NCBI RefSeq assembly: GCF_004768465.1
Contig: NZ_SRMF01000002.1
Coordinates: 101,606-165,605, forward strand
Source of the DNA: Natronospirillum operosum
GTDB lineage: Bacteria; Pseudomonadota; Gammaproteobacteria; Pseudomonadales; Natronospirillaceae
Length of the DNA: 64,000 nucleotides
Reading direction: 5' to 3'
The translations under genes were made by a program, and so were the position numbers. Positions 1 to 64,000 of the stretch are shown piece by piece; within the stretch, counting starts at the first letter, position 1, and the number at the start of each line of letters is the position of its first letter. Below the pieces are notes generated by a model. It did not search any database. It was not told the DNA's origin and saw only the letters and a list, made by a program, of their open reading frames with translations.

Positions 1-154
<154 letters not shown>

Positions 155-212
155 CAGTCTACATGCGTGGCCACGGGCCACAGCCTACAAGGCAGCACCA
201 TGCGTGAGCCTG

Positions 213-881
213 CTACCGATAGGGTGTCGGATCCTCGACCCCGGCATCCACAAACCCCTGGTGGCGCAGACGGCAGCTGTCACAGACCCCACAGGCGGTA
301 CCGGCTTCATCGGCCTGGTAGCAGGATACGGTAATGCCGTAGTCCACGCCCAGCTCAACGCCCCAGCGAATGATGTCGGCCTTGCTCAGATCAATCAGCG
401 GTGCTTCTATCTGTATCGTACTGCCGGTCACGGTGGCCCGTGTGGCGACATTGACCAGGTTCTGATAGGCGGCCACAAATTCGGGCCGGCAATCGGGGTA
501 GCCCGAATAGTCGACTGCATTGATACCCAGATAGATGGCCTGTGCCCCGGTGACTTCCGCATAGGCCAGCCCGTAGGACAGAAAGACGGTGTTGCGGGCC
601 GGCACATAGGTATTGGGAATGCCCTCGGTGGGTGTTTCAGGCACGGACAGTGAACCATCGGTCAGTGAAGACCCGCCCAGTTGGGCCAGGTCGATATCGA
701 TGATCCGGTGCTCTGCCAGATTCTGCCGCGCAGCCACGCGCTGGGCCGCCAGCAACTCCGCGCTGTGCCGCTGCCCGTAGCGAAAGCTGAGCCCGTATAC
801 CTTGTCGTGACGCTGTGCCGCGATGGCCACGGCGGTCGCCGAGTCCAGCCCGCCGGACAGCAGGACGATGGCGCTGCTCAC
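213..881 (-). CDS. queC: 7-cyano-7-deazaguanine synthase QueC
   Basis: QueC makes preQ0 from 7-carboxy-7-deazaguanine, ammonia and ATP in the cytosol, on the way to queuosine in tRNA. The 222-residue product is full length. It has the PP-loop SGGLDS at residues 9-14 and a C-terminal zinc site formed by C187, C197, C200 and C203. The start is a GTG that overlaps the cpoB stop (TAGTG), so translation is probably coupled to cpoB. In related gammaproteobacteria queE often sits between cpoB and queC; here it is absent. The identification is firm. Confidence 0.97.
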
Positions 882-1699
882 TACTGGAATTCCTGCAACG
901 TATCCAGGCGCTGATTGGCCAGACTGCCCAGATTGGAATCGGGCGCCTGCTCTGCAACCTGCTGGTAATAATCCTGAGCCAGTTCAACGTCACCGGTCCT
1001 CTCGGCGACAAAGCCAAGCTTGAACAGGGCATCCAGCCGCTTGTCGGAATCGGGGAAGTCGTCGATGATCCGGTTGTAAGCCGCCTCGGCGCTGTCATAT
1101 TCGCGCAGCAGTGTATGCACTTCACCCAGCCAGAACCAGGCATCTGCAGCCAGTCCGCTGTCCGGATAGTCTTCCACAAAGTCGGCGAGTGCGCTGGTGG
1201 CTTCTTCGTAACGACGCTCGGAGATCAGGTCCCGCGCTCTGCGATAGTCACGCTGGGCCTCTTCCGGGTCGTCAATATCCGAGGTTTCAGGGGCCTGGCC
1301 AGCCAGGCTTTGGGCGCCTGAGGCCTGCACGTCAGTCAGACGGCGGTCCAGATCAATGTAACGGTCCCGCGAGTCGGCTTCCGCTCGCCGGAGTCTCTCA
1401 TTCAATTCTTCAACCTCGCCCCGCAGTGACTGTATCTCACTTTCCATGCGCAGCAGGCGATCCAGCAGCTGGGTCAACCCATCCTGCGAGACAAACTGCC
1501 CTGACAGTTCATTTTCCAGGGCCTGGAGGCGCGAGCGCAATTGCTCGTCCGTGACCAGGTCATCAGCTAGTATGCCGCCGGGTTGGTTTATAAGCGTTGG
1601 TCTGCCCTGCTCGATAGGCGGGTTGGCCAACGAAAAAGAGCTGCCCATCAGGGCAGCTCCCAAAGTACCAAGCAGCGCTGTTTTCTTCAGTGCTGGCAT
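881..1699 (-). CDS. cpoB: Cell division coordinator CpoB (YbgF)
   Basis: This periplasmic protein works with Tol-Pal and couples outer-membrane constriction to septal peptidoglycan synthesis. The 272 residues comprise a signal peptide (about 1-25), an N-terminal coiled coil that trimerises in the family (about 55-120, rich in Leu/Glu/Arg), and C-terminal tetratricopeptide repeats from about residue 150 (motifs such as AWFWLGE and LFKLGF). Its ATG overlaps the pal stop as TAATG, and its stop overlaps the queC start. It is therefore the penultimate gene of a translationally coupled tol-pal-cpoB-queC chain. Confidence 0.95.
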
Positions 1700-2229
1700 T
1701 AGTTCTGATACTTGATCTCTACACGACGGTTCTGAGCCCAGGCTTCTTCGTTGGACTCGGCAACCGCAGGGTTCATTTCACCAAAGGAAGTCACATACAT
1801 CTGTGAATTCTCGACACCACGCAGGTTCATGTAGTCCTGTACTGACTTGGCACGATTCTCGCCCAGAGCCAGGTTGTACTCGGCGCTGCCACGCTCATCG
1901 GTGTGGCCTTCCAGCACAACAACCGCATCCGCGTTGTGACGCAGGTACGCTACGTGCTCGTCGAGCACAGAGCGAGCTTCGGAGCTCAGCGCGAAGCTGT
2001 CGAACTCGAAGTAGACGATGTCTTCACTCGGGGTCGGAGCCACTTCAGGCGCCTCTGCCTCGGCTACTTCAGCTTCGTCGAGCGGCATCAGTCCGGTGGT
2101 TCTTTCTTCAGTAGTTTCGGTCGTTGTATCTTCTGCAGTTCCGGCATCATCGGTTGGTGCACTGGAACACCCGGCGATAACCAGTGTCCCTGTTACCAGC
2201 ATCACTTGCAGCAGCTTGAATTTTGACAT
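1699..2229 (-). CDS. pal: Peptidoglycan-associated lipoprotein Pal
   Basis: Pal is an outer-membrane lipoprotein that binds peptidoglycan and TolB. I chose the ATG giving MSKFKLL (176 aa) over one five codons upstream because it has GAGAG at a normal distance and gives a compact lipoprotein signal peptide with lipobox IAGC (lipidated Cys21). A Thr/Glu-rich linker (about 25-65) leads to the OmpA-like domain, with the peptidoglycan-binding signature GHTDERGSAEYN and a C-terminal NRRVEIKY. tolB lies upstream across a 97-bp gap without a clear terminator. cpoB follows with a one-base overlap. Confidence 0.97.
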   Translation of the reverse strand: MSKFKLLQVMLVTGTLVIAGCSSAPTDDAGTAEDTTTETTEERTTGLMPLDEAEVAEAEAPEVAPTPSEDIVYFEFDSFALSSEARSVLDEHVAYLRHNADAVVVLEGHTDERGSAEYNLALGENRAKSVQDYMNLRGVENSQMYVTSFGEMNPAVAESNEEAWAQNRRVEIKYQN

Positions 2230-2326
2230 TGCTCTCAATCCCATTTGTCAGAGGTTTTATCTAGTCGCTGGCTGATAATAGCACAGCAATAAAACAGTTC
2301 ACCACAAAGGTGGCGCCCACTATAGG

Positions 2327-3634
2327 TTAGTAGGTGAATGGCGACCATGCAGGTTCACGCACATTGCCAAACCGGCTGGGCATCACATTCTCCACCATAC
2401 CATCTATTGACACCCACGCAAGCCTCGAGGTTCCACCCTGAGTGCTTGCATATACCACCATGGACCCGTTAGGGGCCAGGCTGGGTGCCTCGTCCTGCGG
2501 GTTACCCGTAAGTACCTGCAGGACTCTGTTGTTCAGGTCCATGGTGGCGATGTTATAACCATCGCCATCATTATGTACCATCACAATTCTGTTACCGCTC
2601 TCCGCCACTCTGGGCCGTGCGTTGTATCGGCCATCGAAAGTCAGACGTTCTGCATTGTCAGACCCTATGCGCAGACGATAGATCTGCGGTCTGCCACTGC
2701 GACCGGACGTATACACCAGGGTGTTGTTGTCCAGCCAGTCCGGTTCGGTGTCAATGGCCCAGTGCCGCGTCACCTGCTGCAAACGGCCATTGGACAGATC
2801 CATGACATAGATATTGGCCGCACCATCTCGAGATGATGTGAACGCCAGGCGCCGTCCATCCGGAGAAAAGGCAGGCGCACTGTTAATCGCACCCTGCCTT
2901 TCCGCTACGATACGCACATTACCGCTATCCAGATCAAGGATACGTACTTCAGAACTGCCATCGGGAGCAAAGGTGACGAACGCAATCTGACGAGCGTCGG
3001 GCGACCAGGCTGGCGACATCAACGGCCGCTCCGACTCGAACCAGGGCTCTTCGTTGAAACCGTCTGCATCGGCAACATACAGCGTGTGGCTTCGACCCGA
3101 CCCCGTTTGTTCGATCGCAACATAGGCTATTTTGGTTGAAAATACGCCTCTTACGCCGGTAATTTCTTCGTAAATGGCATCACTGGCGCGATGCGCCAGC
3201 TGGCGCCATTGATCACGGTCGCCGGTGACACTCCGACCGAGCAGACGACGCTCCGAATACGGGTCGTAAAGTTCATAGGTGATTTCAACCCGGTTGTCGT
3301 CTCGCGGCTGTGCCCGGCCAATCACCACATAGTCCTGATTGAGCAACCGCCATTCGCGAAACACCATGGATTCCCGGCGCGTGGGCCAGCTGCGCATCTG
3401 GTCTCTGGGCAACGGATCGAACTGGCCGGTGCGCTCCAGATTGGCCTCCACAATCTCACTGAACTCCGACGGTGCCGACCCGGGGCCATCCCAGGTGAAG
3501 GGCACAATGGAAATGCGAAACGGATCATCGTAGCCGCGAATAATGGTAATGGTTCGATCCGATGACTGTGCCGCCAATCCGGAGGCCAGCAGAATCAGCG
3601 CAATGCCACAGTACAGCCGCAATTTATTCATCAT
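2327..3634 (-). CDS. tolB: Tol-Pal system periplasmic protein TolB
   Basis: TolB is the periplasmic beta-propeller that passes between Pal and TolA during envelope constriction. The 435 residues show a signal peptide ending near AAQ (residues 20-22), an N-terminal alpha/beta domain (about 25-165), and a propeller of repeated WSPDAR/FSPDGR blades from about residue 200. The gene overlaps the tolA stop (TAATG). Length and blade spacing are normal for the family, and I see no broken blades. Confidence 0.97.
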   Translation of the reverse strand: MMNKLRLYCGIALILLASGLAAQSSDRTITIIRGYDDPFRISIVPFTWDGPGSAPSEFSEIVEANLERTGQFDPLPRDQMRSWPTRRESMVFREWRLLNQDYVVIGRAQPRDDNRVEITYELYDPYSERRLLGRSVTGDRDQWRQLAHRASDAIYEEITGVRGVFSTKIAYVAIEQTGSGRSHTLYVADADGFNEEPWFESERPLMSPAWSPDARQIAFVTFAPDGSSEVRILDLDSGNVRIVAERQGAINSAPAFSPDGRRLAFTSSRDGAANIYVMDLSNGRLQQVTRHWAIDTEPDWLDNNTLVYTSGRSGRPQIYRLRIGSDNAERLTFDGRYNARPRVAESGNRIVMVHNDGDGYNIATMDLNNRVLQVLTGNPQDEAPSLAPNGSMVVYASTQGGTSRLAWVSIDGMVENVMPSRFGNVREPAWSPFTY

Positions 3635-4497
3635 TAGACCTCGGGCCTGAAATCGAAATTGAAGCGTCGGTAATGCTGTTCAAACAGCCGATTGTCTTCC
3701 GGCACGGGAAGACGACCCACGCGCTCCACAGCCTGAATCGCAGAGCGATCCAGGGCATCATAACCACTGGAATTGACCAGTTGTACACTCACCACCTCGC
3801 CGGTCGGCAACAGCTCAATACGCACTGTTACCACCATGGAACCGTCGACATTGGGCGGCAGCGACCAGGCACGCCGCACCCGTTGCTGAATCAGGCCGTC
3901 ATAGGTACCGATGGCCTGCCTGGCTTCTTCCGCCTGCTCGGCCTGAGCCCGTTCCCGGGCGCCTTCCTGCTCTACCTGAGACAGCAATGCGGACTCCAGA
4001 TCCAGAAAATCGTCACCCGGCGGCGGTGCCCGCGATGGCTCGGGCGGCTGCTCGGGTTCGGGCGGCGACTCGGGCTCGGGAATCGGTTCCGGCTCGGGCG
4101 CCGGGGCCGGTTCCTCTACCTCCGGCGCCGGTATGGGCTCAGGGGCCGGCTCCGGCTCGGGCGTGGGTTCGGGCTCCGGAGCCGGTTCCGGCTCGGGCGC
4201 AGGCTCGGGTTCCGGCGCTGGTTCCGGTTCCGGTGGCGACTCTGGTTCCGGCGCTGGTTCCGGCTCCACGGTTGTGGTTTCTACCTGCCGTGGCTCCGGC
4301 GCCTGCGGCGGCGGATCGGGTTCCGCCCGTTGCTGCACGCGCGACATGGTGACCAGCTGCGCATTGACCACTTCCGGCATATTGGGCTCTGGCGGTGAAC
4401 TGAACACCGGCAGCCCAAAGACCACAAAGATACCCAGTACCGTATGCAGCAGCACCGAGTAGGTCAGTGGCAGCAGATGTTCCCGATCGAAACCCAT
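3634..4497 (-). CDS. tolA: TolA-type cell envelope protein with Pro-Glu repeat linker
   Basis: TolA spans the periplasm from the TolQ-TolR motor to Pal/TolB. The 287 residues comprise one N-terminal membrane segment (about 14-34), a long linker, and a C-terminal TonB/TolA-like domain (about 200-287, GTYDGLIQQRVRRAW onward). The linker is unusual: instead of the Lys/Ala-rich helix of Escherichia coli TolA it is a Pro-Glu repeat (EPEPAPEPEPAPEPEP style, about residues 60-155), more like TonB. A short Glu/Ala/Arg stretch remains at about 180-195. Position between tolR and tolB supports TolA over TonB. At DNA level the linker is a tandem repeat at about 4020-4280, prone to length change. Confidence 0.9.
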   Translation of the reverse strand: MGFDREHLLPLTYSVLLHTVLGIFVVFGLPVFSSPPEPNMPEVVNAQLVTMSRVQQRAEPDPPPQAPEPRQVETTTVEPEPAPEPESPPEPEPAPEPEPAPEPEPAPEPEPTPEPEPAPEPIPAPEVEEPAPAPEPEPIPEPESPPEPEQPPEPSRAPPPGDDFLDLESALLSQVEQEGARERAQAEQAEEARQAIGTYDGLIQQRVRRAWSLPPNVDGSMVVTVRIELLPTGEVVSVQLVNSSGYDALDRSAIQAVERVGRLPVPEDNRLFEQHYRRFNFDFRPEV

Positions 4498-4498
4498 T

Positions 4499-4921
4499 CT
4501 AGAGTGGCTCCGTCACCAGTCCCACATTGTGAACCCCGGACTGCTGCAGCATGACCATCAGTTCCACTACCCGTCCATAGGGTACGGACTGATCGCCCCG
4601 AACCAGCACAGCGGTGCCCGGATTGTTCTCCAGGATCTGGCGCACAAAGGTCTGTATCTCGGTCAGCGGAACGGACTGGGGCGACTCCTCACCCAGTTCC
4701 AGATAGTACTCCTGATCCGCTGTCACCGAGACAATCAGGTTTTCCCGGTCGTCTTCTGTGGGCAGCGGCTCCGTGGATACCCGGGGCAATTCCACGTCCA
4801 CGCCCTGGGTCAGCATGGGTGCGGTCACCATGAATATGACCAGCAGCACCAGCATGACGTCGATATAAGGCACGACATTGATTTCCGCCATGGGGCGGCG
4901 GCGATTACCCTTGTTTCTCAT
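4499..4921 (-). CDS. tolR: TolR, proton-channel subunit of the Tol motor
   Basis: TolR is the ExbD-like inner-membrane subunit that with TolQ converts proton flow into movement of TolA. The 140 residues have one transmembrane segment (about 14-37) preceded by the basic tail MRNKGNRRRP. Asp21 inside VVPYIDVML corresponds to the proton-carrying Asp of the family. A periplasmic domain follows. Its ATG overlaps the tolQ stop (ATGA), and tolA starts one base after its stop, so tolQRA are tightly coupled. Confidence 0.97.
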   Translation of the reverse strand: MRNKGNRRRPMAEINVVPYIDVMLVLLVIFMVTAPMLTQGVDVELPRVSTEPLPTEDDRENLIVSVTADQEYYLELGEESPQSVPLTEIQTFVRQILENNPGTAVLVRGDQSVPYGRVVELMVMLQQSGVHNVGLVTEPL

Positions 4922-5682
4922 ACACGTTGAGCCTCAGTCCCTGCGGACTGTGCTGATTCATTGCGGCCGTCTGCACCTGCTTCACGTCGTGCCTGATTCT
5001 TGCGCGACAGTGCATAGACCTGGCGATGCAGAATGCTGGAAAACTCTTCTGCAAAGGTGTCATAGAGCGAGATCAGATTGGTCGCTGTATTCGAAAACTT
5101 GTTGTAGGCAATGACCGCAGGAATAGCAGCAAACAGGCCCATTGCTGTTGCAATAAGAGCTTCTGCGATACCCGGCGCCACCGTGGCCAGGGTGGCTTGC
5201 GAGGTCATGGCCAGACCGCGGAAAGCCCCCATGATCCCCCAGACCGTGCCGAACAGGCCGATGTACGGGGTAATGGAACCCACTGTGGCAAGAAAGGTCA
5301 GATGCTTGTCGAGCTTGTCCTCTTCCTTGTTTACGGCCACCCGCATGGCCCGCTGGATGGAGGTCATGGTGGTGTCGGGATCCATATCGGGTTGCTGGCG
5401 GGCGCGGGTGAACTCCTTGAAACCGGCACGGAATACGGCTTCGGTACCGCTGTCCGGATCCGGCGCGGCATTCACCTGCCGAAACAGCTGGGTCAGATCC
5501 ATGCCCGACCAGAAGCGCTCTTCAAAGTGATCGCTGGCATTCCGGAAACGGCCCATGACCTTGGCGCGCTCGAAAATGAAATACCATGAGAGCACGGAAG
5601 CCAGAACCAGAATCAACATCACGATCTGGACGACAATACTGGCGCTGGCAATCAGCGCGATATAGGACATTTCCTCAGCCAC
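4918..5682 (-). CDS. tolQ: TolQ, motor subunit of the Tol-Pal system
   Basis: TolQ is the ExbB/MotA-type inner-membrane subunit that forms the ion channel with TolR. The 254 residues carry three membrane segments (about 13-35, 140-165 and 175-198) and the conserved stretch LATVAPGIAEALIATAMGL. I kept the GTG start because AAGGAG lies 10 bases upstream; the downstream ATG (residue 5) has a Shine-Dalgarno too close to it. The usual upstream neighbour ybgC is missing: ruvB ends only 87 bases upstream. The gap holds the dyad AGTGCA-N8-TGCACT (5746-5765), whose role is unclear. Confidence 0.97.
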   Translation of the reverse strand: MAEEMSYIALIASASIVVQIVMLILVLASVLSWYFIFERAKVMGRFRNASDHFEERFWSGMDLTQLFRQVNAAPDPDSGTEAVFRAGFKEFTRARQQPDMDPDTTMTSIQRAMRVAVNKEEDKLDKHLTFLATVGSITPYIGLFGTVWGIMGAFRGLAMTSQATLATVAPGIAEALIATAMGLFAAIPAVIAYNKFSNTATNLISLYDTFAEEFSSILHRQVYALSRKNQARREAGADGRNESAQSAGTEAQRV

Positions 5683-5769
5683 AGCGGCAAAACTCCTTAA
5701 CCCGAAAAGTCGGCAATGTGCGCCAATGTACCGAAATTGGCCAAGAGTGCACAGAGGTTTGCACTGTTT

Positions 5770-6798
<1,029 letters not shown>

Positions 6799-6845
6799 GA
6801 CTCAGAGTTTGACCCAGCGCTGGTAAAGAGACAAGACGGCAATCA

Positions 6846-7445
6846 TTACAGCGCCGACTTGAGCGCCAGGCGGATCAGGTCATCACTGCCCAGACCGGGC
6901 TGCCGCACCTGCTTGATCATCTTCGCGGCCTGCACCGGCTTGTAGCCCAGCGCTATCAGGGCGCTTTCGGCATCGTCTACCGGATCGCCGCCCTCGGCCA
7001 TGGCGGCAGCCAGGCCGCCCAGTTCGGCGGCAGTTCCGTCGGCATGGGTGAGTTTGCCTTTCAGTTCCAGCACCAGGCGTTCGGCCATCTTCTTGCCCAC
7101 GCCGGGAATCTTGACCAGTTGATTGACCGATTCCTGTTCGATGTAGCGCGCGAAGTCGTCCGGCTCGATGGCGGACAGAATCGACAGCGCCAGCTTGGGG
7201 CCGATGCCATTGACCTTGATCAGGGTGCGGAACAGGCGGCGTTCACCTTCCTGCGCGAAACCGAACAGGGTGTGGGCATCCTCGCGCACGCTGAGGTGCG
7301 TCCACAGGCTGACCGGTTCGCCGGTGGCAGGGAGCTGATAGTAGGTGGTCATGGGTACCAGCAGTTCATAGCCGACGCCCTGCACATCCAGCAGGATTTC
7401 CGGCGGCTGCTTGGCACTCAGGGTGCCCTTGAGGTGTCCGATCAT
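6846..7445 (-). CDS. ruvA: Holliday junction binding protein RuvA
   Basis: RuvA binds four-way junctions as a tetramer and recruits RuvB. An open frame extends 77 codons further upstream, but the family N-terminus MIGHLKG and a GGAG just before it fix the start at 7445, giving 199 aa. The product has an OB fold (1-64), two helix-hairpin-helix motifs (GIGPKLALSIL and IPGVGKKMAERL) and the mobile C-terminal domain that contacts RuvB. The upstream extension is in repeat DNA and should not be annotated as protein. Confidence 0.97.
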   Translation of the reverse strand: MIGHLKGTLSAKQPPEILLDVQGVGYELLVPMTTYYQLPATGEPVSLWTHLSVREDAHTLFGFAQEGERRLFRTLIKVNGIGPKLALSILSAIEPDDFARYIEQESVNQLVKIPGVGKKMAERLVLELKGKLTHADGTAAELGGLAAAMAEGGDPVDDAESALIALGYKPVQAAKMIKQVRQPGLGSDDLIRLALKSAL

Positions 7446-7956
7446 GTTCGTTCTCCGGTTCCTGTGGTTGTGGTTGCCAAGCGGACCGTCGCCAAGCGCG
7501 GGTGCAGGCCTGTGAGACATTAGCCTGGCCGCCTGATGGCGGGGTACCCTGACCGCAGACACGCAAAAAACGGCATCCATGCCAGCTCGACTGCGCACAT
7601 CCATGTGCGCAGACGGTCTGCGGATCAGGGCACCACCGCTCCGGCGGCCGCACCAATCGTGCCTCCGCACCCTCACTTGGCAAGGGACCTGTCCTGTAGT
7701 GAGGGACGCAAGTCCCGATGGGTGGCAAAGCCGCCCTTCATATGGGTCCTATTGACCCAACCGGCACTTGCGTGCCTCGCTACAGAAGTTGGGGGGGGCA
7801 CGGCTGGAGTCGCCCGCCGGGTGCATGCACTGTGAGACCGTTTGCGGCCAGGGACGGCCGCAACCGAGCTGTCAGGGACGACGTTTTTTGCGTGTCTCAC
7901 AGGCATGTACCCGAGCGTGGCGACGGTCCACCAACCATACTCTACAAGGTCACACC
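7446..7956. repeat. Large imperfect palindrome filling the ruvC-ruvA gap
   Basis: This 511-bp intergenic stretch lies between two genes that are usually adjacent. Reading outside-in, 7470-7575 is the inverted, diverged copy of about 7870-7941 (shared blocks GGACCGTCGCCA, GCCTGTGAGACA, CGCAAAAAACG). Next, about 7583-7619 pairs with about 7833-7869 (28 of 37 positions), and CTGTAGTGAGGGACGCAAGT near 7693 pairs with the complement of 7767-7786. The left arm carries an extra ~40 bases after GAGACA. The element looks like two head-to-head copies of a dispersed repeat. Open frames here are by-products of the repeat. Confidence 0.8.
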
Positions 7957-8478
7957 CTAATGCGCCCGCCCCCGGCGCGCCTGGGCGGCGTTGCCGAGGC
8001 GGGCAAAACTCTGCCGGTAGTGCGCGTGGCAGAGCGCAATGGCCAGTGCGTCGGCGGCGTCTTCCTGCGGCGTGCCCGGCAGCTTCAGCAGCGCCGTGAC
8101 CATGTGCTGCACCTGCGCCTTGTCGGCACCGCCCTTGCCCACCACCGACTGCTTGATCTGCCGCGCTGCATATTCGAACACCGGCAGCCCTGACTGCATC
8201 GCCGCCACTATGGCCGCCCCGCGCGCCTGTCCCAGCTTCAGCGCCGAGTCGGCATTGCGTCCCATGAACACCTTTTCGATGGCAAACTCAGTCGGACTGA
8301 CCTGTGCCACAATGTCCTGTATATAACGAAAGATGGCATCCAGCCGCGCCGGCATCTCTCCCAGGTCGGTCAGATTGATACAGCCACTGGTGATATAGCG
8401 CGGCTGCTTGCCCGACACATCAATGACCCCGAACCCGGTACGCCGGGAGCCGGGGTCAATGGCGAGGATGATGCTCAT
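7957..8478 (-). CDS. ruvC: Crossover junction endodeoxyribonuclease RuvC
   Basis: RuvC is the RNase H-fold resolvase that cuts Holliday junctions. The 173 residues begin with [10 protein letters not shown] (catalytic Asp7) and contain the second acidic motif IEKVF (Glu67) and the C-terminal acidic pair in [14 protein letters not shown]. The Arg/Ala-rich tail is ordinary. yebC ends 15 bases upstream. The ruvA gene normally right behind it is displaced by the 511-bp palindromic gap. Confidence 0.98.
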
Positions 8479-8493
8479 CAGAGCCCGCCGGCC

Positions 8494-9225
8494 TCAGCTC
8501 TCGGCCGGTTCGGGGAAAGCCGCGTTGGTATAGACGTTCTGCACGTCGTCCGACTCTTCCAGCGTGTCGATCAGCTTCTGTACCTTTTCCGCAGTCTCAC
8601 CGTCGACTTCGACTTCTACATCCGGCAGCCAGGACACTTCGCCCTCGGCTTCATAGCCGGCGTCGACCAGCGCTTTTTTCAACTCCAGATAGTCCGTCGG
8701 CTCGCAGCGAATCTCGAAGGAGCCATCGTCATTGCTGATGACATCTTCCGCGCCGGCTTCCAGCGCCACCTCCATGATGGCATCTTCGTCGCCGTTTTCG
8801 ATAAACAGCTGGCCCTTGTGCTGGAACAGATAGGCCACCGAGCCGTCCGTGCCCAGGTTGCCGCCATGCTTGCTAAAGGCATGGCGCACCTCGGAGACGG
8901 TACGATTGCGGTTGTCGGACAGACACTTGACCAGAATCGCCACGCCACTGGCGCCATAACCCTCGAAAGTCATCTCCTCGAAGTTGTCACCATCCTGATT
9001 ACCCGCGCCACGCGCGATGGCCTTCTCGATGGTGTCCTTTTTCATGTTGGCGGTCAGTGCCTTGTCCATGACCGAACGCAGCGCCGGGTTGTCCTCCGGG
9101 TTGGGGCCACCATTGCGGGCTGCAACCACGATTTCGCGGATGATCTTGGTGAAGACCTTGCCGCGTTTCGCATCCTGCGCCGCCTTGCGGTGCTTGATGT
9201 TGGCCCATTTGGAATGACCTGCCAT
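8494..9225 (-). CDS. yebC: YebC/PmpR/TACO1 family protein
   Basis: The family N-terminus [14 protein letters not shown] is intact and the 243-residue length is typical. YebC-type proteins have been described both as DNA-binding regulators and as ribosome-associated factors that help elongation through proline stretches; the sequence alone does not choose between these. It has a strong ribosome site (AAGGGAG, 8 bases before ATG). It sits 27 bases after aspS and 15 bases before ruvC, the normal order in this group. Confidence 0.97.
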
Positions 9226-9252
9226 AGATGCATCTCCCTTGAAAATGCGTGA

Positions 9253-11025
9253 TCAGCTCTCGCTGACCGGTTTGCGAATACGGATATTCAGATCGCGCAA
9301 CTGATCATTGGTGACCTCGCCCGGTGCCTGGGTCATCAGACAGGAGGCGGACTGGGTTTTCGGGAAGGCAATAACCTCCCGAATGCTGTCGGCGCCGGTC
9401 ATCAGCATGATCAGACGATCATAGCCAAAGGCCAGACCACCGTGCGGCGGGCAGCCGTATTTCAGCGCGTCGAGCAGGAAGCCGAACTTCTCGCGCTGTT
9501 CTTCATGGCTGATGTTCAGTACATCGAACACGGTTTCCTGCATGGCCGGGTTGTGGATACGGATGGACCCGCCACCCAGCTCGACACCATTGAGAATCAT
9601 GTCATAGGCACGACTGAGCGCCCCGGCCGGGTTGGCCTTGAGTTCTTCCGGTGAACAGGATGGTGCGGTGAACGGGTGATGCAGTGCGGCCAGAGAACCG
9701 TCATCGTCCTGTTCAAACATGGGGAAGTCTACCACCCACAGCGGTGCCCATTCGCGCGTGTAGAGGTTGAGGTCTTCACCCAGGCGGCAGCGCAGATTGC
9801 CCAGTGCATCGTTGACGATACGCGCCTTGTCGGCACCGAAGAAGATCAGATCGCCGTTTTCGGCCTGCAGGCGGTCCAGCAACTGGGCGCGCACGGTCTC
9901 GGGCAGGAACTTGACGATGGGAGACTGGAGGCCGTTTTCCAGATCCGACTTGTCGTTGACCTTGATATAGGCCAGACCCTTGGCACCGAAGATACCGACA
10001 TATTTGGTGTAGTCGTCGATCTGCTTGCGCGTCAGACTGCTGCCGCCGGGCACTTTCAGTGCAGCGACACGACCCTTGGCATCCTTCGCCGGGCCGGCAA
10101 ACACCTTGAATTCGACCTCGGTCATCAGGTCATCAACCGTGACCAGCTCCAGCGGGATGCGCAGGTCCGGCTTGTCGACGCCGTAACGTTCCATGGCCTC
10201 GGCAAAGGTCATGTGGGGCAGCTCGCCCAGATCCACATCCAGCACTTCCCTGAAAGTCTGGCGAATCATGCCTTCGGCCACCCCCATGATGTCCTGCTCT
10301 TCGACAAAGGAGGCTTCGATATCGATCTGGGTGAATTCCGGCTGCCGGTCGGCGCGCAGGTCTTCATCACGGAAGCACTTGGCAATCTGGAAGTACTTGT
10401 CGAAGCCGGACACCATCAGCAACTGCTTGAAGAGCTGCGGCGACTGCGGCAGCGCAAAGAAACGCCCTTCGTGGGTGCGGCTGGGTACCAGATAGTCGCG
10501 CGCGCCTTCCGGCGTGGCGCGGGTCAGAATCGGCGTTTCTATCTCGAGATAGCCCTGATCATCCAGGAAGCGGCGCAGGGACTGCGAGATGCGGCTGCGC
10601 AGAATCAGCTTGTCCTGCATTTCCGGGCGGCGCAGATCCATGTAGCGGTATTTCAGGCGTACGTCCTCGCCCACATCGGAATACTGGTCGAGCGGAAACG
10701 GCGGCGTTGCCGCCGCGTTCAGCACTTCGATACCGGTACCCAACACCTCGACCGAGCCGGTCGGCAGGTCCTGATTGACGGTACCCTCGGGGCGGGCTCG
10801 CACCCGGCCGGTGATTTTCAGCACAAATTCGCTGCGCACCCGGTCGGCGGTTTCGAAGTTGGCCGCATCATCAGGGTCGAACACCACCTGCACCAGGCCT
10901 TCGCGGTCACGCATATCGAGAAAAATGACCCCGCCATGATCACGGCGGCGATGTACCCAACCGCAAAGCGTGACGGTTTCATCGATATGTGAACTGCGCA
11001 GTTCACCACAGTAATGAGTTCGCAT
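9253..11025 (-). CDS. aspS: Aspartate--tRNA ligase
   Basis: This class II synthetase charges tRNA-Asp in the cytosol. The 590 residues comprise an N-terminal anticodon-binding OB fold (1-105), class II motifs (motif 2 around [18 protein letters not shown] at about 215-235; motif 3 with [12 protein letters not shown] near 530-545), and the bacterial GAD insertion (about 290-410). It is the first gene of the minus-strand block. Its promoter probably lies in the 92-bp divergent gap shared with the transglycosylase gene. Confidence 0.98.
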
Positions 11026-11070
11026 AGTATTCTGTCCAGTGCCCCGATGAGGTGAATTTTTGAGGGGGCG

Positions 11071-11076
11071 ATTATA
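11071..11076 (-). promoter_or_regulatory. Probable -10 element of the aspS operon promoter
   Basis: On the minus strand a perfect TATAAT lies 46 bases upstream of the aspS start. The best -35 candidate, TTAAGT about 16 bases further upstream, is weak. This is the only good sigma70-type -10 in the divergent gap on that strand. Confidence 0.6.
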
Positions 11077-11117
11077 CCGACTTTTCGCTGTAACTTAACC
11101 CGGAGTTTGGCAAACCG

Positions 11118-11741
11118 ATGCACAGGGACTCGAAGTGGACTGGCTGCTGGCTGCAAAGGCTGCTCCTGTTGAGCGGTCTGATGCTGTCAGCCAGCAGTTG
11201 GGCGCAGCAATCCGCACTGCCGGAAGACTCTACCCAGCAACCGCCGGAGCCGGGGCTGATCGATGCCCTGTCGGATGCCGTGGCCGAGGAATCCGGCTTC
11301 GAAGACCGCTTTGATGCCCAGGTGTGGATGGTCGACATGTCGGCCCGCATCGACCGCTTTATCACGAACGAGCAGGAACGCCTCGAATTTCTGCGTCTGG
11401 TGCATCGGGAATCACGGCGCGCTGATGTGGACCCGCAACTGGTGCTGGCGGTCATTCATGTGGAAAGCCTGTTTGACCGGTTTGCGCTGTCACACGCCGG
11501 TGCCCGCGGCATCATGCAGGTGATGCCGTTCTGGAAAAACGAGATCGGCCGCCCGGATGACAACCTGTTCGATCTGGAAACCAACCTGCGCTACGGCACC
11601 ACCATTCTGGCCTACTATCTGGACATGGAAAACGGCGACGAGGTCGGCGGTCTGGCCCGTTACAACGGCAGCTACGGCCAGACCTGGTACCCGGAACGGG
11701 TGTTCAATGCCTATCAGGCGCGCTATTCGCTGAGCCGCTAA
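11118..11741 (+). CDS. Lytic transglycosylase, SLT domain
   Basis: This is an exported peptidoglycan-cleaving enzyme. The 207 residues start with a signal peptide (about 1-32, ending near SSWAQQ). The SLT domain follows, with Glu116 in AVIHVESLFDRFA as the predicted catalytic acid, then GARGIMQVMP and the Tyr-rich YNGSYGQTWYPERV near the end. It is short, a minimal single-domain SLT protein related to the MltC/Slt catalytic domain. GGAG precedes the ATG. It is divergent from aspS and ends 7 bases before the stop of the convergent FMN oxidase gene. Confidence 0.9.
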   Translation: MHRDSKWTGCWLQRLLLLSGLMLSASSWAQQSALPEDSTQQPPEPGLIDALSDAVAEESGFEDRFDAQVWMVDMSARIDRFITNEQERLEFLRLVHRESRRADVDPQLVLAVIHVESLFDRFALSHAGARGIMQVMPFWKNEIGRPDDNLFDLETNLRYGTTILAYYLDMENGDEVGGLARYNGSYGQTWYPERVFNAYQARYSLSR

Positions 11742-11748
11742 TACGCCG

Positions 11749-12912
11749 TCATTGCACCGGCCGATCAAACAGGGTCGGTTCCAGCAGGTTGTGACGCCCC
11801 AGGTTGGTGAGCAGCCGCTCACCGCAGAGCGCCATGGTGGTATCCAGTTCCTGGTGCAGTATCCTCAGTACATCATCCACCCCAGCCTTGCCGGCCGCGC
11901 CCAGACCATAGAGAAAGGGCCGGCCGATATAGGTGCCTTTGGCGCCGAGACAGACGGCCTTGAGCACATCCTGCCCGGAGCGGATACCGCCGTCGACATG
12001 CACCTCGATGTCATCGCCCACTGCATCCAGTATGGTCGGCAGCATGGCAATGCTGGACGGTGCGCCGTCCAACTGACGGCCACCGTGATTGGAGACGATC
12101 AGCGCATCGGCGCCGGTTCTGGCCGCCATGCGGGCATCCTCCGGGTCCAGTATGCCCTTGAGAATCAGCTTGCCGCCCCAGCGCTCGCGAATCCAGTCGA
12201 TGTCATCCCAGGACAGCTGCGGATCGAACTGCTCGGCGGTCCAGGCACCCAGTGATGACAGATCGGACACGCCGGAGACGTGGCCAATGATATTGCCGAA
12301 ACCGCGCCGCCTTGTCCCCAGCATCTTCAGGCACCAGTGCGGACGCGTGGCCAGTTGCAGCAGGCTGTTCAGCGTCATTTTCGGCGGCGCACTCAGACCA
12401 TTGCGGATGTCCTTGTGCCGCTGCCCCAGAATCTGCAGGTCCAGCGTCACCATCAGGGCACTGCAGCCGGCTGCTTTGGCGCGGTCGATCAGCCGCCCGA
12501 TAAAATCCCGATCACGCATGACATAGAGCTGAAACCAGAACGGCTTCTGTGTATGCGCTGCCACATCCTCTATGGAACAGATACTCATGGTGGACAGGGT
12601 AAAGGGTACACCGAACTGCTCCGCCGCCTGGGCGGCCAGAATCTCGCCATCAGCATGCTGCATGCCGGTCAGCCCGGTTGGCGCCAGCGCCACCGGCATG
12701 GAGACCTTGTCACCCGCCATGCTGGTCGCTGTCGAGCGCCGGGTCATGTCAACGGCCACCCGCTGACGCAGCAGCAGACGCTGAAAGTCGGTCTCGTTGC
12801 GGCGGTAGGTCGACTCGGTCCAGGAGCCGGAGTCGGCATAGTCGAAGAACATCCGGGGTACACGCTTTTGTGCCAGACGCTGATAATCACTGACATCACA
12901 GGGTTTTGACAT
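11749..12912 (-). CDS. FMN-dependent alpha-hydroxy-acid dehydrogenase (LldD family)
   Basis: It belongs to the FMN oxidoreductase family that oxidises L-2-hydroxy acids such as lactate, glycolate or mandelate to 2-keto acids. The 387-residue form starts at ATG (MSKPCDVSDYQRLA), which fits the family; a GTG 17 codons upstream is less likely. Visible signatures are the catalytic His in SNHGGRQLDGA, the HVDGGIRSGQDVLKA FMN-binding region, and GRPFLYGL. The exact substrate cannot be read from the sequence. The gene is divergent from the TAXI-TRAP operon, whose tandem dyads (12996-13047) lie 84-135 bases upstream of its start, so shared regulation and shared substrate are plausible. Confidence 0.9.
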   Translation of the reverse strand: MSKPCDVSDYQRLAQKRVPRMFFDYADSGSWTESTYRRNETDFQRLLLRQRVAVDMTRRSTATSMAGDKVSMPVALAPTGLTGMQHADGEILAAQAAEQFGVPFTLSTMSICSIEDVAAHTQKPFWFQLYVMRDRDFIGRLIDRAKAAGCSALMVTLDLQILGQRHKDIRNGLSAPPKMTLNSLLQLATRPHWCLKMLGTRRRGFGNIIGHVSGVSDLSSLGAWTAEQFDPQLSWDDIDWIRERWGGKLILKGILDPEDARMAARTGADALIVSNHGGRQLDGAPSSIAMLPTILDAVGDDIEVHVDGGIRSGQDVLKAVCLGAKGTYIGRPFLYGLGAAGKAGVDDVLRILHQELDTTMALCGERLLTNLGRHNLLEPTLFDRPVQ

Positions 12913-12995
12913 GGTCCGATCTGATCCTGTTGACTTGAAGCCAGACAATGTAGCCTTTGGCACAGCCCCGAGTACAGCAGAACCGGGCCGGATAA

Positions 12996-13013
12996 TGGGT
13001 CAACTTCCACCCA
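12996..13013 (+). promoter_or_regulatory. Upstream dyad 1, probable activator (DctD-like) site
   Basis: TGGGTCAACTTCCACCCA has outer arms TGGGT/ACCCA and closely matches the perfect dyad 34 bases downstream. The centre-to-centre distance is about three helical turns, so both sites lie on the same DNA face. This is the usual layout for enhancer sites of a sigma54 activator. Confidence 0.7.
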
Positions 13014-13029
13014 CGCCCACACGGCCCAA

Positions 13030-13047
13030 TGGGTGGCATTCCACCCA
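13030..13047 (+). promoter_or_regulatory. Upstream dyad 2, probable activator (DctD-like) site
   Basis: TGGGTGGCATTCCACCCA is a perfect 7+7 inverted repeat with a 4-base spacer. It is centred about 78 bases upstream of the -24 box of the TRAP operon promoter. On the opposite strand it shares TGGGTGGAA with dyad 1. Confidence 0.75.
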
Positions 13048-13108
13048 GAAGACGCTTTTCTGCCTCGCGCAGCCAGCCTGACGCCTGCATCCGTGCCGAT
13101 TTTCACTA

Positions 13109-13124
13109 TGGCATGGCCCTTGCT
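13109..13124 (+). promoter_or_regulatory. Sigma54 (-24/-12) promoter of the TAXI-TRAP operon
   Basis: TGGCATGGCCCTTGCT fits the sigma54 consensus TGGCAYRNNNNTTGCW at every defined position with correct spacing. Transcription would start near 13136, leaving a leader of about 67 bases before the receptor gene. The operon encodes its own sigma54 activator at 18404. Confidence 0.85.
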
Positions 13125-13202
13125 GGTAACAGACCGGGTGAGCGTACAAACATCGCTCTAGTTCAGACCCAACCACAAGAAATACAACAACGGAGTTTTC
13201 TT

Positions 13203-14180
13203 ATGCATACGATGCTCAAAAGCGTTGCCGCCATTGCGGCCGCATCCACTCTGCTTGCCGGCTCAGCACTGGCTGATCGTTCCGACTGGCCCAGCGAAAT
13301 CACCGTGGGTACTGCCAGTCAGGGCGGCGCCTACTTCGTTTACGGCAACGGCCTGGCCAACTTCCTCAGCGAAGAGCTGGGTATTGGTGCCAGCGGCGAA
13401 GTGACCGGCGGTCCGGTACAGAACGTTACCCTGGTACAGTTGGGTGACCATGATGTCGGCCTGGTGACCATGGGGCCGGCTTTCACTGCGCTGCAAGGCG
13501 AGAGTGAACTGGCTCCTGGCCTGGAACACACCGAGATTCGTGCTCTGTTCCCGATGTACCAGACACCCTTCCAGGTAGTGACTCTGGCGCGCTCTGGCCT
13601 CGAAACGGTCAGTGACCTGGACGGTCGCCGGGTCAACGTCGGCCCTGCGGGTGGTACACCCGGTACCTATTGGCCCCAGTTCCTGAACACCCTGGGCGTG
13701 AACGCCAATGTTTCCAATGCCGGAGCGGCCGATGCGGCCAGCCAACTGGGCGATGGTCTGATTGACGCCTTTGCATTTGCGGCCGGTATTCCGACTGCAG
13801 CCTTCAGCCAACTGGCCGCTGAAGAAAATGTGAACATTTTCGGTTTCACCAGTGACGAGCTGGACACCATTCTGGAAAACCACCCGGAAGTGGCCCACTT
13901 CGTTATGGAAGCAGGCACCTACTCCGGTCAGGATGAAGACATTGACTCTGTTGCCATGTGGAACTTTGCCATTGCGCACGAAGATATGCCGGAAAGCCTG
14001 GCCTATGAGATCACTCGTGTAGTCATGGAAAACAATGACCGCATGATGCAGATCCACTCTGCCGCCCGCGAGACGCTGAAAGAACACGTCGACAAGAACG
14101 GCTTCCTGCCCTTCCACCCGGGAGCGGTACGTTACTTCGACGAACAGGGCATCGATATTCCGGATGACCTGCGCGGCTGA
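13203..14180 (+). CDS. TAXI-family TRAP transporter solute receptor
   Basis: This is the periplasmic receptor that delivers an organic acid or similar ligand to the TRAP permease. An upstream in-frame extension exists, but the ATG at 13203 has GGAG 7 bases before it and begins a clean signal peptide (MHTMLKSVAAIAAASTLL, cleaved near ALA-DR). The product is 325 aa. The mature start WPSEITVGTASQGGAYFVYG is the TAXI signature. It is followed by the fused permease after a 115-bp gap holding a strong stem-loop. The ligand is unknown; TAXI systems have been linked to dicarboxylates and glutamate, among others. Confidence 0.95.
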   Translation: MHTMLKSVAAIAAASTLLAGSALADRSDWPSEITVGTASQGGAYFVYGNGLANFLSEELGIGASGEVTGGPVQNVTLVQLGDHDVGLVTMGPAFTALQGESELAPGLEHTEIRALFPMYQTPFQVVTLARSGLETVSDLDGRRVNVGPAGGTPGTYWPQFLNTLGVNANVSNAGAADAASQLGDGLIDAFAFAAGIPTAAFSQLAAEENVNIFGFTSDELDTILENHPEVAHFVMEAGTYSGQDEDIDSVAMWNFAIAHEDMPESLAYEITRVVMENNDRMMQIHSAARETLKEHVDKNGFLPFHPGAVRYFDEQGIDIPDDLRG

Positions 14181-14194
14181 TCACGGCCCATACG

Positions 14195-14233
14195 ACCAGA
14201 CTGCCGGGGCCTTGTTGCCCCGGTAGTTCTGGT
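14195..14233 (+). terminator. Intercistronic stem-loop between receptor and permease genes
   Basis: ACCAGA-CTGCCGGGG pairs with CCCCGGTAG-T-TCTGGT around an 8-base loop, giving about 15 pairs with one G-U and one bulged T. There is no long T tract. It probably stabilises or partially terminates the receptor message so that more receptor than permease is made. Confidence 0.6.
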
Positions 14234-14295
14234 CTTTGTCTCACCGTTCGTTTATCACTATTACTATTGTCCTGACTTGATCGGAGTAGCCCCCC

Positions 14296-16479
14296 ATGTC
14301 CGCGGCCACTGATCAGACTCCCGCAGCCGAGAAAAAGAATATTGCAGCCGGGGTCGACGCCGAAAACATTGCCAGTAACCAGCGCGTCATCAGCGGCGCC
14401 CTGGGTATTGCGCTGAGCGCCCTGTGCGCTCTGTACACCCTGTTCCATGTCTGGTCCATGAACCTGTACCCGCTGGAACCCTGGATTTACCGTATTACTC
14501 ACGTCGGGGGCGGTCTGGCCCTCGGCTTTCTGTTGTTTTCCGCGCATATGCTGTCCGATGACAGCAACGCGCCGGGACGACGCAGCGCACTGGGCTGGAT
14601 CATGCTGGCCGCCGGCGCCGCAGGCGTTCTCTATGGTCTGGTTGCCATGCTGACCCTGTGGGTCAGCACCGGTGGACGCAGTGGATTCGGGGCGCCACAG
14701 CCCCCCGAGTTCGTCCTGACCTTTGGTATTCCATTGCTGGTCGGCACGGCGCTTACCGTGCTGACCAGTTGGCTGTTTCCGGCCCGCCGCCGGTCACGCC
14801 TGGACCCGGCGGATGTGCTGCTGGCTCTGGCTGCACTGGCAGTGGCGCTGTACTTTGTCTACTACGCACCCATGCTGCGCCTGCGTGCCGGCACCGGCAT
14901 GGCGCTGCCGTCCGACATGTACGCCTCCATGGTCGGTGTGCTGCTGATTCTGGAGCTGACCCGGCGCCTGGCCGGGCTGGCCCTGGTCATCATCGCGGCC
15001 GTATTCGTGGTTTATGCCTTTGTCGGCCCCTGGCTGCCGGGCATACTGCAGCACCGCGGCTACTCCATGCAGCGGTTTTTTTCCTATATCTACACGGATA
15101 ACGGCATTCTGGGGCCGACCACGGCCATTTCGTCGACCTACATCATCCTGTTCATCACCTTCGCGGCCTTCCTGCAGGCCAGTCGGGTGGGCGAGTACTT
15201 CGTCAACTTTGCCTTCGCAGCAGCGGGGCATACCCGCGGCGGGCCGGCCAAGGTGGCAGTATTCGGCTCTGGCCTGATGGGCATGATCAACGGCACCAGT
15301 GCCGGCAATGTGGTGTCCACCGGCTCGCTGACCATTCCGCTGATGAAGAAGGTGGGTTACCGACCGCAGTCTTCTGCCGCCATTGAGGCTGCAGCCTCCT
15401 CCGGCGGGCAGATTCTGCCCCCGATCATGGGTGCCGGGGCCTTTATCATGGCCGAAATCACCGGCATCCGGTACACGGAGATCGTGGTCGCGGCGATCAT
15501 CCCGGCCCTGCTCTATTTCCTGTCGGTCTACTTCATGGTCGACAAGGAAGCCCTGAAGAACAACATGAAGGGCCTGCCACGTTCGGAGTTGCCCAAGTTC
15601 AGAGCTCTGGCCAAGCAGGTCTACCTGTTTGCGCCCATCCTGATTCTGATCGTCGCCCTGTTCATGGGTTACTCGGTCATTCGCGCCGGTACGCTGGCCA
15701 TGGGTGCCGCCGCCGTCGTGAGCTGGCTGACGCCGTTCCGCATGGGACCCAGGGCCATCTTCTATGCGTTTGAGCTGGCCGCACGCATGTCACTGCAACT
15801 GGTTGCGGTCTGTGCCGCCGCCGGGGTGATCGTGGGTGTTATCGCACTGACCGGTGTCGGCACCCGCTTCTCTTCCATGCTGCTGGCCATTGCCGCCCAG
15901 AACCAGTTGCTGGCCCTGTTCTTCGCCATGTGCGTGTCCATCATTCTGGGCATGGGTATGCCGACGACCGCCGCCTATGCAGTGGCCGCCTCGGTGATCG
16001 CACCTGGTCTGATCCGCATGGGTATTGATCCGCTCACGGCTCACTTCTTCATCTTCTACTTTGCGGTCATGTCGGCCATTACACCGCCGGTGGCGCTGGC
16101 CGCCTTTGCCGGCTCGGCCATAGCGCAGTCAGACCCGATGAAGACCAGTGTGGAAAGCTTCAAGATCGGCTTGGCCGCCTTTGTGGTCCCCTTCATGTTC
16201 TTCTACAATTCAGCACTGCTGATGCAGGGCCCCTGGTACGAGATCGTGCATGTCGTGGCCACGGCGGCACTGGGTATCTTCCTGCTGGCCTCGGCCGTGC
16301 AGGGCTGGTTCTTCGGCCGCGTCGGGACGGTATTGCGTCTGATTCTGCTGGTCGCCGCATTGTTCATGATTCAGGGAGGCTGGATGTCTGACGCCATCGG
16401 TCTGGGTGCTGCGGCACTGGTGCTGACCATCAAGAAAACGCTGCTGACGCCGGAACGCGTCGCGCGCGGGCTGGACTGA
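14296..16479 (+). CDS. TRAP transporter fused permease (4TM/12TM)
   Basis: This inner-membrane permease fuses the small DctQ-like and large DctM-like subunits, the standard partner of TAXI receptors. The 727 residues are highly hydrophobic throughout. The large-subunit signatures NGTSAGNVVSTGSLTIPLMKK (about 335-355) and ILGMGMPTTAAY (about 550-561) are present, as is the glycine-rich SSGGQILPPIMGAGAF. A short hydrophilic Lys/Glu N-terminus precedes the first membrane helix. The histidine kinase gene starts 2 bases after its stop, so transport and sensing are in one transcript. Confidence 0.95.
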   Translation: MSAATDQTPAAEKKNIAAGVDAENIASNQRVISGALGIALSALCALYTLFHVWSMNLYPLEPWIYRITHVGGGLALGFLLFSAHMLSDDSNAPGRRSALGWIMLAAGAAGVLYGLVAMLTLWVSTGGRSGFGAPQPPEFVLTFGIPLLVGTALTVLTSWLFPARRRSRLDPADVLLALAALAVALYFVYYAPMLRLRAGTGMALPSDMYASMVGVLLILELTRRLAGLALVIIAAVFVVYAFVGPWLPGILQHRGYSMQRFFSYIYTDNGILGPTTAISSTYIILFITFAAFLQASRVGEYFVNFAFAAAGHTRGGPAKVAVFGSGLMGMINGTSAGNVVSTGSLTIPLMKKVGYRPQSSAAIEAAASSGGQILPPIMGAGAFIMAEITGIRYTEIVVAAIIPALLYFLSVYFMVDKEALKNNMKGLPRSELPKFRALAKQVYLFAPILILIVALFMGYSVIRAGTLAMGAAAVVSWLTPFRMGPRAIFYAFELAARMSLQLVAVCAAAGVIVGVIALTGVGTRFSSMLLAIAAQNQLLALFFAMCVSIILGMGMPTTAAYAVAASVIAPGLIRMGIDPLTAHFFIFYFAVMSAITPPVALAAFAGSAIAQSDPMKTSVESFKIGLAAFVVPFMFFYNSALLMQGPWYEIVHVVATAALGIFLLASAVQGWFFGRVGTVLRLILLVAALFMIQGGWMSDAIGLGAAALVLTIKKTLLTPERVARGLD

Positions 16480-16481
16480 GC

Positions 16482-18395
16482 ATGACCAGCCCCGCGACCA
16501 GGCCGGGGCTGCTCTCCGGCGAAACGCTGTTCCGTCATCCAGGCCTTCGGGTCTGGGTGACGGTCCTGTTTCTGCTGACGCTGGGCGTGTCCTGGCTGCT
16601 TGGCACCTGGTTCGGTTATCACCAGTTGGAACGCCAGAGCTTCGAGGAATCATTCCGCTATGGCCAGTTGCTTGGCAACGAACTGGACCGCTACCGCCCC
16701 ATTCCGGAACTGATGGCAGAGCATCCGCTGATGGCCGAAGCGCTGGAAAATGCGGACAATGACACCATTCTGCTGCGCGCCAACGAAGAAATGAAGCGCA
16801 TGGCCACCATCGTGGACAGTTCCGATGTCTATCTGATGGACCACACCGGCCTGACCATTGCCGCCAACAATTACAAACTGCCGACCAGTTTTGTCGGCGG
16901 GAATTTCAGCTTTCGTCCCTATTTTACCGAACCCATGGCAACCGGCGAGTCCGGGCTCTACTTTGCACTGGGCACCACCTCGCTGGAGCGCGGGCTCTAT
17001 TTTTCGCATCCGGTCAAAAGCAGCACCGACCCCACCGAGCGCATAGGTGTTATCGTGGTCAAGATACTGGTGGAAGATCTGGAACAGCAATGGCAGCGGC
17101 CCTCGCCCTACTATGATGCCGAGATGGTCGTGCAGGATGCTGACGGCATTGCTTTTCTGTCCAGCCAGCCGGACTGGCTCTACCACGCCTTCCTGCCGCT
17201 CTCGGATGAGCGCATGGATGCCGTCTATACCAGCCAACGCTACGCCAGCCAACCCATTCCCAGCATGCCCCTGACCCGGCTCGGTCGGCACTGGGGCCTG
17301 GCGGAACAGTCCGAGCTGCTGCTGATCAAGCATGCCGGCCAGGAGCGTACCTTCCTCAGTGTCAGCACGCCCCTGCCCCGACTCGACTGGGACCTGCGGG
17401 TCATGGTCAGCACCCAGCCGGTACTGGGCTCCCAACTGGTTTTTCTGGCCGGCGGTGCCCTGCTGTTCATGGGCGTATTGCTGGCCACGCTGTATCTGCG
17501 TGAGCGTTATCGCCGGGAAGCAGAACTGGCCGAGCGCGGCGTGCAACTGGAGCAGCGCGTGGCAGCGCGTACCGCCGACCTTGAGGCCTCCAACCAGCGT
17601 CTGCTGGGGGTGATTCGGGAACGTGAGCGCGCCCAGGAAGAACTGAAAGAAGCCCAGCAGGAACTGATTCAGGCGGCCAAACTGGCGGTACTCGGTCAGA
17701 TGTCGGCCGGGCTGAACCACGAGATGAACCAACCGGTCACGGCGATTCAGGCCTATGCTGCCAACAGTCGCCGTTTTCTGGAGCGTGGCGACAACGACAC
17801 GGTCGATGCCAACCTGCAGGAAATCGGTCAGCTCTGCCAGCGCATGGCAGACCTGACCCGGCAGTTCAAGGTGTTCTCGCGCAAATCGGAAGGCAAGCCG
17901 AGTGTGCTGGACCTGCGACAGCCCATTGATGCCGCAATAAAGATGCTGCAGGTGGGCCGTTCGCATCCGGACATCAGATTGCTCTGGCAGCGCCCGGACC
18001 AGCCTGCCTGGGTGCATGGGGACCTGATCCGCATCGAACAGGTGCTGATCAACCTGCTGAACAATGCCATCCAGGCAGTGGAGAATCACCCCAACGCCAC
18101 CATTGAGGTGGTGCTGCAATTGCAGGACCCTTACTGGCTGTGCCTGGTGCGTGACAACGGCCCCGGCCTGCCGGCCAATACCGAGCAGTTGTTCGAGCCC
18201 TTCTACACCACCAAATCGATAAAGCAGGGGCTGGGGCTCGGCCTGTCCATATCGCGCCAGATAGTGGACGCCCTGGGCGGTCGCCTGACCGGACACAATC
18301 GCCCCGAAGGCACGGGCGCCGAATTCACCCTGGCCCTGCGCGTGCGTTCTCAGGTCACTGAAGCGCCCGCCAACGAACTGCCGCTGACGGAGTGA
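16482..18395 (+). CDS. DctB-like sensor histidine kinase
   Basis: This 637-residue membrane kinase has the architecture of DctB. It has an N-terminal helix (about 27-47), a large periplasmic Cache-type sensor domain (about 50-310), a second helix (about 318-340) and a coiled coil (about 350-400). A HisKA domain carries His413 in AGLNHEMNQPVTA, and an ATPase domain has NLLNNAIQAVE, DNGPGLP and GLGLGLSISRQI. The periplasmic domain probably senses the TRAP substrate or a related acid. The gene is sandwiched between the permease and a sigma54 response regulator, matching dct loci in layout, although the transporter here is TAXI-type and not DctPQM. Confidence 0.93.
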   Translation: MTSPATRPGLLSGETLFRHPGLRVWVTVLFLLTLGVSWLLGTWFGYHQLERQSFEESFRYGQLLGNELDRYRPIPELMAEHPLMAEALENADNDTILLRANEEMKRMATIVDSSDVYLMDHTGLTIAANNYKLPTSFVGGNFSFRPYFTEPMATGESGLYFALGTTSLERGLYFSHPVKSSTDPTERIGVIVVKILVEDLEQQWQRPSPYYDAEMVVQDADGIAFLSSQPDWLYHAFLPLSDERMDAVYTSQRYASQPIPSMPLTRLGRHWGLAEQSELLLIKHAGQERTFLSVSTPLPRLDWDLRVMVSTQPVLGSQLVFLAGGALLFMGVLLATLYLRERYRREAELAERGVQLEQRVAARTADLEASNQRLLGVIRERERAQEELKEAQQELIQAAKLAVLGQMSAGLNHEMNQPVTAIQAYAANSRRFLERGDNDTVDANLQEIGQLCQRMADLTRQFKVFSRKSEGKPSVLDLRQPIDAAIKMLQVGRSHPDIRLLWQRPDQPAWVHGDLIRIEQVLINLLNNAIQAVENHPNATIEVVLQLQDPYWLCLVRDNGPGLPANTEQLFEPFYTTKSIKQGLGLGLSISRQIVDALGGRLTGHNRPEGTGAEFTLALRVRSQVTEAPANELPLTE

Positions 18396-18403
18396 TACCC
18401 GCA

Positions 18404-19750
18404 ATGACCGATGCCGACGTCCTGTTCATTGACGACGAAGCCGACATCCGGCAGGTGATGCAGCAGACTTTTCTGCTGGAAGGGCTGAAGGTCGAGGTGT
18501 TCGCGGACGGTGACAGTGCGCTGCGGGCCCTCACACCGGATTTCTGCGGCGTGATCCTGTGTGACTACCACATGCCCGGGCGCGACGGACTGTCCGTGCT
18601 GGCCGAGGTCATGAGCCTGGACAACAGCATCCCGGTCATCATACTCACCGGCCATGGCGACATCAGCACGGCAGTCACCGCCATGCAGCAGGGCGCCTAT
18701 GACTTTATCGAAAAGCCGTTCAATCACGAGGAACTGATCGAGCTGCTGCGCAAGGCCCGTGAAAAGCGCCAACTGGCGCTGGAAAACCGCTATCTGAAGG
18801 GCCAGCTCAACCAGATTGGTCGGCCCGGACCGCGTCTGCTGGGAACCTCGGCACAGATGCAGCGCCTGCTGGCCATGGTCGACACTCTGGCCCCCACGTC
18901 AGCCGATATTCTGCTGCATGGCGAAACCGGCGCCGGCAAGGATGCACTGGCCCGTTTCATCCATGAGCGCAGCCCGCGCAGTGGCGCCCACTATGTGGCC
19001 ATCAACTGCGGTGCCGTGCCCGAGCACCTGATAGAAAGCGAGTTGTTTGGCCACGAGGCCGGGGCCTTCACCGGCGCCGAACGACGGCGCATCGGCAAAT
19101 TCGAACACGCCCACGGCGGCACCCTGTTTCTGGATGAAGTTGAGAGCATGCCCTCTGCCCTGCAGGTAAAACTGCTGCGCGTGCTGGAAGAACGCAAGGT
19201 GGAGCGCCTGGGCAGCAATCAGCCGATTGCCATTGACGTCCGTATCATCGCCGCCACCAAGGCGGACCTGCGGGCGCTGAGCGACACGGGTGAATTCCGC
19301 GCCGACCTGTACTACCGCCTCAATGTGGTCGAGGTTCAGATACCGCCGCTGCGGCAGCGCCCGGAAGACATCCCCCTGCTGTTCCAGCATTTTGCGCTGA
19401 TTGCGGCCGAACATCACGGACGCGAAATCATTCCGCTGCAACCCGAGCAGGCTGCCTACCTGAAGCAGCAACCCTGGCCCGGCAATGTGCGGGAACTGCG
19501 CAATCTGGCCGAACGCTATGTACTGATGGGTCCGGCAGCGCTGGAAAACAGCTGGGATATCGGCCAGCCCAGAACAGCCGGTACGCTGGCGGAGACCATG
19601 GCCATATTCGAACGTTCATTGCTGCAGGACGCCTTGCGCGCCAACAACGGCAGTATCAAGGACACCATGGAACAGCTTGGCCTGGCGCGCAAAACGCTCT
19701 ATGACAAGATGAAAAAGCACGGCCTGGACAAGTCGTTCTACAAGGACTGA
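18404..19750 (+). CDS. DctD-like sigma54-dependent response regulator
   Basis: This transcription activator comprises a receiver (phospho-acceptor Asp54 in ILCDYHMPGRDG), a central AAA+ domain with Walker A GETGAGKD, the sigma54-contact loop GAFTGA and Walker B LFLDEV, and a C-terminal Fis-type helix-turn-helix (SIKDTMEQLGLARKTLYDKM). I chose the ATG at 18404 (448 aa) over a GTG four codons upstream because GGAG is better placed for it. It most likely binds the two dyads at 12996-13047 and opens the -24/-12 promoter at 13109. The operon ends here, 10 bases before a convergent gene. Confidence 0.94.
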   Translation: MTDADVLFIDDEADIRQVMQQTFLLEGLKVEVFADGDSALRALTPDFCGVILCDYHMPGRDGLSVLAEVMSLDNSIPVIILTGHGDISTAVTAMQQGAYDFIEKPFNHEELIELLRKAREKRQLALENRYLKGQLNQIGRPGPRLLGTSAQMQRLLAMVDTLAPTSADILLHGETGAGKDALARFIHERSPRSGAHYVAINCGAVPEHLIESELFGHEAGAFTGAERRRIGKFEHAHGGTLFLDEVESMPSALQVKLLRVLEERKVERLGSNQPIAIDVRIIAATKADLRALSDTGEFRADLYYRLNVVEVQIPPLRQRPEDIPLLFQHFALIAAEHHGREIIPLQPEQAAYLKQQPWPGNVRELRNLAERYVLMGPAALENSWDIGQPRTAGTLAETMAIFERSLLQDALRANNGSIKDTMEQLGLARKTLYDKMKKHGLDKSFYKD

Positions 19751-19760
19751 CCCGGACCGA

Positions 19761-20672
19761 CTACAGAATCACCCACATCCAGAGCGGGATCACGACAAAG
19801 GCCAGCAGAGACTGGGCCGTGATCAGGTTGGCCATCAGGGTCGCATTGCCGCCCAGCTGTCGCGCCAGAATGTAAGCCGATGTCGCCGTGGGCAGGCAAC
19901 CCAGCAGCACCAGTACCTGCTGCATCAGCGGGTCCAGCCCCAGCAGTGCCGCGAAGCCCCAGAGCATACCCGGCATGGCCAGAAACTTGAATCCACTGGC
20001 CCGCATGATCGCCCCTGCATCGCCGCCCAGCGCCCGCGGCGCCAGCGCCACGCCGACGGCCAGCAGCCCCAGCGGCAGTGCCGTCGCACCCAGAAAGGCC
20101 AGGGTGTCGGCCGACCAGCCGGGCAGGCCGATGCCGGTAAAGTTCAGCAGCAGGCCAATGACACATCCGAGGATCAACGGATTGGTACCCAGTTCACGCC
20201 CGACCTTGCGCCAGTCCAGGCGTGCATCACCCAGCGCCAGCGAGAACATCAGCACGCAGCCGATGTTGACCAGAGGTATCTTCAGCCCCAGTACAATGGC
20301 CGCAAAGGCCAGGCCTGCAGGGCCAAACAGCGCATCCGCAGCCGCCAGACCGATATAGGTGTTGAACCGTACCGAGCCCTGATAGACCGAGGTCAGGGCG
20401 GCTCCATCACGAGCCTGCCAGCGGCGGGTCAGCAGAATCAGCAGGCTCACCGTGCCCAGTGCCAGCACCAGGGTGAGTATCAGCGGCGGCAGAATGGACC
20501 ACGCATACTCGGTCAGCGCCAGCCGGTGGATCAGCAGCGCCGGAAACAGCACGTAATAGGTCAGGCGCTCGATACCCGGCCAGTAGGTCCGACCGGGAAA
20601 ATCCAGCCGATTGAGAACTGCCCCCAGCAGAATCAGCAGAAACACCGGGCCCAGCGCACTGGCGATCATCAT
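19761..20672 (-). CDS. AEC-family (auxin efflux carrier-like) transporter
   Basis: This 303-residue inner-membrane protein has about ten hydrophobic segments in the two five-helix repeats of the AEC/BART superfamily. The second half shows the conserved LPLGLLAVG and the C-terminal helix with PTATSAYILARQLGG. Bacterial AEC proteins include malate/malonate and other organic-acid permeases; the substrate here is unknown. It is convergent with the DctD-like gene and divergent from the GGDEF/EAL gene. The nearby organic-acid transport genes make an organic-acid substrate plausible, but that is inference. Confidence 0.88.
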   Translation of the reverse strand: MMIASALGPVFLLILLGAVLNRLDFPGRTYWPGIERLTYYVLFPALLIHRLALTEYAWSILPPLILTLVLALGTVSLLILLTRRWQARDGAALTSVYQGSVRFNTYIGLAAADALFGPAGLAFAAIVLGLKIPLVNIGCVLMFSLALGDARLDWRKVGRELGTNPLILGCVIGLLLNFTGIGLPGWSADTLAFLGATALPLGLLAVGVALAPRALGGDAGAIMRASGFKFLAMPGMLWGFAALLGLDPLMQQVLVLLGCLPTATSAYILARQLGGNATLMANLITAQSLLAFVVIPLWMWVIL

Positions 20673-20881
20673 CTTGCTTGTACCGACATCAGGGGCTCCA
20701 GAACCAATACCGCACCGGGCGGAAGAATCCGCTCAAACTAGACCAGACCACCAGTGATCGCAAGCGCCACCCGCCAAAGGCGGTTGTCCGCCACACCGGC
20801 GGTTGCGGTATTTGGACAGAAATGCGCTATAGTCTAGTGGCACGGACGACATGTTCCTGTTATTTGCAGCCGAGGCCGCCA

Positions 20882-23440
20882 TTGACTACAGGGAAGAAAC
20901 AGCAGCGCTCACTATTGATCAGCCTGGTTGCACTGGTGACCATGCTTTCAGTGGCCCGGGCCGACACCATACAGGTCGGCCTGTACCAGAATGAGCCCAA
21001 GATCTATCGCGATGATCAGGGACAGCCTGCGGGTCTCTTCGTCGAGTTGATAGAGGCCATTGCCGAGGATCAGGGCTGGGCCCTGAACTTTGTCGATTGC
21101 CTGTGGGCCGACTGCCTGAGCCAGCTCGCGGGAGGTAATCTGGATCTGATGCCGGATGTCGCCTACACCCCGGACCGGGCCGGCCAGTTCGGTTTTCATC
21201 AGGTACCAATTGCCCAATCCTGGAGTCAGCTTTATGCACCACCGGGCAGTGCCCTGTTCAGTCTGTCCGACCTCGACGGGCGTCGTCTGGCAGTGCTGCG
21301 CAACTCCGTCCAGTATCACTACCTTGCTGCTGCGGCCGCAGACAGCGACCTGAACCTGGAGTTTGTTCAGGTCAGCAGCCTGCAAGACGGATTCAGCCAG
21401 GTCGAAAGCAGGCAGGCCGATGCAGTGGTTGCCAACCATTTCTATGGCAGTCGCCACCGGAACCACCATGGACTGACCGAGACCCCCATTACCTTCAATC
21501 TGGTCGGGCTCTTCTTCGCTGCCGCGCCAGATGCAGATCCGGCTCTGCTGAATGCCATCGATGCAGCCCTCGAAGCCTGGCAGGCCGATGCCCAGTCCCC
21601 CTATTATGCGGCTCTGGTCAGGGCATCAGCGATACCGGCAGAGCAGCGCCTCCCGCCCTGGGCACGGCTCCTGTTGCTCGGCGTTATCGGCCTGGTGATC
21701 TTGCTGCTGGCCACCAGTGCCGCCATGCGCTGGACCATCAAGCGACGGACAGCAGAGCTGCATGCCACCCACCACCGCATGACCCAATTGCTGGAAGGCA
21801 GTCCAGTGGTGGTCTACGCCCTGCAGATGCCGGACCTGGAACCCTATTGGGTAAGCGGCAATGTGAATCGCATCTTCGGCTTCAAACCGGAGCAGTTGGT
21901 TGCGGCGGACACCTGGGAGTCTCACCTGCACCCGGATGATCATGCTCTGGTCACCGGCACCCGCGACCGCATTCTGTCCTCGCAAAAGCGCAAGCAGGAA
22001 TACCGCTTGCTGGACGCCCAGGGCCGAGTCCGGCATATCCGGGACGAACAGCAACTGATACACAATGATCAGGGCCAACCGGAAGTCGTCGGTACCTGGA
22101 CAGACCTGACGCCCTACTATGAGCAGGAAGCGCAAGTACGGTATTTGCGCCAGTACGATGGCCTGACCGGCCTGCCCAATCGACGGCTGCTGATGGATCG
22201 GCTGGAGCATGCCCTGCGCCTGGCACGCCAGAACGGGCAGACCATCTGGCTGCTGTTCATTGATCTGGATCGATTCAAGGTGGTGAATGACACCCGAGGC
22301 ACCAGTGCCGGCGATGAACTGCTGCGCCTGGTCGCCCGGCGTCTGGAGACCCTGTGGCCGGGTGAAACCCTGGCTCGTCTGGGCGCCGACGAGTTCGTGC
22401 TGATGGCCGAAACCCACCACTTCGACCCTGCCCTGGCCAGTCAGCAGGTACTGCAGGTGCTGCGCGAGCCCCACCAGCTGCAGCAGGATTCCACCATGGT
22501 GAGTGCTTCGATCGGCATGGCCTGCTATCCCGATCACGCCGAAGATGCAGACCATCTGCTCACCTGTGCCGAACTGGCCATGGTGGAGGCCAAGAAGGGC
22601 GGCGGCAACCGCTGCAGCGAGTATCACCCCGCTCTGCGGCAACTCACCACAGCGGCTTTCGAGCTGGAAAATGCGCTGCGCCATGCGTTGCCCCGTCAGG
22701 AACTGCTGCTGCACTACCAGCCCCAGTTCAACCTGCACAGTGGTGATATCACAGGAGTCGAAGCCCTGATCCGCTGGCAACATCCGGAACGGGGACTGGT
22801 CTCGCCGGCCGAATTCATCCCGATCGCGGAGCGTACCGGCCTGATTCAGGCCCTGGATCACTGGGTGCTGGAGAAGGTCTGTCAGCAATTGCGGATCTGG
22901 GACCAGGTCGGCATGATTGTTCCCCGCGTGGCCATCAACATGGCGGCTGCGAGTCTGGAAGACGGTCAGTTTGCCGACTGGCTGGTGCAGACCGTGCACC
23001 GCTATCGACTGACGCCACAAAGGTTCGAACTGGAACTGACGGAGTCCATGATCATGCAGGCCCCGGAGCGCACCATTACGCTGCTGGAAGGACTGCGCCG
23101 GGCGGGCTTCGGTATCGCCATGGACGATTTCGGCACCGGATACTCGAACCTGGTCTATCTGCGCAACCTGCCACTGACCCAGCTCAAACTGGACCAGTCC
23201 TTTGTACGCGACATCGGCCGCTCACGTCCCAACGAGTCCATCACCCGCGCCATCATTGCAATGGCAGAGGCGCTGGATCTGCAGTTGCTGGCCGAAGGCA
23301 TCGAAACGGATGCCCAGCGCCGCTTCCTCACCGAGGCCGGCTGCCATCTGGGGCAGGGTTACCTGCTGGCCTACCCGCAGTCTGCCGAGGCCCTGGGCGA
23401 CAGCCTGGGGTCCCGGGATCAGGCCTCGAGAAGGGCATAA
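20882..23440 (+). CDS. Periplasmic-sensor PAS-GGDEF-EAL protein (c-di-GMP metabolism)
   Basis: This membrane protein probably hydrolyses cyclic di-GMP in response to a periplasmic ligand. I propose the TTG at 20882 (852 aa) because GAGG lies 6 bases upstream and it gives a clean signal peptide ending near ARA-DT; upstream in-frame codons look non-coding. Domains: SBP_bac_3-type ligand-binding domain (about 25-245), one membrane helix (about 260-283), PAS (about 300-410), GGDEF (about 420-580), EAL (about 595-845). The GGDEF motif reads GADEF (501-505) and no RxxD inhibitory site is visible. The EAL domain is intact (E627-A-L, DDFGTGYSN). Net activity is probably phosphodiesterase. Confidence 0.9.
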   Translation: MTTGKKQQRSLLISLVALVTMLSVARADTIQVGLYQNEPKIYRDDQGQPAGLFVELIEAIAEDQGWALNFVDCLWADCLSQLAGGNLDLMPDVAYTPDRAGQFGFHQVPIAQSWSQLYAPPGSALFSLSDLDGRRLAVLRNSVQYHYLAAAAADSDLNLEFVQVSSLQDGFSQVESRQADAVVANHFYGSRHRNHHGLTETPITFNLVGLFFAAAPDADPALLNAIDAALEAWQADAQSPYYAALVRASAIPAEQRLPPWARLLLLGVIGLVILLLATSAAMRWTIKRRTAELHATHHRMTQLLEGSPVVVYALQMPDLEPYWVSGNVNRIFGFKPEQLVAADTWESHLHPDDHALVTGTRDRILSSQKRKQEYRLLDAQGRVRHIRDEQQLIHNDQGQPEVVGTWTDLTPYYEQEAQVRYLRQYDGLTGLPNRRLLMDRLEHALRLARQNGQTIWLLFIDLDRFKVVNDTRGTSAGDELLRLVARRLETLWPGETLARLGADEFVLMAETHHFDPALASQQVLQVLREPHQLQQDSTMVSASIGMACYPDHAEDADHLLTCAELAMVEAKKGGGNRCSEYHPALRQLTTAAFELENALRHALPRQELLLHYQPQFNLHSGDITGVEALIRWQHPERGLVSPAEFIPIAERTGLIQALDHWVLEKVCQQLRIWDQVGMIVPRVAINMAAASLEDGQFADWLVQTVHRYRLTPQRFELELTESMIMQAPERTITLLEGLRRAGFGIAMDDFGTGYSNLVYLRNLPLTQLKLDQSFVRDIGRSRPNESITRAIIAMAEALDLQLLAEGIETDAQRRFLTEAGCHLGQGYLLAYPQSAEALGDSLGSRDQASRRA

Positions 23441-23465
23441 TCCCGGCGCCACCGCGCACCGCCAA

Positions 23466-23930
23466 CTATATCAGAGGCGCAAACTGCCCAGCTGTCAGCC
23501 GTTGCAGATCGGCCGTTGCCAGCTCAAGCTCCAGACCCCGCCGGCCTGCACTGACATAGATGACCTCGTGCTCCAGGGCGCTCTGATCTATCCAGGTGGC
23601 GAGCCGCTTTTTCTGCCCCAGCGGGCTGACTCCGCCCAGTACATAGCCGGTGGCCCGTTGCACATCAACCGGCGCCGCCATGGCCGCCTTCTTGGCGCCC
23701 GTTGCCCGGGCCAGATTTTTCAGGTTCAGCTGCGCCGTCACCGGCACCAGTGCCACCGCCAGCCTGCCGCTGTCCAGTTGGACCACCAGCGTCTTGAACA
23801 CCTGTTCCGCCGGCAGGCCGAGCTTGTCGGCAGCTTCCTGACCATAGGTACCGGCACCCGCATCATGGGTGTATTCATGTACCCTGAAGGGAACACGGGC
23901 AGCTTCCACCATTCTGACGGCGGGGGTCAT
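23466..23930 (-). CDS. ybaK: Cys-tRNA(Pro)/Cys-tRNA(Cys) deacylase YbaK-like
   Basis: This small cytosolic editing enzyme clears mischarged Cys-tRNA(Pro). The 154 residues match the YbaK/EbsC family across their length: VHEYTHDAGAGTYGQEAADKLG, then FKTLVV, the conserved Lys in NLKNLARATGAKKAAMA, and GYVLGGVSPLGQKKRL with the GGVSP signature. It ends 25 bases from the convergent GGDEF/EAL gene. The GGT-like gene on the same strand starts well upstream; these may or may not be co-transcribed (76-bp gap). Confidence 0.93.
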   Translation of the reverse strand: MTPAVRMVEAARVPFRVHEYTHDAGAGTYGQEAADKLGLPAEQVFKTLVVQLDSGRLAVALVPVTAQLNLKNLARATGAKKAAMAAPVDVQRATGYVLGGVSPLGQKKRLATWIDQSALEHEVIYVSAGRRGLELELATADLQRLTAGQFAPLI

Positions 23931-24006
23931 CTGTTCTCTCCTGCATCCAACGGACAGGCAATGGTGACACCGGCGAGGACGGCACCCGATGTCGGTTCAA
24001 TTCTGA

Positions 24007-25620
24007 CTACCAGGGCAGCGCCAGACCATCCGCTCTGGGCTCGCTGCCGGCCAGATAGCTGCCCAGTTCCGGCTGGCGCAGAATGATCTGGCCGCGACCA
24101 AAGCTCAGGCTGCTGGTCTGCTTGCGGACATCGTGCCCCCGGCGGGCCAGCGCCTGCGCCAGATGATCAGGAAAGTGCGGCTCCACCTCGACCGTGCGGC
24201 CAGAGGTCCACTTCCAGCGCGGCTGGTCCAGCGCCGCCTGCGGGTTCAGCCCCTCATTCAGCATGGCGGTGACCACCTGCAGGTGCCCCTGCGGCTGCAT
24301 ATCCCCGCCCATGACACCAAAGGGCCCGACCGGCGCACCGTCACGGGTCAGAAAGCCCGGAATAATGGTGTGATAGGGTCGCCGCCCGGGTGCCAGTTGG
24401 TTGGTTGCCTGCGCATCCAGCGAGAACGACTGCCCCCGATTCTGCAGACTGATACCGGTGCCGGGTACGACCATGCCGGAACCGAAGCCCTCGAAATTGC
24501 TCTGGATGAAGGACACCATGTTGCCGTCTTCATCCGCCGTGGCCAGATAGACAGTGCCACCCAGGCGGGGCTGCCCCCAGCCCGGTTCCAGTGCTTCGTG
24601 GCCAATCAGTCGGGCGCGCTCGGCCAGATAATCCGCCGCCAGCAACGCGTCGGTGCTGACCGGCATGTCATCACGCTCGGTGATGTAGTGCAGGCCGTCG
24701 GCAAAGGCCAGCTTGAGCGCCTCTATGCGCTGGTGCAACTGTTCCACCGGGTCGGTGAGCGCCCGGTGATTCAGGCTTTCCAGCATGCCCAGTGCCTGCA
24801 GGGCAATCAGCCCGCTGCCGTTGGGCGGCAGTTCCCATACGGTATGGCCCTGATAGTCCTGACTCAGGGGCGTGACCCACTCCGGCGCATAGTCATGCAG
24901 GTCTTCGGCCCGCAGCAAGCCGCCATGCTCGCGCATGAAGGCATCCAGCTGCTGCGCCAGCTGACCCTGATAGAAATCGGCCGACTCGCTGTCGGCCAGC
25001 CGCTCCAGCGTGCTGGCCAGCACCTCGGAACGCCAGACCTCACCGGCCGCAGGTGCACAGCCAGCAGGCGCAAAATGGTCGAACCAGGGGCGAAACTCGG
25101 GCTCGTCATAACGGCCATACTTGACTGCTGCCCGGGCCCACAGCTGGCTGGTGACCGGTGACACCGCAAAGCCGGCGCGGGCCAGAGATATGGCCGGCTG
25201 CAGCAACTGGCGAAACGGCAGTCGGCCCAGACGCCGGGACAGCGCCGCCCAGGAGGCCGGAGCTCCGGGTACCGTCACCGGCAGCAGGCCGTGATCAGGC
25301 ATGCGACTGTGGCCCCTGGCTCTGACCGCGTCTACCGTCAGCGCTGCCGGAGCCGGCCCGCTGCCATTCAGGCCGTGCAAGGCCCCATCCACCCAGGCAA
25401 TGGCAAAGGCATCACCACCGATACCATTGGAGGTCGGCTCGGTAACAGTCAGGGCAGCCGCCGCGGCAATGGCCGCATCCACCGCATTGCCACCGGCCTG
25501 CAGTATCTGCAGGCCGGCCTGTGCGGCCTGGGGTTGCGAGGTGGCCACCATGCTGCGGTGGCCGACTGCGGGCATGCGGCGGGAAGGAAAAGGCAGAAAA
25601 TGAGGGTCGGTTGGCATCAC
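24007..25620 (-). CDS. Gamma-glutamyltransferase family protein (YwrD-like)
   Basis: This is an Ntn-hydrolase that in its family cleaves gamma-glutamyl bonds after self-processing. The 537 residues show the large-subunit signature GGNAVDAAIAAAAALTVTEP (about 40-60) with GIGGDAFA, and the small-subunit start at Thr356 in LGGTVYLATADEDGNMVS, the expected nucleophile after autocleavage. No signal peptide is visible, which fits YwrD-type cytosolic members more than secreted GGT. The C-terminal part keeps GGDMQPQGHLQV. The substrate is not certain; some relatives act on cephalosporin side chains or gamma-glutamyl amides. Confidence 0.92.
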   Translation of the reverse strand: MMPTDPHFLPFPSRRMPAVGHRSMVATSQPQAAQAGLQILQAGGNAVDAAIAAAAALTVTEPTSNGIGGDAFAIAWVDGALHGLNGSGPAPAALTVDAVRARGHSRMPDHGLLPVTVPGAPASWAALSRRLGRLPFRQLLQPAISLARAGFAVSPVTSQLWARAAVKYGRYDEPEFRPWFDHFAPAGCAPAAGEVWRSEVLASTLERLADSESADFYQGQLAQQLDAFMREHGGLLRAEDLHDYAPEWVTPLSQDYQGHTVWELPPNGSGLIALQALGMLESLNHRALTDPVEQLHQRIEALKLAFADGLHYITERDDMPVSTDALLAADYLAERARLIGHEALEPGWGQPRLGGTVYLATADEDGNMVSFIQSNFEGFGSGMVVPGTGISLQNRGQSFSLDAQATNQLAPGRRPYHTIIPGFLTRDGAPVGPFGVMGGDMQPQGHLQVVTAMLNEGLNPQAALDQPRWKWTSGRTVEVEPHFPDHLAQALARRGHDVRKQTSSLSFGRGQIILRQPELGSYLAGSEPRADGLALPW

Positions 25621-25690
25621 TGCACCCGGGTCCGATAAATGAGACCCTGATCTTAACCAGCCAGGCTCTGCCTCGCCACTACCAGAGACC

Positions 25691-26569
25691 CTAACGCTTC
25701 AGCGCTCTGTATTGGCTGGGGCTGGTACCCGTCTCTCTGCGAAAGCGATTGCTGAAGTGGCTGCTGGACCCGAACCCGCATTGCAGGGCGATTTCCGTCA
25801 TGCTCAGCGCGGTCTGCTCCAACAGCTGGCGCGCCCGGACCAGGCGGCGATGCAGCACATAGCGATGGGGCGCGTAACCCGTGGCTTGCCTGAACATGCG
25901 GGCGAAATGATAGTCACTCAGGCCGGTTACCCCGGCCAGTTCAGACAGAGTCAGCGGCTGATCCAGATGGTGTTCGGCAAAATCGACCACGCGCTTCAGT
26001 TGCCAGCCTGGCAGCCCACCACTGGGGCGTGGCGTTGGCAGGCGACGCTGGCTATAGTGCCGCAGGGTGTGTATCAGTGCCGTCTGAGTGGCGGAGTCCA
26101 GCGCCAACTGGTCGAGCGGGTCCTGCCAGTTGCTCTGGCTCAGGGTGGTGCAGAACAGCTGTATCAGCAGTGGATCCTGAGCAAAGTCGATCTCGTCCAG
26201 CTGTATGCGCTGACCGTCCTTGTCCCATACCTGCTCGATCAGTTGTTGCAGATGTGCATCGCTGAAATAGAAATGCAGCAGGGAGATCGGACCCGATACG
26301 TCCCAGGTGGTGGCCAGAGAGGCCGGCAGCAAACACATGCTCGAGTGGGCCTGGCTGCCAATGATGCGAGCGCCTTGTCGACGTACCGAGTGAGCGGCAC
26401 CGTCCAGGTAGACACTCAGGGTGTGATGGTCCGCCCGGATGTTTTCAATGTAATCCCCCTGATTGTCCCAGCGCACCAGACCCATGCCGTTTTTCAGCTG
26501 AGTACTGGCAACGAGACGTGCTTGCGTCTGGCGCATCCTCGGGTATTGATTCAGGGTATCGGCGAACAT
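25691..26569 (-). CDS. AraC-family transcriptional regulator
   Basis: The 292-residue DNA-binding protein has a ligand-type N-terminal region and a C-terminal AraC domain (about 190-292) with two helix-turn-helix motifs: LTLSELAGVTGLSDYHFARM and MTEIALQCGFGSSSHFSNRF. It is divergent from the EamA exporter at 26750 across 180 bases, a frequent arrangement in which the regulator controls the exporter. The inducer is unknown. Confidence 0.93.
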   Translation of the reverse strand: MFADTLNQYPRMRQTQARLVASTQLKNGMGLVRWDNQGDYIENIRADHHTLSVYLDGAAHSVRRQGARIIGSQAHSSMCLLPASLATTWDVSGPISLLHFYFSDAHLQQLIEQVWDKDGQRIQLDEIDFAQDPLLIQLFCTTLSQSNWQDPLDQLALDSATQTALIHTLRHYSQRRLPTPRPSGGLPGWQLKRVVDFAEHHLDQPLTLSELAGVTGLSDYHFARMFRQATGYAPHRYVLHRRLVRARQLLEQTALSMTEIALQCGFGSSSHFSNRFRRETGTSPSQYRALKR

Positions 26570-26631
26570 GTCTGCGGCCTGGGTGTCCTGGACACGGGTG
26601 ACCCGGCCAAGATTACTCAGGCCCTGGGTGC

Positions 26632-26637
26632 TTTACA
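26632..26637 (+). promoter_or_regulatory. Possible -10 element for the EamA exporter gene
   Basis: TACAAT lies about 112 bases upstream of the exporter start in the divergent gap. The hexamer 17 bases upstream (GATTAC) is a weak -35, as expected if the AraC regulator activates this promoter. Confidence 0.35.
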
Positions 26638-26749
26638 ATCCTGTCGCCCACTTAACCGCAAGAACAGACAAATGGCCGCAACAGCGTGCAAGCCAACGCA
26701 CATGCTTTCGGCAAAGATCCGACCATCACCAACTCGTTCAAGGACTGAC

Positions 26750-27703
26750 ATGAACAGCCTGCTGTATATCTCGACCGTTCTGATCTGGGGCTCGACCTGG
26801 CTGGCCATTGCCTGGCAGGTGGGGGAAGTGGCCGTGCCGGTGTCTGTATTCTATCGCTTCATCATGGCAGCACTGGTGCTCCTGATTGGCCTGATGCTGT
26901 GGCGCAGACGGCAGCCGCTGAGCGGGCAGGATCACCTGTTCTGCGTGCTGCAGGGCAGCTGTGTATTTGGCCTGAATTTCTACTGTTTTTATCTCGCCGC
27001 CGGCGTCTTGCCCAGCGGCCTGATCGCGATCCTGTTTTCCATGTCGACCCTGTTCAATGCGTTCAACGGCTATCTGTTTTTTCGCACACCGGTTCCCCGG
27101 GTCTTCTACCCGGCGCTGGTTCTGGGGCTGCTGGGCATGGCCATGGTGTTCTGGCAGGACCTGGTCGCTGTCCAGGCCACCTGGACGCTGGCGGGTGCCA
27201 TTGGTCTGTCGCTGCTGGGTACCTTCGGCTTCTCGCTGGGCAATATGGTATCGGTGCGTCACCAGCGCCGAGGCCTGCAGATCAGCACCACCAACGCCTT
27301 TGCCATGCTGTACGGGGCTCTGTTGCTGGGTTCGATAGCCTTGCTTCAGGGTGCCAGCTTTACCTTGCCTGCCGAGCCCCGATATCTGGGGGCCCTGATC
27401 TATCTGGCGGTCATTGGCTCGGTGGGCGGTTTCGGGGCCTACTTCATGCTGGTCGGCCGGATCGGTGCCGGCAAGGCTGCCTATGCCACGGTGCTGTTTC
27501 CTCTGGTCGCCCTGGCCTTGTCGACGGTGTTTGAGGGGTACCAGTGGCGAGCTGATGCCCTGACAGGGCTGGTGATGATATTGAGCGGCAACCTGCTCAT
27601 GTTCAATGCCCACAAGGTGGTGTGGCGGTGGCTGAAGCCGGAGCGGCGCCTCATAGACGGTCCGGAGGTTCGACATGGGGGCAATACGGAAAGGAAAATT
27701 TAA
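26750..27703 (+). CDS. EamA/DMT-family transporter
   Basis: This 317-residue inner-membrane protein carries two EamA repeats (about 5-140 and 150-290) and roughly ten helices. The ATG at 26750 has AAGGA 6 bases upstream and gives the family start MNSLLYISTVLIWGSTWLAI; the longer upstream frame runs through the regulator gene in antisense and is not real. DMT proteins export amino acids or other small metabolites. Which substrate is not visible. It is paired with the divergent AraC regulator. Confidence 0.93.
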   Translation: MNSLLYISTVLIWGSTWLAIAWQVGEVAVPVSVFYRFIMAALVLLIGLMLWRRRQPLSGQDHLFCVLQGSCVFGLNFYCFYLAAGVLPSGLIAILFSMSTLFNAFNGYLFFRTPVPRVFYPALVLGLLGMAMVFWQDLVAVQATWTLAGAIGLSLLGTFGFSLGNMVSVRHQRRGLQISTTNAFAMLYGALLLGSIALLQGASFTLPAEPRYLGALIYLAVIGSVGGFGAYFMLVGRIGAGKAAYATVLFPLVALALSTVFEGYQWRADALTGLVMILSGNLLMFNAHKVVWRWLKPERRLIDGPEVRHGGNTERKI

Positions 27704-27724
27704 TGTTGTTGCTCAAACAAGAGC

Positions 27725-27753
27725 TGGACGTTTTATTGATTTATAGGTATACC
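27725..27753 (+). promoter_or_regulatory. Possible sigma70 promoter before small exported protein
   Basis: TGGACG (27725-27730) and TATACC (27748-27753) are spaced by 17 bases, each matching four of six consensus positions. The surrounding stretch is AT-rich and includes the inverted pair TTTATTG/CAATAAA. This is suggestive only. Confidence 0.3.
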
Positions 27754-27811
27754 CAATAAACACGGTACAACCGTAATCACTGAAACACTCACTGAAGCAG
27801 CCAATTATAGA

Positions 27812-28117
27812 ATGATGAGCCGTGCTCTGCTCTCACTGTTTACCGCCCTGTTGCTGGGTACACTGGTGTCGGCTCCGCTGGCAGCAGGGGCAGCGCCTGG
27901 TCACAGTGACGAGCCATCGTTCCACACCCCGTTTGTCGACGGGGAGGCGCTCCCGAGCGTGTCTTCGGGAGACGATTCGGACGATTCCGGTTGTCTGATC
28001 CGCGCAAGGGCGATGCCCCTGGCGTTGCGGCCGGTTGCAGCCCCTTTGCCCGTGCCGGTGGATCTGACACTCACCGCAGAACGCCCGCACGCTCGCGCAC
28101 CGCCACACCACCTCTGA
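27812..28117 (+). CDS. Small exported protein of unknown function
   Basis: The 101-residue frame begins with a convincing signal peptide (MMSRALLSLFTALLLGTLVSAPLAAGA). A short acidic, Ser/Asp-rich middle (SSGDDSDDSG) and a Pro/Arg/His-rich tail ending PPHHL follow. No family is recognised. The ribosome site is poor, so expression is uncertain. Its last bases form the first copy of a 31-bp direct repeat that recurs after the CBS gene. A single Cys lies in DSGCLIRAR. It could be a real periplasmic protein or a fortuitous frame. Confidence 0.5.
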   Translation: MMSRALLSLFTALLLGTLVSAPLAAGAAPGHSDEPSFHTPFVDGEALPSVSSGDDSDDSGCLIRARAMPLALRPVAAPLPVPVDLTLTAERPHARAPPHHL

Positions 28118-28131
28118 TTCTGAACCAATCA
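28101..28131 (+). repeat. Direct repeat R1 flanking the CBS-domain gene
   Basis: This 31-bp block (CGCCACACCACCTCTGATTC onward) matches 28869-28899 at 27 of 31 positions in the same orientation. The two copies bracket the CBS gene. R1 overlaps the 3' end of the small exported-protein frame. Confidence 0.7.
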
Positions 28132-28210
28132 GACCATGACTGGCCCTGTACCGGTTATGGAAGTTTCTGTTTGCGCATTTGAGATGCGCGACTGTCAGAG
28201 GTACCTGAAA

Positions 28211-28765
28211 ATGAAACAACTCCCACTGTCCCGCCTTGAGCGGCAGGACCACCTGGTGAATCCGTACGAGTTCTCCGACTGGACCGAGCGGTCGCCGGTG
28301 TTGTCGTTGATGAAGGACTTTCGTGTTCACCAGCCCCATACGGTTCATCCCGATGCGGACGCTATTGAGGCTGCCAGACTGATGTCCATGGAAGGTGTGA
28401 CCGAGAAACTGGTGACCGACAAGGACGGCGAGCTGGTCGGCTTGCTGACCAGAGACGAGCTCTCCGAGCAGCGTATACTGATCGCTCAGACCGCACTGGA
28501 TGTGAGGCGCCATGAACTCACAGTCTCGGACCTGATGCGCCCACGGGAGGACATTCCGGTGGTGGACTATGAGGCATTGCAAGGCGCGCTGGTTGTCGAT
28601 CTGGTCAACACCCTGCGTGAAACGGGCGAGAGCCACTGCCTGGTTCTGGACCGAATCGAGCATCAGATAAGAGGGCTGATTTCGGTGGCAGACATCGCCA
28701 GCCGGCTGCATCAACCACTGGCGGTAAAACCGAAAATATCCATCGCTCAGGCGGTGTTGTCCTGA
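28211..28765 (+). CDS. CBS-domain protein
   Basis: This 184-residue soluble protein has two CBS motifs (about 35-90 and 100-165), which in other proteins bind adenine nucleotides and act as energy or redox sensors. The segment MKDFRVHQPHTVHPDADAIEAARLM is a typical first CBS strand-helix unit, and GELVGLLTRDEL a typical end of one. I chose the ATG at 28211 because AGAGG lies about 9 bases upstream; the frame stays open for 25 more codons. No effector domain is attached, so it probably acts on a partner. It is flanked by imperfect direct repeats and followed by a GC-only stem-loop. Confidence 0.85.
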   Translation: MKQLPLSRLERQDHLVNPYEFSDWTERSPVLSLMKDFRVHQPHTVHPDADAIEAARLMSMEGVTEKLVTDKDGELVGLLTRDELSEQRILIAQTALDVRRHELTVSDLMRPREDIPVVDYEALQGALVVDLVNTLRETGESHCLVLDRIEHQIRGLISVADIASRLHQPLAVKPKISIAQAVLS

Positions 28766-28775
28766 CAACAGAGAC

Positions 28776-28798
28776 GCGGCGCCCATGGGGGGCGCCGC
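28776..28798 (+). terminator. GC-rich stem-loop after the CBS gene
   Basis: GCGGCGCCC (28776-28784) pairs perfectly with GGGCGCCGC (28790-28798) around a 5-base loop, 11 bases after the CBS stop codon. There is no clear T tract, so it may be a weak terminator or an mRNA-stabilising hairpin. Confidence 0.5.
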
Positions 28799-28868
28799 CA
28801 TGTACACCATTCTGCTTTTGCTCCCCCCGGCGAGACGTTTGGAGCATGTGAGCTACAGAAGAAGCGCC

Positions 28869-28899
28869 CGCCACATTACCTCTGATCCTGAACCAACCA
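28869..28899 (+). repeat. Direct repeat R2 flanking the CBS-domain gene
   Basis: This is the second copy of the 31-bp block at 28101-28131 with four mismatches, placed about 105 bases after the CBS stop. The stretch 28766-29207 contains no gene I can support; it holds the stem-loop, this repeat, a palindrome and a sigma54-like promoter. Confidence 0.7.
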
Positions 28900-28952
28900 A
28901 GCCACTGGGAGCGGCCGGTCACAGAACACCGCGACTGCTCCCGATTGTCCAC

Positions 28953-28970
28953 TGTCGCATTAATGCGACA
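28953..28970. promoter_or_regulatory. Perfect 18-bp palindrome, probable activator site
   Basis: TGTCGCATTAATGCGACA is its own reverse complement. A related half-site (ATAGTGCGACA, ending 29035) lies about 70 bases downstream. Both sit upstream of the -24/-12-like promoter at 29100, in the position expected for enhancer sites. The cognate protein is unknown. Confidence 0.7.
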
Positions 28971-29099
28971 CTCCAGTTCGTTGTATTTGAAGGATTTTCT
29001 ATTTTTGCCAGATCTCTCGTGGCAATAGTGCGACACCATGCCAGCGGGTTGATTGCCTGGAAAACCACAACTTGTTGATTTAAAAGGAAATAAAAACAA

Positions 29100-29115
29100 T
29101 GGCACAGGGTTTGCG
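29100..29115 (+). promoter_or_regulatory. Sigma54-like promoter of the Crp/Fnr-type regulator
   Basis: TGGCACAGGGTTTGCG fits the -24/-12 consensus with correct GG-to-GC spacing; only the last base differs. It lies about 95 bases before the regulator's start codon. Confidence 0.7.
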
Positions 29116-29207
29116 GGACAGCACACATTCAGGTGCCTGAGCGCAGCCGCAGTCACTGGCCAGCGCTGGCACCGTCCACAGGACTCGATCCAAAGCCAGG
29201 AGGTTTC

Positions 29208-29984
29208 ATGCAGATGACTTCCCCCCGCCAGGCCCCGCTCGTGCCGAGCCAAAACCGCGTGCCGAGCCAAAACCGACTGCTGACGTCCCTGTCCCGCGAC
29301 GCCAAGGCCCGGATCATACCCAACATGGAAAACATATCGCTCAGCCAGGGCGAGGTCATCTTCCAGGCTGGTGACACTGAGCGTTTTGTCTATTTCCCCA
29401 ACGATTGCCTTCTCTCACTGCTCTATGTTTTGGAGAATGGCAAGTCCACTGAAATAGCTGTCGTTGGCAGTGACGGTTTCGTTGGCTCTGACGCATTACT
29501 GGGAGAAGGCACAAGCTGGAGCCAGGCACTGGTGCAGAATGCCGGCACGGCCTACCGAATTCGCGCTTCGGTGTTGCGCGAGGAGTTTTACCGAAATTCG
29601 GAACTGCAGACGATGGTCCTGCTCTACATTCAGTCAGCGATGATCCAGACTGCGCTGGTGGCTGCTTGCAACCCGCACTACAGCATTGCACAACAACTTT
29701 GCTGCAAGCTGCTGTTCTCTCTCGACCGGCTGGGCGGAGACGAACTGACACTTACCCAGGAGGCGATCGCAAACGCCCTGGGGGTTCGCCGCGAGAGCGT
29801 GACTGACGCTGCCAATCTGCTTCGTGAACAGGGGGCTATCGACTACTGCCGCGGGCACATCAAGGTGCTGGACCGCACCAGGCTTGAAGAACTCAGCTCC
29901 GAGTGCTATTCGGTGGTCACTGCCGAAAGTGACCGTCTCATGCCCTGGCAGGTGTCACCCGCGGCGAACAGCAGCCACGGGTAA
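29208..29984 (+). CDS. Crp/Fnr-family transcriptional regulator
   Basis: The 258-residue cytosolic regulator has a cyclic-nucleotide-binding fold (about 40-150) and a Crp-type winged helix (about 175-235; LTLTQEAIANALGVRRESVTDAANLL). The start at 29208 has a near-perfect AGGAGG. The N-terminus contains a tandem duplication, VPSQNR-VPSQNR. The FNR iron-sulfur cysteine pattern is absent from the N-terminus, so it is not an oxygen sensor of the FNR type; it resembles the large group of unassigned Crp-like proteins with short recognition helices. It is transcribed alone, apparently from a sigma54-type promoter, which is unusual for this family. Confidence 0.88.
   Translation: MQMTSPRQAPLVPSQNRVPSQNRLLTSLSRDAKARIIPNMENISLSQGEVIFQAGDTERFVYFPNDCLLSLLYVLENGKSTEIAVVGSDGFVGSDALLGEGTSWSQALVQNAGTAYRIRASVLREEFYRNSELQTMVLLYIQSAMIQTALVAACNPHYSIAQQLCCKLLFSLDRLGGDELTLTQEAIANALGVRRESVTDAANLLREQGAIDYCRGHIKVLDRTRLEELSSECYSVVTAESDRLMPWQVSPAANSSHG
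29241..29276 (+). repeat. In-frame 18-bp tandem duplication in the Crp-like gene
   Basis: Two adjacent 18-bp units (29241-29258 and 29259-29276) differ at one position and encode VPSQNR twice in the disordered N-terminal segment. This looks like a recent slippage duplication. Confidence 0.9.
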
Positions 29985-30021
29985 TCCGCAATCCCGCCGA
30001 ACCGGAGAAGGAGTCTCTGCA

Positions 30022-31836
30022 TCAGTACCCCTCGCTGCTCATGATTCGGATCGACTCGCCGTCTTCCGACGGCTGATAGGCCCAAACCATGATCATGCGA
30101 GGCCCCAGGGTTGGCAAGGCAAACGCATGCGCAGAGCTGTAGTCGCCCTGGTGGCCGACGAAGCTGCCGTTGTCCCAGCCATGATCCGGATGATAACGCC
30201 GGATGATGATGTTCCGGTGGCTCATGCTGCTGTGCTCCGTGTTCTGTCGAGTCACCAGAACCAGAGAGCCGTCAGCGCCCCAGCGTGCATTCAGGCCGGT
30301 ATTGTTGCCATGGTGGTCCCGGCTGATGATTTCCGGCGTCTGCCAGCCCTGCCCCGGCTCATGGCGCCGCGCGCGCAGAGTGGACGAACGGAAGCTGCCG
30401 GCCTGGGTCAGCAGCAGTGTTTCTCCCTCTGGCCCGAAGGTCAGGAGCGCGGAGTGGTCGTGCTCATCAGAACCCGCAACCGTGACCTGATCGGGCTGAT
30501 CCCAGCCCGTGTCGGGGTCACGCAGGGCGGACCACAGCACAGACTTGCCCAGATGCTCATCCCGCTCTTCCCAGACCAGGCCGGCTCTGCCGTCGTCCTC
30601 GAGCACGACCGAGTGCATGTTGAACGTTCCGACGCCACCCGATTCCCAGGTGAACATGCGGCGGGCATCGGACCAGCCATCATCCTCATTGTACTCCAAC
30701 AGCCACACACCATGATCCTCTTCGCCGCGTAGCTTGTGCCAGGCAAAAAGTACCTCACCCTGGTTATTGGTTGTCAGGCGTATCGACTCCAGATCACCCG
30801 CCGAGTGCGGCAGGGGCACTGTATCGGTGGACCAGCCGGTGTCCGGATCAAAGATCAGGTAATACCACTGCCTTTCACCAGCTTCATCGTTCTGCCTGAA
30901 GTGCCCGATAAAGCGGCCATCGCCCAGTGGCTCCGTTAGCATGGCACCATGGCGGATGATCGACTCCTCTCGCGGACCATCCCCCGTATCGCTCCAGCCA
31001 TCATCTGCCGAGTAGTAGCGGTAACGGTAGTTGAATATGATGTCGCGGTCCGCATCCGGGTCCGGATTGTCGCGTGTGATTTCCCAGATCAGCAGCGCAT
31101 TGCCCGCATCATCAACGCTGAATCGGGGTACCGAGTGCCGTTCATCCGACAGTTCGCTGACAACCTCCGGGTCAGACCACCCGAGGACCGGATCATGATG
31201 CCGCAGGTGTATGTCGCTGGTCTCCCGGAACAGCGATTCTGTCCAGGCCATCATGCCGACACCATCGCGGTTCAGATCCACGTTCATTGAAACCGGATAG
31301 TAGGCGGACGCGTCCAGATCGCCCGGTACAAAAGCCGGCGCCAGCAGTTCCGGGTCGGACCAGACGATATCTCGGGTGCGAAACGACCAGCGATAATGCT
31401 CGCCCAGTTCGTCCCCGGATTCCGACCTCAGGTCGCGGTGCAGTACAGCGGTATAATCGGTTCGCAGGTTCAGTGGTTCGTCCAGTGCCAGTTGCAACTC
31501 GCGACCATCACCCTGCAGGCTGATGTCGCCGTAAAGACGATCACCGTTCTCGGCTTCCACCCAGAACACGGTTGCCGCTATGGAGTTTTCATCCAGAGGC
31601 TGAGTGAGCCGGGCTGTGAGTGGCTCACGGGTGCCCAGACTCCATTCGGGGCTGGGGAAGGTCGACTCGACGGCGAAGCCATCCGCTGCGGAGGTGCTGC
31701 TCTCGGTGCTCCCCGTGTCGGCAGTGCTCCCGGCGCTGCCCGAGCCGCTGTTCTGGCTATTGCAGCCCGCGAGCAGCAGTAGTATTGCCAGCGTGGTCAC
31801 CCCGGCCCAGGGTTGCAGTATCCGATTTCCTTTCAT
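30022..31836 (-). CDS. Lipoprotein paralogue 1: Ig-like domain plus GW-repeat propeller-like region
   Basis: This 604-residue exported lipoprotein has signal peptide MKGNRILQPW... with lipobox LLAGC, then a Ser/Gly/Thr linker. An N-terminal domain (about 60-150) resembles bacterial Ig-like (SbsA/Big_5) modules, with TARLTQPLDENSIAATVFWVE. The remaining 450 residues carry eight evenly spaced GWS/GW motifs (WSDPELL, GWSDPEVV, GWSDTGD, GWSTDTV, GWSDARR, GWDQPDQ, GWQTPEI, GWDNGSF), suggesting a beta-propeller. The C-terminus is SSEGY. The start overlaps no gene but lies 2 bases after the stop of paralogue 2. Function unknown. Confidence 0.88.
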   Translation of the reverse strand: MKGNRILQPWAGVTTLAILLLLAGCNSQNSGSGSAGSTADTGSTESSTSAADGFAVESTFPSPEWSLGTREPLTARLTQPLDENSIAATVFWVEAENGDRLYGDISLQGDGRELQLALDEPLNLRTDYTAVLHRDLRSESGDELGEHYRWSFRTRDIVWSDPELLAPAFVPGDLDASAYYPVSMNVDLNRDGVGMMAWTESLFRETSDIHLRHHDPVLGWSDPEVVSELSDERHSVPRFSVDDAGNALLIWEITRDNPDPDADRDIIFNYRYRYYSADDGWSDTGDGPREESIIRHGAMLTEPLGDGRFIGHFRQNDEAGERQWYYLIFDPDTGWSTDTVPLPHSAGDLESIRLTTNNQGEVLFAWHKLRGEEDHGVWLLEYNEDDGWSDARRMFTWESGGVGTFNMHSVVLEDDGRAGLVWEERDEHLGKSVLWSALRDPDTGWDQPDQVTVAGSDEHDHSALLTFGPEGETLLLTQAGSFRSSTLRARRHEPGQGWQTPEIISRDHHGNNTGLNARWGADGSLVLVTRQNTEHSSMSHRNIIIRRYHPDHGWDNGSFVGHQGDYSSAHAFALPTLGPRMIMVWAYQPSEDGESIRIMSSEGY

Positions 31837-31838
31837 GG

Positions 31839-33563
31839 TCAATAACCCTTGCTGCTCAGAAAGTGATAGGACTGATGGTCGGGACCCTCGTAGGCCCACA
31901 TCATCATGATCCGCGGTCCCTGGATGGGCAGAACGAAGGTCAGGAACTGGGGGTTGTCCCTCATGCGACCGAAGTCGCTGCCGTTGGTCCAGCCCTGCTC
32001 CGGGTGGTAGACCCACACGACAATGTCCCGCTCGCCGTCGCTGGCTTCAAGCGTCAGCAGAACCAGTGAGCCATCGTCGTCCCAGCGTGCCTGCATTATA
32101 TTGGTGGGGTAGGAAAGGTTCTGGGTGAGGGTTTCCGGCGCCTGCCAGCCTTGACCCGACTCATATCGCCGCGCGTACAGAGACCCGCGATATGGGGTGT
32201 TTCCGGAGTTCAGTGCCAGTACCTCGCCCTCGGGCGCCACGGTGATCAAGGCTTCGCGCCCGTACTCGCCTGTGACTTGTTCGGCATCGCTCCAGCCCTC
32301 TCCGGGCTCATAAATGGCCGACCACAGCATGGGGCTGGCCAGTTGCTCGTCCTGACCGGCCCAAAGAGCGGCTGCCTTGCCGTCGTCGTTAAGTGCGAGC
32401 GAGCGGATAGTCATGTCGTGGTCTGGCCCTATCTGCCAGGACGTCATGTGGTGCGGGTCGGACCAGCCGGTGTCTGCGTGATACTGCAACATCCACTGGC
32501 CATCGGTAGCCTCGCCAACGCGCTGTTGCCAGGCAAACAGCGCATCGCCCTGACCATTCGCCGTGAAGTCGACGGTACCGATATCAGCAGATTCTCCGGG
32601 GATGGGCACATCATCGGTGGACCAGCCAGTATCCGGGTCGAAGAGGGCATAGATCCACTGGCGTTCGCCGTCTTCGTTGTTGCGCAGGTACTGTCCGATA
32701 AAACGGCCGTCACCCAGTGGCTCGGGTCCGACTGACAGGGATCTTGTATTGCCCTCGCCCGGGCCGTTTCCCAGGTCGTGCCAGCCATCCTCCGCCGAGT
32801 AATAGCGATAATGCGGAATGAACAACCAGGAGGTGTCAGGGTCCGGGTGACTCTCTCGCACCTGCCAGGTCAGCAGGATATTGCCTGCCTCATCTACCGC
32901 GATGTCCGGAATGAGGTGCAATGCGCCGGTATGTTCGGTGATGGGTTCGGGGTCAGACCAGCCGAGAACCGGGTCATGGTGGCGGGTATGGAACACCTGC
33001 CCTTCGGCGGGGAATGTGGCCGTGCCTTCCGCCCACGCTATCAGACCGGCGCCCTGTCGGTTCAGTGCCGCACTGGATCTGACTCGATAATTACTGGACT
33101 CGTCGAGGTCCTCCGGCATATAGGCCGGCGCGAGTTCATCCGGTTCGGACCAGACAATGTCACGCACGAAAGTCCAGCGGTGGTGCTCGCCCAGGCCATG
33201 CCCGGCTTCTGAGGTCAGGTCCCGATGCAGCACGGCTTCATACTGGATGAGCAGTTGCAGGGGCTCGTCCAGCACCAGTTCCAGTTCGCGGCCACCGGCA
33301 TTCAGGCTGATATCGCCATACAGGCGATCGCCGTTCTCGGTTTCCACCCAGAATGCGGTAGCCGAGACCGTGCTGGCATCCAGGGCCTGATTGAACCGGG
33401 CAACCAGATGCTCACTGGGTTCGATAGCGCGTGCGGCTTCGGGCGAGGTCCACTCCAGCAGCAGTTCATCTGGTGGAGTGCTGTCCGAGTCACCGCTGCA
33501 GCCTGCCAGCAACAGGAGGCAAAACAGGCTGAACAGGATTATCTGTTTGGTTTGTGTTTGCAT
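31839..33563 (-). CDS. Lipoprotein paralogue 2: Ig-like domain plus GW-repeat propeller-like region
   Basis: This 574-residue lipoprotein (lipobox LLAGC) aligns from end to end with paralogue 1. The Ig-like module contains ARFNQALDASTVSATAFWVE and NGDRLYGDIS, and the same eight GW motifs follow in the same order and spacing (WSEPDEL, GWSDPEP, GWHDLGN, GWSTDDV, GWSDPHH, GWSDAEQ, GWQAPET, GWTNGSD). It ends SSKGY. The gene is in the middle of the three-gene cluster and its stop is 2 bases from the start of paralogue 1. The cluster is probably one operon starting at paralogue 3. Confidence 0.88.
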   Translation of the reverse strand: MQTQTKQIILFSLFCLLLLAGCSGDSDSTPPDELLLEWTSPEAARAIEPSEHLVARFNQALDASTVSATAFWVETENGDRLYGDISLNAGGRELELVLDEPLQLLIQYEAVLHRDLTSEAGHGLGEHHRWTFVRDIVWSEPDELAPAYMPEDLDESSNYRVRSSAALNRQGAGLIAWAEGTATFPAEGQVFHTRHHDPVLGWSDPEPITEHTGALHLIPDIAVDEAGNILLTWQVRESHPDPDTSWLFIPHYRYYSAEDGWHDLGNGPGEGNTRSLSVGPEPLGDGRFIGQYLRNNEDGERQWIYALFDPDTGWSTDDVPIPGESADIGTVDFTANGQGDALFAWQQRVGEATDGQWMLQYHADTGWSDPHHMTSWQIGPDHDMTIRSLALNDDGKAAALWAGQDEQLASPMLWSAIYEPGEGWSDAEQVTGEYGREALITVAPEGEVLALNSGNTPYRGSLYARRYESGQGWQAPETLTQNLSYPTNIMQARWDDDGSLVLLTLEASDGERDIVVWVYHPEQGWTNGSDFGRMRDNPQFLTFVLPIQGPRIMMMWAYEGPDHQSYHFLSSKGY

Positions 33564-33585
33564 GACATGGTTCCTTGTCTTGAGC

Positions 33586-35256
33586 TCAGTCAAACATCCG
33601 GGTTCGAATCCGCGCCTGCAGGTCGTCGATGATGCCGTACTCCAGCATGGCGGCATGCCCCTGAGCACCGGTGAAGAAATACAGGTCAGGCACCCTGGGG
33701 CTGAGGCCCGGCAGTGCGTAGTTCAGCAGTTCATCTTCAACAGGCAGGCCTTGGCTGTCACTGTGGCGCGCCACCAGCACGGAGTGTGGGTCGTCGTCCT
33801 GCGCACGGGGGCGGTACCGCCACAGTCCAATGGGCTGTCCATCCGCGCCCTGAACCCACTGCGCCAGCACATAGTCGTTGTCACCATGGGGCCAGGGAAT
33901 ACTGTCTCGGTGCACAAGGTCGCCCTGCTGGTCCGTTCTGACACGGTGGCGAATGTTGTTCAGATAAAGATCACGGTAGCCCTCGGGCGACACGAAAAAC
34001 GTGACGGCATCACGGTCAAGCCGGCCGCTGACGCCGGAGCTGGTAGTCACCCAGAAGGGATCTGCCAATGGTTCCTGGCCGTTGAACCATTGTCCCTGGG
34101 GGCGGCGGCCAAGGGCGGAGCCATCATCCACGGACCACACCACCAGCCAGTCATCACCGTCCACAAAGGCGGCAACCAATTGCACGTCTGCCGTGTCTGC
34201 AAGTACACGGGCGGGGTCGCCCTGCAGGCTGTTGTCTTCATCCACCGCCGCCTGATAGACCTGCTTGCCCCGGGAGTCCTCTTCTTCCCATATCAATACC
34301 CGGGTGTCGTCAGCGGTGATCAGAAGTTCATGGGCATCAATGGAATGACCCTGGCCCGTACTGATCTGCGCGGGGTACGCCCAGTGTCCGCCCTGCAGAG
34401 AGGTGACATGGACCTGGTCCTGATAGAGCCAGTGGACAATGGCGGTGCCATCGGGCCGGGCGATCACCCGGGGCTCCAGAGCACGCGACCCCAGCCCAAG
34501 CTGTTCCGGCTCTGCCCAGCCGGTCTGATAGTGGAAGCGGGCCGCCATGACCTGATGACTGCGACCATGGCCTTCATGCCAGACAGCCAGGGCCTGGTAG
34601 TCATCCAGCCAGGTCAGCGACAGCGCATCTGCGCGCATGACCCAGGGCGTGCTGAGTACCTGTGGGTGCCGCCAGCCATCACCCGGACGATAATGGGAGG
34701 CCATCAGGGCCGATTGCTCGTCGTCACGCTGGAACCAGCCGATCAGGGCATCACCCTGAGGGCCGACACTGGTGATGAGGTGGGAGGGGGTAGAGGGCAT
34801 GTCGGACATGTAATAGGGGCCGACCAGGGTTTCCCAGTCATGCCATTGCCCCGAGCGTACCGTGAAACGGCCCTGCTCCGGGCTTTGCAGCGCATTGCCA
34901 TCGGCATCGCGAAGGGCGTCAGACCACGACAATCGGTACTCGGCACCCAGGTCCAGAGCACCCGCAGGATAGAAATGAGCCTGGTTCCGCCCGGGCAGCC
35001 ATTCCAGACTGCCCTCGACCCGATCACCGTGCTCGTCGAGCAATGCAAAGGCGTCTTCCAGCGTGTCCGGGTCCACAGTCTGATTGAACCGCGTGACCAT
35101 CACCATGCTGGGGATGACGTCCGTTTCTTCAGCAGCGGGAATCATCTCCGTGATACCCAGTGGTCCGCCTGAAGACCCCGATCCGCTGCCGTCCGAACAG
35201 GCCGCCAGCACCAGACTCGAGCCCAGCGCAACCAGCACCAACCATTGCCGTTTCAT
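33586..35256 (-). CDS. Lipoprotein paralogue 3: Ig-like domain plus divergent GW-repeat region
   Basis: This 556-residue lipoprotein starts MKRQWLVLVALGSSLVLAACSDG (lipidated Cys20). The Ig-like module is recognisable (VTRFNQTVDPDTLEDAFALLDE and GDRVEGSLEW), but the repeat region has drifted: QWHDWET, GWRHPQV, GWAEPEQ, HWAYPAQ are visible, and later repeats are weaker. It is 22 bases upstream of paralogue 2 and is the first gene of the cluster. It is the most diverged of the three, so the duplication is not recent. No enzymatic motif is visible. Confidence 0.88.
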   Translation of the reverse strand: MKRQWLVLVALGSSLVLAACSDGSGSGSSGGPLGITEMIPAAEETDVIPSMVMVTRFNQTVDPDTLEDAFALLDEHGDRVEGSLEWLPGRNQAHFYPAGALDLGAEYRLSWSDALRDADGNALQSPEQGRFTVRSGQWHDWETLVGPYYMSDMPSTPSHLITSVGPQGDALIGWFQRDDEQSALMASHYRPGDGWRHPQVLSTPWVMRADALSLTWLDDYQALAVWHEGHGRSHQVMAARFHYQTGWAEPEQLGLGSRALEPRVIARPDGTAIVHWLYQDQVHVTSLQGGHWAYPAQISTGQGHSIDAHELLITADDTRVLIWEEEDSRGKQVYQAAVDEDNSLQGDPARVLADTADVQLVAAFVDGDDWLVVWSVDDGSALGRRPQGQWFNGQEPLADPFWVTTSSGVSGRLDRDAVTFFVSPEGYRDLYLNNIRHRVRTDQQGDLVHRDSIPWPHGDNDYVLAQWVQGADGQPIGLWRYRPRAQDDDPHSVLVARHSDSQGLPVEDELLNYALPGLSPRVPDLYFFTGAQGHAAMLEYGIIDDLQARIRTRMFD

Positions 35257-35345
35257 CTGTTGTCCTTCCCTTGCCAGTCGTTACTGCAGAGGAAAGACAG
35301 CGCTACTCCCTGCTGTCATACAACGGCATCCCCTGCACGTGTAAT

Positions 35346-35358
35346 CGGTTTCAAACCG
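35346..35358. promoter_or_regulatory. Palindrome upstream of the lipoprotein cluster
   Basis: CGGTTTCAAACCG is a perfect 6+1+6 palindrome about 90 bases upstream of the first lipoprotein gene. It could be an operator. The rest of 35257-35501 shows only another loose inverted pair (ATTGTG/CACAAT at 35440-35461). Confidence 0.35.
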
Positions 35359-35501
35359 TGACGGCAATCTATGGAAGGCAGAGGGAAGAATCAAAGGAGA
35401 AACACCCGTTTTGAGACATGGCGCAGCCTGTCTCTCCGTATTGTGGGAACGGCATCACAATTTTCGGCAGCAGCAGTGAGCTTTGGGGCAGCCCGAACAG
35501 T

Positions 35502-35945
35502 TCAGTCCTGACGCAGTTCTGTCCAGTGTCGATCGGCCTGCTCGATATAGCCGGGTCGGTCGGCCTGCCAGCGTGTCTGTATGCGCTGGTTGTAGTTCAG
35601 ATAGAGTCGACCATCGACGATATCGTAGGCTTCCGGGTCGATGCGGGCAGTCCGGCCGTCAGCCATGGCGTAGGCGCAAAAGCCACCGTACTGCGGCGCA
35701 TAGGCCTCAGGGTCGGCCACAAACCGGTCCCGATGCTCGGCATTGATAAAGTGCCAGTCGGCACCATTCCATTCGGTACTGTACTCACTGCTGCCCTCCC
35801 GGGCTTCGCCGAGCTCAAAATAGGCCACCGGGTCATACCCGCGAATGGCCACATTGCTGAACAGACCGGTATAGACAGGACCGGCCGCATAGCTGAATGA
35901 AGAGAGGCCCAGCAGGGCCAGAGCCAGTTTGAATCGATTGAACAT
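35502..35945 (-). CDS. Exported YHS-domain protein
   Basis: This 147-residue protein has a signal peptide (MFNRFKLALALLGLSSFSYAA) and one YHS domain (about 30-100) with IRGYDPVAYFELG, WHFINAEHRDRFVADPEAYAPQYGGFCAYAMA. YHS domains are found with heavy-metal enzymes and are thought to bind metal, but this single-domain exported type is uncharacterised. It lies 245 bases upstream of the lipoprotein cluster on the same strand, so co-transcription is possible but not required. Confidence 0.88.
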   Translation of the reverse strand: MFNRFKLALALLGLSSFSYAAGPVYTGLFSNVAIRGYDPVAYFELGEAREGSSEYSTEWNGADWHFINAEHRDRFVADPEAYAPQYGGFCAYAMADGRTARIDPEAYDIVDGRLYLNYNQRIQTRWQADRPGYIEQADRHWTELRQD

Positions 35946-36060
35946 GATGACAGGTGCTCCTTGGAGACAATGAGGTAGTCAGCTCAGACTGCCTGACCGA
36001 CTCAAAGTTCCACCCCGAAACATGATATAAGGGGCACCGTCACAGCAGATGGAGTAGTCC

Positions 36061-36624
36061 ATGCAGCATTGGATTTTCGGCTATGGCAGTCTGATCTGCC
36101 CCGACAGTCGCGCTCGAACCGGCCTCACAGGCGACGCCCTGCCCGTTATTGTCAGTGGCCTGGAGCGCCACTGGTCAGTGGCTGTCAGCTACGCCAGGCT
36201 GTCGGTACTGGGGGTCCGGCCAGCCGCGCCCGACGCCGAGGTCGGTGGCGTCCTGTTTGCCCTCGGTGAGGCTGACTTTCACCAGTTCGATGCCAGAGAG
36301 GTCGAATATGAGCGCGTCCGCCTGGCGCCCGATCAGGTCCGACCGGTGCGGGAGGACCGGACATTGCCGGACGGCGACTTCTGGGTTTATGTGCCGCCGC
36401 ACAGAGACAGCCCCTACCCCATCGCCCAGAGCTACCTGGATGTCGCCCTGCGTGGCTGCCTCACCGTGGGTGAATCATTTGCCGAACACTTCCTGCACCA
36501 CACCCACAGTTGGAAAACGCGTCTGAATGACCGCGCCGACCCGCTCTATCCAAGGCCCCTGCGTCCGGAACATCAGGACGTGCTGACAGATATTGACTCT
36601 CTGCTGACCCGTTTTCCGCTCTGA
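36061..36624 (+). CDS. Gamma-glutamylcyclotransferase-like protein
   Basis: The 187-residue cytosolic protein begins MQHWIFGYGSLICP, the substrate-binding YGSL loop of the gamma-glutamylcyclotransferase/AIG2-like fold. The expected acidic residue follows in the FDAREVEYERV region. Family members release 5-oxoproline from gamma-glutamyl peptides or glutathione, but many homologues are untested. It is 46 bases ahead of apt on the same strand and may share its transcript. Confidence 0.82.
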   Translation: MQHWIFGYGSLICPDSRARTGLTGDALPVIVSGLERHWSVAVSYARLSVLGVRPAAPDAEVGGVLFALGEADFHQFDAREVEYERVRLAPDQVRPVREDRTLPDGDFWVYVPPHRDSPYPIAQSYLDVALRGCLTVGESFAEHFLHHTHSWKTRLNDRADPLYPRPLRPEHQDVLTDIDSLLTRFPL

Positions 36625-36670
36625 TCTTCTACACTACTGACTACTGGTTACCCGCAGTGAGGTTATGACC

Positions 36671-37213
36671 ATGCGTGATGATGCCATTTTCCTGCATCAG
36701 TTTATCGACTCCTACCCGGACTGGCCCGTAAAGGGCACCACCTTCCGCGACCTGACCCGGCTCTATCAGTCCGCGTCGGCGCTGCACCGGGTGGTATCCA
36801 CACTGAAGGGGCGCTACATCGATGCCGACCTGAGCCATATTGCTGCCATCGAAGCACGCGGCTTCATTGTCGGCGGCATGCTCGCCGCCAGTCTCAACCT
36901 GCCTCTGGTGCTGATCCGCAAGGGCGACAAGCTGGCCGGCAAGCCCCTGCAGCAGCAGGTGGAAATGGCCTATGGCACCCGCCAGATGCAACTGCGCCGT
37001 GATGCCTGTCAGCCCGGCGACCGCGTGGTCATCTTCGATGATCTGGTCGCCACCGGCGGTTCGATCATTGGCGCCAGCACCCTGCTGAAGGAACTCGGCG
37101 CCGAGATCCACGAAGTCGCCACTGTTGCCGAGATCCCGGATGAGGGCTGTCGCGACATGATTGGCAGCGCGGATATCAGTCTGTTTTCGCTGGTGGCGTT
37201 TGAGAATCGCTGA
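36671..37213 (+). CDS. apt: Adenine phosphoribosyltransferase
   Basis: Apt salvages adenine to AMP using PRPP. The type-I PRPP motif VVIFDDLVATGGS is at residues 119-131, and the N-terminal part has the family's YPDWPVKGTTFRDLT. I chose the second ATG (36671, 180 aa) because GAGG lies 8 bases upstream, whereas the ATG at 36665 is only 2 bases from it. A heptamer-repeat element begins 3 bases after the stop codon. Confidence 0.96.
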   Translation: MRDDAIFLHQFIDSYPDWPVKGTTFRDLTRLYQSASALHRVVSTLKGRYIDADLSHIAAIEARGFIVGGMLAASLNLPLVLIRKGDKLAGKPLQQQVEMAYGTRQMQLRRDACQPGDRVVIFDDLVATGGSIIGASTLLKELGAEIHEVATVAEIPDEGCRDMIGSADISLFSLVAFENR

Positions 37214-37216
37214 TTT

Positions 37217-37390
37217 TAGTCGACAGAAGACGGTAGACGGTAGACGGTAGACGGTAGACGGTAGACGGTAGACGGTAGACGGTAGAATCGTTCCAAACCA
37301 CAGAAGGCTGTCAAACCCTCACTGTCTACTGTGCACTGTCATCTGTCGACTACAACCCACTGTCTACTGTGCACTGTCATCTGTCGACTA
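37217..37390. repeat. Heptamer tandem array with conserved flank (copy B)
   Basis: The element opens with TAGTCGACAGA (37217-37227), continues with eight perfect AGACGGT units (37228-37283) and a ~69-bp block homologous to 85-154, and closes with TCTGTCGACTA (37342-37352), the exact inverse of its opening. A 33-bp piece of the right end is duplicated perfectly (37320-37352 and 37358-37390). The unit differs from copy A (AGACAGT) at one base in every repeat. The element sits immediately after the apt stop and could form a long hairpin in the message. The remainder of 37391-37471 shows nothing recognisable. Confidence 0.9.
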
Positions 37391-37471
37391 ACACTCGCTT
37401 CAACTTGACTGCCAACCCTCTCAAGTGCTAGAACGCAGCGCCATAAACCGCCTTGTACAGTGGACCCTTCG

Positions 37472-38377
37472 ATGACGACCCTGACTGACACGCCCTCCGC
37501 CACGGCAGAGAAAAAAGCCCGCACAGAGTTCAACAAGCTGCAGAAGCGTCTGCGGCGGGAAACCGGGCGTGCGATCGAAGACTACCGCATGATAGAGGAC
37601 GGCGACCGCATCATGGTGTGCCTGTCGGGCGGCAAGGATTCCTACACCATGCTGGAGATCCTGCGCAGCCTGCAGAAAAGCGCCCCGGTCAGCTTCGAGC
37701 TGGTGGCGGTCAATCTGGACCAGAAACAGCCCGGGTTCCCCGAGCACATTCTGCCGGAATACCTGCAAAAACAGGGCGTGCCCTACCACATCCTCGAACG
37801 CGATACCTATTCCATCGTCAAGGAAGTGGTGCCGGAAGGCAAAACCACCTGCGGCATCTGCTCGCGGCTGCGCCGTGGCACCCTCTATGCGTTCGCGGAT
37901 CGAATCGGCTGCAACAAGGTCGCTCTGGGTCACCACCGCGACGACATTCTGGAAACCTTCTTCCTCAACCTGTTCTTCGGCGGCAAGCTGAAAGCCATGC
38001 CGCCCAAGTTGCTGGCCGACAGTGGCACCAATGTGCTGATCCGCCCCCTGGCCTATTGCCGCGAAGCGGATATCCAGGCCTTTGCCGACCATCAGCAGTT
38101 TCCCATCATCCCCTGCAACCTGTGCGGTTCGCAGGAGAACCTGCAACGCCAGACCATCAAGCAGATGCTGCAGCAGTGGGACCGGGAGCATCCCGGCCGG
38201 TCGGAAATCATGTTCCGGGCGTTGCAGAATGTGGCGCCTTCCCAACTGGCCGACAGCAACCTGTTCGACTTTCAGAGCCTGCAGGCCGCCGCCATACCGC
38301 TGACCCCGGCAGGCGAAGACAGTGGCATGAGCCCACTGGCCGAGACCCGGGTCAACACCTGGTCACCTTCAGCCTGA
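37472..38377 (+). CDS. ttcA: tRNA 2-thiocytidine(32) synthetase TtcA
   Basis: TtcA thiolates cytidine 32 in certain tRNAs using an iron-sulfur cluster. From the ATG at 37472 it has 301 residues, with the PP-loop SGGKDS (52-57) and cysteines C127-x2-C130 in [10 protein letters not shown] plus C215/C218 in CNLCGS. A GTG four codons upstream is possible; no clear ribosome site marks either. It is followed by the fnr/anr gene 208 bases downstream, a common neighbourhood in this class. Confidence 0.95.
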
Positions 38378-38508
38378 CAGCCACACGAGGGGTTCTCCGC
38401 TTGCCCGGCTATTGCAGCGCAGACATGCCATTCCTGTGCTATCTTCAGTTGAGCCCAGCAAAACGAGGCCAGACTGCCGGTGACGCAGCTCTGGGTCCGA
38501 CTGAATTA

Positions 38509-38522
38509 TTGATCTGGATCAA
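38509..38522. promoter_or_regulatory. Perfect Fnr/Anr box
   Basis: TTGATCTGGATCAA matches the FNR/Anr consensus TTGAT-N4-ATCAA exactly, 63 bases upstream of the fnr start codon. It points to oxygen-linked autoregulation. Confidence 0.85.
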
Positions 38523-38585
38523 GGCCGGTCCTGCACGCAGGCAGTATGCTGCAGACAGACTGGGACATTCGGGAACAATTGTTTC

Positions 38586-39353
38586 ATGAGTATGAATATG
38601 CGACACAACACGGCGTGCAAGACCTGCTCTCTGAGCCCACTCTGTCTGCCGGTTTCCCTGTCATTTTCCGACATGGACCGTCTGGACGGCATCATTGAAA
38701 GAGGCCGTCCCATCCCAAAGGGTCAGTACCTGTTTCGTCAGGGCGACCCGATGCATTCGGTGTTTGCGGTCCGCACCGGCACACTCAAAAGCTTTGCGCT
38801 GACCCGGGCCGGAGAAGAACAGATCACCGGGTTTCATCTGCCCAGTGAAATTCTTGGCCTGTCCAGCTTCGACATCCAGCATCACCAGGTATCGGCCCGG
38901 GCCCTGGAAACCACCAATGTCTGCGAGATTCCGCTGGATCAATTGGATCGGCTGAGCAGCCAGTTACCCGAGCTGCGTCGCCAGATGATGCGGATCATGA
39001 GCCGGGAGATTCGCGATGATCAGCAGATGATGCTGTTGCTGAGCAAGAAAACCGCTGAAGAGCGGCTGGCCTCATTCCTGCTCAGTCTGGCCCAGCGCTT
39101 CAAGCGCCGTGGTTTCTCGGAACACAGCTTTCGTCTGACCATGGCCAGGGCGGATATCGCCAACTTCCTGGGCCTGGCAGTGGAAACAGTCAGCCGGGTG
39201 TTCACCCGCCTGCAAAAGAACGGCATTATCGAGAATACCGGCAGTGCCCGCGAAATCAGCATTCTGGACCAGCGAGCCCTGTGTGAAATGGCGTCACTCA
39301 GCGAAGCCGAGCGGCTCGAACTGGGGCTGATCGCGACATCACGGGTGCACTGA
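38586..39353 (+). CDS. Fnr/Anr anaerobic regulator
   Basis: This oxygen-sensing regulator is 255 aa. The N-terminal cluster ligands C11-x2-C14-x5-C20 plus C113 give the FNR four-cysteine set for a [4Fe-4S] cluster. The effector domain and a C-terminal helix-turn-helix with VETVSRV (the E..SR recognition residues of FNR) follow. Three closely spaced ATGs (38586, 38592, 38598) are possible starts; the first is kept. The upstream perfect Anr box indicates self-control. Functional equivalents are called fnr in Escherichia coli and anr in Pseudomonas. Confidence 0.94.
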
Positions 39354-39368
39354 CAGGAGCCCGAGAGT

Positions 39369-39390
39369 GCCGACCCTTATCAGGGTTGGC
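39369..39390. terminator. Shared hairpin between fnr/anr and nudC
   Basis: GCCGACCCT pairs with AGGGTTGGC (one G-U) around TATC, located in the 26-bp convergent gap and overlapping the nudC stop. It lacks a T tract but could serve as a bidirectional terminator. Confidence 0.4.
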
Positions 39391-40222
39391 CCCGCTCTTC
39401 TGCATACTGACGAATCAGCCAGCCGCTGATGGACTGCACCGGCGGATGGTTGGGCAGATCATCAATGGAGAACCAGCGGGCCCGGGCTATTTCTCCGGGC
39501 TGCGGGCGAATTTCACCCTCTGCATACTCGGCAATAAAGCCCAGCATCAGCTGATGCGGGAAGGGCCAGGTCTGGCTGTTCAGGTAGCGCAGACGGCCCA
39601 GGGTCACGCCAACTTCCTCATACACCTCACGGTGCACCGCCTGCTCGGCCGACTCACCCGGCTCCATGAACCCGGCCAGCGTACTGAACCAGCCACTGGA
39701 GCGGTGTCGCTCGCCCTGAGCCAGCAGTACTTCATCCCCCCGCACCACCAGCACAATGATGCAGGGATTGATGCGCGGATAGAACCGCAGATCACAGGGT
39801 GCACAGAATCGATAGTGCTCACCTCGCCCGGCCTCGGTCGGCCGCCCGCACTGACCACAGTAGCGGTGCTGGCGGCGCCAGGTCAGCATCTGCGTGCCCC
39901 GGCTGACCACGGCAAAGGCCGACTCGGACTGTACCAGCACATCGCGCGGGTTGACCCGCGTCCAGTCGCCAATATCTGCATCCTCCGGCCACTCGACCAC
40001 ATACCAGGGGCGGCGGTTGATCTGCCCCAGCGATATGGGCTGCCAGTGGCTGGCCTCAGTGCCCAGGCGTTCGGTCACCGCCGCCGCGCTCGGCGGCGTC
40101 CAGTAGCCCTGCTGCTCGGACAGCAGCTCCCGCCCCTGCACAACCACCAGCCGGGCATCATCCGGCGGCAGCTCGGGCCCGGGCTCCAGCGCCCAGCTCA
40201 GTTGATCCAGTTCATACAGCAT
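39380..40222 (-). CDS. nudC: NAD(H) pyrophosphatase / RNA-decapping hydrolase NudC
   Basis: NudC hydrolyses NADH and removes NAD caps from RNA. The 280 residues show an N-terminal domain, a zinc ribbon with C122, C125, C140 and C143, and the Nudix box GFMEPGESAEQAVHREVYEE (from 184). The QPW-type specificity array of NudC is recognisable as SQTWPFPHQLM. Its start overlaps the stop of the PatZ-like gene by 11 bases, so the two are probably co-translated. Confidence 0.94.
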   Translation of the reverse strand: MLYELDQLSWALEPGPELPPDDARLVVVQGRELLSEQQGYWTPPSAAAVTERLGTEASHWQPISLGQINRRPWYVVEWPEDADIGDWTRVNPRDVLVQSESAFAVVSRGTQMLTWRRQHRYCGQCGRPTEAGRGEHYRFCAPCDLRFYPRINPCIIVLVVRGDEVLLAQGERHRSSGWFSTLAGFMEPGESAEQAVHREVYEEVGVTLGRLRYLNSQTWPFPHQLMLGFIAEYAEGEIRPQPGEIARARWFSIDDLPNHPPVQSISGWLIRQYAEERGQP

Positions 40223-42860
40223 CGAGATATTTCTCCATCAGCACCGAATCACTGTCGCGGTGGCTGACACTGTAGCCCATGCGCTGACCCAGCGTCTGCA
40301 TGGGTGTATTCTCAGGCATGATGTCCATATGCATGTGGTTGATGCCCTCGGAGCGCGCAAAAGCCTCCAACTGCGCCAGCATGGCCTGGGCCAGACCCTT
40401 ACCCTGCGCAGCGGCATCGAGCATGATGGCGAATTCCATGCTGTGTGCGTTGACATGGGTCCAGCCGCGCACTTCCCCCATCAGGGTGCCGTCGGGTGAC
40501 TCCAGCACAAAGGCCATCTCGCGGCGGTAATCGATCTGGCACATGGCCGCCAGCTCTCGGTGCGCAAAATGCAGTCGGCTGCCGAAAAAACGCAAGCGCA
40601 GCGCTTCCGCCGGCTGACGCTCATACAGTTCCTTCAGGGCCGGTTCGTCTTCGGCGCGTACCGGTCGTATCTGCCACTGCTGGCCGGCCCGCTCCAATGT
40701 GCTTTCCCAGTGGCGCGGATAGGTTGGAATCACTGGCGGTCGGCGCTCGCCAATGGCTGCAGCAGCGCCCAGCACAATCAGGTCACGATCCTGCTCCAGC
40801 ACCAGATTCATCTCCAGGCCACTCAGCCAGGGGCAATGCTCGGCCAGCTCCGAAAGCTGCATGATGGCGTCAATCAGCGCTTCTTCCGCCATCACCGGTT
40901 GTCGCACACGCTCCCGCAGCAGGGCATAAACATGGGTCTCGCGCAGCAGCAAGCGGGCCAGGGTACGGTTCAGCGGCGGCAGCGCCACGTTGCGGTCGGC
41001 GCGCACATTGGCCAGGCTGCCACCCAGGCCGAACAACAGCACCGGCCCGTAGATGCTGTCTCGCGTGATGCCCAGACTGAACTGCAGGGAATCCAGACGC
41101 CGCCGCATCGGCTGCACCACATAACCCTGAAACGGGCTGTCGGGGAAGTATCGTGCCAGCCCTTCATGCAGCTGTTCCACCTCACCGAGCAGCGCTTCCG
41201 GGCCGGTGACGTCAATGGCGACACCGCGCCAGCGGTGACGAGCCTCCTCGGGGTAGGCGAAGGGGTATTGATAGGCCTCATGCAGCACGCGCACGATAAC
41301 CGGATAGTTCAGCCCCGGTGCGGCGCGCTCGAGCGCTCGCCGATCCGGCAGGTACTGCCCGGGATTGAGGTGGAAACCGAACAATGTCAGCAGGTCGCGG
41401 GTGTCCTGCCAGCTCAGGCAGGGGGTCTCCCCCGCGGGCAATGCGGCGGCCCGCTCATTAAAGGGCGCCAGCATCTCCGGTGCTGGTGTGATACGGGTGT
41501 TCTGCTCCGGTGTCTCGCTGAGATAGGCCTGTACCTGCTCATGCCGCACAATGGATGAAAACGCCTGCACCGCTTCTTCGGTGGCATCGAAGTTGAGAAT
41601 ATTGGCCGCATCCAGCTCATCGCGGGCAGCCCCTACCGAGGCTTCACCCAGCCAGGTGACCATCAGCGTGCGACGCGTTCGCTTGCGGTGACTGAGCAAC
41701 ACCTTGTTGAGCCCGGGGATGTCCAGCCGCGCATTGGGCACCAGAATCACCAGCACCGCGCCTATGCCACTCATGCCGTCCAGGCCCACCAACACCTGAT
41801 TCAGGGTCGCCGGGTCCACCGCTGCCGGCAATACCAGACCGTGCTCGGCCTGCCGGTCACCATGCAGACGCAATGGTTTCAGGGCCTCGGGCAGCGTATC
41901 CAGTCGGCTCGAGGTGCCGGCTCTGGCCACCAGTTCCTGCCGGGCCAGCAACGCCGGCCCCAGGCCATTGCTGACCAGCGCCAGGGTGTGGGCATAGAGG
42001 GGACGCGAGCGGATCAGGGTCTGCAGTGTACCCAACAGACGCTGAAAGTTGCTGACCTGCAGCACGCCGGCGCGGTCAAAAAAGGCCTGCGTCAGCTTGT
42101 CGCGGGACGCCAGCCCGGGCGGAACGAGGGTATCCGGGTCGGTATTGAGGATCAGCACCTTCTTGCTGCGCGAGGCCGCGCGCAATACAGTCATGAAGCG
42201 CTCCGCATTGCGGATGTTCTCCACATGCAGCAGGATCGCCCTGACCCGCCGATCCCCGGCCAGATAGTCGACCACATCGCTGACGCTGATGTCAGCCCGT
42301 GCACCAACGGTCACGAAATGCGAGAAGCCATAGCCGCGCCCTGCGGCCCAGTCCAGCAATGCCGAGCCCAGAGCCGAGGACATGCCGATATAGGCAATGT
42401 CGCCGGCCGGCGGCTGCAGGTGCGACCAGGACACATTGAGCTGCTGCGAGGGCACGATCAGGCCCAGGCTGTTGGGCCCCATCAGGCGAATACCCCAGTG
42501 GCGGGCCAGCAGCTTGATACGACGCATACGAGTGGCGCTGAGCTGGTCGCGGGCCATGCCACCGGTCAGAATCAGCGCCGCCCGCACACCCGCCTGCGCC
42601 ACCAACTTGATGGCACGCTGCAACCCTGGCGCCGGCAGACAGATCACCGCCAGGTCGATCTCGTCTTTCTTCGACAGGCTGCTCTTGCAGGGCACCCCGT
42701 GAACAGACTTGTATCCCTTGCGATTGACCGCCAGAATCCGATGGGGGTAACCTGCCTGCTGCAGGTTGCGCAAGACGAGACCGCCCATACTGCCAGCTCG
42801 CTCCGAGGCGCCCAGTATGGCGATGGATTTCGGTTGAAAGAACGCGTCAAGCTCTGCCAT
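40212..42860 (-). CDS. PatZ-like protein lysine acetyltransferase (ACD-like domain + GNAT)
   Basis: This 882-residue protein joins an NDP-forming acyl-CoA-synthetase-like part to a C-terminal GNAT acetyltransferase (about 715-882, CoA loop in AAAQGKGLAQAML). The N-terminal CoA-binding domain starts FFQPKSIAILGASERAG. Where true synthetases carry the phospho-His segment SHTG, this protein reads PPGLASRDK, so ligase activity is unlikely, as in PatZ/Pat. A third region (about 510-700) is ATP-grasp-like. The ATG at 42860 is preferred over a TTG six codons upstream. PatZ homologues acetylate and silence acetyl-CoA synthetase. The divergent neighbour is an HDAC-family deacetylase. Confidence 0.9.
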   Translation of the reverse strand: MAELDAFFQPKSIAILGASERAGSMGGLVLRNLQQAGYPHRILAVNRKGYKSVHGVPCKSSLSKKDEIDLAVICLPAPGLQRAIKLVAQAGVRAALILTGGMARDQLSATRMRRIKLLARHWGIRLMGPNSLGLIVPSQQLNVSWSHLQPPAGDIAYIGMSSALGSALLDWAAGRGYGFSHFVTVGARADISVSDVVDYLAGDRRVRAILLHVENIRNAERFMTVLRAASRSKKVLILNTDPDTLVPPGLASRDKLTQAFFDRAGVLQVSNFQRLLGTLQTLIRSRPLYAHTLALVSNGLGPALLARQELVARAGTSSRLDTLPEALKPLRLHGDRQAEHGLVLPAAVDPATLNQVLVGLDGMSGIGAVLVILVPNARLDIPGLNKVLLSHRKRTRRTLMVTWLGEASVGAARDELDAANILNFDATEEAVQAFSSIVRHEQVQAYLSETPEQNTRITPAPEMLAPFNERAAALPAGETPCLSWQDTRDLLTLFGFHLNPGQYLPDRRALERAAPGLNYPVIVRVLHEAYQYPFAYPEEARHRWRGVAIDVTGPEALLGEVEQLHEGLARYFPDSPFQGYVVQPMRRRLDSLQFSLGITRDSIYGPVLLFGLGGSLANVRADRNVALPPLNRTLARLLLRETHVYALLRERVRQPVMAEEALIDAIMQLSELAEHCPWLSGLEMNLVLEQDRDLIVLGAAAAIGERRPPVIPTYPRHWESTLERAGQQWQIRPVRAEDEPALKELYERQPAEALRLRFFGSRLHFAHRELAAMCQIDYRREMAFVLESPDGTLMGEVRGWTHVNAHSMEFAIMLDAAAQGKGLAQAMLAQLEAFARSEGINHMHMDIMPENTPMQTLGQRMGYSVSHRDSDSVLMEKYLDAV

Positions 42861-42904
42861 GATGCGCACCTTACTCAATATCTGCGCGGAGTCACAGCCT
42901 TTTC

Positions 42905-43846
42905 ATGACCACCGGATTCATTCATCACCCGGTCTGCCTGCAGCATGACATGGGCGACAATCACCCGGAAAGTCCGGCGCGCCTGCAGGCCATTCTGGAC
43001 CGCCTGCATGACAGCGGGCTGTGGTCTCAACTGGACATTTACCAGGCCCCGCTGGCGGAAGACCGGCACCTGCTGACTGTACACCTGCCACGCTATGTGG
43101 AACAGGTCCGCCAGATCGCCCCCAAACACGGTCTGGTCCATGCCGGCCCGGATACGCTGATGGGCCCGCACTCACTGGAAGCAGCACTGCGTTCGGCAGG
43201 GTGCGGCATCCAGGCCGTGGACGGCATCATGAACCACCTCTATCAGAATGCCTTCTGCGCCACCCGCCCCCCGGGGCATCATGCCGAACCCGGCATTACC
43301 ATGGGCTTCTGCTTTTTCAACAATGTCGCCATCACGGCGCGCTACCTGCAGCGGGAATATGGTGTCAAACGGCTGGCCATCATTGATTTCGATGTGCATC
43401 AGGGCAATGGCACTGCAGAAATCCTGCGCGGTGACAGCAATGTGCTGTTCATCAGTTCCTTTCAGCACCCGTTCTACCCCCATTCGCACTGGGAAGCCGA
43501 CAGGCCCAATCAGCTGTTCTCGCCGCTGCCGGCGGGCTCTGACGGCAGCCTGATCCGGCAGATCTGGACCGACGACTGGCAGCCGGCACTGCGGGCGCAC
43601 CAGCCCGAATTCATCCTGCTGTCGGCCGGTTTCGATGCGCATGAAGACGATCCGCTGGCCGAACTGGCCTGGCAAACCGAAGATTACCGCTGGCTGACCC
43701 AACAGATCATGCAGGAAGCCAGGTCCGGCGGCGCCCGAGGCCGGGTTATCAGTTGCCTTGAGGGCGGTTACAACACGGCAGGCCTGGCCGACAGCGTGCA
43801 GGCCCATATCGAAGAGCTGTTGGCTGCCGGTGAGCCGACCTATTGA
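42905..43846 (+). CDS. Histone deacetylase-family (acetylpolyamine/lysine) deacetylase
   Basis: This zinc-dependent deacetylase of the HDAC superfamily has 313 residues. The active-site residues are visible: the His pair H125-H126 in RPPGHHAEPG, the zinc ligands D163 and H165 in IIDFDVHQGNG, and the later Asp in SAGFDAHEDDP. Bacterial members act on acetylated polyamines, acetoin-related proteins or lysines; the substrate is not determined by the sequence. Only 44 bases separate its start from the divergent PatZ-like gene, so one control region probably serves both, suggesting a reversible-acetylation pair. Confidence 0.92.
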   Translation: MTTGFIHHPVCLQHDMGDNHPESPARLQAILDRLHDSGLWSQLDIYQAPLAEDRHLLTVHLPRYVEQVRQIAPKHGLVHAGPDTLMGPHSLEAALRSAGCGIQAVDGIMNHLYQNAFCATRPPGHHAEPGITMGFCFFNNVAITARYLQREYGVKRLAIIDFDVHQGNGTAEILRGDSNVLFISSFQHPFYPHSHWEADRPNQLFSPLPAGSDGSLIRQIWTDDWQPALRAHQPEFILLSAGFDAHEDDPLAELAWQTEDYRWLTQQIMQEARSGGARGRVISCLEGGYNTAGLADSVQAHIEELLAAGEPTY

Positions 43847-43887
43847 GTTTTTTCACCGTACAACATCCGAAGTACAGAGGAGGCAGC

Positions 43888-44283
43888 ATGCCCGCAACCG
43901 GCACCTGGGAACCCGAGCAGGATCAACTCAAGCCCGACCCGAGCCGGGTCCGAACCTGGCTGCAGCGGGACTGGCAACAGCCCGACGACCTGAAACAGCT
44001 GGATGACCTGGACCAGGCCAGCCTGCAACGCTGGATCGACCTCCCGGAAGAACGCTGGGCGGCGCTGCTGGACAGCCTGTCGACCGACCAACTGGTAGGC
44101 CTGATGCGGCTGTGCACCCTGGCCGAGCAGCACCTTGCCGGCTGTGCTGCAGGCGAGCAGTCGGTTGTTATTCATGCCTTTCGGCGCTATCGCCAGCAAC
44201 TCGGCCGGCCTGACCCCGAGCTGACCCGCTGGATACGGTCGCATTCCGACAACCGTTTTCTGCCCTACGGCCCTGCCCTCTGA
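43888..44283 (+). CDS. Conserved-looking soluble protein of unknown function
   Basis: The start at 43888 has an ideal GAGGAGG, giving 131 residues; an earlier in-frame ATG at 43843 overlaps the deacetylase gene and lacks such a site. The protein is acidic, Trp/Leu/Gln-rich, predicted mostly helical and cytosolic (WLQRDWQQPDDLKQLDDLDQ, then LAEQHLAGCAAGEQSVV, ending FLPYGPAL). The FLPYGPAL end and the SVVI-HAFRRYR segment look conserved-protein-like. I do not recognise the family. It lies between the deacetylase and hrpB in one run of genes. Confidence 0.8.
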   Translation: MPATGTWEPEQDQLKPDPSRVRTWLQRDWQQPDDLKQLDDLDQASLQRWIDLPEERWAALLDSLSTDQLVGLMRLCTLAEQHLAGCAAGEQSVVIHAFRRYRQQLGRPDPELTRWIRSHSDNRFLPYGPAL

Positions 44284-44302
44284 AGCGGAACAGGTCCCTG
44301 CC

Positions 44303-46723
44303 ATGACCCCGTTCGAGGCGCTGCCGGATCTGCCGCTGCATGCTCACCGCGCTGAATTCGAGGCGGCCCTGCAGCCGGGCACTCCTCTGCTGGTGGAAAC
44401 CGAGCCCGGGGCCGGCAAATCAACGCTGGTTCCGCTCTGGCTGCTGGAACAGACGGCCCCGGACGCAGGACAGATCTGGCTGGTGCAGCCGCGCATCCTG
44501 CCCACCCGCAATCTGGCGCACCGTCTGGCCGCGCTGACGCAGACCGAGGTGGGCCAAAGCATCGGCTATCAGGTACCTTTCGAGCGCCGGCTGGGATCAG
44601 TTACCCGGTTGCATGTCATGACACCCGGCATTCTGCTGCAACGACTGCTGAGCGATCCGGAACTGAGCGGCGTCAGCACGGTGATTCTGGATGAGGTTCA
44701 TGAGCGCGCCGTCAATCAGGATCTGGCCTGGGTCTGGCTGCATGAACTGGCCCAGTTGCGGGACGACCTGCAGCTGATTCTGATGACAGCCACCCCGGAT
44801 GCGCGCCTGAGCAATCTGATCCCGCAGCGACTGACCGCGCCGGGGCGTCAACACCCGGTACAGACCCGTTACCAGCCGGCACCGCCGCGCGAGTCCTTGC
44901 CGGCGCAGGTGGTACGGGCTCTGGGTCAGGTGCCGACGGAGGCAACAGTACTTGTATTCCTGCCGGGTTGGCGGGACATCGAACAGACCGAACAGGCACT
45001 GCGCCGACACCGACCGCAACGCCACTGTGTGCGCCTGCACAGCCGGGTGGAACACAGAGAGCAACAGGCGGCGCTGGACCCGACCAGTGGCGCCAGGGTG
45101 ATTCTGGCTACCAATATTGCTGAGAGCGCCATCACGGTGCCGGATGTCACGGTCGTCATCGACAGTGGCCTGGTACGCCAGCTCCGTTTTGATCAGGGTA
45201 CCGGCGTGTCCCGGCTGGAAACGCGCCATATCAGCCAGGCGGCAGCGGCACAGCGTCAGGGGCGGGCGGGCCGCGTGCAGGCCGGTGAATGCCTGCGTCT
45301 GTGGTCACAGGAACAGCAACTGGCGCCGGCGGACCCGCCGGAAATTCGCCAGACAGATCTGTTGCCACTGGCCCTGCAACTGGCCCACTGGGGCAGCCCG
45401 ACAAGTGAGCTGGCCTGGCCCGACCGGCCCTCGGAAGCCGGCTTGCAGCGCGCCAGAAGCACCCTGCTGCAATGGGGCCATCTGGACCCGGCGTACCGCA
45501 TTACCGAGCGCGGACGCCAGGTGTCTGCTCTGGGCACGCACCCACGCATCGCAGCCCTGCTGCAGCATTGCCGCGATCATTTTGGCACTGCCTGGCCACC
45601 CGTGGCGTTGCAACTGGCACTCTGGCTGCACTTTGATGTTGCCACTGATACCGCCACCGATTCGCTGTTCAGTCAGGCCGCGCAGCTCTGGCAGCAGGAC
45701 CGCTACTGGCAGGCCCAGGCCAGGCGCTGGCAATCGGTGCTGACTTGTCGCGCTGACACCTCCGCCGCTGTCGACGACCAGGCTCTGGCCGAACTGGCGC
45801 TGGTGGCGGCCAAAGCCTGGCCGGATCGGATCGGGCACCGGCAGGCATCGGGGCGCTATCACCTGGCCACCGGCATCAGCGTGGATGGCGGCACAAGGGA
45901 CCCACAGAGTGAATGGGCACTGATCATCAGCCTGTATCGACAGGGCCGGGGGCATGCCGGCGTCGCCCTGCCGCTGAGCCTGTCCACAGCGGATATCGAA
46001 GCCCTGGCACAGCCGGAGAAAAGCCTGAGCCACAGGCGTGGACACTGGCAATGGACCATCGAATGGCGACTGGGTGATCGGGTGGTGCGTACCGACCATG
46101 AACGTCTCGGCGCAACCGCCTTTCAACAGGCCATGCTGGCCCAATTGCAGGCCGAGAATCCTGCCACCTGGGTGCTGCCAACTGACGCCAGCGACCTGCT
46201 GGCGCGCGCCCGCCTGGCCCAGGCACACAGCCTGTTGACATTGCCGCCACTGGATGACGATACGCTGAGTCATTGCCTGCCGGAATGGCTTGGCCCCCTG
46301 CTCCACCTGAACCAGTCTTCCACGCAGTTGCCCTGGCGTCAGGGCTTGGAGAACTATATGGGTTTCGACAGAGTACGCCAGCTGTCTCGGTTGCTGCCGC
46401 AGGAACTGGAGTTGCCCAGCGGGCGCAAGGCTCGACTTCATGTCGACGCAGCAGGCCGGCTCAGCGTGGAGGGGAAATTGCAGGAGTTTTTCGGTGCAGA
46501 GAAAATAACAGCGGCCGATGGCCGACTGCCAGTGACGGTACAACTGATGTCACCGGCCAACCGCCCGCTGGCGATTACCGATGATCTGGCTTCATTCTGG
46601 GCCAACAGCTATCAGCAGGTAGCGCGGGAAATGCGCGGGCGTTACCCAAAACACCCGTGGCCGGAAAATCCACTGGATCATCCGGCCACGCGTGCAACCC
46701 GACACCGGCAGAACAGAACCTGA
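44303..46723 (+). CDS. hrpB: ATP-dependent RNA helicase HrpB
   Basis: HrpB is a DEAH-box helicase of the HrpA/HrpB group, about 820 residues in relatives and 806 here. Motifs: Walker A GAGKST (36-41), DEVH in VILDEVHERA (about 130), motif III MTATPD, and motif VI QRQGRAGRVQAGECLRLW. The HrpB-specific C-terminal domain has LPWRQGLENYMGFDRVRQ-like sequence. The cellular role is poorly defined. It follows the small unknown gene by 19 bases. Confidence 0.95.
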   Translation: MTPFEALPDLPLHAHRAEFEAALQPGTPLLVETEPGAGKSTLVPLWLLEQTAPDAGQIWLVQPRILPTRNLAHRLAALTQTEVGQSIGYQVPFERRLGSVTRLHVMTPGILLQRLLSDPELSGVSTVILDEVHERAVNQDLAWVWLHELAQLRDDLQLILMTATPDARLSNLIPQRLTAPGRQHPVQTRYQPAPPRESLPAQVVRALGQVPTEATVLVFLPGWRDIEQTEQALRRHRPQRHCVRLHSRVEHREQQAALDPTSGARVILATNIAESAITVPDVTVVIDSGLVRQLRFDQGTGVSRLETRHISQAAAAQRQGRAGRVQAGECLRLWSQEQQLAPADPPEIRQTDLLPLALQLAHWGSPTSELAWPDRPSEAGLQRARSTLLQWGHLDPAYRITERGRQVSALGTHPRIAALLQHCRDHFGTAWPPVALQLALWLHFDVATDTATDSLFSQAAQLWQQDRYWQAQARRWQSVLTCRADTSAAVDDQALAELALVAAKAWPDRIGHRQASGRYHLATGISVDGGTRDPQSEWALIISLYRQGRGHAGVALPLSLSTADIEALAQPEKSLSHRRGHWQWTIEWRLGDRVVRTDHERLGATAFQQAMLAQLQAENPATWVLPTDASDLLARARLAQAHSLLTLPPLDDDTLSHCLPEWLGPLLHLNQSSTQLPWRQGLENYMGFDRVRQLSRLLPQELELPSGRKARLHVDAAGRLSVEGKLQEFFGAEKITAADGRLPVTVQLMSPANRPLAITDDLASFWANSYQQVAREMRGRYPKHPWPENPLDHPATRATRHRQNRT

Positions 46724-46736
46724 TCAGAGCCCGGCG

Positions 46737-47120
46737 TCAGCGGCTTATTTTGGGTGCCACAGCATACAGCGGCCATTGCTCCGCTGCTCTATTCTCGATC
46801 TGAGCGACCGGCCCGTACTGCTCTTCCATGGCTCTGATCACCGAGAACGCCTCGACGGCCATCTCGTTGTCGTCCATGCTCTGTGCTGTCACTGACAGGC
46901 ACAGCCGCGTACTGGTTCTCGGCTTGGCACCAAAGGTGCGCCGCTCGTCGTCGAACTGTTGAACGAAACGCTCCAGAGTCTCAGGTGAACGAAGCGGGTT
47001 CATCATCTGCAGTGTCCATACCATCTGCCAGGCATTTGCTGACAGGCGCCGCTTCTGAGGCATCATTGGCAGGTCGTCCATGTCCAGGTGCGACGCGGTC
47101 GCAGCTGTCGCTTGGGGCAT
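46737..47120 (-). CDS. Small cytosolic protein of unknown function
   Basis: The 127-residue frame has a strong ribosome site (GGAGG 8 bases before ATG) and its own upstream promoter. The sequence is acidic to neutral, without signal peptide or membrane segment. It contains MMPQKRRLSANAWQMVWTLQMM and CLSVTAQSMDDNEMAVEAF. No family is recognised. It ends 13 bases from the convergent hrpB stop. Codon use and the clean start make it a likely real gene. Confidence 0.75.
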   Translation of the reverse strand: MPQATAATASHLDMDDLPMMPQKRRLSANAWQMVWTLQMMNPLRSPETLERFVQQFDDERRTFGAKPRTSTRLCLSVTAQSMDDNEMAVEAFSVIRAMEEQYGPVAQIENRAAEQWPLYAVAPKISR

Positions 47121-47184
47121 CAGACTGTCCTCCGTACTGCAATCGGTTGGATAGAAATGTTATGCATAATTTTTAGACAACTAC

Positions 47185-47213
47185 ACATTAGGAGGCCCCG
47201 AGCGCCTTGTCAA
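47185..47213 (-). promoter_or_regulatory. Sigma70-type promoter of the 46737 gene
   Basis: On the minus strand, a perfect TTGACA (47208-47213) is followed after exactly 17 bases by TAATGT (47185-47190), a weak -10. It lies about 65 bases upstream of the start codon. The rest of 47121-47332 shows only AT-rich sequence. Confidence 0.6.
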
Positions 47214-47332
47214 ACATTCGACAGGTGCAAAATTCAAAAAACCGACGCAAGTCACAGGAAGTGCTGCAGTATCGACTTTCAGATTGGCGAGGGGCTGGCA
47301 ACAGGTCCACACGCTCCGCTCAATGGCGCACA

Positions 47333-47674
47333 TCACTTGCAATAAAGTTCATACAGCGTGGCGATAACCGGTTCCACCTTGTCCGACTGCAGGCGGTAGT
47401 ACACCATCTGGGCATCCTTGCGGATAGCGACCAGATTCTGGTGCCGCAGCTTGGCCAGGTGCTGCGACAGCGCAGACTGGCTGAGCGGTACCCGGGCATT
47501 CAGCTCACTGACGGTTTTCTCGCCTTCCACCAGGCTGCAGAGAATCATCAAACGACACTCGTGGCCCAGCGCCTTCAGCAGGTTGGCGGCTTCTCTGGCA
47601 TTCGTTTCCATGGCGCCAAAGTCGGCATCCGCCGGAATGGATGGCGTCTCTTTTTTTTCTATTGTAGGAGTCAT
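47333..47674 (-). CDS. ArsR-family repressor of the BigR/SqrR/YgaV persulfide-sensing type
   Basis: This 113-residue winged-helix repressor has the ArsR core ALGHECRLMILCSL...SQSALSQHLAKLR. Cys46 in RLMILC and Cys112 near the C-terminus (LYELYC) occupy the two positions that form the persulfide-responsive pair in BigR, SqrR and YgaV. Cys40 is extra. The ATG at 47674 is used; a TTG one codon earlier is possible. No sulfide:quinone reductase or sulfur dioxygenase gene lies next to it here, so its target may be elsewhere or be itself. It is divergent from the RDD gene. Confidence 0.88.
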   Translation of the reverse strand: MTPTIEKKETPSIPADADFGAMETNAREAANLLKALGHECRLMILCSLVEGEKTVSELNARVPLSQSALSQHLAKLRHQNLVAIRKDAQMVYYRLQSDKVEPVIATLYELYCK

Positions 47675-47838
47675 CAACTACACCTTTGAGAGGACAACCT
47701 CCCGACACAAGGACGCTCCCGAGTATACATCAAGCACGCCTCTGCACAATTCCCCGCCACACCCGGGCTGCCGGTGTCAATTGCACCCGCGCGGCGATTG
47801 CGGCATCATCTGCCGCGTTGCCCGGAGCCCGCCAGCTT

Positions 47839-48312
47839 ATGACCACCCAATCCAGACACCGCCACGATGCCCCAGAACAGCCCTCACCAGCGCGCCTCCT
47901 GCCCCGGCGTCTCGCGGCGCTGGCCTATGACAGCCTGGTTGTAGGCGGCGGCCTGATGATTGCCACCTTTCCCTACCTCGGCCTGCTCTACTGGACCACA
48001 GGTGCCGAAGCGCCAGACGTCGGGGACCCTCTGTTTCGTATCTACTTGCTGGCGTTGCTGCTGGGCTATACCTGGCTGAGCTGGCGCAAGGGTGGGCAGA
48101 CCATCGGCATGAAAGCCTGGCGTCTGCGGGCAGAGACACTGGACGGCCATATCCTCGGCCACCGACAGGTATTGCTGCGTTTCTTCTCCGGCTTCCCGGC
48201 CATACTGCTGTTCGGGCTGGGCTATCTGTGGAGTTTCTGGTCGCCGCAACATCAGACCCTGCAGGAACAACTTTCCTACAGCCGCACAGTACTGCTGCCC
48301 AAACGCCGCTGA
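47839..48312 (+). CDS. RDD-family membrane protein
   Basis: This 157-residue inner-membrane protein starts with RLLPRRLAALAYDSLVV (the R-D-D-type Arg/Asp positions of the first helix) and has about three hydrophobic helices. WRKGGQTIGMKAWRLR is the typical second-part signature. RDD proteins are small and mostly uncharacterised, and some function in ion transport. The start at 47839 is chosen for the signature and GGAG upstream; the longer frame is non-coding. A GC-rich hairpin follows the stop. Confidence 0.88.
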   Translation: MTTQSRHRHDAPEQPSPARLLPRRLAALAYDSLVVGGGLMIATFPYLGLLYWTTGAEAPDVGDPLFRIYLLALLLGYTWLSWRKGGQTIGMKAWRLRAETLDGHILGHRQVLLRFFSGFPAILLFGLGYLWSFWSPQHQTLQEQLSYSRTVLLPKRR

Positions 48313-48323
48313 CACCTGATATC

Positions 48324-48352
48324 AAAGCGCGCAGCCACGAGTGCGCGCCTTT
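48324..48352 (+). terminator. Possible terminator after the RDD gene
   Basis: AAAGCGCGCA pairs with TGCGCGCCTTT around an 8-base loop, 12 bases after the RDD stop. There is no long T run, so efficiency is uncertain. Confidence 0.45.
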
Positions 48353-48430
48353 GACTTCTGTTGCCCCGCGCCCTATAAAGTCGGTTAGAAAACCAACAAT
48401 TCCCGCCCGTCTTTCAGAAGGAATGTCTGC

Positions 48431-50023
48431 ATGCCATTGACCGTTGCCATACCCAGGGAAACCCACAAGCTGGAGAAGCGTGTCGCCGCCACCCCGGACT
48501 CGGTGGGCAAGCTGATCAAACTCGGCTACCGGGTTATCGTGGAGTCACGCGCCGGCAGTCAGGCGAATTACAGCAATGATGCCTACAAGGAAGCCGGCGC
48601 CGAGGTGGTCAGCGCCGCCAGACTGTACCCCCAGGCCGACATCCTGCTCAAGGTCAACGGGCCGGAAAAACGGTCCGATCTGGACGACAAGAACGAACTC
48701 GATCTGCTGCGCAAGGACACCACCTTTATCAGTTTTCTGCAGCCGGCACTCAACGAGCCACTGCTCAAGCAGTTCGCCAAAAAGAAGATCAATGCCCTGG
48801 CCATTGACGCCGTGCCGCGCATTTCCCGCGCCCAGAAAATGGACGCCCTCAGCTCCATGGCCAACATTGCCGGCTATCGGGCTGTAGTCGAAGCCTCCAA
48901 TCTGTTCGGCCGCTTCTTTACCGGCCAGATTACTGCGGCAGGCAAGGTGCCGCCGGCCAAGGTACTGGTCATCGGCGCTGGTGTGGCCGGGCTGTCCGCC
49001 ATCGGTGCGGCCAAGTCAATGGGTGCCATCGTACGTGCCTTCGATACCCGGCCTGAGGTGAAGGATCAGGTCAAAAGCATGGGCGCCGAATTTCTCGAGC
49101 TCGACTACGAGGAAGATGGCAGTGGTACCGGTGGTTATGCGAAGGAGATGAGCAAGGCGTTCATCGAGGCGGAAATGGCGCTGTTCCGCGAGCAGGCCGC
49201 CGAGGTCGACATCATCATCACCACGGCCCTGATTCCCGGCAAGCCGGCGCCCAAGCTGATTCTGGAAGACATGGTCAAATCCATGCAGCAGGGCAGCGTG
49301 ATTGTCGACCTTGCAGCTGCCAATGGCGGCAACTGTGAGCTGGCCCAGGCTGACAAGGTGGTAACCAAACACGGCGTCAGCATTATCGGCTACACTAATC
49401 TGCCCAGCCGGCTGGCCACCCAGTCATCGCAGCTCTATGCCACCAACCTGGTACATCTGGTCGCTGAGCTGACGCCGGACAAGGACGGCGAACTGGTCAT
49501 CAACATGGACGATGAGGTGCAGCGCGGAGCCACCGTTGTGCACCAGGGCAAGGTCACCTGGCCACCGCCCAAGTCTGCCGAACCGTCTCCGCCACCAGCA
49601 CAGGCTGCCGAAAAACCTGCGGCCCGCGAGTCTGCGCCGGAAGCACCGTCGGTGAAGGCAAAACCGAAAAACCTGTTCAGCGGCAAGGCGCTGATCGGCT
49701 ACTGGGCTGTGGCCGGCACTCTGCTGCTACTGCTGGGTTCGGTGGCACCGGCAGACTTCGTGCACCACTTCTTCATCTTCATACTGTCGATCTTTGTCGG
49801 CTGGCAGTTGATCTGGAACGTCAAACACTCCCTGCATACGCCACTGATGAGTGTCACCAACGCCATCAGTTCCATTGTGATACTGGGTGCCCTGTTGCTG
49901 GTGGCGACACCGGACAGCACCCTGATCACGGTCATGGCCATGGTGGCGGTGTTCGTGACCAGCATCAATATATTTGGCGGCTTCTATGTGACCCATCGCA
50001 TGCTGCATATGTTCCGGAAATAA
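48431..50023 (+). CDS. pntA: NAD(P) transhydrogenase subunit alpha
   Basis: This is the alpha subunit of the proton-pumping transhydrogenase, which reduces NADP with NADH. The 530 residues contain the NAD-binding domain I (about 1-380; VIGAGVAGLSAIGA with the G182-G187 loop), a Pro/Ala-rich linker (about 380-410), and four C-terminal helices (about 418-525). The single-polypeptide alpha matches Escherichia coli PntA. pntB follows after 25 bases. AAGGA lies upstream of the start. Confidence 0.97.
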   Translation: MPLTVAIPRETHKLEKRVAATPDSVGKLIKLGYRVIVESRAGSQANYSNDAYKEAGAEVVSAARLYPQADILLKVNGPEKRSDLDDKNELDLLRKDTTFISFLQPALNEPLLKQFAKKKINALAIDAVPRISRAQKMDALSSMANIAGYRAVVEASNLFGRFFTGQITAAGKVPPAKVLVIGAGVAGLSAIGAAKSMGAIVRAFDTRPEVKDQVKSMGAEFLELDYEEDGSGTGGYAKEMSKAFIEAEMALFREQAAEVDIIITTALIPGKPAPKLILEDMVKSMQQGSVIVDLAAANGGNCELAQADKVVTKHGVSIIGYTNLPSRLATQSSQLYATNLVHLVAELTPDKDGELVINMDDEVQRGATVVHQGKVTWPPPKSAEPSPPPAQAAEKPAARESAPEAPSVKAKPKNLFSGKALIGYWAVAGTLLLLLGSVAPADFVHHFFIFILSIFVGWQLIWNVKHSLHTPLMSVTNAISSIVILGALLLVATPDSTLITVMAMVAVFVTSINIFGGFYVTHRMLHMFRK

Positions 50024-50048
50024 TGACAAGAATTAAGGGAGATCTCGT

Positions 50049-51440
50049 ATGACCGGCACCATTGCCATGGCGTATCTGTTCGCCGCCGTTATGTTCATTC
50101 TGGCCCTCGGGGGCCTCAGTTCGCAGGAAACCGCCCGTCGGGGCAACTGGTACGGCATCACCGGCATGGCGGTTGCCGTCGGTGCCACCCTTCTCAGTGC
50201 TACGGTGCAAAACTATCTGATGATAGGTATTGCGATGGCCGTAGGAGCTGTGATCGGCCTGTCGCTGGCCCACCGGGTACAGATGACGGCGATGCCGCAG
50301 TTGATTGCTCTGCTGCACAGCTTTGTGGGTCTGGCGGCCGTGCTGATCGGTTGGGGCACCTACCTCGACCCGGCGTACGATTACACCGGGGCTGATCGAG
50401 TCATTCTCAATACCGAGATCTATCTGGGTATCTTTATCGGGGCCATCACCATGACCGGCTCCTGGGTCGCCTGCGGCAAGTTGCACGGGATACTGTCCGG
50501 CAACCCACTGACGCTGCCCTTCCGCCACTGGATGAACCTGGCCGCCATCGTGGTCAGTGTGATTCTGCTGTTCGTGGTGGCCGGCAGCGACCCCAGCCCG
50601 GGCAATGCCACGCTGATCTTCATCATGACGATTATTGCCTGCCTGCTTGGCATTCACCTGATCGCCGCCATTGGCGGTGCTGATATGCCAGTGGTCGTGT
50701 CCATGCTCAACAGCTATTCGGGCTGGGCGGCGGCGGCGGCCGGGTTCATGTTGAACAATGACCTGCTGATTGTGGTGGGTGCCCTGGTGGGCTCCAGTGG
50801 TGCCATCCTCTCGTACATCATGTGCCGGGGCATGAACCGCTCCTTTATCAGCGTGATTGCCGGTGGTTTCGGTACCGACTCCAGCAGCGGCATCAGCAGT
50901 GACGAATATGGAGACGCCGTCGCCACCACGGCCGAAGACCTGGCCGATGCGCTGAGTGAAGCCCAGAGCATCGTTATTGTCCCGGGTTACGGCATGGCCG
51001 TGGCCAATGCCCAGATCGCCGTCAGTGAACTGACCGACGAGCTGCGCAAAACCGGCAAACAGGTTCGCTTCGCCATTCACCCGGTAGCCGGACGGCTGCC
51101 CGGACACATGAATGTGCTGCTGGCGGAAGCCAATGTGCCCTATGACATAGTGCTGGAGATGGACGAGATCAATGACGACTTCCCGGAGACGGACGTGGTC
51201 ATCGTGATCGGGGCCAACGACATCGTCAATCCGGATGCGCAGGAAAAACCCAACAGCCCCATCGCCGGTATGCCGGTGCTGGAAGTCTGGAAGGCGAAGC
51301 AGTGCGTGATCCTGAAACGCAGCATGGCGACCGGCTATGCCGGAGTACAGAACCCGCTGTTCTACAAGGACAGTGCGCGCATGCTGTTCGGTGATGCCAA
51401 GGACAGCGTGCAGAAGCTGATTCAGGCCTTCAAGGCCTGA
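50049..51440 (+). CDS. pntB: NAD(P) transhydrogenase subunit beta
   Basis: The 463-residue beta subunit has nine or so membrane helices (about 1-260) and the NADP-binding domain III (about 290-463; [33 protein letters not shown], and the C-terminal [14 protein letters not shown]). It pairs with pntA in the inner membrane. Its stop overlaps that of the convergent MFS gene by 11 bases, and no terminator is visible between them. Confidence 0.97.
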
Positions 51441-52743
51441 GGGTTTCCGCGCCCGTTTCTGTGGTCTCTGGCTCCGGTGGCAGGTCGTCTTCGGCCTCCA
51501 CCGGAACCTGTTCCTCGCTGTGTTCCGGTGCATCCGGCATCATTTCCAGCGCCTGCGGTGTAGAGCGCAGCATGGGTGAGAAATGACCCAGATCGTCCAC
51601 CGGCACTTCCTCGGCGCGACGACGCACAGACGCGGTCAGAATTACCATCATGATCAGCAGGCAGGCGGCAAAATAGGCCGGCAGCGCATCACGCCCCAGA
51701 GCCTCCATCAGCGCCCCGGCCACGGTCGGGCCTATGGCAGCACCGATACCAAACGCCATCAGGGCAGCACTGGATCCGCTGACAATATGTTCGGTGTCGA
51801 CCCGGTCGACCATATAGGCAACAGCGATCGGGTACAGCGCGAACACCATGGCACCCCATACCGCAATCAGGCCCCAACTGAATACAGAGTCTTCAAACAC
51901 AGTCAGGAACAGCGATACCACTATGGCCACGGCCATCACCGAGGCCAGTACCCGCCGGCGGTCATGGCGGTCGGAATAGTAGCCGATGGGCAACTGACCT
52001 ATGGCACCCCCCAGTATGGCAGCACTCATCAGCATACCGATGCCCCCGGATGACAACCCCATCATGCTGCCATAGAGGGGCATCAGACCCCAGAAGGCGC
52101 CCAGCACCAGGCCGGAAAACAGGGAAGTGGTCAGGGCCAGAGGCGCCAGCTTCCAGATGATCCGCAGGTCCAGCCGCGGCATGGAGAGCGTGTCCGGCTG
52201 TGGCAGGCGGGTCAGTGTTACGGGTGTCAGCGCCAGGCAAAGCAGGATGCCGCCCAGAACGAACAGGGTGAAGGTGGCGGGAGAATCAAGGCGCAGCAGT
52301 TGCTGGGCAGCGGCAATGGCGCCCAGGCTGACCATGGTATAGAGCGCAAAAACCATACCCCGGCGCTCCGGAGGTACGGCAGCATTCAGCCAGCTTTCGA
52401 TCACCGCATAGAGAGCTACCAGCGTGATCCCGTACAGGACCCGCAGCCCCAGCCAGACCCAGGGGCTGTCGCTGAGGGCCAGGGCCAGAGCAGCCACTGC
52501 CGCCAGCGCCGACATGAAGGCGAAGGTGCGGATATGGCCAACGCGGCGTATGACCGGCACCACCAGAAAGATACCCAGCAGAAAACCGACGAAATAACCG
52601 GAACTCAGCACCCCCAGCAGGGTAGTGCTGAACCCCCGGGCCTCTCCGGCCAGGGTCACCAGCGTATTCAGCAGGCCATTGCCCAGCAACAACAGTGTAA
52701 TGCCCGCGAACAGCGCCGCGAGCGCACGCAAATGAACACGCAT
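51430..52743 (-). CDS. MFS transporter
   Basis: The 437-residue inner-membrane carrier has about twelve helices and a long acidic C-terminal tail ([13 protein letters not shown] ... [15 protein letters not shown]). Its pattern ([44 protein letters not shown]) resembles the YcaD-like subgroup. The start at 52743 is supported by AGGG 9 bases upstream; 22 further upstream codons are not convincing. The substrate is unknown. Confidence 0.9.
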
Positions 52744-52906
52744 GATCGTCCCTGCCGTAAAGACCAATGCAGATGGTCCGGCACACGGCTCTGCCATCAA
52801 CGCCGCCATGGTACTGCGTCCCTGTTGTATACCTCAAGAGCCCGGTGTAAAGCAGGCCTATTGATGACCTGACGCCATGACTGCACACACCGAATGTCAT
52901 CAGGGC

Positions 52907-52934
52907 TTGCGCTTGGCACAAAGGCCCGCATAAT
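52907..52934 (+). promoter_or_regulatory. Sigma70 promoter upstream of the 49-aa ORF
   Basis: TTGCGC (52907-52912) and CATAAT (52929-52934) are spaced by 16 bases. Transcription would begin about 52941, giving a 30-base leader before the small gene's ATG. This divergent gap (52744-52971) shows no other feature. Confidence 0.6.
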
Positions 52935-52971
52935 CGAGGCACTGTTTCAAAGACCCGGAGATCATTCAGCC

Positions 52972-53121
52972 ATGGCCAAGGCCCTACCCAAACTGTTGAC
53001 CCGTCGCCAGGAGTCACATCGTCTGATCAGCTGGCTGGCACGCCTGCAGGTGCGCCATGAGGCCTGGAAGGATGCACGGGCGGTCAACAAGGCGCTCAAG
53101 CGGGCCCGCAAGGCACATTGA
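52972..53121 (+). CDS. 49-aa basic protein of unknown function
   Basis: A short frame codes for a strongly basic, helical peptide (MAKALPKLLTRRQESHRL... AVNKALKRARKAH). Upstream is a good sigma70 promoter, and GGAG lies about 13 bases before ATG, which is long. It ends 16 bases before the stop of the convergent gene. Such Arg/Lys-rich small proteins can be nucleic-acid binding, but I recognise no family. A longer frame to 52894 would cover the promoter and is less likely. Confidence 0.55.
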   Translation: MAKALPKLLTRRQESHRLISWLARLQVRHEAWKDARAVNKALKRARKAH

Positions 53122-53137
53122 GCCAGCCTCTCACCGG

Positions 53138-55108
53138 CTACCAATAGGTACCGAGGGAGAGGCGCGCTTCCTGCGTATCCCAGTGCTGCCAACGCAGCCT
53201 GACATCCCAGCGCTGGCTGCTGCCGACGCGCATACCGGCATCCAGCAACCAGTCTCCCGAATCCGCTGCCTGTGCGACCGGCCAGCGATAGGCCGCCGAC
53301 AACCCGCTACTGAAACCGATACCCCAGTGATTGATCAGACCGGTGCGCGGCGTGAGCGAGAGCACACCGTCCGTTTCCGAGTCCAGGCGCCCTTCCAGCA
53401 GCCCATAGGCGGCCCAGTTGCCGGGGCGGCCCAGCGCCATGCCGGGTCCGCCTTCCGCAAACCAGGCCCCACAGTCGGTACAGGCCAGGCCGGTCTGTTC
53501 ATAGCCCGCCCGCAGGCGCCCGGACCAGGCACGGGTACCGGGCAGCCCGGTGGCGGGAACATTGAGCGCAGTGACACTGACCAGATCAAGGCTGCGCAGC
53601 TGCACTGTGTCCTCGAACGCTGTCACCTTCACGTCCAGCATGCTCAGTTCGGAAAATTCGGGACGCGCAACCGGCCTTGCCAGCAGGTCATAATAGGACA
53701 GACGGAAACGGGCCATGGCCCCAGGACCCTGTTCCTGATTCCACAGCCCGGAAGTTTCCAGCAGGGTCGGATAGTTGGCCCTGTGCACCGGCGCCGGCGC
53801 GCCCGGCACCGCCCGCGCTTCACCATTGACCTGCACCGACAGCGGCTGCGCCGGCGCCGCTCGGGAGGGCAAGGCGGCACGTCGGGCCATCAGCTCGGTC
53901 AGGCCGGGTGCACCGTTCCAGGCCAGTGGGTACTCGGTCTGGATGGAACTGTAGGCCAGCAGCACATCCAGCAGCGCCGCTTCGTCGGCGTCCGACAGGG
54001 CCGCCTCACTGATCAATGTCAGGTCCGGCTCAGCCAGCCAGCGCTGCGCCAGAGTCCGCTGCGCCGGATTCAGGTTGGCCCAGTCCGCAGCCAGTTCGGA
54101 CTCGCGCGAAGGGTAATAGATCACGGATTCGACCAGGTCGCGACCGTTCAGTTGAGTGCCCGCCAGGTGATTGAATATATCGTGCGGCATGGTCCAGGGC
54201 TTGATCCGGTTGTCGAGTGACTGTCCTTCCGGCAGCACCAGATTGATCACGGCCGCTGTGCGATAGGCACAGTTGGAGCCGGTAAAATAGTAGGTGAATT
54301 CCTTGCCCAGCAACTCCCAGGTGTGCGCCACAATCAGCGCCGCCTGCTCGGGCTCGAGATCCAGTCGGTATTCCCACAGGTCGCGCTGCTGGTACTCGCC
54401 ATAAAGCACCGAGTTCTGATGAAAGCGGGCATGCGAGAAGACCGCCTGATACCCGCCCAGCATGCCTCGGCCGATAAACATCAGCGGGCTCTCCCCTGAG
54501 GGCAGATCCACACCAAAATTGACGCTGGTGGCCAACAGATTCTGCCTGTTACCGCCCGGGTCGGGAGAGTAGCCACGTTCGTTCAGCTTGAGCAGCACAT
54601 GGCCGTAAAGCGACGAAGGATTGCGCAGATAGCCGTCGGCGGAGATCAGGCTGATGGAGGTAATCTCGCTGCCACCCTCGCCGCGCCAGTTGCCATAGCC
54701 AATGCACTCGGGGGTCGGCAGACCAGTTACCTGCGGCAACTCCTGCTGCAACCAGAGCAACCGCGCGGGGAAACGACACTGCGCGTGCGACTCGTCCAGA
54801 CCGTTGACCGGTTCGAACATGGCTTCGATGGTGGCCTGCAGCTCCGCCTGCGAGCTGTTTGCGCCATCGGGGTGCAGAAAAAATTCAGGGGAATGGATGT
54901 CACTGCGGACCGAACCGGCAAGCCGGGGGGAATAATGTACCAGTTGATGCCAGCGCGGCCGCTCGTGCAGGGCGCTCGCCTCTGCTGCCGCCTGCCAGAC
55001 TTCAGAATCGACCGCACTGCCGGTGGCCTGCGCCAGCACGACGCCGGGCCAGCACGCGATCAAACCCAGGCCGCCGATCAACAGCCGCACAGGGTCAGCT
55101 TTTTTCAT
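53138..55108 (-). CDS. DUF4105-type exported protein (Lnb N-terminal periplasmic domain-like)
   Basis: This 656-residue exported protein has a signal peptide (MKKADPVRLLIGGLGLIACWPGVVLA) and a central domain containing SLYGHVLLKLNE, HARFHQNSVLYGEYQQRDLWEYRLDLEPEQ and FTGSNCAYRTAAVINLVLPE, as in the DUF4105/Lnb periplasmic family. The C-terminal 200 residues are rich in aromatic beta-strand-like pattern. The start at 55108 overlaps the upstream stop (ATGA); an ATG at 55126 with GGGGAG is an alternative. DUF4105 proteins are poorly characterised envelope proteins. Confidence 0.8.
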   Translation of the reverse strand: MKKADPVRLLIGGLGLIACWPGVVLAQATGSAVDSEVWQAAAEASALHERPRWHQLVHYSPRLAGSVRSDIHSPEFFLHPDGANSSQAELQATIEAMFEPVNGLDESHAQCRFPARLLWLQQELPQVTGLPTPECIGYGNWRGEGGSEITSISLISADGYLRNPSSLYGHVLLKLNERGYSPDPGGNRQNLLATSVNFGVDLPSGESPLMFIGRGMLGGYQAVFSHARFHQNSVLYGEYQQRDLWEYRLDLEPEQAALIVAHTWELLGKEFTYYFTGSNCAYRTAAVINLVLPEGQSLDNRIKPWTMPHDIFNHLAGTQLNGRDLVESVIYYPSRESELAADWANLNPAQRTLAQRWLAEPDLTLISEAALSDADEAALLDVLLAYSSIQTEYPLAWNGAPGLTELMARRAALPSRAAPAQPLSVQVNGEARAVPGAPAPVHRANYPTLLETSGLWNQEQGPGAMARFRLSYYDLLARPVARPEFSELSMLDVKVTAFEDTVQLRSLDLVSVTALNVPATGLPGTRAWSGRLRAGYEQTGLACTDCGAWFAEGGPGMALGRPGNWAAYGLLEGRLDSETDGVLSLTPRTGLINHWGIGFSSGLSAAYRWPVAQAADSGDWLLDAGMRVGSSQRWDVRLRWQHWDTQEARLSLGTYW

Positions 55109-55587
55109 CCTTGAACACAGGGCCATGCATCAGTCTCCCCGGACAACAACGCCAGATACCAGAGCGTCATCTCCTGTCTTCCGTTGGCCGTGACGTCCCC
55201 CAGTTCGGCGGCAAAACGCGCCCGCGCTGCGCCGAGCAGATCCTGACGCCCTGTTCCCGGACAGCGCAGTTGCTGCAGTACGCTGTCGGTATAGGGTCCG
55301 CCGCCGCGCAGAAGTTCGTACTCCAGTTGTGGCAGAGTTTCAGCGATCAGAAACAGACCGCGCGCCCTGAAATCACCACAGCGGGCATCAGGCATGCCGA
55401 AGGAGGCTATATCAATGCTCATGAAGCCCCAGTCAATGCGGGATGCCGGGTAGCCCAGCTCGGTATGTCGATAGACAGCGCCATCAATGCCGCACTCGGC
55501 CATCAGATGTGCTGGCGTGGCCTGAACATTCTGCGCCTGGCCCGGTATCGCAAGCAATAGCAGGAGAACTGACAGTACTGACTTCAT
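55105..55587 (-). CDS. Exported protein of unknown function
   Basis: The 160-residue protein has a signal peptide (MKSVLSVLLLLLAIPGQAQ) and about four cysteines in the mature part (ECGID, ARCGDF, QLRCPG, WPCVQG), probably disulfide-bonded. A GTG three codons upstream is an alternative start. No family is recognised. It shares an ATGA junction with the DUF4105 gene and is probably its operon partner. Confidence 0.75.
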   Translation of the reverse strand: MKSVLSVLLLLLAIPGQAQNVQATPAHLMAECGIDGAVYRHTELGYPASRIDWGFMSIDIASFGMPDARCGDFRARGLFLIAETLPQLEYELLRGGGPYTDSVLQQLRCPGTGRQDLLGAARARFAAELGDVTANGRQEMTLWYLALLSGETDAWPCVQG

Positions 55588-55677
55588 CGCCTTCACGCCC
55601 CAGTGCGATCATGAACTTGCTGGCCTGGATAATACTCCGCTACTGTAACCTGTCTGTAAAGTGAGGGACAAACAAAA

Positions 55678-55696
55678 AGCCCCGCAATGCGGGGCT
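55678..55696 (-). terminator. Rho-independent terminator for the 47-aa lipoprotein gene
   Basis: AGCCCCGC pairs with GCGGGGCT around a 3-base loop. Read on the minus strand, it is followed by TTTTTGTTT. It lies about 78 bases after the small lipoprotein stop. Confidence 0.85.
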
Positions 55697-55773
55697 CAAA
55701 AAGGGTACTGCTTCAGCTTGGCTGAGACACTGCCGACTGCAGCAGCCGGTCAGTGCCTTGCGCATGGTGGTGC

Positions 55774-55917
55774 TTACCAGTCGTTACCACCACCCATGCC
55801 GTCATCCTGCTGCATGCCTTCGTCTGCAGGCAGGTCTTCGAACTCACCCGGATCGCCACAAGCGACCAGTACCAGCGCAAAGGACAGTGCCATCAGTGTG
55901 CTCATCAGCGTTTTCAT
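55774..55917 (-). CDS. 47-aa lipoprotein of unknown function
   Basis: A 48-codon frame with ATG at 55915-55917 and stop at 55774-55776 encodes a lipoprotein signal peptide (MKTLMSTLMALSFALVLVAC; lipobox LVAC, Cys20) and a 27-residue acidic mature part (GDPGEFEDLPADEG, ending GGGNDW). AGGGGG lies 7 bases before the start. A strong terminator follows. It is too short for default gene callers, but signal, ribosome site and terminator agree. Confidence 0.75.
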   Translation of the reverse strand: MKTLMSTLMALSFALVLVACGDPGEFEDLPADEGMQQDDGMGGGNDW

Positions 55918-55994
55918 GGTTTCCCCCTTTTAGGTCCTGTGGACCTTCTCAACAAATTGTTAATCAAACTCGATTTCAAACTGTTCTGATTCGA

Positions 55995-56017
55995 AGGGCA
56001 GTCTCGAAGACCGCCCT
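55995..56017 (-). terminator. Hairpin after the DUF4168 gene
   Basis: AGGGCAGTC and GACCGCCCT pair around TCGAA with one mismatch on this strand and a G-U on the minus-strand RNA. It lies 15 bases after the DUF4168 stop, with no T run, so weak termination or RNA stabilisation is possible. Confidence 0.45.
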
Positions 56018-56031
56018 CCCGATCAAAATTT

Positions 56032-56391
56032 TCAGTTCATCATGCTCTGTACACGCTCACGAAGCTCTTCATCCGTTTCCAGCGCTACAGCGATGTTGTT
56101 GTAAGTAGCAACATCCAGACCGGTATCTTCTACCGCTTCAACCATCATCTGGCTGGCTTCCTGCTGCAACTGAGCAGCTTCGTCCGGATCATCGACCCCT
56201 TCCAGGCGCGAAGAATAATCTGCCGTGATTTCCTGAATATCGGTCTGCACGTCGACAAAACGTTCCAGATCCGTATCGGAAATATCTGCCTCGCCTGGCA
56301 TATCAGTCATGGTGTCTTCTTGCGCGCCAGCAAAGGCCGCAATACCCAGGGACATCATCAGGGCGGCCAGCAATGCAGAAATACGCGTCAT
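56032..56391 (-). CDS. DUF4168-type exported protein
   Basis: This 119-residue exported protein has a signal peptide (about 1-23, cleaved near AGA-QE). The mature part is acidic and helical, ending in VATYNNIAVALETDEELRERVQ, the DUF4168 signature. Family members are small periplasmic proteins without a known function. It is divergent from the sensor kinase at 56590, sharing an AT-rich 198-bp gap. Confidence 0.85.
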   Translation of the reverse strand: MTRISALLAALMMSLGIAAFAGAQEDTMTDMPGEADISDTDLERFVDVQTDIQEITADYSSRLEGVDDPDEAAQLQQEASQMMVEAVEDTGLDVATYNNIAVALETDEELRERVQSMMN

Positions 56392-56529
56392 GTTTCACCT
56401 CTTCGCTTTTTCATGAATTCACGCTGACTACTGCATTGGCCGTGCCAGTCTGACATTAAAATCTATAACTCATTGTTTTATAAACGAATTTATTTATTTT
56501 CCCGGAAAAACCCGCACCCTGAGCACTGT

Positions 56530-56558
56530 TTGACACCCTCAAAAACATGTGCCACATT
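56530..56558 (+). promoter_or_regulatory. Possible promoter of the second kinase-regulator operon
   Basis: TTGACA (56530-56535) and CACATT (56553-56558) are 17 bases apart. The -10 is weak and is overlapped by one of two ATGTGCCAC direct repeats (56547-56555, 56564-56572), a possible regulator site. Transcription would start about 25 bases before the GTG. Confidence 0.45.
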
Positions 56559-56589
56559 GACTCATGTGCCACCTGAACGAGGTCTCCCT

Positions 56590-58116
56590 GTGTCATATCG
56601 ATACACTCACTATGATCCGACTCGGCGCGTATCGGCGCACCAACCGTCCAGTCTGCGTTCGGTATTGCTGGTGCAGGTCGCCCTGCCTGTGCTGCTGCTG
56701 ATGGGTGGCGTGCTGGCCATCACGTTGAATGTGGTAGCCCATTTCACCGAGGAGCGCCTGCAGCGCAATCTCCAGATCCTGGCACAGGCCATCAGCCTGC
56801 CGGTATCCGAGGCCATGGAGCGTGGCGACCTGGAGCAGGCGGAGAACAGCCTGCGCTCGGTATTCGGCATCAGCGAAGTCTATGGTGCCTATCTGTTCAA
56901 TGCGGAGGGCGAACAGATTATCAGCCTCGGGTCCGTGCATCCCACTCGCCGCCAGGCCGACGAGGCGCTGCGACAGACTGAGGAAGGCGAGTTCGCGCAG
57001 TACGAGAGTATTGACGGGCGCAATGTTTATTCCTACTTCATGCCGCTGTTCCGCACCGCCGGTCAACCCAACGGCTTTCTTCAGGTCACCCGACGACGCA
57101 GTGACATCGACAACCAGTTGCTGCAGTTGCGCAACTGGTCCTGGACCGGCTTCGGGCTGCTGGCCCTGCTTATACTGGGCACCATTACACTGGCCCACCA
57201 GCGCAGCATCGGCCAGCCGCTGGATCGATTGCTGAGCAGCATGCAGAAGGTGCAGGAAGGCGACCGGGCTCATCGGGCCGACATCAAGGGGCCGAAGGAG
57301 GTGCGCCAGCTTGCCGGAGGTCTCAATGGCATGCTGGATGCCATCCAGTTGGCAGAACTGAGGGCTGTACGCCAGCGCGAGGAGCGCGCGCAAATGGCGG
57401 AGAAGCTGCGCCAGGCTGAAACGCTGGCGGCGCTGGGTCAGTTGGCCGCCGGCGTGGCGCATGAACTGGGGGCGCCACTGAGTGTTGTGGACGGGCGCGC
57501 CCGACGCCTGCAGCGGCGTCTGGATCAGCCCGAGGACAACCAGGAGCTGGAGGATATCCGCACCCAGGCCGCCCGCATGACGTCCATCATCGAACAGTTG
57601 CTGTCTTACGGGCGCCGCTCGCGCGCCCAGCAACGCCCTCTGTGTCTGGCCGCACTGACCCAGCGCGCCTGTGCGCTGGTCGGGGACGAAACATCAGATG
57701 ATCGGGTCACCGTGGTCAGCGGGCCCGAGTGCAAGATCAAAGGCGATTCCCTGAGCCTGGAACAGGCTCTGGTCAATCTGCTGCGCAATGCCCTGCAGGC
57801 TGACCCGGCAGGACAGATTCGCATCGGCTGGCAACTGGAAGAGAGCGCCAACGGATCAGTTGACCAGGTCACGGTGACTGTAGAGGACGCAGGACCGGGC
57901 ATACCGCCGGAGCAGGCGGATCAGTTGTTCGAGCCCTTCTATACCACCAAGGCACCGGGAGAAGGCAGCGGCCTGGGTCTGGCCATCGTGAAACGGGTCC
58001 TGCGCGAGCATCAGGGCAGCATAAAGATAGACCGCAGCCCCGGCCTCGGCGGCGCCCGCTTCAGCCTTACATTCCCGCTCCTGACTGCAGATGCCCAGGG
58101 AGAGCCCAGCGCATGA
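56590..58116 (+). CDS. Membrane sensor histidine kinase (partner of sigma54 regulator)
   Basis: The GTG at 56590 with GAGG 7 bases upstream gives 508 residues; the longer upstream frame is not supported. Layout: membrane helix (about 23-48), periplasmic domain, second helix (about 175-198), HAMP (about 200-250), HisKA with His291 in AAGVAHELGAPLSVVDG, and ATPase domain (NLLRNALQADP, DAGPGIPPEQ, GSGLGLAIVKRV). The regulator gene overlaps it by 4 bases (ATGA). The ligand is unknown; the exported-protein genes on the opposite strand could be its targets or signals, but that is inference. Confidence 0.92.
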   Translation: MSYRYTHYDPTRRVSAHQPSSLRSVLLVQVALPVLLLMGGVLAITLNVVAHFTEERLQRNLQILAQAISLPVSEAMERGDLEQAENSLRSVFGISEVYGAYLFNAEGEQIISLGSVHPTRRQADEALRQTEEGEFAQYESIDGRNVYSYFMPLFRTAGQPNGFLQVTRRRSDIDNQLLQLRNWSWTGFGLLALLILGTITLAHQRSIGQPLDRLLSSMQKVQEGDRAHRADIKGPKEVRQLAGGLNGMLDAIQLAELRAVRQREERAQMAEKLRQAETLAALGQLAAGVAHELGAPLSVVDGRARRLQRRLDQPEDNQELEDIRTQAARMTSIIEQLLSYGRRSRAQQRPLCLAALTQRACALVGDETSDDRVTVVSGPECKIKGDSLSLEQALVNLLRNALQADPAGQIRIGWQLEESANGSVDQVTVTVEDAGPGIPPEQADQLFEPFYTTKAPGEGSGLGLAIVKRVLREHQGSIKIDRSPGLGGARFSLTFPLLTADAQGEPSA

Positions 58117-59567
58117 CCCACCCAGCTGTCAGCCCGCTGCTGTTGATCGAAGACGATACGGCCCTGTCACACCTGATTACCGACGAGCTCGAAGCCGAGG
58201 GCTGGACCGTCAAGGCCTTTACGCACCTGGAAGCCGGACGGGCCTGGCTGGCCCAGCACCAGCCAGCGCTGGTTATCACCGACCTGCGCCTGCCCGATGG
58301 CAATGGCATGGACCTGGTACATGAGATCATGCGCAGCGCTGATGAGCGTGAAGGCCAGCAGCGCCCTGGCGTGATCGTGATCACTGCCTTCGGCAGTGTG
58401 CCCCAGGCAGTGGAAGCACTGCAGGCCGGAGCCGACGACTTCCTGACCAAGCCGCTGGACCTCGACCATTTTCTGCTCAGTGTCGCCCGAGTGCTGGAGC
58501 ACCGCACACTGCGGCACGAACTCAGCCGCTTCCGGGCCCTGTCCAGAGACCCGGGCTTTCATGGCCTGTACGGCCAGAGCGAACAGATGCGAACTCTGTT
58601 CGAACAGATCCGGGTGATCGGCCGGGCACATGGTCCGGTACTGATCAACGGCGAAAGCGGTACCGGCAAGGAACTGGTCGCGCAGGCACTGTACGCTGAG
58701 AGCGACCGGGCGGATGGCCCTTTCCTGGCTGTGAACTGTGCCGGCATTCCGCAGGAATTGCTGGAAAGCGAATTCTTCGGCCATGCCAGCGGCGCCTTTA
58801 CCGGCGCCCGCAATGCGCGCAAGGGCCTGCTGCAGGAAGCGGATGGCGGCACCCTGCTGCTGGATGAAATCGCTGAAATGCCGCTGTCGCTGCAGGCCAA
58901 GTTGCTGCGCGCGCTGCAGGATGGTTCCATTCGGCCTGTCGGCCAGGACACTGAAGAGCATGTGGATGTGCGCATTATTGCTGCCACCCACCGTGACCTG
59001 AAGCAGCGTGTGGAGGCGGGGGAGTTTCGGGAAGATCTCTACTATCGACTGGAAACCTTCACCCTGAAAATACCGCCACTGCGCAAGCGGGGCGAAGACT
59101 GCGACCTGCTCGCACAGCGCTTTGTACAGCAGTTTGCCACCGCCCAGGACAAGGACATTGAAGGGGTTGGCCCGGAAGCCATGGCCCGGCTGCGACGTTA
59201 TGACTTCCCCGGCAATGTCAGGGAACTGCAGAATGTCATTGAGCGGGCCGTGGCCTTCTGCAACAGCCGCTGGATTGAACCCGATCATCTGCCCACCCGT
59301 CTGAGCGAGCAGGCCCTGGCCCTGACCGACGCAGACAATACCGATACCCACCAGGCCCTGCCGAGTCAGTCTGCGGGTCCCCAGTTGCTGGACGGCGAAG
59401 AACTGCCCACTCTGGAAGCAGTACAGCGACGCTATATCAAACTGGTGCTCGACCGGGTTGCCGGCAACAAGCGGCAGGCCGCCGGGATTCTGGGCATCGG
59501 GCGGCGTACGCTCTATCGCTGGCTGGACGAACTGGACAACGTACCGACAGAATCCGGAGATGGATAA
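58113..59567 (+). CDS. Sigma54-dependent response regulator (second NtrC/ZraR-like)
   Basis: The 484-residue NtrC-type activator has receiver Asp57 in VITDLRLPDGNG, AAA+ with Walker A GESGTGKE, GAFTGA and Walker B LLLDEI, and Fis-type helix-turn-helix (RVAGNKRQAAGILGIGRRTLYRWL). It overlaps the kinase gene by 4 bases, so the two form a pair. Its target promoter could be the sigma54-like promoter at 29100 or one outside the window; no -24/-12 match was seen next to it. Confidence 0.93.
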   Translation: MTHPAVSPLLLIEDDTALSHLITDELEAEGWTVKAFTHLEAGRAWLAQHQPALVITDLRLPDGNGMDLVHEIMRSADEREGQQRPGVIVITAFGSVPQAVEALQAGADDFLTKPLDLDHFLLSVARVLEHRTLRHELSRFRALSRDPGFHGLYGQSEQMRTLFEQIRVIGRAHGPVLINGESGTGKELVAQALYAESDRADGPFLAVNCAGIPQELLESEFFGHASGAFTGARNARKGLLQEADGGTLLLDEIAEMPLSLQAKLLRALQDGSIRPVGQDTEEHVDVRIIAATHRDLKQRVEAGEFREDLYYRLETFTLKIPPLRKRGEDCDLLAQRFVQQFATAQDKDIEGVGPEAMARLRRYDFPGNVRELQNVIERAVAFCNSRWIEPDHLPTRLSEQALALTDADNTDTHQALPSQSAGPQLLDGEELPTLEAVQRRYIKLVLDRVAGNKRQAAGILGIGRRTLYRWLDELDNVPTESGDG

Positions 59568-59768
59568 TGATTCTGGATTAAATTGCGTTCATGACGGGCG
59601 TTGCCGGCTGCGTTCATCTACACTGAGTAAGGAGACAAGCAGGATGTTTCTCCAGTGTGATTCAGCACTCAGGGATTCCTCGTAATGCAGCAGCACGAAA
59701 CTGGGGTGCCTCTCTACAGCGTACATCGGCACCTTCGGGTACAGGCATCCGCCTGTACCCTTTTTTTT
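59568..59768 (+). ncRNA. Candidate small RNA or leader region with perfect terminator
   Basis: This gap holds a 13-codon frame with an AAGGAG ribosome site (ATG at 59644), an internal stem GGTGCC/GGCACC (about 59705-59733), and a terminator hairpin at 59737-59768. It could be the 3' end of the two-component operon, a small RNA, or a peptide gene. I saw no convincing promoter. Confidence 0.35.
59737..59768 (+). terminator. Perfect rho-independent terminator
   Basis: GGGTACAGGC pairs perfectly with GCCTGTACCC around ATCC and is followed by eight T. This is the strongest terminator in the window. It ends the two-component transcript or the candidate small RNA. Confidence 0.95.
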
Positions 59769-59780
59769 GGTCCGCCCCGG

Positions 59781-59809
59781 GCAGACACCCGACAACCCCT
59801 TCCCTACAA
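59781..59809 (+). promoter_or_regulatory. Possible promoter of rsmC
   Basis: CAGACA and TACAAT are separated by 17 bases just upstream of rsmC, directly after the terminator. Four of six and five of six positions match the consensus. Transcription would start roughly 30 bases before the start codon. Confidence 0.5.
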
Positions 59810-59844
59810 TGCGCACCTGGCCCGTTCAAAGAGACCCCGCGCCC

Positions 59845-60870
59845 ATGCCTGACAGTTCCCGTCTGTCCTCCGCCGCCGACCTGTTGCACCGTTGGCTCCC
59901 CGTTGGCTCTTCCAGCCTGTTGCTGAACACCCGCGAACCGGATGTGGCCGCTGCTGTACAGGCGCGGCAGGCCGAGCCAGCCCCCCTGCACTGCCATTTT
60001 GCAGCCGAAGCGTCTGCCGTGCACGATCAACTCGGGCTGCCGGCCCTGACCTTTCCCCAGGTGCCGGCACAGCCCCCGGAAAGAGTCATCTGGGCCTGGC
60101 CCAAGGCCAAGGCGGAGGCCGACATGCTGCTGGCCTGGCTGGCCGCCTGGCTGCCGGCGAGCGGCGAGCTCTGGCTGAGCGGTGACAATCGGGCGGGCAT
60201 TCGCTCTGCCCCCCGTTTCCTGACCCAGCGCGGCTGGACCGTGCGCAAGGTCGGCAGTGCGCGTCATGCGGCCCTGCTGCGCGCCCAGCCACCGACCGAG
60301 GCCCACTCGTTCAGCCTGGATACCTACTGGCAGACTGTCTCCGTACCCGAAGCTGAAAACCGTCTGCTCTGCAGCCTGCCAGGGGTATTCAGTCACGGTC
60401 GCATCGACCGGGGCAGTCAGTATCTGTTGCCTCTGCTGGCTGACCTGCAGGGTCCGGTGCTGGATTTTGGCTGTGGGGCAGGTCTGCTGTCGCTGGTCGT
60501 GCAGGCCCTGCATCCGGAGGCGGCCATCACGGCGGTCGACAACCACTGGTTGGCCATTCTCAGCAGTCGGGAAACAGCCCGGCGCAATGGCTGGCAATGG
60601 GACCTGCACTGGCAGGATGGTCTGGGCGACCTGCAAGGCCCCTTCGCCACCCTGGTGACCAACCCACCCTTTCATACCGGCCTGGATGTCCAGTACGACA
60701 CCACGCATGACCTGATCGCCCGCAGCCGCCACCTGCTGCAACCGGGCGGCCGCTGGCTGGCGGTGGTCAACGACCACCTGCCCTATCGGGACTGGCTGCT
60801 GCAGCATCTCGGAGCGGTGGAGTGCCTGCGCCACGAGGGTGGGTTCAGAGTCTGGTCGGCGACTGTATAG
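59845..60870 (+). CDS. rsmC: 16S rRNA m2G1207 methyltransferase RsmC-like
   Basis: RsmC methylates guanine 1207 in 16S rRNA with S-adenosylmethionine. The ATG at 59845 gives 341 residues, against 343 in Escherichia coli RsmC; longer in-frame starts lie in the promoter region. An N-terminal degenerate domain precedes the SAM-binding domain: VLDFGCGAGLLS (about 205-216), and N273-P-P-F in LVTNPPFHTG. The C-terminal part closes with GGFRVW. It is a stand-alone gene, convergent with the regulator at 60889. Confidence 0.93.
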   Translation: MPDSSRLSSAADLLHRWLPVGSSSLLLNTREPDVAAAVQARQAEPAPLHCHFAAEASAVHDQLGLPALTFPQVPAQPPERVIWAWPKAKAEADMLLAWLAAWLPASGELWLSGDNRAGIRSAPRFLTQRGWTVRKVGSARHAALLRAQPPTEAHSFSLDTYWQTVSVPEAENRLLCSLPGVFSHGRIDRGSQYLLPLLADLQGPVLDFGCGAGLLSLVVQALHPEAAITAVDNHWLAILSSRETARRNGWQWDLHWQDGLGDLQGPFATLVTNPPFHTGLDVQYDTTHDLIARSRHLLQPGGRWLAVVNDHLPYRDWLLQHLGAVECLRHEGGFRVWSATV

Positions 60871-60888
60871 CGAGCCCCATATCAGCAG

Positions 60889-61626
60889 TCAGGGGGCGCT
60901 GAACGGGTCCTCGACAAACAGATAGCCCTTGGAGCGTACTGTCTTGATGCGGCGCGGATGGTCGGGGTCATCACCGACCTTGGGACGGATTCGGGATACG
61001 CGCACATCCACCGAACGGTCCTGGCCGTCATACTCGATACCGCGCAGACGGGTGAAAATCTCTTCCCGGGTCAGTATACGACCGGCATGGCTGCCCAGCA
61101 GCCACAGCAGATCGAACTCGGCGCTGGTCAGCTCGATCGGCTGGTCATGCAGCCAGGCTTCACGCATGGTGTTGTCGATTACCAGGTCACCGAAGTCGAG
61201 TCGTTCATGCTGGCATCTGGCCTGTTCGTCCCAGGCTTCCACACGCCGGAAGACGGCCGCCATGCGTGCGGCCAGCAGCCGCGGTGATACATGCTTGAGC
61301 ACATAGTCGTCGGCGCCCATGTCCAGACCCAGGACCTGATCAAGCTCATCGCAGCGCTCGGCCATCAGCACAAAGGGACCAAAAAAATGCTGTCGGCTCA
61401 GCTTGCAGACCGTCAGTCCGTTCTCCCCTGGCAGATCCACTGCAGCAATCACCACATCAGGGGGTTCTGCGACTATTCGCTTCAGAGCCACCTTGCCGTT
61501 ATCTTCCTCCACCACCGTATAGCCACGAGCGGAAAAATAGTCCCGCAACCGCCTCCGGTTGGCAGCGTCATCATCAACCAGCATCAGTGTTCTGGTGGTG
61601 GCATTCTGACTGCCGTCTGTACCCAT
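60889..61626 (-). CDS. OmpR/RstA-like regulator with degenerate receiver
   Basis: The 245-residue protein has a receiver-like domain and a normal winged helix (ELTSAEFDLLWLLG, RGIEYDGQDRSVDVRVSRIR). The phospho-acceptor position reads Ala62 (VIAAVDLPGENG, where Asp is expected three residues before LPG), the Thr/Ser switch is Met88, and the residue after the conserved Lys111 is His112 where Pro is usual. The acidic pair D18-D19 remains. It is therefore unlikely to be phosphorylated in the standard way. No histidine kinase gene lies beside it. The ATG at 61626 follows AGGG; a GTG two codons upstream is possible. Confidence 0.9.
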   Translation of the reverse strand: MGTDGSQNATTRTLMLVDDDAANRRRLRDYFSARGYTVVEEDNGKVALKRIVAEPPDVVIAAVDLPGENGLTVCKLSRQHFFGPFVLMAERCDELDQVLGLDMGADDYVLKHVSPRLLAARMAAVFRRVEAWDEQARCQHERLDFGDLVIDNTMREAWLHDQPIELTSAEFDLLWLLGSHAGRILTREEIFTRLRGIEYDGQDRSVDVRVSRIRPKVGDDPDHPRRIKTVRSKGYLFVEDPFSAP

Positions 61627-61765
61627 GCACACCCTGCCCTGACGTTACGGATTTGAAGAACACCGGGGTATTCTGGAAAAACCCCGACTGACTGTCCTAT
61701 TAATGTAGTCGGACTAGAAAAAATTGCTTAATTGAAGTGCCAAAAATGTAGGCCTGATCACAGCA

Positions 61766-62698
61766 TCAGCGCCCTTCCCACTCGTGCGGCTCGGTGGCGA
61801 TGGCCGCCATCAATGAACCAACACTGCCGTAGATGCCGCCAGCCAGGCCCGCTACCGCCGGAATCAATTGCAAATGGCGCACCCGACAGGCTTCCTCCAG
61901 GCTGGCATAGCCCGGGAGTTCACGCAGTTCCGACAGGCTGCCCGAATAGTTGACCGTCACCACAGGCGACAGCAGGTGAGTGGTCTCCACTCGGGTCTGC
62001 AGATGCTGAAATATGCCGGCGGCGGCATTGTTGAAGCCGCGAATCCGGTCTACCTGGTATGACTGATCATTGACGATGCAGAGAATGGGGTGAATGCCCA
62101 GCGTGTTGGCCACCAGCGCCTGGGTCCACTTGACGGCGCGCTCGCCGCGGGTTCGTGAGCGTTCCAGGGCCACCAGCGGTTCGCGCGGCGCCACAAAGGT
62201 ATGCACAAAGCTGGACATGTAATCGAGTTCGCGGCGCATCCGTACCGGGTCTTCGTCGGTCTGCAGGCGGCGCACTGCCTCGGCCGCCAGCAGCGCCTGC
62301 CCGGCAAATACGGTACGACTGTCCATCACGCGAATAAAGACCTTGCGGGGTGGTTCCAGTTGCCGGGCCACATCTGCTGCCGCCTGATTGGCCTGTTCGT
62401 AAGTCAGCCCCTGCATCCGGTTCAGTGTCTGAATCCAGATATGTTCATAGCCCTGCTCGATCAGTTGCCGGAGCAAACCCGCAAATGCGGCGACCGAAGG
62501 GGCTTCCGTAGTGACCTTGTGGCGACGGCTCAGGCGGCCGGAACGGAACAGACGCAGAGACGCCTGATCATCACAGGGATCGGCAAAATGTTCACCGTCA
62601 ATGCTGATGTTTATCGGCACCTGAAAGATGTGAAAATCCCGCATGAACTGTGGCGGCAGAGCACACACCGAATCGACGACGACCGCTACCCTGGGCAC
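61766..62698 (-). CDS. DegV-family protein
   Basis: The DegV family binds fatty acids in Gram-positive bacteria and supports fatty-acid kinase; the role in proteobacteria is unclear. From the GTG at 62698 the protein has 310 residues, with VAVVVDSVCALPPQF as the first strand and IWIQTLNRMQGLTYEQAN in the DegV pattern. AAGGAGG lies 10 bases upstream and decides the start; the longer frame upstream overlaps the divergent gene region. The 139-bp gap to the regulator gene contains no gene, only a small palindrome TAGTCGGACTA (61708-61718). Confidence 0.85.
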   Translation of the reverse strand: MPRVAVVVDSVCALPPQFMRDFHIFQVPINISIDGEHFADPCDDQASLRLFRSGRLSRRHKVTTEAPSVAAFAGLLRQLIEQGYEHIWIQTLNRMQGLTYEQANQAAADVARQLEPPRKVFIRVMDSRTVFAGQALLAAEAVRRLQTDEDPVRMRRELDYMSSFVHTFVAPREPLVALERSRTRGERAVKWTQALVANTLGIHPILCIVNDQSYQVDRIRGFNNAAAGIFQHLQTRVETTHLLSPVVTVNYSGSLSELRELPGYASLEEACRVRHLQLIPAVAGLAGGIYGSVGSLMAAIATEPHEWEGR

Positions 62699-62898
62699 TG
62701 CGATACTCCCTCCTTTTCTTGTTATCCAGACAGACCGACACGGGCAATGTGGCCCGTTGCCGGCGGCAGCCCCGGTGCAGTATGGGCGAATGCCAGGGCG
62801 CTGATTTACTTCTGCAGAGTAACCTGAAAGACTGCCCATTGGTATAGGCTGCACCAGCCTGCGCTCTATCCAACACCCCATTGCAGGAGACCATCGAT

Positions 62899-63801
62899 TT
62901 GAACAGGGAGCGCTTTCTGGCTTTGCCCCCACACGCTCAGGGCATACTCATCGCCTTTGTCGGTGTCTTCATTCTCAGTTTCGATGCTCTGCTCGTGCGC
63001 CTGGCGGCGGCCGACCCCTGGACCACGTCATTCTGGCGCGGCTTCCTGATCGGCCTGACCATGCTGTGCATCTGCATCTGGCGAGGCGACCTGCGCTGGC
63101 GTCCGGCCACACGCCGCGTGGCGATACTGACTCTGGGCATGATGGTAGTCTACGGCATCAACACCAGTCTGTTCGTGTTCTCGGTCAGCCATACCCATGC
63201 CGCCAACACCGTGGTCATTCTGGCCAGCGCCCCCTTCTTTGCCGCCCTGTTTTCACGCTGGTGGCTGAAGGAATACCTGCCCCCGCGCACCCAGATTGCC
63301 ATCGCGGTCTGCCTGACCGGGGTGGTGCTGGTGTTCGGCGGCTCCATGGGGAGCTTCAACTGGCAGGGCGACGCCCTGGCCCTGCTGCTGGCCATGTCCA
63401 CCGGAGGGCTTTTAACCGTACTGCGCTATACGCCGCAGGTGCCACGCACGGTGCTGGTGGCCGGGGCCGGCCTGGTCACGGCCATAGTCTGTATTATCCC
63501 GGCCCAGCCGCTGGACCTGGCGCCGAATCAGTTCGGCTGGCTGCTGCTGATGGGCATGCTGCAGATGCCGGCTGCCAGCTTTCTGCTGATGATGGCACCC
63601 AAGTATCTGCCTTCACCCGAAGTCAGCCTGTTCCTGCTGGTGGAAACCATTCTGGCGCCGCTCTGGGTCTGGTGGGCGCTGAGCGAGGAGCCGACTGCGG
63701 CCACGCTCTGGGGCGGCGCCCTGATACTGACCACCATTGCCATTCACGCCAGTATCTCTCTGCGCCAGGAACGGATCCGGCGGCAAAATCCGGTGATCTG
63801 A
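62899..63801 (+). CDS. EamA/DMT-family transporter
   Basis: This 300-residue inner-membrane protein has two EamA repeats and about ten helices (LALPPHAQGILIAFVGVFILSFDALLVRLAA at the start). The TTG at 62899 is preceded by AGGAG 9 bases away. It is divergent from degV. The substrate is unknown; it is a second DMT protein in the window, not closely similar to the one at 26750. Confidence 0.9.
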   Translation: MNRERFLALPPHAQGILIAFVGVFILSFDALLVRLAAADPWTTSFWRGFLIGLTMLCICIWRGDLRWRPATRRVAILTLGMMVVYGINTSLFVFSVSHTHAANTVVILASAPFFAALFSRWWLKEYLPPRTQIAIAVCLTGVVLVFGGSMGSFNWQGDALALLLAMSTGGLLTVLRYTPQVPRTVLVAGAGLVTAIVCIIPAQPLDLAPNQFGWLLLMGMLQMPAASFLLMMAPKYLPSPEVSLFLLVETILAPLWVWWALSEEPTAATLWGGALILTTIAIHASISLRQERIRRQNPVI

Positions 63802-63804
63802 ACG

Positions 63805-63837
63805 CAAAAAAGCCGCCCTGGTTGCCCACGGCGGCTT
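63805..63837 (-). terminator. Rho-independent terminator for the minus-strand gene at the right edge
   Basis: AAGCCGCC and GGCGGCTT pair around a 12-base loop. On the minus strand a T7 run follows. It lies about 116 bases after the stop of the partial gene. It may also limit read-through from the EamA gene on the plus strand. Confidence 0.75.
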
Positions 63838-63952
63838 GCTGGTACTCTTTCTTCTTACTCAATCGCTGGTCAAATCCCTGACCTGCTCACCCGGTGTTCT
63901 TGTTCTCTGGTGTGAGCGCAGTTAACCGATTAGGCTGCGCTGACAGGTTGCT

Positions 63953-64000
63953 CAGCGCCAGAAGGGGCGATTGAGCTCTTCTGCCACGTCGTAACGGGTC
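63953..64000 (-). CDS. C-terminal end of a gene running off the window (unknown)
   Basis: A minus-strand frame ends RYDVAEELNRPFWR followed by TGA (63953-63955) and stays open to the window edge. A terminator lies downstream in the right orientation. Too little is visible to identify the product; another frame is also open here. Confidence 0.4.

Follow-up and report, generated by a model that had tools for sequence, protein, structure and literature searches.

The locus described here raises the question of what three consecutive lipoprotein genes have in common, how they came to lie side by side, and what their products do. The window, a stretch of 64,000 nucleotides from Natronospirillum operosum (contig NZ_SRMF01000002.1, positions 101,606 to 165,605), was expected from the initial annotation to encode three such proteins between positions 30022 and 35256. 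The open reading frames (604, 574 and 556 aa, here A, B and C) were indeed present, all on the minus strand, with a transcription order of C, B, A. They are the only members of their family in this genome. In window coordinates, the features are:

35502-35945, minus strand: gene of the YHS domain-containing (seleno)protein family (163.8 bits, cut-off 70), located upstream of C at a distance of 245 bp
33586-35256, minus strand: gene for protein C, 556 aa, first in the run; lipobox cysteine at aa 20, Big_5 domain at aa 32-132, divergent putative eight-blade propeller region at about aa 136-556
33564-33585, minus strand: C-B gap of 22 bp, a spacing also found between two genes of a related genome (locus L038)
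31839-33563, minus strand: gene for protein B, 574 aa; lipobox cysteine at aa 22, Big_5 domain at aa 36-132, eight W-repeats starting at aa 138
31837-31838, minus strand: B-A gap of 2 bp
30022-31836, minus strand: gene for protein A, 604 aa; lipobox cysteine at aa 25, Big_5 domain at aa 55-154, eight W-repeats starting at aa 159; evident tandem duplicate of B
29133-29984 and 38586-39353, plus strand: two Crp/Fnr-type regulators flanking the region

The 2-bp gap is consistent with A and B sharing one transcript; a scan of the locus for promoters and terminators gave a signal no higher than chance. All three proteins carry the lipobox cysteine (LLAGC in A and B, VLAAC in C) and an SbsA/Big_5-like domain, both of which had been anticipated, with PF13205 scores of 29.1, 24.2 and 36.0 bits for A, B and C against a Pfam gathering cut-off of 23.6. 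The residue following the lipidated cysteine is Asn in one and Ser in two of them (CN, CS, CS), and because there is no Asp at +2, an outer-membrane location is predicted; we infer that A, B and C are outer-membrane lipoproteins.

The Big_5 domain is followed by eight copies of a repeat of about 54 aa. Eight GW motifs had been reported for A and for B, in one-to-one correspondence. The eight repeats and their pairing stood, while the motif count did not: GW occurs seven times in A (at 219, 280, 334, 387, 444, 497 and 553) and seven times in B (at 201, 260, 313, 366, 423, 472 and 524), since the remaining repeat, the first in each protein, opens with VW (Trp at A159 and B138). Protein C has three GW motifs, at 173, 194 and 246. 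Blade identities between A and B along the diagonal were 52, 49, 58, 45, 39, 45, 40 and 44%, mostly the maximum of their row, and the mean identity between blades inside either protein was 28-29%; on this comparison the blades of A and B match one to one. A single-repeat HMM built solely from proteins of other species, when run against the three sequences, scored 76.8 bits for A, 60.5 for B and 44.5 for C (E 1.6e-25, 2e-20 and 2e-15 in this three-sequence search), which places the repeats above chance.

The statement that no known family function is evident was correct for curated models, since neither Pfam nor NCBIfam has a model covering the blades, but it overlooked that A, B and C belong, as judged by profile comparison, to one widespread family without a name, defined by lipobox, Big_5 domain and eight W-repeats. 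In hhalign, the A/B profile matched that of the family over its full length (99.9%, E 1.3e-35), as did the C profile (99.5%, E 1.4e-22). With B as query, matches were found in 18 of 390 genomes of the order. Searching GTDB contigs with the B sequence alone gave no match; the survey of those contigs used an alignment of five relatives, a broader alignment being too diverse, and recovered relatives encoded in 262 stretches. Going by record title, the 80 of these that were listed included Gammaproteobacteria (Marinobacter, Saccharospirillum, Hahella, Pleionea), Myxococcota, Nitrospirota, Acidobacteriota, Spirochaetes and Thermoplasmata. The putatively archaeal relatives (contigs titled Thermoplasmata or Thermoplasmatota; L078, L083, L122 and L125) were all on contigs of metagenome-assembled genomes (MAGs). 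Many relatives share the plan of lipobox, Big_5 domain and eight repeats, and others have several Ig-like, fn3 or HYDIN-type domains, so that the architecture is not private to this locus. On five further contigs (L062, L103, L107, L108 and L115) two family members lay near each other, showing that neighbouring copies recur at other loci. A literature search found no publication on these lipoproteins.

A link to the YHS neighbour, which the initial annotation had thought worth a survey, was not supported: its counterpart in the related genome (L038:10206-10451) matches the window protein at both ends with an internal segment missing, and such a deletion counts against a functional connection with A, B and C. 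The rest of the neighbourhood consists of housekeeping or regulatory genes (gamma-glutamyltranspeptidase, AraC, CBS, the two Crp/Fnr-type regulators, a phosphoribosyltransferase and a PP-loop ATPase), and no carbohydrate genes were found near the run. Comparison across the relatives' loci gave no convincing recurrent partner; the largest cluster of neighbours comprised six loci including the window, and was not taken as a link because it was built by single linkage.

Structure prediction agreed with the proposal of a beta-propeller carried on a lipoprotein. The AlphaFold model of A (pLDDT 79, pTM 0.75) shows the Big_5 domain followed by eight sets of four strands, which supports an eight-bladed beta-propeller; the same fold is predicted less firmly for C, with a pLDDT of 71.5 overall and below 50 at aa 393-459. 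In the PDB, Foldseek ranked the lectin CV39L first for A (E 8.6e-11) and placed PLL and PHL in the top 20 rows, and VIA-align superimposed A on PLL lectins with Z of about 20 over some 312 residues at 4.5 A. Sialidases and lyases were also matched, and C gave a similar set (CylK, WD40, PLL). Propeller matches are promiscuous, and those of A and C thus indicate fold rather than function; sequence searches of the PDB found no propeller homologue of A, B or C.

The reading that we tentatively prefer is an outer-membrane-anchored binding propeller, most likely one that binds glycans. The cysteine lipid anchor, predicted to lie in the outer membrane, would be followed by a low-complexity linker, a single Big_5 Ig-like spacer and an eight-bladed propeller whose blades are the four-stranded W-repeats of about 54 aa. 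Ligands would most likely be held in the grooves between blades, as in the seven-bladed PLL and PHL lectins, in which case A, B and C would be anchored proteins that bind glycans or polysaccharides, for adhesion or capture, and not enzymes. Glycan binding is favoured because the fold resembles that of W-motif lectins with inter-blade sites, exemplified by PHL, where sugars are bound between blades by Trp stacking (PMC5584973). Counting against it are the lack of carbohydrate genes or a recurrent partner around the run and the failure of profile comparison to detect homology to DUF346/PLL-type propellers.

Protein binding is the main rival. The propellers could instead face the periplasm as scaffolds that bind envelope proteins and serve outer-membrane assembly or structure, in the manner of the lipoprotein BamB or of WD40 propellers, a possibility of some substance although on the unlikely side. 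Lipoproteins face the periplasm by default, which suits such a role, and the top VIA-align rows for A were WD40 propellers from protein complexes (IFT-A, FBXW8 and TBLR1; Z 22-23, about 330 residues, 3.5-3.7 A). As these protein-protein propellers reach Z values equal to or higher than the lectins, the fold alone does not indicate sugar. However, a patchy distribution (the 18 of 390 genomes matched by B) and the lack of a recurrent neighbour are hard to reconcile with a core role in assembly, and Pfam gave no match to BamB-type PQQ repeats in any of the three proteins.

Activity on polysaccharides, as a propeller of the sialidase, polysaccharide-lyase or GH type, would accord with the Foldseek matches to sialidases, PL24 lyases and L-rhamnose-alpha-1,4-D-glucuronate lyase, yet is improbable. 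A motif scan of A, B and C found neither the FRIP motif nor the canonical Asp box (S-x-D-x-G-x-x-W), and in the family alignment no acidic or basic residue and no Tyr is invariant. Besides Met1 and the lipidated cysteine, the invariant columns of a 24-row family alignment are Trp and Gly only, which, with the missing motifs, argues against an enzyme and for a binding or structural role.

The history of the run is clear in one part. A tandem triplication had been proposed, and this held for A and B, which are 48-49% identical and clearly true tandem duplicates: the tree joined A to the A/B-type gene of the related genome (99/89) and placed B as their sister (100/100). C, about 18% identical to B, grouped with its own orthologue (100/100) and joined A and B at only 74/53, with all five sequences on very long branches; hhalign aligned only 208 columns between the A/B and C profiles. 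The copies might have separate ligands or partners, as the initial annotation proposed. The triplet itself was not conserved: in the only other genome of the genus the surrounding genes are retained, but the family is represented by two genes, one C and one of A/B type. The latter (L038:6449-8260) lies behind C at the 22-bp spacing seen for B and has B-like upstream DNA. Its informative sites are 59% B up to A residue 161 (mixed to B-like) and 10% B in the propeller (A-like), a split reached by 0 of 2000 shuffles. It looks like a B/A mosaic, as could result from an exchange between the tandem copies by recombination or gene conversion; alternatively, the Big_5 part may have evolved at unequal rates. 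Between orthologues of these two genomes dN/dS was about 0.17-0.26 (0.15/0.67 for A, 0.19/0.73 for C), indicating that the genes are maintained under purifying selection overall.

A broader and rather doubtful proposition is that blade amplification has carried a large family of lipid-anchored eight-bladed lectins through bacteria and archaea, and that whole-gene duplication and domain exchange at this locus (one copy's Big_5 domain fused to another's propeller) serve to change binding specificity. That the proteins are variable surface antigens or phage receptors, with the tandem copies as a recombination reservoir, would suit the mosaic gene and its B-like upstream DNA, but is very unlikely given the purifying dN/dS values from these two genomes.

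The family counts hundreds of relatives, yet Pfam has no model for its blades and sequence searches find no homologue of known structure; it is a candidate for a new class of anchored binding proteins. Within one architecture the family spans near-identical to fully diverged blades, making it useful for studies of propeller origin and specialisation.

Among known systems, the W-motif lectins PLL, PHL, CV39L and BP39L share four-stranded W-motif blades with the predicted propellers of A, B and C, and gave the best Foldseek match and high VIA-align scores. To our knowledge, they have neither lipobox nor Big_5 domain. PLL and PHL are seven-bladed (PMC5584973), in contrast to the eight repeats of A and B. 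No Pfam match to DUF346 (PF03984) was obtained for A, B or C up to E 10, and hhalign found no homology to DUF346/PLL, its values of 4.7% and 0.9% covering signal-peptide columns only, with a DUF346 profile of three rows that leaves room for a distant relation. The nearest curated model was NCBIfam NF053835 (PDIAV motif-containing lipoprotein), against which relatives scored 43-69 bits, below the cut-off of 90; A, B and C also fell short of it (B, 13.7 bits; A and C gave no listed match).

The closest likeness is to lipoproteins of Saccharospirillum, Marinobacter, Hahella and many MAGs (for example L057, L059 and L049), which resemble A, B and C in whole architecture, length, lipobox, Big_5 domain and eight repeats. 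Several of these have near-identical blades, with mean identities of up to 83% compared with only 28-29% in A and B, and A/B and C also differ from them in their long branches in the tree. The highest value was seen in Marinobacter sp. BGYM27 (L024/L051), where it may be a sign of recent blade amplification. A cycle of blade amplification followed by divergence is known for propellers in general (Pereira and Lupas 2022, PMC9218822), and relatives with more than 60% blade identity match the account given there of highly repetitive propellers arising by amplification of a single blade. In the parts of that account drawn on here the A/B/C family is not named, and beside such repetitive forms A and B are differentiated propellers.

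Follow-up and report, generated by a model that had tools for sequence, protein, structure and literature searches.

The gene analysed here encodes an OmpR/PhoB-type response regulator that descends from RstA/BfmR and has neither the phospho-acceptor aspartate nor a cognate RstB kinase. It lies in a window of 64,000 nucleotides from Natronospirillum operosum, the whole stretch of DNA under study. From comparison with related genomes, we consider it probable that the protein is a vertically inherited RstA/BfmR persisting after the loss of RstB, with a receiver serving as a phosphate-free dimerisation module, intact DNA-binding domains and an activity set by its amount. The gene is one open frame on the minus strand, with its ATG at 61626 and its stop at 60889. 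Its parts are the following.

60889..61626, minus strand: OmpR/PhoB-type regulator of RstA/BfmR descent, its receiver aspartate-less (245 aa; coordinates include the stop)
61243..61590, minus strand: receiver domain, residues 13-128 (Pfam PF00072; confident model; Z 22 against BfmR receiver structures)
60907..61203, minus strand: DNA-binding domain, residues 142-240 (Pfam and alignment; most conserved part of the protein)
61441..61443, minus strand: Ala62, codon GCA, at the phospho-acceptor column (alignment and codon reading)
61405..61407, minus strand: codon 74, Cys, candidate alternative input (kept in 20/21 family and 28/28 canonical orthologues)
61360..61362, minus strand: Ala89, at the column of the switch Thr (alignment)
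61291..61293, minus strand: His112, at the column of the conserved Pro, next after Lys111 (alignment)

The protein has the architecture of the OmpR/PhoB family, a receiver together with a Trans_reg_C winged helix. PF00072 matches residues 15-121 (60.8 bits, cut-off 30.2) and PF00486 (Trans_reg_C) matches residues 162-237 (85.8 bits, cut-off 26.2). The top NCBIfam match is RstA (NF007977) at 211.9 bits, which misses the curated cut-off of 330 bits. We set this cut-off aside as a test of RstA identity because three canonical Asp-bearing relatives also fall below it, at 255 to 264 bits. The best relatives of solved structure include, for residues 141-240, the RstA/BfmR DNA-binding domain (E 3.1e-44), and also the BfmR receiver (E 9.6e-30). 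Structures 5e3j and 5hm6 carry the BfmR receiver name, and 2naz is presumably the Acinetobacter protein. On the trees, the window protein groups with canonical RstA/BfmR, apart from the other regulators of its own genome; the OmpR-type paralogues of that genome are at most 39% identical to it. The first-pass annotation, made from the window alone, had described an OmpR/RstA-like regulator with an intact DNA-binding domain, and both points are borne out. The AlphaFold model (mean pLDDT 87.4, pTM 0.56, segments below 50 only at residues 1-8 and 135-139) predicts an intact receiver fold, with Z about 22 to BfmR receivers; being a monomer, it bears on the fold only and not on an active or inactive state.

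The acceptor column was read after aligning the window protein with 48 relatives, which gave 21 family and 28 canonical rows in all; the 28 were hand-picked from 80 orthologues outside the family. Ala62 falls in this column, which is Asp in 28/28 canonical relatives, as the annotation had proposed. The Ala is not a sequencing slip, since it recurs in the other genome of the genus (89% identical). Met88 had been put forward as the replacement of the switch Thr. The Thr is indeed missing, but its column holds Ala89, and Met88 pairs with the Leu of the canonical 'MLTA'. His112 was correctly named: it fills a column that is Pro in all 28 canonical relatives and follows the retained Lys111. Lys111, Tyr108 and the acidic triad are all present in the window protein. 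An aspartate numbered 66 in the annotation, and considered there for the acceptor pocket, is residue 64 of the 245-aa protein. It stands two residues past the acceptor, where 28/28 canonical relatives have Met and the 21 family members have Asp (17), Asn (3) or Glu (1); the alignment rules it out as the occupant of the acceptor column. The receiver is recognised by PF00072 with its acceptor Asp replaced, as in aspartate-less receivers, and the protein falls outside the RstAB two-component systems in having no phosphorylatable Asp at the acceptor and no cognate RstB.

The family considered is the GTDB family holding Saccharospirillum and Reinekea, of which 22 genomes were searched whole. One orthologue each was found in 21 genomes, which include close pairs, at E 1e-55 or better. 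The window protein is thus an instance of its family's single RstA/BfmR orthologue. The acceptor is Glu in 19 orthologues, Ala in two (both genomes of the window genus) and Asp in none. Conservation of the Ala across relatives, a point raised in the annotation, thus extends to the genus but not to the other 19 family orthologues. The one family genome without an orthologue (G002) gave matches of 34% or weaker only. At the level of the order, 194 genomes yielded 88 matches at E 1e-60 or better; eight are family members and the other 80 all have Asp. A genome-contig scan kept 80 loci, 77 with Asp and three with Glu; the three come from family genomes and are the same assemblies as L144, L146 and L150, so they are not additional evidence.

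Some further copies and variants were seen. The most divergent family orthologue, L158 (G013), has a Glu acceptor, an altered acidic pair, a very long branch, no Lys at the 111 column and no Cys74. Genomes G005, G006 and G011 carry an extra, more distant Asp-bearing relative (L113, L114 and L115) at 43-48% identity. These second copies place among the paralogues on the tree, and an RstB-like kinase match adjoins the copy in G006 and G011.

The main tree was built from 47 proteins, 21 of the family and 26 chosen canonical rows. The family forms one clade with 100/100 support on a long stem (1.18 changes per column). A quick tree of wider scope, with 86 rows of which ten are paralogues, agrees; in both trees the acceptor column (1 of about 247) was left in. 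On the 47-protein tree, the acceptor state needs two changes, D-to-E on the family stem and then E-to-A. Both Ala genomes use GCA for this residue, and their nearest sister, G021, uses GAA. A single change separates GCA from GAA, whereas either Asp codon is two changes away, which makes Asp to Glu to Ala the simplest path.

Three canonical loci were read from end to end, and in each of them rstB comes after rstA. The stretches around the regulator were queried for the kinase with the RstB of Oceanospirillum. Outside the family, an RstB match lies on the same strand beside the regulator in 77 of 80 stretches, counting L213, where the kinase is upstream of the regulator and only its edge is inside the stretch. 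Two of the three remaining stretches end at contig ends, with RstB opening another contig, and the third is L191. Within the family, no RstB was found beside the regulator in the 21 stretches, nor any match of RstB strength in the 22 whole genomes (best E 7.6e-56 at 29% identity). The whole-genome search of outside genomes gave E 3.9e-91 or better in 19 of 20, the twentieth (G148) having a shortened 259-aa frame. Since the loss of the kinase and the loss of the residue form one event on the tree, the link between them lacks independent replication.

Two genomes of one other family of the order keep the Asp next to a reduced or missing kinase. In G148 (L117), an Asp-bearing rstA is followed by the 259-aa kinase frame alone. 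In G121 (L191), no strong RstB was found nearby or elsewhere in the genome. These are possible cases of a kinase lost ahead of the Asp.

Two features flank the regulator gene.

59767..60870, plus strand: rsmC-type methyltransferase, convergent neighbour, outside the system (conserved in 19/21 family genomes)
61700..61727, minus strand: bipartite element GCA-N14-GnCTAnAkT, possible promoter (conserved upstream of the regulator)

The convergent arrangement with rsmC supports the orthology of the regulator genes. The annotation had stated that no kinase is adjacent. This is true for the gene itself, but a histidine kinase (HAMP, HisKA, HATPase) and an NtrC-type (sigma-54-type) regulator are encoded together at 56473-59567 on the plus strand, starting 1.3 kb from the regulator gene, past rsmC. 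This kinase is a weak match to RstB (26.9%) on the opposite strand. The pair is near the gene in both window-genus genomes and absent from the stretches fetched for the remaining 19 genomes of the family; its kinase, unrelated, is the only one with a His box seen in the family stretches. We rejected the pair as the cognate system, as it has its own regulator, is near the gene in only 2/21 genomes and would face a receiver whose acceptor is absent. Farther along the window, at 53138-55596, a Lnb_N/DUF7843/DUF7840 protein is overlapped by a 163-aa frame that has no Pfam match; this is likely a two-gene envelope unit.

The upstream element occurs at fixed spacing in 18/21 family genomes (within loci L138-L157), a post hoc count since the element was chosen by eye in the same sequences; the useful control is its frequency in canonical relatives, 3/154 (1/78 and 2/76). 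It is possibly a family-specific promoter, and it may resemble a stationary-phase (RpoS) -10 element. In the window's genome, the element has a single match, at this gene, and so gives no pointer to a regulon. A scan of 60850-61900 for sigma-70 promoters and terminators found none, with scores at or below the shuffle mean. The E. coli RstA-box TACATNTNGTTACA was sought within 250 bases upstream, and no clear box was seen in family or canonical relatives. Mean best scores (of 12) were 8.38 vs 8.02 for shuffles in the 21 family sequences and 8.34 vs 8.07 in 79 canonical ones. Individual sites look like chance and the box is an E. coli one, so we do not propose autoregulation through it.

The losses within the protein are unevenly distributed. 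Among positions shared by 95% or more of the canonical relatives, the family has lost 21/55 in the receiver and 0/54 in the DNA-binding domain (Fisher p 9e-8, only a guide since the rows are related). The lost positions include the phospho-site residues 62, 89 and 112, with 19 and 20 partly lost, and helix 1 residues 22, 23, 26 and 27. Losses in the triad, the Thr and the Lys differ from one family member to another. The specificity of OmpR for RstB and CpxA was reported to be rewired through helix 1 and the beta5-alpha5 loop (PMC2991266). The alpha4-beta5-alpha5 dimer face is kept, with Asp106 in 21/21, Asp107 in 19/21 (2 Glu), Arg121 in 18/21 (3 Lys) and Arg128 in 21/21, and the DELDQVLGLDMGADD stretch is nearly uniform within the family. 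Positions 22, 23 and 26 are, we assume, the actual specificity sites. Gln97 and Leu117 of the window protein stand at the positions of BfmR Gln93 and Val113, which are described as replacing PhoB Arg91 and Glu111 (PMC4888885).

Within the family, mean pairwise identity is 85% in the DNA-binding domain and 57% in the receiver; the corresponding values among canonical relatives are 77% and 74%. The mean entropy of the DNA-binding domain is likewise lower in the family (0.39 vs 0.62 bits). For the pair of genus members, NG86 gives a dN/dS of about 0.05 in the receiver and 0.01 in the DNA-binding domain; dS is close to saturation in this comparison. These values indicate that the regulator gene is under strong purifying selection. 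Four receiver residues, Leu27, Leu76, Glu94 and Asp102, are newly fixed in 21/21 family orthologues. The family separates two needs of a receiver: residues for phosphotransfer and docking are lost and those for folding and dimerising are kept.

The residue losses, the absence of the kinase, the retained interface and the selection can all be read from the sequences compared, and they suggest the following course of events. On the family stem, RstB would have gone and Asp would have become Glu, which can mimic phosphorylated Asp. The Mg/phosphate site and the kinase-docking helix would have been freed from selection. In the window genus, the acceptor Glu would later have become Ala. The present receiver may be a folded dimerisation module that acts via its alpha4-beta5-alpha5 face, and the dimer would offer two intact DNA-binding domains to a direct-repeat site, free of phosphate. 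Activity would most likely be set by protein amount rather than phosphorylation, the conserved upstream element being present. The annotation had anticipated action independent of phosphorylation, which is supported by the lack of Asp in 21 orthologues, the lack of RstB, the eroded Mg/phosphate and helix-1 docking sites and the purifying selection. Among the modes it listed, dimerisation is favoured because the alpha4-beta5-alpha5 face is retained.

Constitutive dimerisation, DNA binding and control by amount are what we infer, and published work bears on them in both directions. The BfmR receiver was reported to crystallise in its active dimeric form in the absence of phosphate (PMC4888885), and dimerisation free of phosphate may thus have taken only a small step in this lineage. 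Glu at the acceptor is described as able to mimic phosphate, often not alone, and ChxR, with Glu at its acceptor, as keeping DNA binding after a change to Ala or Asp (PMC4395418). Since the BfmR and PhoB literature has phosphate as the usual trigger, and Asp-to-Glu alone is often insufficient, the receiver could equally be locked off. Control by amount leans on a post hoc motif, and the sigma-70 scan, which gave no promoter, counts against it. A fuller history is conceivable, and we put it forward tentatively, at rather less than even chances: Glu would have been fixed as a phospho-mimic that held the regulator on; with RstB lost and a new promoter, the acceptor would have become dispensable, and one genus would have changed Glu to Ala with no loss of function.

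Other uses of the receiver were weighed against the phosphate-free dimerisation module. Dimerisation might be switched by a new input, either redox or sulfide sensed at Cys74 near the dead active site or a ligand in the vacated pocket. Cys74 is retained in all but one of the family orthologues and in every canonical one, in a receiver that otherwise diverges, and the four residues newly fixed in the family would fit such an input. A BfmR receiver Cys, reported to lie near Asp58, was found persulfidated in sulfide-treated cells (PMC7315123), and the sole BfmR Cys in the aligned receiver stretch shares the Cys74 column. The Cys is, however, equally conserved where phosphorylation works and may be structural; as for a ligand, no conserved ligand-site pattern was found and the pocket residues vary widely. 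We regard a new input as unlikely. An obligate heterodimer with a canonical OmpR-type regulator, using the phosphorylation of the partner, would also account for the retained dimer face. Heterodimers of atypical regulators are known for BldM/WhiI, and CmrR and CmrT are reported to act together (PMC12548384). However, no partner regulator was seen beside the gene; OmpR-type paralogues, none above 39% identity, are encoded elsewhere in the genome. We consider this arrangement quite improbable.

Phosphorylation could instead have moved to Asp64, with an unlinked kinase as donor. Residue 64 is acidic in 18/21 family members and Met in 28/28 canonical ones, and the window protein still has Lys111 and a complete acidic triad. 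Against this, the residue is Asn in 3/21, the triad, Thr and Lys are not kept throughout the family, the helix-1 docking positions 22, 23, 26 and 27 have departed from RstA and no RstB was found in the genomes. We give this very little credence. Hardly more can be said for a gene in decay with little function, which we rate lowest of all: the receiver losses are family-wide and L158 is very divergent, without Cys74 and Lys111, but the gene is present in 21/22 family genomes under strong purifying selection, and its DNA-binding domain is more uniform than in canonical relatives.

The proposed phosphate-free dimerisation module has several counterparts. RstA of enterobacteria and BfmR of Acinetobacter, which work with RstB/BfmS, share descent and the DNA-binding domain with the window protein, and BfmR has the same Gln/hydrophobic replacement at one PhoB salt bridge. 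Compared with them, the window protein lacks the acceptor Asp, the switch Thr, the conserved Pro and RstB, and has other neighbours and the upstream element. CosR of thermotolerant Campylobacter, an OmpR-type regulator, resembles the window family in missing both kinase and acceptor Asp, but its acceptor is Asn, as opposed to Glu and then Ala. We take CosR to belong to a different regulator lineage. Thermotolerant Campylobacter are reported to lack the kinase CosS and the acceptor Asp, and sister species to keep the pair (PMC3938529). ChxR of Chlamydia and HP1043 of Helicobacter, both phosphorylation-independent regulators, share with the window protein a degenerate receiver and an OmpR-type output; ChxR is described as having Glu at the acceptor and binding DNA without phosphate. 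Their biochemistry has been demonstrated, whereas the window protein is known from its sequence. CmrT of Clostridioides difficile is another OmpR-type aspartate-less receiver with a Glu acceptor, which its authors take to be constitutive, but its operon, unlike the window gene, includes a kinase and a canonical partner regulator.

Aspartate-less receivers or pseudo-receivers are a described class, in which 26% of the replacements are reported to be Glu and 9% Ala (PMC4395418). Among the matches listed in literature searches on response regulators of this family and on aspartate-less or orphan RstA/BfmR, there was no such case. The RstA/BfmR case is a clear new example of the known class, with an unusually clear history. 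The switching of receivers that are unable to accept phosphate has been described as an unresolved matter (PMC12632262). Here, one orthologous regulator exists in three forms among related bacteria: Asp with kinase, Glu without kinase and Ala without kinase. Because the DNA-binding domain is nearly invariant, these forms allow the worth of Asp, Glu and Ala at the acceptor to be judged against a common background. The family also offers a position-by-position split between the parts of a receiver that serve phosphotransfer and docking and those that serve folding and dimerising. If the Glu was first fixed as a mimic and later became dispensable, it would have served evolution as a bridge between two-component and one-component control, and not as a mimic for good.
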